In this document: in pieces, positions 1-14,709 of the stretch
Numbering within the stretch: the first letter of the stretch is position 1
How the letters are laid out: every line of letters starts with the position of its first letter
DNA from: Fusobacteriota bacterium
GTDB taxonomy: Bacteria > Fusobacteriota > Fusobacteriia > JAPLKR01
Assembly: GCA_026387965.1 (NCBI GenBank)
Contig: JAPLKR010000045.1
Location: 1-14,709, forward strand
DNA: 14,709 nucleotides
Reading direction: 5' to 3'
The notes under the pieces: generated by a model
The model's database searches: none
Told to the model about the DNA's origin: nothing
What the model saw: only the letters and a program-made list of their open reading frames with translations
Program-made: the position numbers and the translations under genes

Positions 1-27
1 CAAATCAATTGAAATTATTTTAGCCAT
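1..27 (-). CDS. 5' end of a gene, possibly DnaK-like (partial)
   Basis: Only nine codons are visible before the window edge: ATG at 27-25 reading MAKIISIDL. A GAGGAG ribosome binding site lies just upstream, overlapping the end of the acetyltransferase gene, whose stop codon is two bases before this ATG, so the two are probably co-transcribed. The residues resemble the N-terminal phosphate-1 strand of actin-fold ATPases such as DnaK (usually M-x-KIIGIDLGTT). Nine residues cannot establish the family; a sugar kinase or another ASKHA protein would begin similarly. The existence of a start here is well supported, the identity is not. Confidence 0.45.
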
Positions 28-29
28 AT

Positions 30-545
30 CTACTCCTCATCATTTACTAATAATTTTTGATATGCTAGCCTCATACCATCAGCTTGATCTACTTTGCCAC
101 AATAGTGAAATTTATGTTTCACTATCCATTTTTGCATTACCGTGTTTCCTGGATGGGTATCAATTCTCACATCAGTCAATTTCCAATAACCCGCTTGCTT
201 TTCAAGATTTTCTAATAGTTTTGACGCAACACCTGCATTTTTGTAGTGATCAAGTACCGCAATTCTGTGAATGGCGCAATAGTTGTTACATTCAATCCAA
301 CTACCTTCATAAATTTCTTCATATACCCTATCAATTCCACGCACTAAGGCCGCAGTTCCAATAATTTCATCTTGATTTTCAATAAGAAAACTTTCATGAT
401 TTCTAATATCTCTAAGAATTTGCTCGCGATTTGGATTTCCTTTTTGCCATTGGTCAATTTCGAGCGCTTTTAAACTTTTCTTCCCCGAGCTAATAACTTT
501 CATAATGTTATCTAAATCATCTCTTTTAGCTTCTCTAAATATCAT
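30..545 (-). CDS. GNAT-family N-acetyltransferase
   Basis: 171-residue protein of usual length for a single-domain GNAT enzyme, which transfers an acetyl group from acetyl-CoA to an amine. Visible features are the N-terminal strand MIFREAKRDDLDNI, a central acetyl-CoA-binding segment IHRIAVLDHYKNAGVASKLL (about residues 92-111) corresponding to motif A with the Q/R-x-x-G-x-G/A loop read here as YKNAGVA, and a C-terminal HPGNTVMQKWIVKHKF segment typical of motif B. The ATG at 545 has a GAGGT ribosome binding site. An extended -10 promoter lies about 25 bases upstream. The next gene starts two bases after its stop codon. The substrate cannot be read from the sequence; it is probably cytoplasmic. 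Confidence 0.85.
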   Translation of the reverse strand: MIFREAKRDDLDNIMKVISSGKKSLKALEIDQWQKGNPNREQILRDIRNHESFLIENQDEIIGTAALVRGIDRVYEEIYEGSWIECNNYCAIHRIAVLDHYKNAGVASKLLENLEKQAGYWKLTDVRIDTHPGNTVMQKWIVKHKFHYCGKVDQADGMRLAYQKLLVNDEE

Positions 546-570
546 ATTTACCTCAATATGTTTTTTTTAT

Positions 571-579
571 ATTATACCA
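571..579 (-). promoter_or_regulatory. Extended -10 promoter for the acetyltransferase gene
   Basis: On the minus strand a perfect TATAAT (571-576) is preceded by TG one base upstream, an extended -10. No good -35 hexamer is seen at 16-18 bases. Transcription would start near 564 and give a leader of about 20 bases containing the GAGGT site. It lies just beyond the end of the GH28 remnant, so the acetyltransferase does not depend on that broken gene. Confidence 0.5.
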
Positions 580-638
580 TTTTTTTAGGCTTTTGAATAC
601 GAGTAACGCACTCAACACCTGTGAGCCCACGCACCATA

Positions 639-1074
639 CTACTTCTCATCAAGGTAAACTACCGAGCCTTCTTTGTTAAGAATAGTATTTCCTTTAGCGG
701 CCAAAATCTTTATATTCTTTAAAAATAGTGTCGCATTTCTAATAATAGCTCCAAGCTGTGAATCAATTGAAATATTGCTTAGATGAAGAGTGTAAAAGGG
801 ATTTTGTACTGACCGCCACAATTAATGTCGCATTTTTAGAAGCTACTGGAGAGTCTACATAAATATTATGAGCTATTAAGGAAGCTCCAGATGTATAACG
901 CTCACCTGATGGCTTAGGAATGATTGATTCTGGATAGTAAGTTGAGATTTCAATCGGTGTTTGGACATCTGTCATTGTTGAGTTTAGATAATGTAGGTTC
1001 GATACCTCTCCAATTGTTCCAAATGGATTTTTAATACGGATCCCTGTTTCAGTATTTTGTAATGAGTTATTCAA
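639..1074 (-). pseudogene. Truncated, frameshifted polygalacturonase (GH28) remnant
   Basis: Two overlapping minus-strand reading frames (1074-763 and 821-639) together read as the C-terminal part of a glycoside hydrolase family 28 protein. The first has TGIRIKNPFGTIGEVSNLHYLN followed by MTDVQTPIEISTYYP, matching the GIRIKS-x-x-G-x-GG-V-x-NI-x-Y and PI-x-I-x-x-YY region downstream of the GH28 active site. The second has PFYTLHLSNISIDSQLGAI and LFLKNIKILAAKG, the last rungs of the beta-helix. The frames differ by one base, with the break around 800-830. The N-terminal part with the NTD, DD and GHG catalytic motifs is absent: the readable part begins inside a perfect palindrome (1070-1124), and beyond that lies the terminator of the neighbouring operon. 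No function is expected. The family call is from recognised motifs, not a search. Confidence 0.75.
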
Positions 1075-1124
1075 ACCTCAATTGTCAAATTAAGTGCAAC
1101 TTAATTTGACAATTGAGGTTTGAA
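1070..1124. repeat. 26-bp perfect palindrome, repeat-family copy 1
   Basis: Left arm 1070-1095 and right arm 1099-1123/1124 are exact reverse complements around a GCA loop. The right arm begins ACTTAATTTGACAATTGAGG. The centre TTAAGTGCAACTTAA and the distal CCTCAATT/AATTGAGG are shared with the copy at 8508-8554 and, one-sidedly, with 7811-7845. It marks the point where the GH28 remnant is cut off and directly follows the terminator of the methylaspartate operon. It has no T-run of its own, so it is not primarily a terminator. It could be a solo or abutted insertion-sequence end, or a REP/MITE-like element; the family is not identified. Confidence 0.8.
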
Positions 1125-1126
1125 AG

Positions 1127-1160
1127 AAAAGAGCAAACGAAGTTCAAATTTGCTCTTTTT
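1127..1160 (-). terminator. Terminator at the end of the methylaspartate operon
   Basis: AAAAGAGCAAA (1127-1137) pairs perfectly with TTTGCTCTTTT (1149-1159) across an 11-base loop. On the minus strand the stem ends in TTTT then CTTTC, and begins six bases after the stop codon of the hydratase beta subunit. The run of T on the plus strand means it could work in both directions. Confidence 0.7.
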
Positions 1161-1165
1161 TAAAT

Positions 1166-1723
1166 TTATACTGTTTTTAAATACGCTGCTGGTCCAATTT
1201 CGTAGAGATTATTTCCCTTGGTATCAATAATCACGGTTACTGGAAAATCTTCTACTTCAAGTCGTCTCACAGCTTCTGAGTCTAAATCCTCAAAGGCTAC
1301 AATTTCAGCTTTTTTAACACATTTCCCAATCAGTGCCGCAGCGCCACCAATAGCACCAAAATAGACTGCCCCATTTTTTTTCATCGACTCTATCACTGCA
1401 GGCTCTCTTTTTCCTTTTCCAATCATTCCTTTTAATCCCAAATCTAAAAGGGGTGGCGTATAGGCATCCATTCTATAGCTCGTCGTCGGTCCTCCCGAGC
1501 CAAAGGCATATCCTGGTTTTGTCGGTGTTGGTCCCACGTAGTAGATTATCTGGCCTTCCATTTCAAAAGGAAGCTTCTCACCTTTTGCTACTTGCTCTAC
1601 CATACGTTTATGGGCGGCGTCTCGCCCTGTATATATGACACCAGAGATTAAAACTTTATCTCCTGTTTTTAAATTTGCTACTTTTTCAGCCGTAAGAGGC
1701 GTTGTGAGTTTAATAATTTCCAA
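1166..1723 (-). CDS. Mesaconate hydratase (class I fumarase family), beta subunit
   Basis: 185-residue protein matching the beta subunit/C-terminal half of class I fumarases and L-tartrate dehydratase. Family motifs are SGVIYTGRDAAHKR near residue 28, GPTPTKPG and GSGGPTTSYRMD in the middle, and KGMIGKGKR after them. The chosen start is TTG at 1723, because GGAGG (1729-1733) lies five bases upstream on the coding strand and the protein then begins MEIIKLTTPL as the family does; an upstream start at 1774 would add 17 residues with no ribosome binding site. With the alpha subunit it forms a [4Fe-4S] hydratase. Its position after mal makes hydration of mesaconate to citramalate the likely main activity, though fumarate hydration is possible. 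It is the last gene of the operon and is separated from the alpha-subunit gene by about 200 bases containing a repeat. Confidence 0.85.
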   Translation of the reverse strand: MEIIKLTTPLTAEKVANLKTGDKVLISGVIYTGRDAAHKRMVEQVAKGEKLPFEMEGQIIYYVGPTPTKPGYAFGSGGPTTSYRMDAYTPPLLDLGLKGMIGKGKREPAVIESMKKNGAVYFGAIGGAAALIGKCVKKAEIVAFEDLDSEAVRRLEVEDFPVTVIIDTKGNNLYEIGPAAYLKTV

Positions 1724-1796
1724 TATTACCTCCAAATTTTTTGTAAAAATTGATAGTGTGCAAAGATAATACATACAGCAGAAAACCCAAAATAAA

Positions 1797-1918
1797 TTTT
1801 AACCACAGATGAACACCGATATACACAGATAAAATCTCACTATTATTCTATTCAATCTTTTATTTTCTTTTATCTTGTGGTCAATAGTTCATTCATTTGC
1901 CTCTATTCGTGGTTAAAA
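1797..1918. repeat. 122-bp dispersed repeat with TTTTAACCAC ends
   Basis: The element begins TTTTAACCACAGAT and ends with the complement of TTTTAACCACGAAT, giving 10-bp perfect terminal inverted repeats. Inside the left end is a roughly 10-base period (CACAGATGAA, CACCGATATA, CACAGATAAA). This is the layout of the widespread AACCAC-GAAT / AACCAC-AGATGAACAC intergenic repeats that I recall from several bacterial phyla. It has no coding capacity. It sits between the stop of the hydratase alpha gene and the ribosome binding site of the beta gene. Confidence 0.7.
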
Positions 1919-1927
1919 GATTTTTGC

Positions 1928-2770
1928 TTATAAAACAACTGATTTATGTCTTGCTGCATGACAATTGATGTTCACTGCCACAGGAAGTCCTGCAATATGT
2001 GTTGGGAATATTTCAATATTGACTTTTAAAGCTGTGGTTTTGCCACCAAACCCTTGAGGGCCAATACCGAGAGCATTCACACTCTCTAAAAGTTCTCTCT
2101 CTAATTTTTCATAGTAGGGTTTTGAATTGAAACTATCCACATTTCTAATGGCTGCTTGTTTTGCCAAAAGTGCCACTCTGTCAAATGTTCCGCCAATTCC
2201 CACACCAACTACTATTGGAGGACAAGGGTTTGGTCCTGCCTCTTTAACCACTTTTAGCACAAACTCTTTAACACCCTCAAGTCCATCAGAAGGTTTTAAC
2301 ATTTTCAACTGACTCATATTTTCAGAACCAAATCCCTTTGGCGCTACTGTGATTTTTAAGTTCTCTCCCTCAACTATTTTATAAGTAATCACAGCTGGAG
2401 TGTTATTTTTAGTGTTGATACGCTCAATTGGATCAGAAACAACCGATTTTCTCAAATACCCTTCTGTGTACCCAAGCGCTACCCCATCATTAATGGCTTT
2501 TTCAAGAGTTCCACCAACGATATGAACCTCTTGCCCAATCTCAACTTCACAATATACCATTCCCGTGTCTTGACACATAGGTAAATTTTCACTTGCGGCT
2601 ATCTCATAGTTGGTGATTAGATCAGCTAAAATATCTTTTGCAATGGGCCACTTTTCGCCCTCTTGCGCAACTTTTAGGCTACTTAGTACATCATCTCCGA
2701 TAAATCTTGTAGCATCCATACAGAGTTTTTTCACAGAGTCTGTTATTTTTTCAACTGTAATATCTCTCAT
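1928..2770 (-). CDS. Mesaconate hydratase (class I fumarase family), alpha subunit
   Basis: 280-residue protein corresponding to the N-terminal/alpha part of class I fumarases, usual length for the two-subunit form. The three cysteines expected to bind the [4Fe-4S] cluster are all present: C66 in PMCQDTG, C183 in PNPCPPI and C270 in NINCHAARH. The glycine-rich stretch GVGIGGTFDRV and the GIGPQGFGGKTTAL motif are also typical. The fourth iron site is left free to activate the substrate. ATG at 2770 follows a GTGAGGA site and lies 11 bases after the mal stop codon, so it is translated from the same message. The context (glutamate mutase plus methylaspartate ammonia-lyase) points to mesaconate to citramalate; plain fumarase or tartrate dehydratase cannot be excluded from sequence. 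Confidence 0.88.
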   Translation of the reverse strand: MRDITVEKITDSVKKLCMDATRFIGDDVLSSLKVAQEGEKWPIAKDILADLITNYEIAASENLPMCQDTGMVYCEVEIGQEVHIVGGTLEKAINDGVALGYTEGYLRKSVVSDPIERINTKNNTPAVITYKIVEGENLKITVAPKGFGSENMSQLKMLKPSDGLEGVKEFVLKVVKEAGPNPCPPIVVGVGIGGTFDRVALLAKQAAIRNVDSFNSKPYYEKLERELLESVNALGIGPQGFGGKTTALKVNIEIFPTHIAGLPVAVNINCHAARHKSVVL

Positions 2771-2781
2771 TTTTTCCTCAC

Positions 2782-4023
2782 TTATTTTTTTCTGTTAGCC
2801 AAGGCTACCACTCTATTCATCACATTGTTGACAATCATATATCCCTCATCAACGCCCATTCCTGGTTTTGCGAGTACCTGAACAGCACCACACGCCATAC
2901 CAATTTGCGTAGTGCACTCAGCGGAGATATTCGTCTCATTACACGTTCCACCACAGTATGCGCCCACTCCTTTTTCTTTACAATAGATAATGGCTTCAGC
3001 GACATTATTTACCCCACCTAAGTCAGGTGTTTTAATTTGAAGCATATGTCCCGCTTTAGCATCCGCAAAATCTTTCACATCTTGAAGTGTATTACACCAC
3101 TCATCAGCTACGATTTCAACTTGAATGTTATTTGCATCCATATAGGCTGTAATCTCTTTTAATGCCTTGATTTGACGCTCTCTATCATCTACATCCATTG
3201 GCCCCTCAATTCTAAGTTTAAAGGGACTTGCTGCCACTTCAAGTGTTCTGATATATTCGGCTTGTTTTACGATATCTTGGTTGAAGATAATTCCAATCGT
3301 TCCGTATACATCGATATGAAAAATTGGCGTGTATGTGTCATGTTTTCTTAAGTGTAACACTCTATCTCTTAACCATGTAACATAGTCAAGTAAAAGCTCA
3401 CCTTTAATCCCTAATTTTTTCTCTACGTTGTTGATAAGAGCATGAGGCAACACTTCCGCTTCTTTAATAATCATTTTATCTGCCGCAATATATCTATCAT
3501 CTCCTGATTGTGTGAAAATATCCACACGCCCAATTTTACCCGTTACGCCATACTCTTTTTGAATCACCTCTGCCATGGTTTTATGGTGGGTTTTTGCCGT
3601 AGCATCTAAAAGCGCTTGTGAAATCCCATAGCGAATGGCAGTATGAAGTCTTTTACCTTCAACAATTAAATGGTCAAAATGCTCTGCATTTTTTCTAAAT
3701 TCTCTCACATCTGTTCCAATTAACATTGGATTTAAATTCCGCACAATAAAAGGGATGAAATTTTTAGCAATAAACAGAGGGTCTCTTCCCCCCGCTCCAG
3801 AGTATTGAACCGCAGCACAATCTCCAACAGCCACTTGCCCATCTTCCAAAATAAGCTGAACCGATACCGATTCACCCTTTACACGAATCCCTTTGAATCC
3901 TTCTGTCACAGGTTCACCTACATAGGCAAATCCATCTTGTTTTGCGCCCATTTTAATTGCCTTTTGGTCATCAAAATAAAATCCTGTTGTGCCTTCACTG
4001 AGTAACACATCTACAATTTTCAT
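2782..4023 (-). CDS. mal: Methylaspartate ammonia-lyase
   Basis: 413 residues, the same length as the Clostridium tetanomorphum enzyme and clearly homologous throughout. It removes ammonia from (2S,3S)-3-methylaspartate to give mesaconate, using a Mg2+-stabilised enolate in an enolase-superfamily barrel. All functional residues known from that enzyme fall at the same numbers: base K331 in QIKTPDLGG, H194 in LPHALIN, Mg2+ ligands D238, E273 and D307, and Q172, Q329, T360 and C361 around the substrate. ATG at 4023 has an AAGGAGAC site eight bases upstream. It follows the small gene of uncertain integrity and precedes the hydratase alpha gene by 11 bases. Also written bma in older work. Confidence 0.97.
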   Translation of the reverse strand: MKIVDVLLSEGTTGFYFDDQKAIKMGAKQDGFAYVGEPVTEGFKGIRVKGESVSVQLILEDGQVAVGDCAAVQYSGAGGRDPLFIAKNFIPFIVRNLNPMLIGTDVREFRKNAEHFDHLIVEGKRLHTAIRYGISQALLDATAKTHHKTMAEVIQKEYGVTGKIGRVDIFTQSGDDRYIAADKMIIKEAEVLPHALINNVEKKLGIKGELLLDYVTWLRDRVLHLRKHDTYTPIFHIDVYGTIGIIFNQDIVKQAEYIRTLEVAASPFKLRIEGPMDVDDRERQIKALKEITAYMDANNIQVEIVADEWCNTLQDVKDFADAKAGHMLQIKTPDLGGVNNVAEAIIYCKEKGVGAYCGGTCNETNISAECTTQIGMACGAVQVLAKPGMGVDEGYMIVNNVMNRVVALANRKK

Positions 4024-4027
4024 TTTT

Positions 4028-4352
4028 TTAGTCTCCTTTTCTATATTTAATTTGGCTGAATTTTTCTTTTACTTCCATACATTTTCCTAAATCACTCTCA
4101 ATACACATGCGCTAGAGGGGCTACATAGTAGCATACGTCATATAACTCCTCTTCAATACTCACTTTTAAACCATCATTTGCAAAACGTCTGTTTTTTCTA
4201 ATGCTTTCTACTAGTTCTCTAACCGCTTCAATAAGATTAAGAAAATAACTTTCTTTCAATTCAGGTTTGAAATCTCCCTTTTTGATATACTCTTGAAGTT
4301 CTATAATTCTCGTGATCTCTCCACGCAAACAACATAAGCAGAAGTTTTTCAA
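4028..4352 (-). pseudogene. Small unknown operon protein, probably frameshifted
   Basis: One frame is open from TTG at 4352 to TGA at 4098 (84 residues, helix-rich, ending YDVCYYVAPLAHVY). Shifting by one base near 4101-4111 opens a second frame that continues as IESDLGKCMEVKEKF and then SQIKYRKGD, with its TAA at 4028. That tail runs through the ribosome binding site of mal, as in tightly packed operons. Read together they would give a protein of about 109 residues. I do not recognise the family. No convincing ribosome binding site exists: AGAGG directly abuts the TTG, and the next in-frame TTG (4328) has none. The putative start also lies inside a stable hairpin. Alternatives are an intact 84-residue protein, a sequencing error, or a translational frameshift. 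Co-expression with glutamate mutase is certain; a role is not. Confidence 0.5.
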
Positions 4353-4362
4353 CCTCTGCTTA
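4335..4362 (-). promoter_or_regulatory. GAAA-loop hairpin just after glmE
   Basis: In the minus-strand RNA, positions 4362-4351 and 4346-4335 form a 12-bp stem with one G-U pair, closed by a GAAA tetraloop of the stable GNRA type. It begins 10 bases after the glmE stop codon. The following sequence (ATGTTGTTTGCG) is only weakly T-rich, so I read it as an mRNA stability, processing or partial-termination element rather than a full terminator. It overlaps the apparent start of the small downstream gene. Confidence 0.5.
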
Positions 4363-4371
4363 AGAAACCGT

Positions 4372-5838
4372 TTAATATTCTACCGTCTTATCAGGTCTTC
4401 CTATTAATATCCCTTTACTTACCGCAAATATATCATCAACCGTCATTTTGAAGCTTGCTGGTCTTCCCTCTTCTTTCGCTCTATCTTCCATTTTAGTTCT
4501 GTTCAAATCTTTAATATCTGCCGTAAAGGGAAGGTTTCCAAACTCAAGATAACGTACTGCTCCAAAGTTGTCACGTGCAGGCATCATCAGTCCTTTATTG
4601 GCTCTACTAGGCGCAAATGGGATATCAAGCGTTCCCATTTCGAAAGCTTTTACAGCTCCCATAGCTAAATCCCCTTTTCCAAGTTCAAAAGCTTTATCAA
4701 CAAGGCAGCGTGTCTCTGCTTTAATAACGTCAATCTCTTTTCTAAGCTCATAGGACATCAGAAGTCTCTGCCCTTTTAAAAGGCTAATTGCAATTTTTGT
4801 AGATTTTAATCCTTGAGCATTGGCTTCCATACTGGGTACCCCGAATGCCTCATGCGGAGTTTTAACAATAACTTTTGTCGCTCCCGAGAGTGCTGCAGCT
4901 ATCGCCCCTGTTGAAATTACTCCAAATGCCTTAGCTTCATCTCGCGGAAAACCGCCCATCCATTGATGAAATACCGTTGTGATAAAAACATCATAATATC
5001 CGTATTTGTAGAGATACTCTTCTAAAAGTTCCTCTAACGCCTTAATGGCCGCAACGTCTTGAATTAAATTTCCACACTGTCCATACCCGCATGTAATATT
5101 TTTAACCCCTTGCTCTGCGGCAAGAAGAGCTTCAATGATTCCTACGGCATTCGACATTGAAGGCGGAACAAGGGTCCCTGTTAGTGGGCCAAATGGCTCA
5201 CGATTAAGAATGATTCCCTGTTCAGCATAAAGGCCAACTAATCTATCACAATACTGCCAATCACGAATGGTTTTTTCTAAACCCACACTTTTCGCATAGG
5301 GAATATTGTACGATATTCCGCCACCCTCATTTGAAGTCCACCCAGAAGCGTGAATGATCTCTGAAAGCAGACGTGCATCTGGAGTTCCGTGACGCGCTTG
5401 AATCGGAAGTCCCACATTTTCATATACTTGTTTACACCCAAGCACTCCATGATTGACAACAGGAAATCCATTTAGAAGTGAACGCCCTAACTTTCTACTC
5501 TCACGAATTCCATGGTCACACTCTTTATAGCGATTTTGACGGGTATAGCTATCCACGGTAGAGGGTAATAAATCCGCCTCTCCCTCTGTTTCAAGATACT
5601 TAAGTAGTTTAATATGCTCTTGAATTAAAGCTACTCCTGCTCTTGGTTGAACCAATGTAACACCTTGTTCTTTTGCTTTTTGTAGTTTAAGAGAAAAATT
5701 CTTCTCCGCTGGTACTTTCTTTAAAAATTCAATACTCTCTTGCATATTTACAGATTTTCCCGTTGGCCACTGATTCAAAACCTCTTCTCTCATCTTAAAA
5801 AATTCTTGGTAACTCCACTTCTTATTTTGCAGCTCCAC
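4372..5838 (-). CDS. glmE: Glutamate mutase epsilon (catalytic) subunit
   Basis: 488-residue catalytic subunit of coenzyme-B12-dependent methylaspartate mutase, which rearranges L-glutamate to (2S,3S)-3-methylaspartate by a radical mechanism together with GlmS. Clostridial enzymes are about 485 residues. The residues known to hold glutamate in the C. cochlearium structure are all at the same numbers: R66 (VQPRAGV), R100 (SYTRQNR), R149 (QARHGTP), E171, Y177 and Y181 ([13 protein letters not shown]). The start is GTG at 5838, with AGGAGG five bases upstream; that site overlaps the stop codon of glmL, so translation is probably coupled. It is followed by a stable hairpin and the small unknown gene. 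Confidence 0.97.
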
Positions 5839-5847
5839 AACTACCTC

Positions 5848-7224
5848 CTAAATATTCTTTAAATACTTTTTCATCATTCTCAGTGCACTTGTCGGGTATT
5901 TCTGTGCAAGTAGTCCCATAGCAGATAAAATATAGTGATTGTCGATAATAAATTTAGGGTTTTTCGGTTTCAAAATATCCGGTTCACTCTCACTAAATAT
6001 GCCTGCAGAGAGTATTGATTCGGGATTTTTACTATGCACAATGACGCCGCCCGTTCCAATCATATAATCAAACTCTAAGGTGTCTTTCCCAATTTGATTC
6101 ATTACCATGCCAATTGGGGTATAGAGTGTCTCAATTCTCCCCACATGTCGATTCATGGAATAGTGGGTCGCCAGCTTAGCAAGGCCCTCATCCACTTTAA
6201 AGTCGTGTTCACTCAGTGGAACAAAATCAATTGTATTATGCCGAAATTCACACTCTTTAAGTACTTCAACCCCACTTAAATATTTTTTAATGTCTTTTTT
6301 GTCTGCCGCTTCATAAAGAGAGAGTGCAGAATAACGCATCCCTAAGTCCCCCTCTACCGTTCGCTTGGCAAAAGGTTCTTCAAGGCCCTTTAAATTAACT
6401 GAGTCGAGTGTCGGATCACCTTTTCCAATTGAGTGAATATCTGTCGTTGCGCCACCAATATCCACGATAATGATACTTCCTAGTCCCTCTTCATTTTCAC
6501 TACCCATAGCTAAAATTTTAGCTGCTTCAAGTACTGCAGCTGGGGTTGGGAGTATAATGTTTTCAATAAAACTCTTTGTTTTATTAATACCTTTCGCTTC
6601 GATAATTCTTTCAAAAAATAGTTTTCGAATCTCTTCACGGACAGGTTCAACATTTATTAAGTTAAGTTTTGGCATAACATTTTCAGTAAATACTACCTGA
6701 GGATAATTAAAAAGAATCTCTTCAATTTCATCGAGTGCAGATTTGTTTCCTGCAACCACAATAGGGATTTTATTTTTAATTTGACTCAGTAATTTAGCAT
6801 TATGTAGTATACATTTTTTATTTCCACCGTCCGTTCCACCTGAGAGCAGAATCATATCAAGCTTCATAGAATCAATCTCTTCAATCTCTCTTTTAGAAAG
6901 TTCAAAAGAATAAGTTTTGATAACACGCGCACCTGCTCCTAAAGCGGCTCTTTTAGATGCTTCTGCAGTAAGTTCTGGCACGAGTCCAATGGCAATCATT
7001 TTAAGGCCACCTGCAGCTGACGAGCATGCAAGATGAGATCCAAAATCAATACACCCGATTTTTTCTTTTAATTTAGAAAGCGCTTTTTCGTATCCTTCTA
7101 GAATATCACTTTCAACCGTAGTAATATCTTTTGCTGTTCCAATAATTTCTTCATTTATTAAATCAATAGCCGTTAACTTAGTATAAGTACTCCCAAAATC
7201 TATCAGTAATAAATTATTTTCCAT
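5848..7224 (-). CDS. glmL: Glutamate mutase reactivation protein MutL/GlmL
   Basis: 458-residue actin/Hsp70-fold ATPase of the MutL (GlmL) family, encoded between the two mutase subunits as in Clostridium. It is thought to act as a reactivase that exchanges inactivated cobalamin in the mutase; it is unrelated to the DNA-repair protein called MutL. Visible nucleotide-binding motifs are phosphate-1 LLIDFGSTYTKLTAIDL (residues 6-22), phosphate-2 IVDIGGATTDIHS (253-265) and the late glycine-rich MIGTGGVIVHS adenosine segment. ATG at 7224 follows a GAGGG site and lies 17 bases after the glmS stop codon. Its stop codon overlaps the glmE ribosome binding site. Confidence 0.93.
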   Translation of the reverse strand: MENNLLLIDFGSTYTKLTAIDLINEEIIGTAKDITTVESDILEGYEKALSKLKEKIGCIDFGSHLACSSAAGGLKMIAIGLVPELTAEASKRAALGAGARVIKTYSFELSKREIEEIDSMKLDMILLSGGTDGGNKKCILHNAKLLSQIKNKIPIVVAGNKSALDEIEEILFNYPQVVFTENVMPKLNLINVEPVREEIRKLFFERIIEAKGINKTKSFIENIILPTPAAVLEAAKILAMGSENEEGLGSIIIVDIGGATTDIHSIGKGDPTLDSVNLKGLEEPFAKRTVEGDLGMRYSALSLYEAADKKDIKKYLSGVEVLKECEFRHNTIDFVPLSEHDFKVDEGLAKLATHYSMNRHVGRIETLYTPIGMVMNQIGKDTLEFDYMIGTGGVIVHSKNPESILSAGIFSESEPDILKPKNPKFIIDNHYILSAMGLLAQKYPTSALRMMKKYLKNI

Positions 7225-7241
7225 TTTCCACCCTCTATCTT

Positions 7242-7664
7242 TTAGAGATTCAAGTCGATTTTAATATCTCTTATTCCGGCATGTATGGGAGTTCCTGGAG
7301 GGTAAGCACGATTAAATCCTAGAGAAACAAAACGTTTTTCAACCTCTTCAAATCCCTGCTTTCCAACAACAATATTCCCACCTACATACAACAATATATC
7401 ATCTAGTCCCGCTTCTTGGCATTTCTCTCTCATGCCTTCACAATCCATCTCTCCGTGTCCGTATAATGAAGATATAAATATCGCTTTCGCATCAGTCTCT
7501 AAGGCTGCGTTAATAAATTCTTCTTGAGTCGAAAGAACTCCCACATTAACAACACTAAACCCTTCTTCCGTTAGAATCGTTTCAATAATTTTATTTCCCA
7601 CTGCATGACAATCTGCTCCAATAACTCCAATGACAATCGTTGGCAACTTTATTTCCATATTCAC
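7242..7664 (-). CDS. glmS: Glutamate mutase sigma (B12-binding) subunit
   Basis: 140-residue Rossmann-like cobalamin-binding subunit, close in length to clostridial GlmS (137). It carries the base-off/His-on signature D18-x-H20-x-x-G23 ([10 protein letters not shown]), in which H20 replaces the dimethylbenzimidazole ligand of cobalt, then SSLYGHGE (65-72) and [10 protein letters not shown] (94-103), which line the nucleotide-tail pocket. It pairs with GlmE to form the active mutase. It is the first gene of the operon. Start choice is between GTG at 7664 (four bases after AGAGG) and ATG at 7658; the difference is two residues. Confidence 0.96.
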
Positions 7665-7717
7665 AGCACCTCTTTTTCAAATTAATGTTTTTTAACCATA
7701 GTACTCTATCTACCTTT

Positions 7718-7746
7718 ATTATATACCTCCGCAGTAAATTCTTCAA
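7718..7746 (-). promoter_or_regulatory. Promoter of the methylaspartate operon
   Basis: Minus-strand -35 TTGAAG (7741-7746), 17-bp spacer, -10 TATAAT (7718-7723). Transcription should begin near 7711, giving a leader of about 45 bases to glmS. That leader is too short for a cobalamin riboswitch, so control, if any, would be by a protein or by metabolism. Confidence 0.75.
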
Positions 7747-7789
7747 CCTATTTTTTCTTAAATTATAATGATTTTTTCATCGTTCGCAT

Positions 7790-7846
7790 TTCGAATTAGA
7801 CGAATTGCATAATTTAGCGCAACTTAATTGAGAATCGAGGTTTCAA
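7790..7846. repeat. Degenerate copy of the palindromic repeat (copy 3)
   Basis: The right half at 7818-7845 (GCGCAACTTAATTGAGAATC then GAGGTTTCA) matches the right arms of the palindromes at 1070-1124 and 8508-8554, sharing GCAACTTAATT and the GAGG end. The left half (about 7790-7817) matches only in pieces such as AATT-AG, so perfect pairing is lost. It lies upstream of both the methylaspartate promoter and the secreted-protein gene. Confidence 0.55.
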
Positions 7847-7884
7847 TATTTACTTTTATTAATTATTTTTCGGTCATTTGTTAT

Positions 7885-7913
7885 TTGATTTTTTTTTTAT
7901 TTGAGCGTAAGAT
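7885..7913 (+). promoter_or_regulatory. Probable promoter of the secreted-protein gene
   Basis: Plus-strand -35 TTGATT (7885-7890) and -10 TAAGAT (7908-7913) with a 17-bp spacer; the start site would be near 7920, about 12 bases before the GGAGG. The surroundings are very T-rich, so chance matches are easy; moderate support only. Confidence 0.4.
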
Positions 7914-7942
7914 TAAATTACCAAAATTATTCGGAGGTTATT

Positions 7943-8422
7943 ATGAAAAAGATTTTATTATTGATTCTAGCTTTTGTACTGCTTATATCTATCGCTTTTG
8001 CAGGAACAGGAAAAGTTACAGGCACTCTAATGGTTGACAACTCTGGCAATAGTCCGTATTACTACATCGAGCTTTGTCCTTACTCGTCTCCAAACTCTCT
8101 TCAATCTCAAGTATTTGCAGCAGATCCAACTCAGGATGGCTATGGAATTTGGTATGATGGACAGGCATGGCAGTTAGACAACAACAAAATTGGACAACAC
8201 ATTACCATTACTTCAGATAATATTTCAAATGGGCTTGATCCCTCACAACTTCTTGGAAAATCTTTTACTTTTACCTATCAAACTGATAGCAGTGGAATCC
8301 CTGTTCTTACAGAATTTAATGCTGCTTCACAGTGGTTAGTTGTAGTATTCAATTCTACAAACCCAGAACTTATTGGATCTTCTGGTGAAGAGCTTCACAC
8401 TTCAATCGGCGTAATTAGATAA
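7943..8422 (+). CDS. Small secreted protein of unknown family
   Basis: 159 residues. The start at ATG 7943 is fixed by a GGAGG site six bases upstream and by a textbook type I signal peptide: MKK, hydrophobic core ILLLILAFVLLISI (4-17), and a cleavage site after AFA (18-20), leaving a mature protein beginning GTGKVTG. The mature part (about 139 residues) is polar, rich in S, N, T and Y, and predicted mostly beta (GKVTGTLMVDN, HITITSDN, KSFTFTYQ, WLVVVF). It has one cysteine, no lipobox, no anchor and no repeat. It is a single-gene unit with its own promoter and a strong terminator, flanked by palindromic repeats. I do not recognise the family; export to periplasm or medium is the only firm inference. 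Confidence 0.85.
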   Translation: MKKILLLILAFVLLISIAFAGTGKVTGTLMVDNSGNSPYYYIELCPYSSPNSLQSQVFAADPTQDGYGIWYDGQAWQLDNNKIGQHITITSDNISNGLDPSQLLGKSFTFTYQTDSSGIPVLTEFNAASQWLVVVFNSTNPELIGSSGEELHTSIGVIR

Positions 8423-8449
8423 TATTTAGCAGCCCTATTTTACAGGTGC

Positions 8450-8497
8450 AATAACACAGCAAAGCAGGTCAAGTGACCTGCTTTGCTGTGTTATTTT
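8450..8497 (+). terminator. Strong terminator after the secreted-protein gene
   Basis: AATAACACAGCAAAGCAGGTCA (arms 8450-8471 and 8474-8495) form a perfect 22-bp inverted repeat, effectively a 21-bp stem with a four-base loop, ending in TTATTTT. It starts 28 bases after the stop codon. The stem is unusually long for an intrinsic terminator. Confidence 0.8.
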
Positions 8498-8507
8498 AAA
8501 GTATTTA

Positions 8508-8554
8508 TATCCTCAATTTTCAATTAAGTGCAACTTAATTGAAAATTGAGGATA
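8508..8554. repeat. 22-bp perfect palindrome, repeat-family copy 2
   Basis: Left arm 8508-8529 and right arm 8533-8554 are exact reverse complements around a GCA loop; the right arm reads ACTTAATTGAAAATTGAGG then ATA. It has the same centre and distal CCTCAATT as copy 1 but a different, still perfectly paired, inner segment. Its right arm contains the likely -35 hexamer of the downstream gene. Confidence 0.8.
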
Positions 8555-8568
8555 CTTTGGTATATAAT
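8539..8568 (+). promoter_or_regulatory. Promoter of the Cys-rich gene, -35 inside the palindrome
   Basis: TTGAAA (8539-8544), 18-bp spacer, TATAAT (8563-8568). The -35 box is part of the right arm of the palindromic repeat. Transcription would start near 8575 and leave a leader of about 29 bases with a GAGGTGA site. Confidence 0.6.
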
Positions 8569-8603
8569 AATTATAGTCAGTAAAATAAAAAATGAGGTGA
8601 CCT

Positions 8604-8870
8604 ATGAAAAATTATAAAAAATTTACACATTCTGCTTGCGAATATTTTCCCTGTCATAAAAATGTTAATCTAGATAAAACCGAAAATTTTAATTGCTTAT
8701 TTTGCTATTGTCCCCTTTATTCTTTGGGAAAAAAGTGTGGTGGAAATTATATCTATACTTATGGCGTCAAAGATTGCTCTTCATGTCTTATCCCACACTC
8801 ACCTGAAGGATTTGACTACATTATGAAAAAATGGGAACTTATTCATAATTTAACACTTAAAAATATGTGA
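8604..8870 (+). CDS. Cys-rich small-domain protein, probably metal-binding
   Basis: 88 residues with eight cysteines at 12, 17, 31, 34, 36, 45, 58 and 61, plus conserved-looking FTHSACEYFPCHK, CLFCYCPLY, KCGGNYIYT and KDCSSCLIPH. This matches the Pfam family I know as the cysteine-rich small domain (PF04071), thought to bind a metal; no biochemical function is established. ATG at 8604 follows GAGGTGA at good spacing. There is no signal peptide, so it is cytoplasmic. It is transcribed alone, between the palindrome-borne promoter and a terminator near 8907-8961. Family members have been seen near cobalamin genes; the nearby B12-dependent operon is only suggestive. Confidence 0.85.
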   Translation: MKNYKKFTHSACEYFPCHKNVNLDKTENFNCLFCYCPLYSLGKKCGGNYIYTYGVKDCSSCLIPHSPEGFDYIMKKWELIHNLTLKNM

Positions 8871-8906
8871 AAAAAACAACCAATCAAATAGTCATTTTCT
8901 TAATTC

Positions 8907-8961
8907 TAATCCAATATTTTCGCATAAAATGTGTTAAATATTATATATTGGTTATTTTTTT
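8907..8961 (+). terminator. Probable terminator after the Cys-rich gene
   Basis: TAATCCAATAT (8907-8917) can pair with ATATTGGTTA (8945-8954) with one bulged base, with further pairing inside (ATTT with AAAT), and a run of seven T follows (8955-8961). The loop is long and the stem AT-rich, so support is moderate. Confidence 0.5.
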
Positions 8962-8985
8962 ATCACTTTTGAACAGTATTTAACG

Positions 8986-9014
8986 TTGAACTTTACGCGG
9001 TAGTAGGCTATAAT
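8986..9014 (+). promoter_or_regulatory. Near-consensus promoter of the permease leader
   Basis: -35 TTGAAC (8986-8991), 17-bp spacer, -10 TATAAT (9009-9014). The transcript should begin near 9021, giving a leader of about 210 bases before the permease, far longer than needed for translation. That leader contains a small ORF, mutually exclusive hairpins and a terminator. Confidence 0.75.
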
Positions 9015-9046
9015 AATTTTAATGAAATTAATTTAGGAGAATATTT

Positions 9047-9091
9047 ATGGCAGTTATTAGCATGAAAACAAAAAAGGTAAATAAACGATAG
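9047..9091 (+). CDS. 14-residue lysine-rich leader peptide
   Basis: ATG at 9047 follows a TTAGGAGA ribosome binding site at ideal spacing and encodes MAVISMKTKKVNKR then TAG (9089-9091). Four of the last eight residues are lysine and the last is arginine. The stop codon overlaps the first base of the hairpin segment at 9091. Its place, 30-odd bases after a strong promoter and before alternative RNA hairpins and a terminator, is that of an attenuation leader peptide. The first seven residues equal the usual N-terminus of ribosomal protein S2, which may be chance. Expression is plausible but unproven. Confidence 0.6.
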   Translation: MAVISMKTKKVNKR

Positions 9092-9214
9092 GATTTGCTT
9101 CAATGAATTATCATTGGCAAATCCAGGTTGTGTTATTTTGCCAATGATGTTTTGTTTCGTGCGAGTAGTGTATGATTAATAACGTCTTGGCAGTATGCTA
9201 AGGCGTTTTTATTT
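9091..9214 (+). promoter_or_regulatory. Putative transcription attenuator of the permease gene
   Basis: Segment 1 (9091-9106) pairs with segment 2 (9111-9124) as a 14-bp hairpin with a TT bulge and ATTA loop. Segment 2 (9110-9121) also pairs perfectly over 12 bases with segment 3 (9137-9148). Segment 3 TGCCAA (9139-9144) can pair with TTGGCA (9187-9192), which is the left arm of an intrinsic terminator, AACGTCTTGGCA (9181-9192) with TGCTAAGGCGTT (9196-9207), followed by TTTTTATTTT. Formation of 1-2 would free 3 to disrupt the terminator; a ribosome covering segment 1 would favour 2-3 and termination. The structure is read directly; the regulatory logic is inference. Confidence 0.65.
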
Positions 9215-9232
9215 TCAAAAAAGGAGAATTTT

Positions 9233-10660
9233 ATGACAAGTTCAAAATCATCAACAAAAAAAGTTGCTGGGCTATCGGTATTTGCAGTCTCAATGATTAC
9301 TATCACATCTGTTGATAGCATCCGAAATCTACCTGGTAGTGCTACTCTCGGCTCTCAAGCTATTTTCTTTTTTCTCATTGCAGCCATTCTATTTTTTATT
9401 CCTGTTGGTCTTGTATGTGCTGAGCTCACAACTATGTTTCCCGAGCAAGGCGGTGTATATCTTTGGGGAAAAAAAGCATTCGGAGAAAACTTCGGATTTA
9501 TCGCACTTTGGTATCAATTTGCTGAAAACCTCGTTTTCTATCCCACTCTACTTATTTTTATTCTTGCAACACTCTTCTACCCCTTTTCCCAACATGCATC
9601 AAATGATCCAAAATTGATGTTTATCGCAATTAATATAGTGTTTTGGGGCGTAACACTTCTTAATTTTTTCGGACTAAAAATTTCAGCTATATTTACTGAA
9701 GTTATGGGGCTTTTAGGTACGATTCTACCTATGATATTAATTTGTGGTGTTGGACTGTTCTGGTTTTTGACGAAAGGCGATTTAAATCAAATTTCTCTTA
9801 ATTTGCATACTCTTTTACCTGTTTTTAGTAGCAATACACTTTCAATCACATTCACTTCTGTTGTTTTATCTCTTACAGGTATGGAAATTGCAACCGTTTA
9901 TGCAAACGAAGTGAAAAACCCTCAGAAAAGCTATCCTAAAGCTCTGCTTATTGCAGCCATCTTCATTATGATCACACTAACTTTAGGTTCTCTTGCTATT
10001 TCAACAGTTATTGGTCCTCAAAGTTCTACACTTAACCTTGGAGTTATGCAATTTTTTACTGAATTCTTCCGTGTAATTCATATGCCATTTATGACAGTGG
10101 TTATTGCATTTTGTATTGTACTTGGAGGTCTTGCAAGTCTGAATAACTGGATTATCGCACCTTTAAAAGGCCTTTCATCAAGTGCAAAAGATGGCTTCTT
10201 TTCTGAACGATTTAAAAGAGAGAATAAACATCAAGCCCCTGTGTTTATGCTCGTTGTGCAAGGTATTGTTGTATCGGCACTTTCAAGTATATTTATCTTT
10301 ATTCCTAGTGTTAACGAGGGTATGTGGCTTCTTAATATTCTTATGACGCAGCTCTATATGATAATGTATATTACAATTTTTATTAGTTTTATTGTTGTTC
10401 GTTACAAATTTCCTACACTTACTAGACCTTTTAAAGTACCTGGTGGCAACATTGTAGCTTGGATAGTCTCATTTTTTGGTCTATTGGCATCCAGCGGAAC
10501 CATCCTAATTAGCTTTAAGCCTGACCCAAGTGTTGGAATTGCAGAACCCTATTTATTTATTGTAGCTCTATTTATCGGGCTATTTATATTCTCGGTTCCA
10601 GCACTTTTTGCCATGGTATACCGCCAAAAAAGATTGAACCAAGAAAATTTAACACAATAG
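9233..10660 (+). CDS. APC-family amino acid permease, GadC-like antiporter
   Basis: 475-residue membrane protein with about 12 hydrophobic segments, an APC-superfamily transporter most like the glutamate:GABA antiporter group. Shared features are the N-terminal FFFLIAAILFFIPVGLVCAEL segment, EQGGVYLWGKKAFG, GMEIATVYANEVKNPQKSYPKA in TM6-7, ASLNNWIIAPLKGLSSSAKDG and the late TRPFKVPGG. It is shorter than E. coli GadC (511) and lacks most of that protein's C-terminal plug. ATG at 9233 has an AAGGAG site. It has its own promoter and an apparent attenuator, and faces the decarboxylase operon across a shared terminator. Glutamate, another amino acid, or exchange for a decarboxylation product are all possible; sequence does not settle the substrate. 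Confidence 0.85.
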   Translation: MTSSKSSTKKVAGLSVFAVSMITITSVDSIRNLPGSATLGSQAIFFFLIAAILFFIPVGLVCAELTTMFPEQGGVYLWGKKAFGENFGFIALWYQFAENLVFYPTLLIFILATLFYPFSQHASNDPKLMFIAINIVFWGVTLLNFFGLKISAIFTEVMGLLGTILPMILICGVGLFWFLTKGDLNQISLNLHTLLPVFSSNTLSITFTSVVLSLTGMEIATVYANEVKNPQKSYPKALLIAAIFIMITLTLGSLAISTVIGPQSSTLNLGVMQFFTEFFRVIHMPFMTVVIAFCIVLGGLASLNNWIIAPLKGLSSSAKDGFFSERFKRENKHQAPVFMLVVQGIVVSALSSIFIFIPSVNEGMWLLNILMTQLYMIMYITIFISFIVVRYKFPTLTRPFKVPGGNIVAWIVSFFGLLASSGTILISFKPDPSVGIAEPYLFIVALFIGLFIFSVPALFAMVYRQKRLNQENLTQ

Positions 10661-10694
10661 TAATTTTATTTTAATCCTTACTTAATTTCAAACG

Positions 10695-10743
10695 AATAAT
10701 AAAAAGAGCATTTTACATAAAGTAAAACGCTCTTTTTATTATT
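10695..10743. terminator. Bidirectional terminator between convergent genes
   Basis: Arms 10695-10716 and 10722-10743 form a 22-bp inverted repeat with one mismatch and an ATAAA loop. The AAAAAGAGC / GCTCTTTTT core gives T-runs on both strands. The right arm overlaps the decarboxylase stop codon (10739-10741), so the hairpin serves both the permease and the decarboxylase. Confidence 0.8.
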
Positions 10744-12502
10744 CAGATATTACTGTAATGCATAAATCTCCATCACAGTCTTTAAATGAACCGTGAATTT
10801 CAAAATCAAAACCTGGCATTAATTTTCCACCCTCTTCAAGTGCTCTAAGTTGTAAATAGCCTGAGTCAGAAGAAGTAATTCTCTCTCCTGGATAGTATAT
10901 ACAAATTCCTGGCGGATATACTAGAAGAATGGTTGCACAAATCTCATCTTTAATCTCTTTAAGTTTAATTGTTTTAACCTCTTCACGCTTAAAATATTGG
11001 AATGCGTGGTATGGTGTGTAAACTTGCTCAGGTAGAACATCTAAAGAATGCTGAGTTTGATACTCGATTTTTCTTTCGATATAGATGTCATTTATCATTT
11101 TAGTAACTTCCTGAATAGTTTTTCCCTCATAAAAAATTGGGTCTTCTGCAAAAATCGATGGAAGAATATCTTTTAATGGAAGGTTTTTTTCAAACTCTTT
11201 ATAGAATTTTTCTAATGTTTTCAATAACTTTTCAATTTTACTTTTGCTGCTACTTGCAGATACTAAAATTAACATTGTATATGGGTTGGTTTTCTCAATA
11301 ATGATTCCATTAAGTTCCAAATATTTAGATACCACTCTGGCAGGAATACCAAACTCAGCTTTATTGGGAAATAGGATGGATACTTTTAATGGGTCAAGAT
11401 AAGCTTCCCCTGCTTTAATATCTTCATACCCGTGCCATGTATCCTCAGGCTTTAACTCCCAAACACTATTTTCAACTAAATTTTCTGGTTGCCATACATC
11501 AAAATACCACTTACCTTCTGCTTTGTGCTTTAAAAACTCTTTTTTAAGCTCTTTTCTCAGATAAAGTGCATTTTTAACTGTATTTTGAAAAACGTGAGAA
11601 CCTGTCTTTTTATCTTCGCTTAACATTGCAATTGACATTTCAATAGATGCCATCATTGGGTAAAATGGAGAGGTTGTTGTATATTTCATAAAAAGTTCCG
11701 ATGCAAGATGCTCATTATACTTACCTTTTACTGTTGCAATAGATGCCATTGAGAATGCACCAGCAAGCTTATGTACCGATGTTGTTTGAACAATTCTTTG
11801 ATCAACATTAGGAACTGTTCTATGTCCACTTTGCTGAATATACATATCATAGAAAGATGCGTACGTAACCCACGCCTCATCAAAATGAATTGTTTTAACC
11901 TTTTTCAAGCTATCTACAATGCGTTGAGTATTATAAAAAATTCCATCGTAAGTTGAATTTGTTACAACTGCATACGTAGGGTACTTTGTTGCCCCATATT
12001 TTTTCATTAATCCATCAATATCTTCAAATTCTGTGTAAGGAATCGTCCCTAAAACACCATAACTATTTCTAGCTGGAGTAAAATACAATGGCTTAACATC
12101 ATTTCCCATCAAAAAGTGAGCAATTGATTTATGACAATTCCTATCAACTAAAACTGTATCGCCACCACTTACAGAAAGGTCAGCAACAAATTTATTTGCA
12201 GTTGATGTTCCATTAAGTATTGGAAAAGCTCTATCTACATTGAGAATTTTTGCTAAATACGCCGTTGACTCTCCATATGGTCCTGAATTATCTAGAAGTG
12301 AGCCCATCTCAACTGCCGAAGCTGATGTGTCACATTTAAAAATGTTCTCACCAAGAAAACCTTTAAATGTCTTTCCAATATCAAAGTGGTCAAACAGTGA
12401 TCCAGCATCATGTATCGGTGTACAGAAAGTTTCTTTCTTAGAGTCCGCAAAATTAAATAATGCCTTTGTAAATACCGGTAATTTATCAAATTCTTTCTTC
12501 AT
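10739..12502 (-). CDS. Lysine/ornithine/arginine decarboxylase, wing-less
   Basis: 587-residue fold-type I PLP decarboxylase aligning by eye with the linker, core and C-terminal domains of CadA/LdcC; it begins where their roughly 130-residue N-terminal wing (response-regulator-like) domain ends. PLP residues are in place: K245 in SVHKLAGAFS forms the Schiff base, D208 in HFDEAW contacts the pyridine nitrogen, H124 in DRNCHKS stacks on the ring, and NGTSTANK (97-104) holds the phosphate. C-terminal motifs FDVWQPE, TWHGY, LDPLKV and YPPGI also match. The usual TPGHMGG reads TPIHDAG (28-34). The enzyme turns a basic amino acid into a diamine and consumes a proton. ATG at 12502 follows GGAGG; it lies 37 bases after the antiporter gene in one operon. 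Lysine is favoured by the LysRS neighbour, not proven. Confidence 0.88.
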   Translation of the reverse strand: MKKEFDKLPVFTKALFNFADSKKETFCTPIHDAGSLFDHFDIGKTFKGFLGENIFKCDTSASAVEMGSLLDNSGPYGESTAYLAKILNVDRAFPILNGTSTANKFVADLSVSGGDTVLVDRNCHKSIAHFLMGNDVKPLYFTPARNSYGVLGTIPYTEFEDIDGLMKKYGATKYPTYAVVTNSTYDGIFYNTQRIVDSLKKVKTIHFDEAWVTYASFYDMYIQQSGHRTVPNVDQRIVQTTSVHKLAGAFSMASIATVKGKYNEHLASELFMKYTTTSPFYPMMASIEMSIAMLSEDKKTGSHVFQNTVKNALYLRKELKKEFLKHKAEGKWYFDVWQPENLVENSVWELKPEDTWHGYEDIKAGEAYLDPLKVSILFPNKAEFGIPARVVSKYLELNGIIIEKTNPYTMLILVSASSSKSKIEKLLKTLEKFYKEFEKNLPLKDILPSIFAEDPIFYEGKTIQEVTKMINDIYIERKIEYQTQHSLDVLPEQVYTPYHAFQYFKREEVKTIKLKEIKDEICATILLVYPPGICIYYPGERITSSDSGYLQLRALEEGGKLMPGFDFEIHGSFKDCDGDLCITVISE

Positions 12503-12539
12503 TATAATAAACCTCCATAATTTTTAATTTTTTAACATT

Positions 12540-13835
12540 TTACTTTAGTAGATTATCCTTATCTTTATACAACACAACCGAATATGTTCCTAATACTGCT
12601 AAGAACAATCCAACTACTAAATATAATTGGAACAGAGTCGCAGAACTAAATGCTGAAAGAATAAAGATTGAAGAGATTAATACCACGATAAATGTTCCAA
12701 GATGAATCTTTCCTTCCTCCTTTTCTTTTTTAAGTAGCGCAATGCCTGACCAGAAATATGGGAAAAGAAGCAGAAGTACTGAAATGGTAACTGTTAAATT
12801 GAATGCTGTTGCCACATTACTTCCAAGAAGCATTAGAATAATCTCAACCACTGTCATGATAACTCCGTTAATTACTAACCCTTTGCTGTTAATTCCAAAC
12901 TTGTTTGTAAATGAGTAAGCTTTTGGAAGATATCCTTTATCCGCACTTGTTTTAGCAGCACTTGCAGATGAAAGTCCCCATACTAGGAAACTTGCAATAC
13001 ATGCAACAGCCATGATTAATGATACTATTTGACCAATAAGTGTTGAATGAAACATGTAAGCCATTGTCATTGCAAATGATGCAGGTACTGCTTGAATTTT
13101 ACCAGCATGGAACATTCCCTCGATTACTGTTGTCGAAGAAATATAAATAACTGCTACGATGAGAAATCCTACGATTGTTGCAATTGGCACAATTTTCCTG
13201 GGATTTTCAATTTGTTCATTGTTGTTTGCAACACTCTCAACTCCAACATAAGAGAATAAAAGTACGGCAAATCCTGACATAATTGCTCCACCGAATGGTT
13301 TGCCACTTACATTCCAGTTTGAATGAAAAATTTCGGGACTGAAATGGAACCACCCACCAATTGATGTAATGATAACGGAAATCAATAGAAGTATTACTGT
13401 GATTGTAACTACTTTTGTAATCATTCCTGCACCGCGCATAGAGAGGAAAACAAATAACCAAATTAAAATAATTACTACAATTCCAAGTACAAATGAGTTG
13501 TTCAAAGCTGGAACGAATGTTGATACATACCCTAACCCTGCAATAAGAATTGATACATTTGAAATCAAATTGCCATAACAATAGAAAAATCCGCTTTTTG
13601 CCCCCATTAAAGGGTTTACATACGCAGCTAACGCTGTTGGACTGGGATCTTCAAACTTGCTGCCCGCTTTAACATATACTAGCGTTAAGAAAAGCGCGCC
13701 GATTGTTACCAGTATAAATGAAAGAAGTGTGATTGATCCTACACTTGCCAACTGTTGCGGTAAAGCAATTATTCCACTTCCTGCCAAACTTGATACAATA
13801 AGAAATATTGCCCCAACTAACCCTAATTTTTTCAT
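12540..13835 (-). CDS. CadB/PotE/AdiC-like amino acid:amine antiporter
   Basis: 431-residue APC-family transporter with about 12 membrane segments, usual length for basic-amino-acid/polyamine antiporters (CadB 444, PotE 439). Typical motifs are the TM1 kink SLAGSGIIALPQQLASVG (16-33), FSYVGVESVANNNEQIENPRKIVPIATI in TM6-7, CIASFLVWGLSSASAAKTSADKG and LFPYFWSGIALL. It would import the amino acid and export its decarboxylation product, supplying the downstream decarboxylase and completing proton removal. ATG at 13835 has an AGGAGAT site. It is the first gene of the two-gene operon; candidate promoters lie 55-140 bases upstream. Which of lysine/cadaverine, ornithine/putrescine or arginine/agmatine it carries cannot be told here. 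Confidence 0.88.
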   Translation of the reverse strand: MKKLGLVGAIFLIVSSLAGSGIIALPQQLASVGSITLLSFILVTIGALFLTLVYVKAGSKFEDPSPTALAAYVNPLMGAKSGFFYCYGNLISNVSILIAGLGYVSTFVPALNNSFVLGIVVIILIWLFVFLSMRGAGMITKVVTITVILLLISVIITSIGGWFHFSPEIFHSNWNVSGKPFGGAIMSGFAVLLFSYVGVESVANNNEQIENPRKIVPIATIVGFLIVAVIYISSTTVIEGMFHAGKIQAVPASFAMTMAYMFHSTLIGQIVSLIMAVACIASFLVWGLSSASAAKTSADKGYLPKAYSFTNKFGINSKGLVINGVIMTVVEIILMLLGSNVATAFNLTVTISVLLLLFPYFWSGIALLKKEKEEGKIHLGTFIVVLISSIFILSAFSSATLFQLYLVVGLFLAVLGTYSVVLYKDKDNLLK

Positions 13836-13889
13836 TAAACTATCTCCTATTTTTTAGTCTCGCATTCCGATTGGTCGCTCGAGTTAATG

Positions 13890-13919
13890 ATTGTAACACT
13901 ATATATTCGCAATTATCAG
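13890..13919 (-). promoter_or_regulatory. Candidate promoter of the antiporter-decarboxylase operon
   Basis: Minus-strand -10 TACAAT (13890-13895) with TG one base upstream (extended -10), 18-bp spacer, weak -35 CTGATA (13914-13919). A second candidate further upstream has -35 TTGAAA (13967-13972), 17 bp, -10 TATATC (13944-13949). Either would serve the operon independently of the LysRS gene. The 13836-14095 stretch otherwise holds only the probable LysRS terminator and no gene. Confidence 0.4.
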
Positions 13920-14031
13920 CTTTTTTATTAATATATATTCGGTGATATAAGCAAAATAGTATGATTTTTCAATTCAATAATACCGTTAAGATTTTAGGAT
14001 TGGATTTTATTGAATAGAATAAACAAAATTC

Positions 14032-14060
14032 CAATTTCCCTTAGCGAAGCCCTGAAATTG
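14032..14060 (-). terminator. Possible terminator after the LysRS gene
   Basis: On the minus strand CAATTTC (14060-14054) pairs with GAAATTG (14038-14032) across a 15-base loop containing CTTCG, followed by GAATTTTGTTT. It lies about 35 bases after the LysRS stop codon. The stem is short and the T-run broken, so support is modest. Confidence 0.4.
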
Positions 14061-14095
14061 AAAAACATTAATTCGAGCGCTCAGGCTTTTAATTA

Positions 14096-14709
14096 TTAGT
14101 TTTCTACTTTGATGAATGGGAATGGAATTACTGAACGAATGCTGTCGGATTCTGTAAATAACATTGCTAATCTACTAAATCCTACACCACTTCCACCAGC
14201 ACACGGCATTCCAATTTCAAGAGCATTTACGAAGTCTAAGTCAACTTCATACTGTTCATCAAGGCCTGCATCTTTTCTCTCTGATTGTGTTGCAAAGCGC
14301 TTGTCTTGCTCGATTGGATCATTAAGTTCTGAATAAGCATTGGCAAATTCAAATCCACCAATGAATAGCTCAAATCTATCAACAAATCCAGGTCTTCCTG
14401 GAGCGTCTTTCGTTAAAGGAGAGATGTCTACTGGATACTCAATTAAGAATGTCGGTTGAATGAGGTGCTTTTCGCAATACTCATCAAACAATTTCAACAT
14501 TAGGTCAGAAAGCGTTTCATTCTTGTTAACTGTTGACCCCAATTCTTGAACAACTCTTTTTACATTTTCAAAATCATGAGCATAAATATATTCTCTTAAC
14601 TCTGGACGGTTAGTGTATTTTGCAATACAATCAGTCATAGTAATTCTTTCAAATGGTTTTTCTAAGTCAACTTCGTATCCACGGATATTAAATTTATATC
14701 TTCCATATA
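14096..14709 (-). CDS. lysS: Lysyl-tRNA synthetase, class II, C-terminal part (partial)
   Basis: The reading frame stays open to the right edge, giving 203 visible C-terminal residues. An internal methionine at 14638 is not the start, since codons upstream of it read the LysRS sequence EKPFERITMTDCIAKY. Class II LysRS landmarks follow: EYPVDISPLTKDAPGRPGFVDR, FELFIGGFEFANAYSELNDP (motif 2/substrate region) and motif 3, here PCAGGSGVGFSRLAMLFT. Motif 3 is normally PTGGLGIGIDRLVMLLT; the catalytic arginine is kept but the preceding aspartate is serine. The enzyme charges tRNA-Lys with lysine. It is encoded upstream of the antiporter-decarboxylase operon in the same direction, with a 260-base gap. 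It could be the only LysRS or a second copy. Confidence 0.9.
   Translation of the reverse strand, partial: YGRYKFNIRGYEVDLEKPFERITMTDCIAKYTNRPELREYIYAHDFENVKRVVQELGSTVNKNETLSDLMLKLFDEYCEKHLIQPTFLIEYPVDISPLTKDAPGRPGFVDRFELFIGGFEFANAYSELNDPIEQDKRFATQSERKDAGLDEQYEVDLDFVNALEIGMPCAGGSGVGFSRLAMLFTESDSIRSVIPFPFIKVEN

Follow-up and report, generated by a model that had tools for sequence, protein, structure and literature searches.

For a long time, attenuation by leader peptides was known only from Proteobacteria and Actinobacteria, until examples were also described in Firmicutes (PMC2965389). No RNA element was detected at lysine operons of Actinobacteria (PMC1262725). In the his operon of Salmonella, slow reading of the His codons leads segments B:C and D:E to pair, with read-through as the outcome; a ribosome that has reached the stop codon brings about the terminator E:F. 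Pairing of A with B causes termination when the leader is untranslated (PMC4046918).

Here we describe a leader ahead of a gene for a GadC-like permease in a genome of the Fusobacteriota, within a window of 14,709 nt (the whole stretch of DNA that was analysed). Our search of the open-access literature returned no report of a classical attenuator coded by lysine, or of a leader-peptide attenuator in Fusobacteriota. The tnaC leader is similar in that its peptide governs an operon that includes a permease, the catabolic tnaCAB operon, but it differs in using nascent-peptide arrest by free tryptophan and Rho-dependent termination. Control of this catabolic operon by the TnaC peptide has been described (PMC3902921). 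In the speF-potE leader of Salmonella (orf34/speFL), pausing at Arg codons raises expression (PMC6386406). This leader likewise combines a leader peptide with alternative RNA folds before genes that include an amino-acid antiporter, but it involves Rho, RNase G and sequestration of a ribosome-binding site, with no intrinsic terminator reported in it (PMC6386406). In view of these two systems, the description of the present architecture as unusual for an antiporter, given in an earlier note on this DNA, was too strong (PMC6386406, PMC3902921).

We regard the leader as a genuine and well-formed attenuator of a type already known; its topology is his-like. It shares with hisL of Escherichia coli and Salmonella a short ORF with regulatory codons (here putative) before the stop, a chain of pairings equivalent to B:C, C:D, D:E and E:F with the terminator last, and a predicted output that is ON for a stall and OFF for a ribosome at the stop codon. 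No sequence similarity between the two leaders is expected. They differ in that hisL has seven consecutive His codons, whereas four dispersed Lys codons are found here, and in that the target here is a permease. Furthermore, his has an A:B helix, whereas the OFF state of the untranslated leader would here come from pairing of the ORF with a distal region. A fifth helix of the A:B type was sought and none was found even at -6 kcal/mol, so the leader is assigned as his-like in topology only. In the trp and phe attenuators, the ORF is separated from the terminator by one helix step less.

The leader ORF and its chain of helices

The AT-rich leader lies between the gene for a cysteine-rich small protein (8604-8870) and the permease gene (Table 1). 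The earlier note had placed a near-consensus promoter in this region; the sequence TTGAAC-17-TATAAT does occur there, although matches of this kind are no more frequent than chance predicts (4 found vs 3.9 expected). Further upstream, a perfect 20-bp hairpin (window 8508-8554) follows the 7901-8422 gene and is likely a strong terminator.

Table 1. Features of the leader and the gene that follows it (window coordinates)
Feature	Position	Strand	Basis or remark
Sigma-70-like promoter	8986..9014	+	Consensus match 10/12; by itself not above chance
Shine-Dalgarno AGGAG of the leader ORF	9036..9040	+	Sequence; SD-short-ORF arrangement rare genome-wide
Leader ORF, MAVISMKTKKVNKR and stop, 14 codons	9047..9091	+	Sequence; Lys codons at 9065, 9071, 9074 and 9083
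Segment 0, ORF part predicted to pair with 9150-9169 when untranslated	9053..9073	+	Helix computation
Segment 1 (like his B), starts at the last base of the stop codon	9091..9106	+	Pairs with segment 2
Segment 2 (like his C)	9109..9124	+	Partner is segment 1 or 3
Segment 3 (like his D)	9137..9151	+	Partner is segment 2 or segment 4
7-bp hairpin inside the 3:4 antiterminator	9157..9175	+	Local fold
Segment 4 (like his E), antiterminator arm and terminator 5' arm	9181..9193	+	Helix/terminator computation
Segment 5 (like his F), with the T-rich terminator tail	9196..9216	+	Terminator prediction
GadC-like APC-family amino-acid permease, 475 aa, regulated gene	9233..10660	+	Pfam PF13520, 4e-55

The 14-codon ORF and its good ribosome-binding site are present as previously described. 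The arrangement AGGAG-N4-9-ATG followed by an ORF of 8-30 codons occurs 54 times in 2.6 Mb (own genome, both strands). The expectation is about 0.005 per 250 nt, or about 0.0002 if the stop must fall in a given 12-nt target beside segment 1; this rarity rests on the AGGAG match, and under a looser Shine-Dalgarno definition such ORFs are common. The arrangement is far above chance and is not fortuitous, and the stop codon of the ORF abuts segment 1. We infer that the ORF is translated in the cell.

A second short ORF, MNYHWQIQVVLFCQ with its stop (window 9103-9147, forward strand), starts 12 nt past the leader stop. An AGGA (9090-9093) overlaps that stop, and the frame traverses segments 1-3. 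This ORF could be reached by reinitiation; ORFs of this kind with a loose Shine-Dalgarno are common by chance. It was considered as a second sensor and not adopted for lack of evidence.

Beyond the ORF, four mutually exclusive helices are observed, the last of which is an intrinsic terminator ahead of the gene. Helix 1:2 (9091-9098/9117-9124 and 9101-9106/9111-9116) has 14 bp. Helix 2:3 (9109-9121/9137-9149) has 13 bp and is extendable to 19 over 9102-9121/9137-9156. Helix 3:4, the antiterminator (9138-9151/9181-9193), has 13 bp with one bulge and closes the 7-bp hairpin. Helix 4:5 (9181-9192/9196-9207) has 12 bp followed by TTTTTATTTT, is the sole terminator-like site in 8700-9400, and ends 26 nt before the permease start. 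All four interlocking pairings had been proposed in the earlier note, and all are present. The 3:4 pairing exists as claimed but is about twice as long as the 6-7 bp given there, and its true length makes it a credible antiterminator.

Computation shows the chain to be non-random. The leader fold lies 5.45 sd below dinucleotide shuffles, and the native four-helix chain scores -76.3 kcal/mol. No such chain is found in 400 shuffles, the best of which reaches three helices and -35 kcal/mol. With the same metric and depth limit, E. coli hisL also has four helices and a score of -76.0; under the strict definition, thrL and pheL have two helices, and trpL, leuL and ilvL one. The site ranks first in its own genome by this metric (1.30 Mb of 1.79 Mb, both strands), a scan that gave no other convincing attenuator of this type. 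Among 42 sites with a terminator before a gene, only this leader has a chain of three or more, and its presence in single copy shows that it is not a dispersed repeat. Fortuitous repeats, or an ordinary terminator of no regulatory meaning, would agree with the lack of relatives carrying the element among 98 same-class genomes and the gammaproteobacterial orthologues, but the shuffles, the genome rank and the single copy make this reading extremely improbable.

The helices alone would be able to switch between terminator and antiterminator without a ribosome, as expected of an attenuator that responds to a ligand or protein and in which the ORF is incidental. However, no Rfam family reaches its gathering score in the window (the best weak match, rli61, has E = 0.054, far below cut-off), and no aptamer-like conserved core is visible. 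Neither a T-box nor a lysine riboswitch (L-box) gave a covariance match in the window, and none of either was found in the own genome. A strong SD-ORF whose stop abuts segment 1 is also unlikely by chance, and we regard a ligand- or protein-responsive attenuator as improbable.

Ribosome position and the predicted direction of the switch

To follow the folding of the leader, bases under the ribosome were blocked codon by codon and pairing probabilities were computed as the RNA grows, with a footprint taken as normal (3' edge 12-18 nt past the P-site base). With the A site at any of codons 1-11, 1:2 reaches 0.97 and 3:4 reaches 0.90-0.94 before segment 5 is made. For a ribosome at Lys7, Lys9 or Lys10, segment 1 is free and the corresponding values are 0.97 and 0.91-0.94. 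When the A site holds the stop codon, the probabilities are 0.84 for 2:3 and 0.12 for 3:4. In silico, ribosome position thus switches the leader between antiterminator and terminator. In the absence of a ribosome, 3:4 does not exceed 0.23, since part of the ORF (9053-9073) is then paired with 9150-9169 through the helices 9060-9073/9150-9162 (-14.9) and 9053-9067/9155-9169 (-12.6).

At full-length equilibrium, only stalls at Lys7 and Thr8 favor 3:4 (0.90 and 0.88). For most stall positions the terminator wins, suggesting that read-through depends on 3:4 forming first. The direction of the switch is unchanged with the 3' edge at P+15 or P+18 and at 20, 30 and 37 C. With a short footprint of P+12, the Lys stalls are unchanged, and the stop-codon state is weaker and no longer terminates at equilibrium. 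In control leaders, the model favors the trpL antiterminator at Trp11/Arg12 and that of pheL, stall-dependent as in the present leader, at Pro5-Phe14; both are low at the stop, in agreement with known behavior. No sharp discrimination is obtained for hisL, leuL and ilvL. The model is thus a guide and not proof.

The earlier note had proposed the same attenuator with the other direction: a ribosome held on the Lys/Arg codons would cover segment 1, favor 2:3 and termination, and shut the permease off when charged tRNA-Lys is scarce. In favor of this, 2:3 forms ahead of segment 4 synthesis when the ribosome is held at Arg14 and, in part, when it is held at Lys13 (0.93 and 0.68, respectively, at 9155). 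However, segment 1 is covered only by a ribosome at Arg14 or the stop, and partly at Lys13. It stays free at the other three Lys codons, which are located upstream, and a starved ribosome halts at the first Lys codon that it meets. The proposed direction is probably inverted, and as an account of this leader we find it decidedly improbable. According to the model, scarcity of charged tRNA-Lys would probably turn the permease ON, and complete translation of the leader would turn it OFF.

In the mechanism that we propose, a ribosome waiting within the first eleven codons would leave segment 1 free and allow 1:2 to form; a shortage of Lys-tRNA would most plausibly hold it at Lys7, Lys9 or Lys10. 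Segment 3 would then capture segment 4, and RNA polymerase would read through (ON). A ribosome at the stop codon would instead cover segment 1, giving 2:3 and the 4:5 terminator, and transcription would stop (OFF). With no translation, little 3:4 would form, since the ORF itself would pair with the leader's 3' half (mostly OFF).

The identification of a leader-peptide transcription attenuator before the permease, as first put forward in the earlier note, is supported by the ORF, the four-helix chain, the shuffles and the genome rank. We consider it likely that the GadC-like permease is controlled by a ribosome-mediated transcription attenuator whose five segments are arranged as in the his operon, ON upon a stall and OFF at the stop; we infer that the switch works in the cell.

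Lysine as a candidate signal

Lys makes up 7.3% of the codons of the genome. In the leader it accounts for 4 of 13 (P = 0.012, post hoc), and Lys or Arg for 5 of 13 (P = 0.008, post hoc). The Lys run is broken (KTKK, K), and its position fits regulation. Since the ON fold results wherever in codons 1-11 the A site lies, the leader may sense translation in general, that is, any amino-acid shortage or a slowed ribosome, with the A-rich codons acting as an RNA pairing arm. The Lys excess reaches only the P value given above, and the A-rich Lys stretch also pairs with 9150-9162 in the stronger of the two segment 0 helices, a pairing that may be what keeps these codons. However, three of the Lys codons lie within codons 7-10, the zone where a stall is most effective, reminiscent of trpL, which also has 14 codons and carries its regulatory Trp codons at 10-11. 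We judge sensing of translation in general to be fairly unlikely.

Lysine is a plausible signal, but the enrichment is modest and specificity for lysine no more than suggestive. Given that the leader is an attenuator, lysine as its signal falls just short of an even chance. The complete reading is possible if rather doubtful: a classical attenuator responding to charged tRNA-Lys would govern a lysine-related APC transporter in a Fusobacteriota lineage that gave neither T-box nor lysine riboswitch, and its ORF would be the arm holding the leader off in the absence of translation. Two circumstantial links to lysine are found in the genome. The permease gene is convergent with a gene resembling lysine/ornithine/arginine decarboxylases and with one for a CadB-like antiporter, and its closest paralogue in the genome (34%) is divergently adjacent to a lysA gene (G000:C45:17435-20275; L019, L188).

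The decarboxylase (window 10739-12502, reverse strand, 587 aa) is of the OKR_DC type. Its best NCBIfam profile match starts at position 129, so that the N-terminal wing domain present in E. coli LdcC/CadA is missing. The space between this gene and the convergent permease gene holds a 20-bp hairpin flanked by T-rich sequence (window 10697-10741), which looks like a shared bidirectional terminator.

Origin of the permease and its leader

The permease matches the NCBIfam GadC models at 1.7e-98 but below cut-off, and lies below the cut-off of every NCBIfam antiporter model. Its nearest solved relative is GadC (4dji). The closest proteins are from Thiotrichales (56-57%) and Photobacterium (51-53%), with at most 36% within the class, for which the comparison genomes are no closer than class level to the own genome (95.5% complete, 33% G+C, 1.79 Mb). 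This greater similarity to gammaproteobacterial than to same-class proteins suggests that the permease was probably acquired laterally.

No homologous leader was found in the 98 same-class genomes, which gave only AT-rich chance matches of 17-56 nt. The element is absent from the leaders of the nearest, gammaproteobacterial permease orthologues (52-57%), which have a different architecture, and no comparable leader precedes eight distant permease relatives from the same class or the own genome. Plasmids and viral contigs gave permease homologues only at 44% or less, or none. Given its absence from the gammaproteobacterial genomes, the leader either arose in this lineage or came from an unsampled source.

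The gammaproteobacterial loci have features of their own. In two Thiotrichales genomes (L032, about 2438-2491; L038, 1806-1859), a conserved 17-codon ORF, MYKQYYK(D/S)AFMSQIWND, precedes the orthologous permease. It is single copy in each genome, its differences are mostly synonymous, and in L032 its stop lies directly before the permease ATG. The Photobacterium orthologues (L033-L041) have in common ACCATTTTTG direct repeats about 130 nt upstream, which are probably transcription-factor sites. Several of these loci carry an L-cysteine desulfidase-like (CyuA/YhaM) and a RidA-like gene downstream, both recognised by eye.

Codon content alone cannot give the direction of such a switch, which is decided by the ribosome footprint. 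From the five-segment chain, stalls separated by just a few codons are predicted to have opposite outputs, and the leader could thus serve as a test bed. If the proposed reading is true, it would extend leader-peptide attenuation to another phylum beyond Proteobacteria, Actinobacteria and Firmicutes, and would add lysine to the signals of attenuation and an APC-family permease to its targets.
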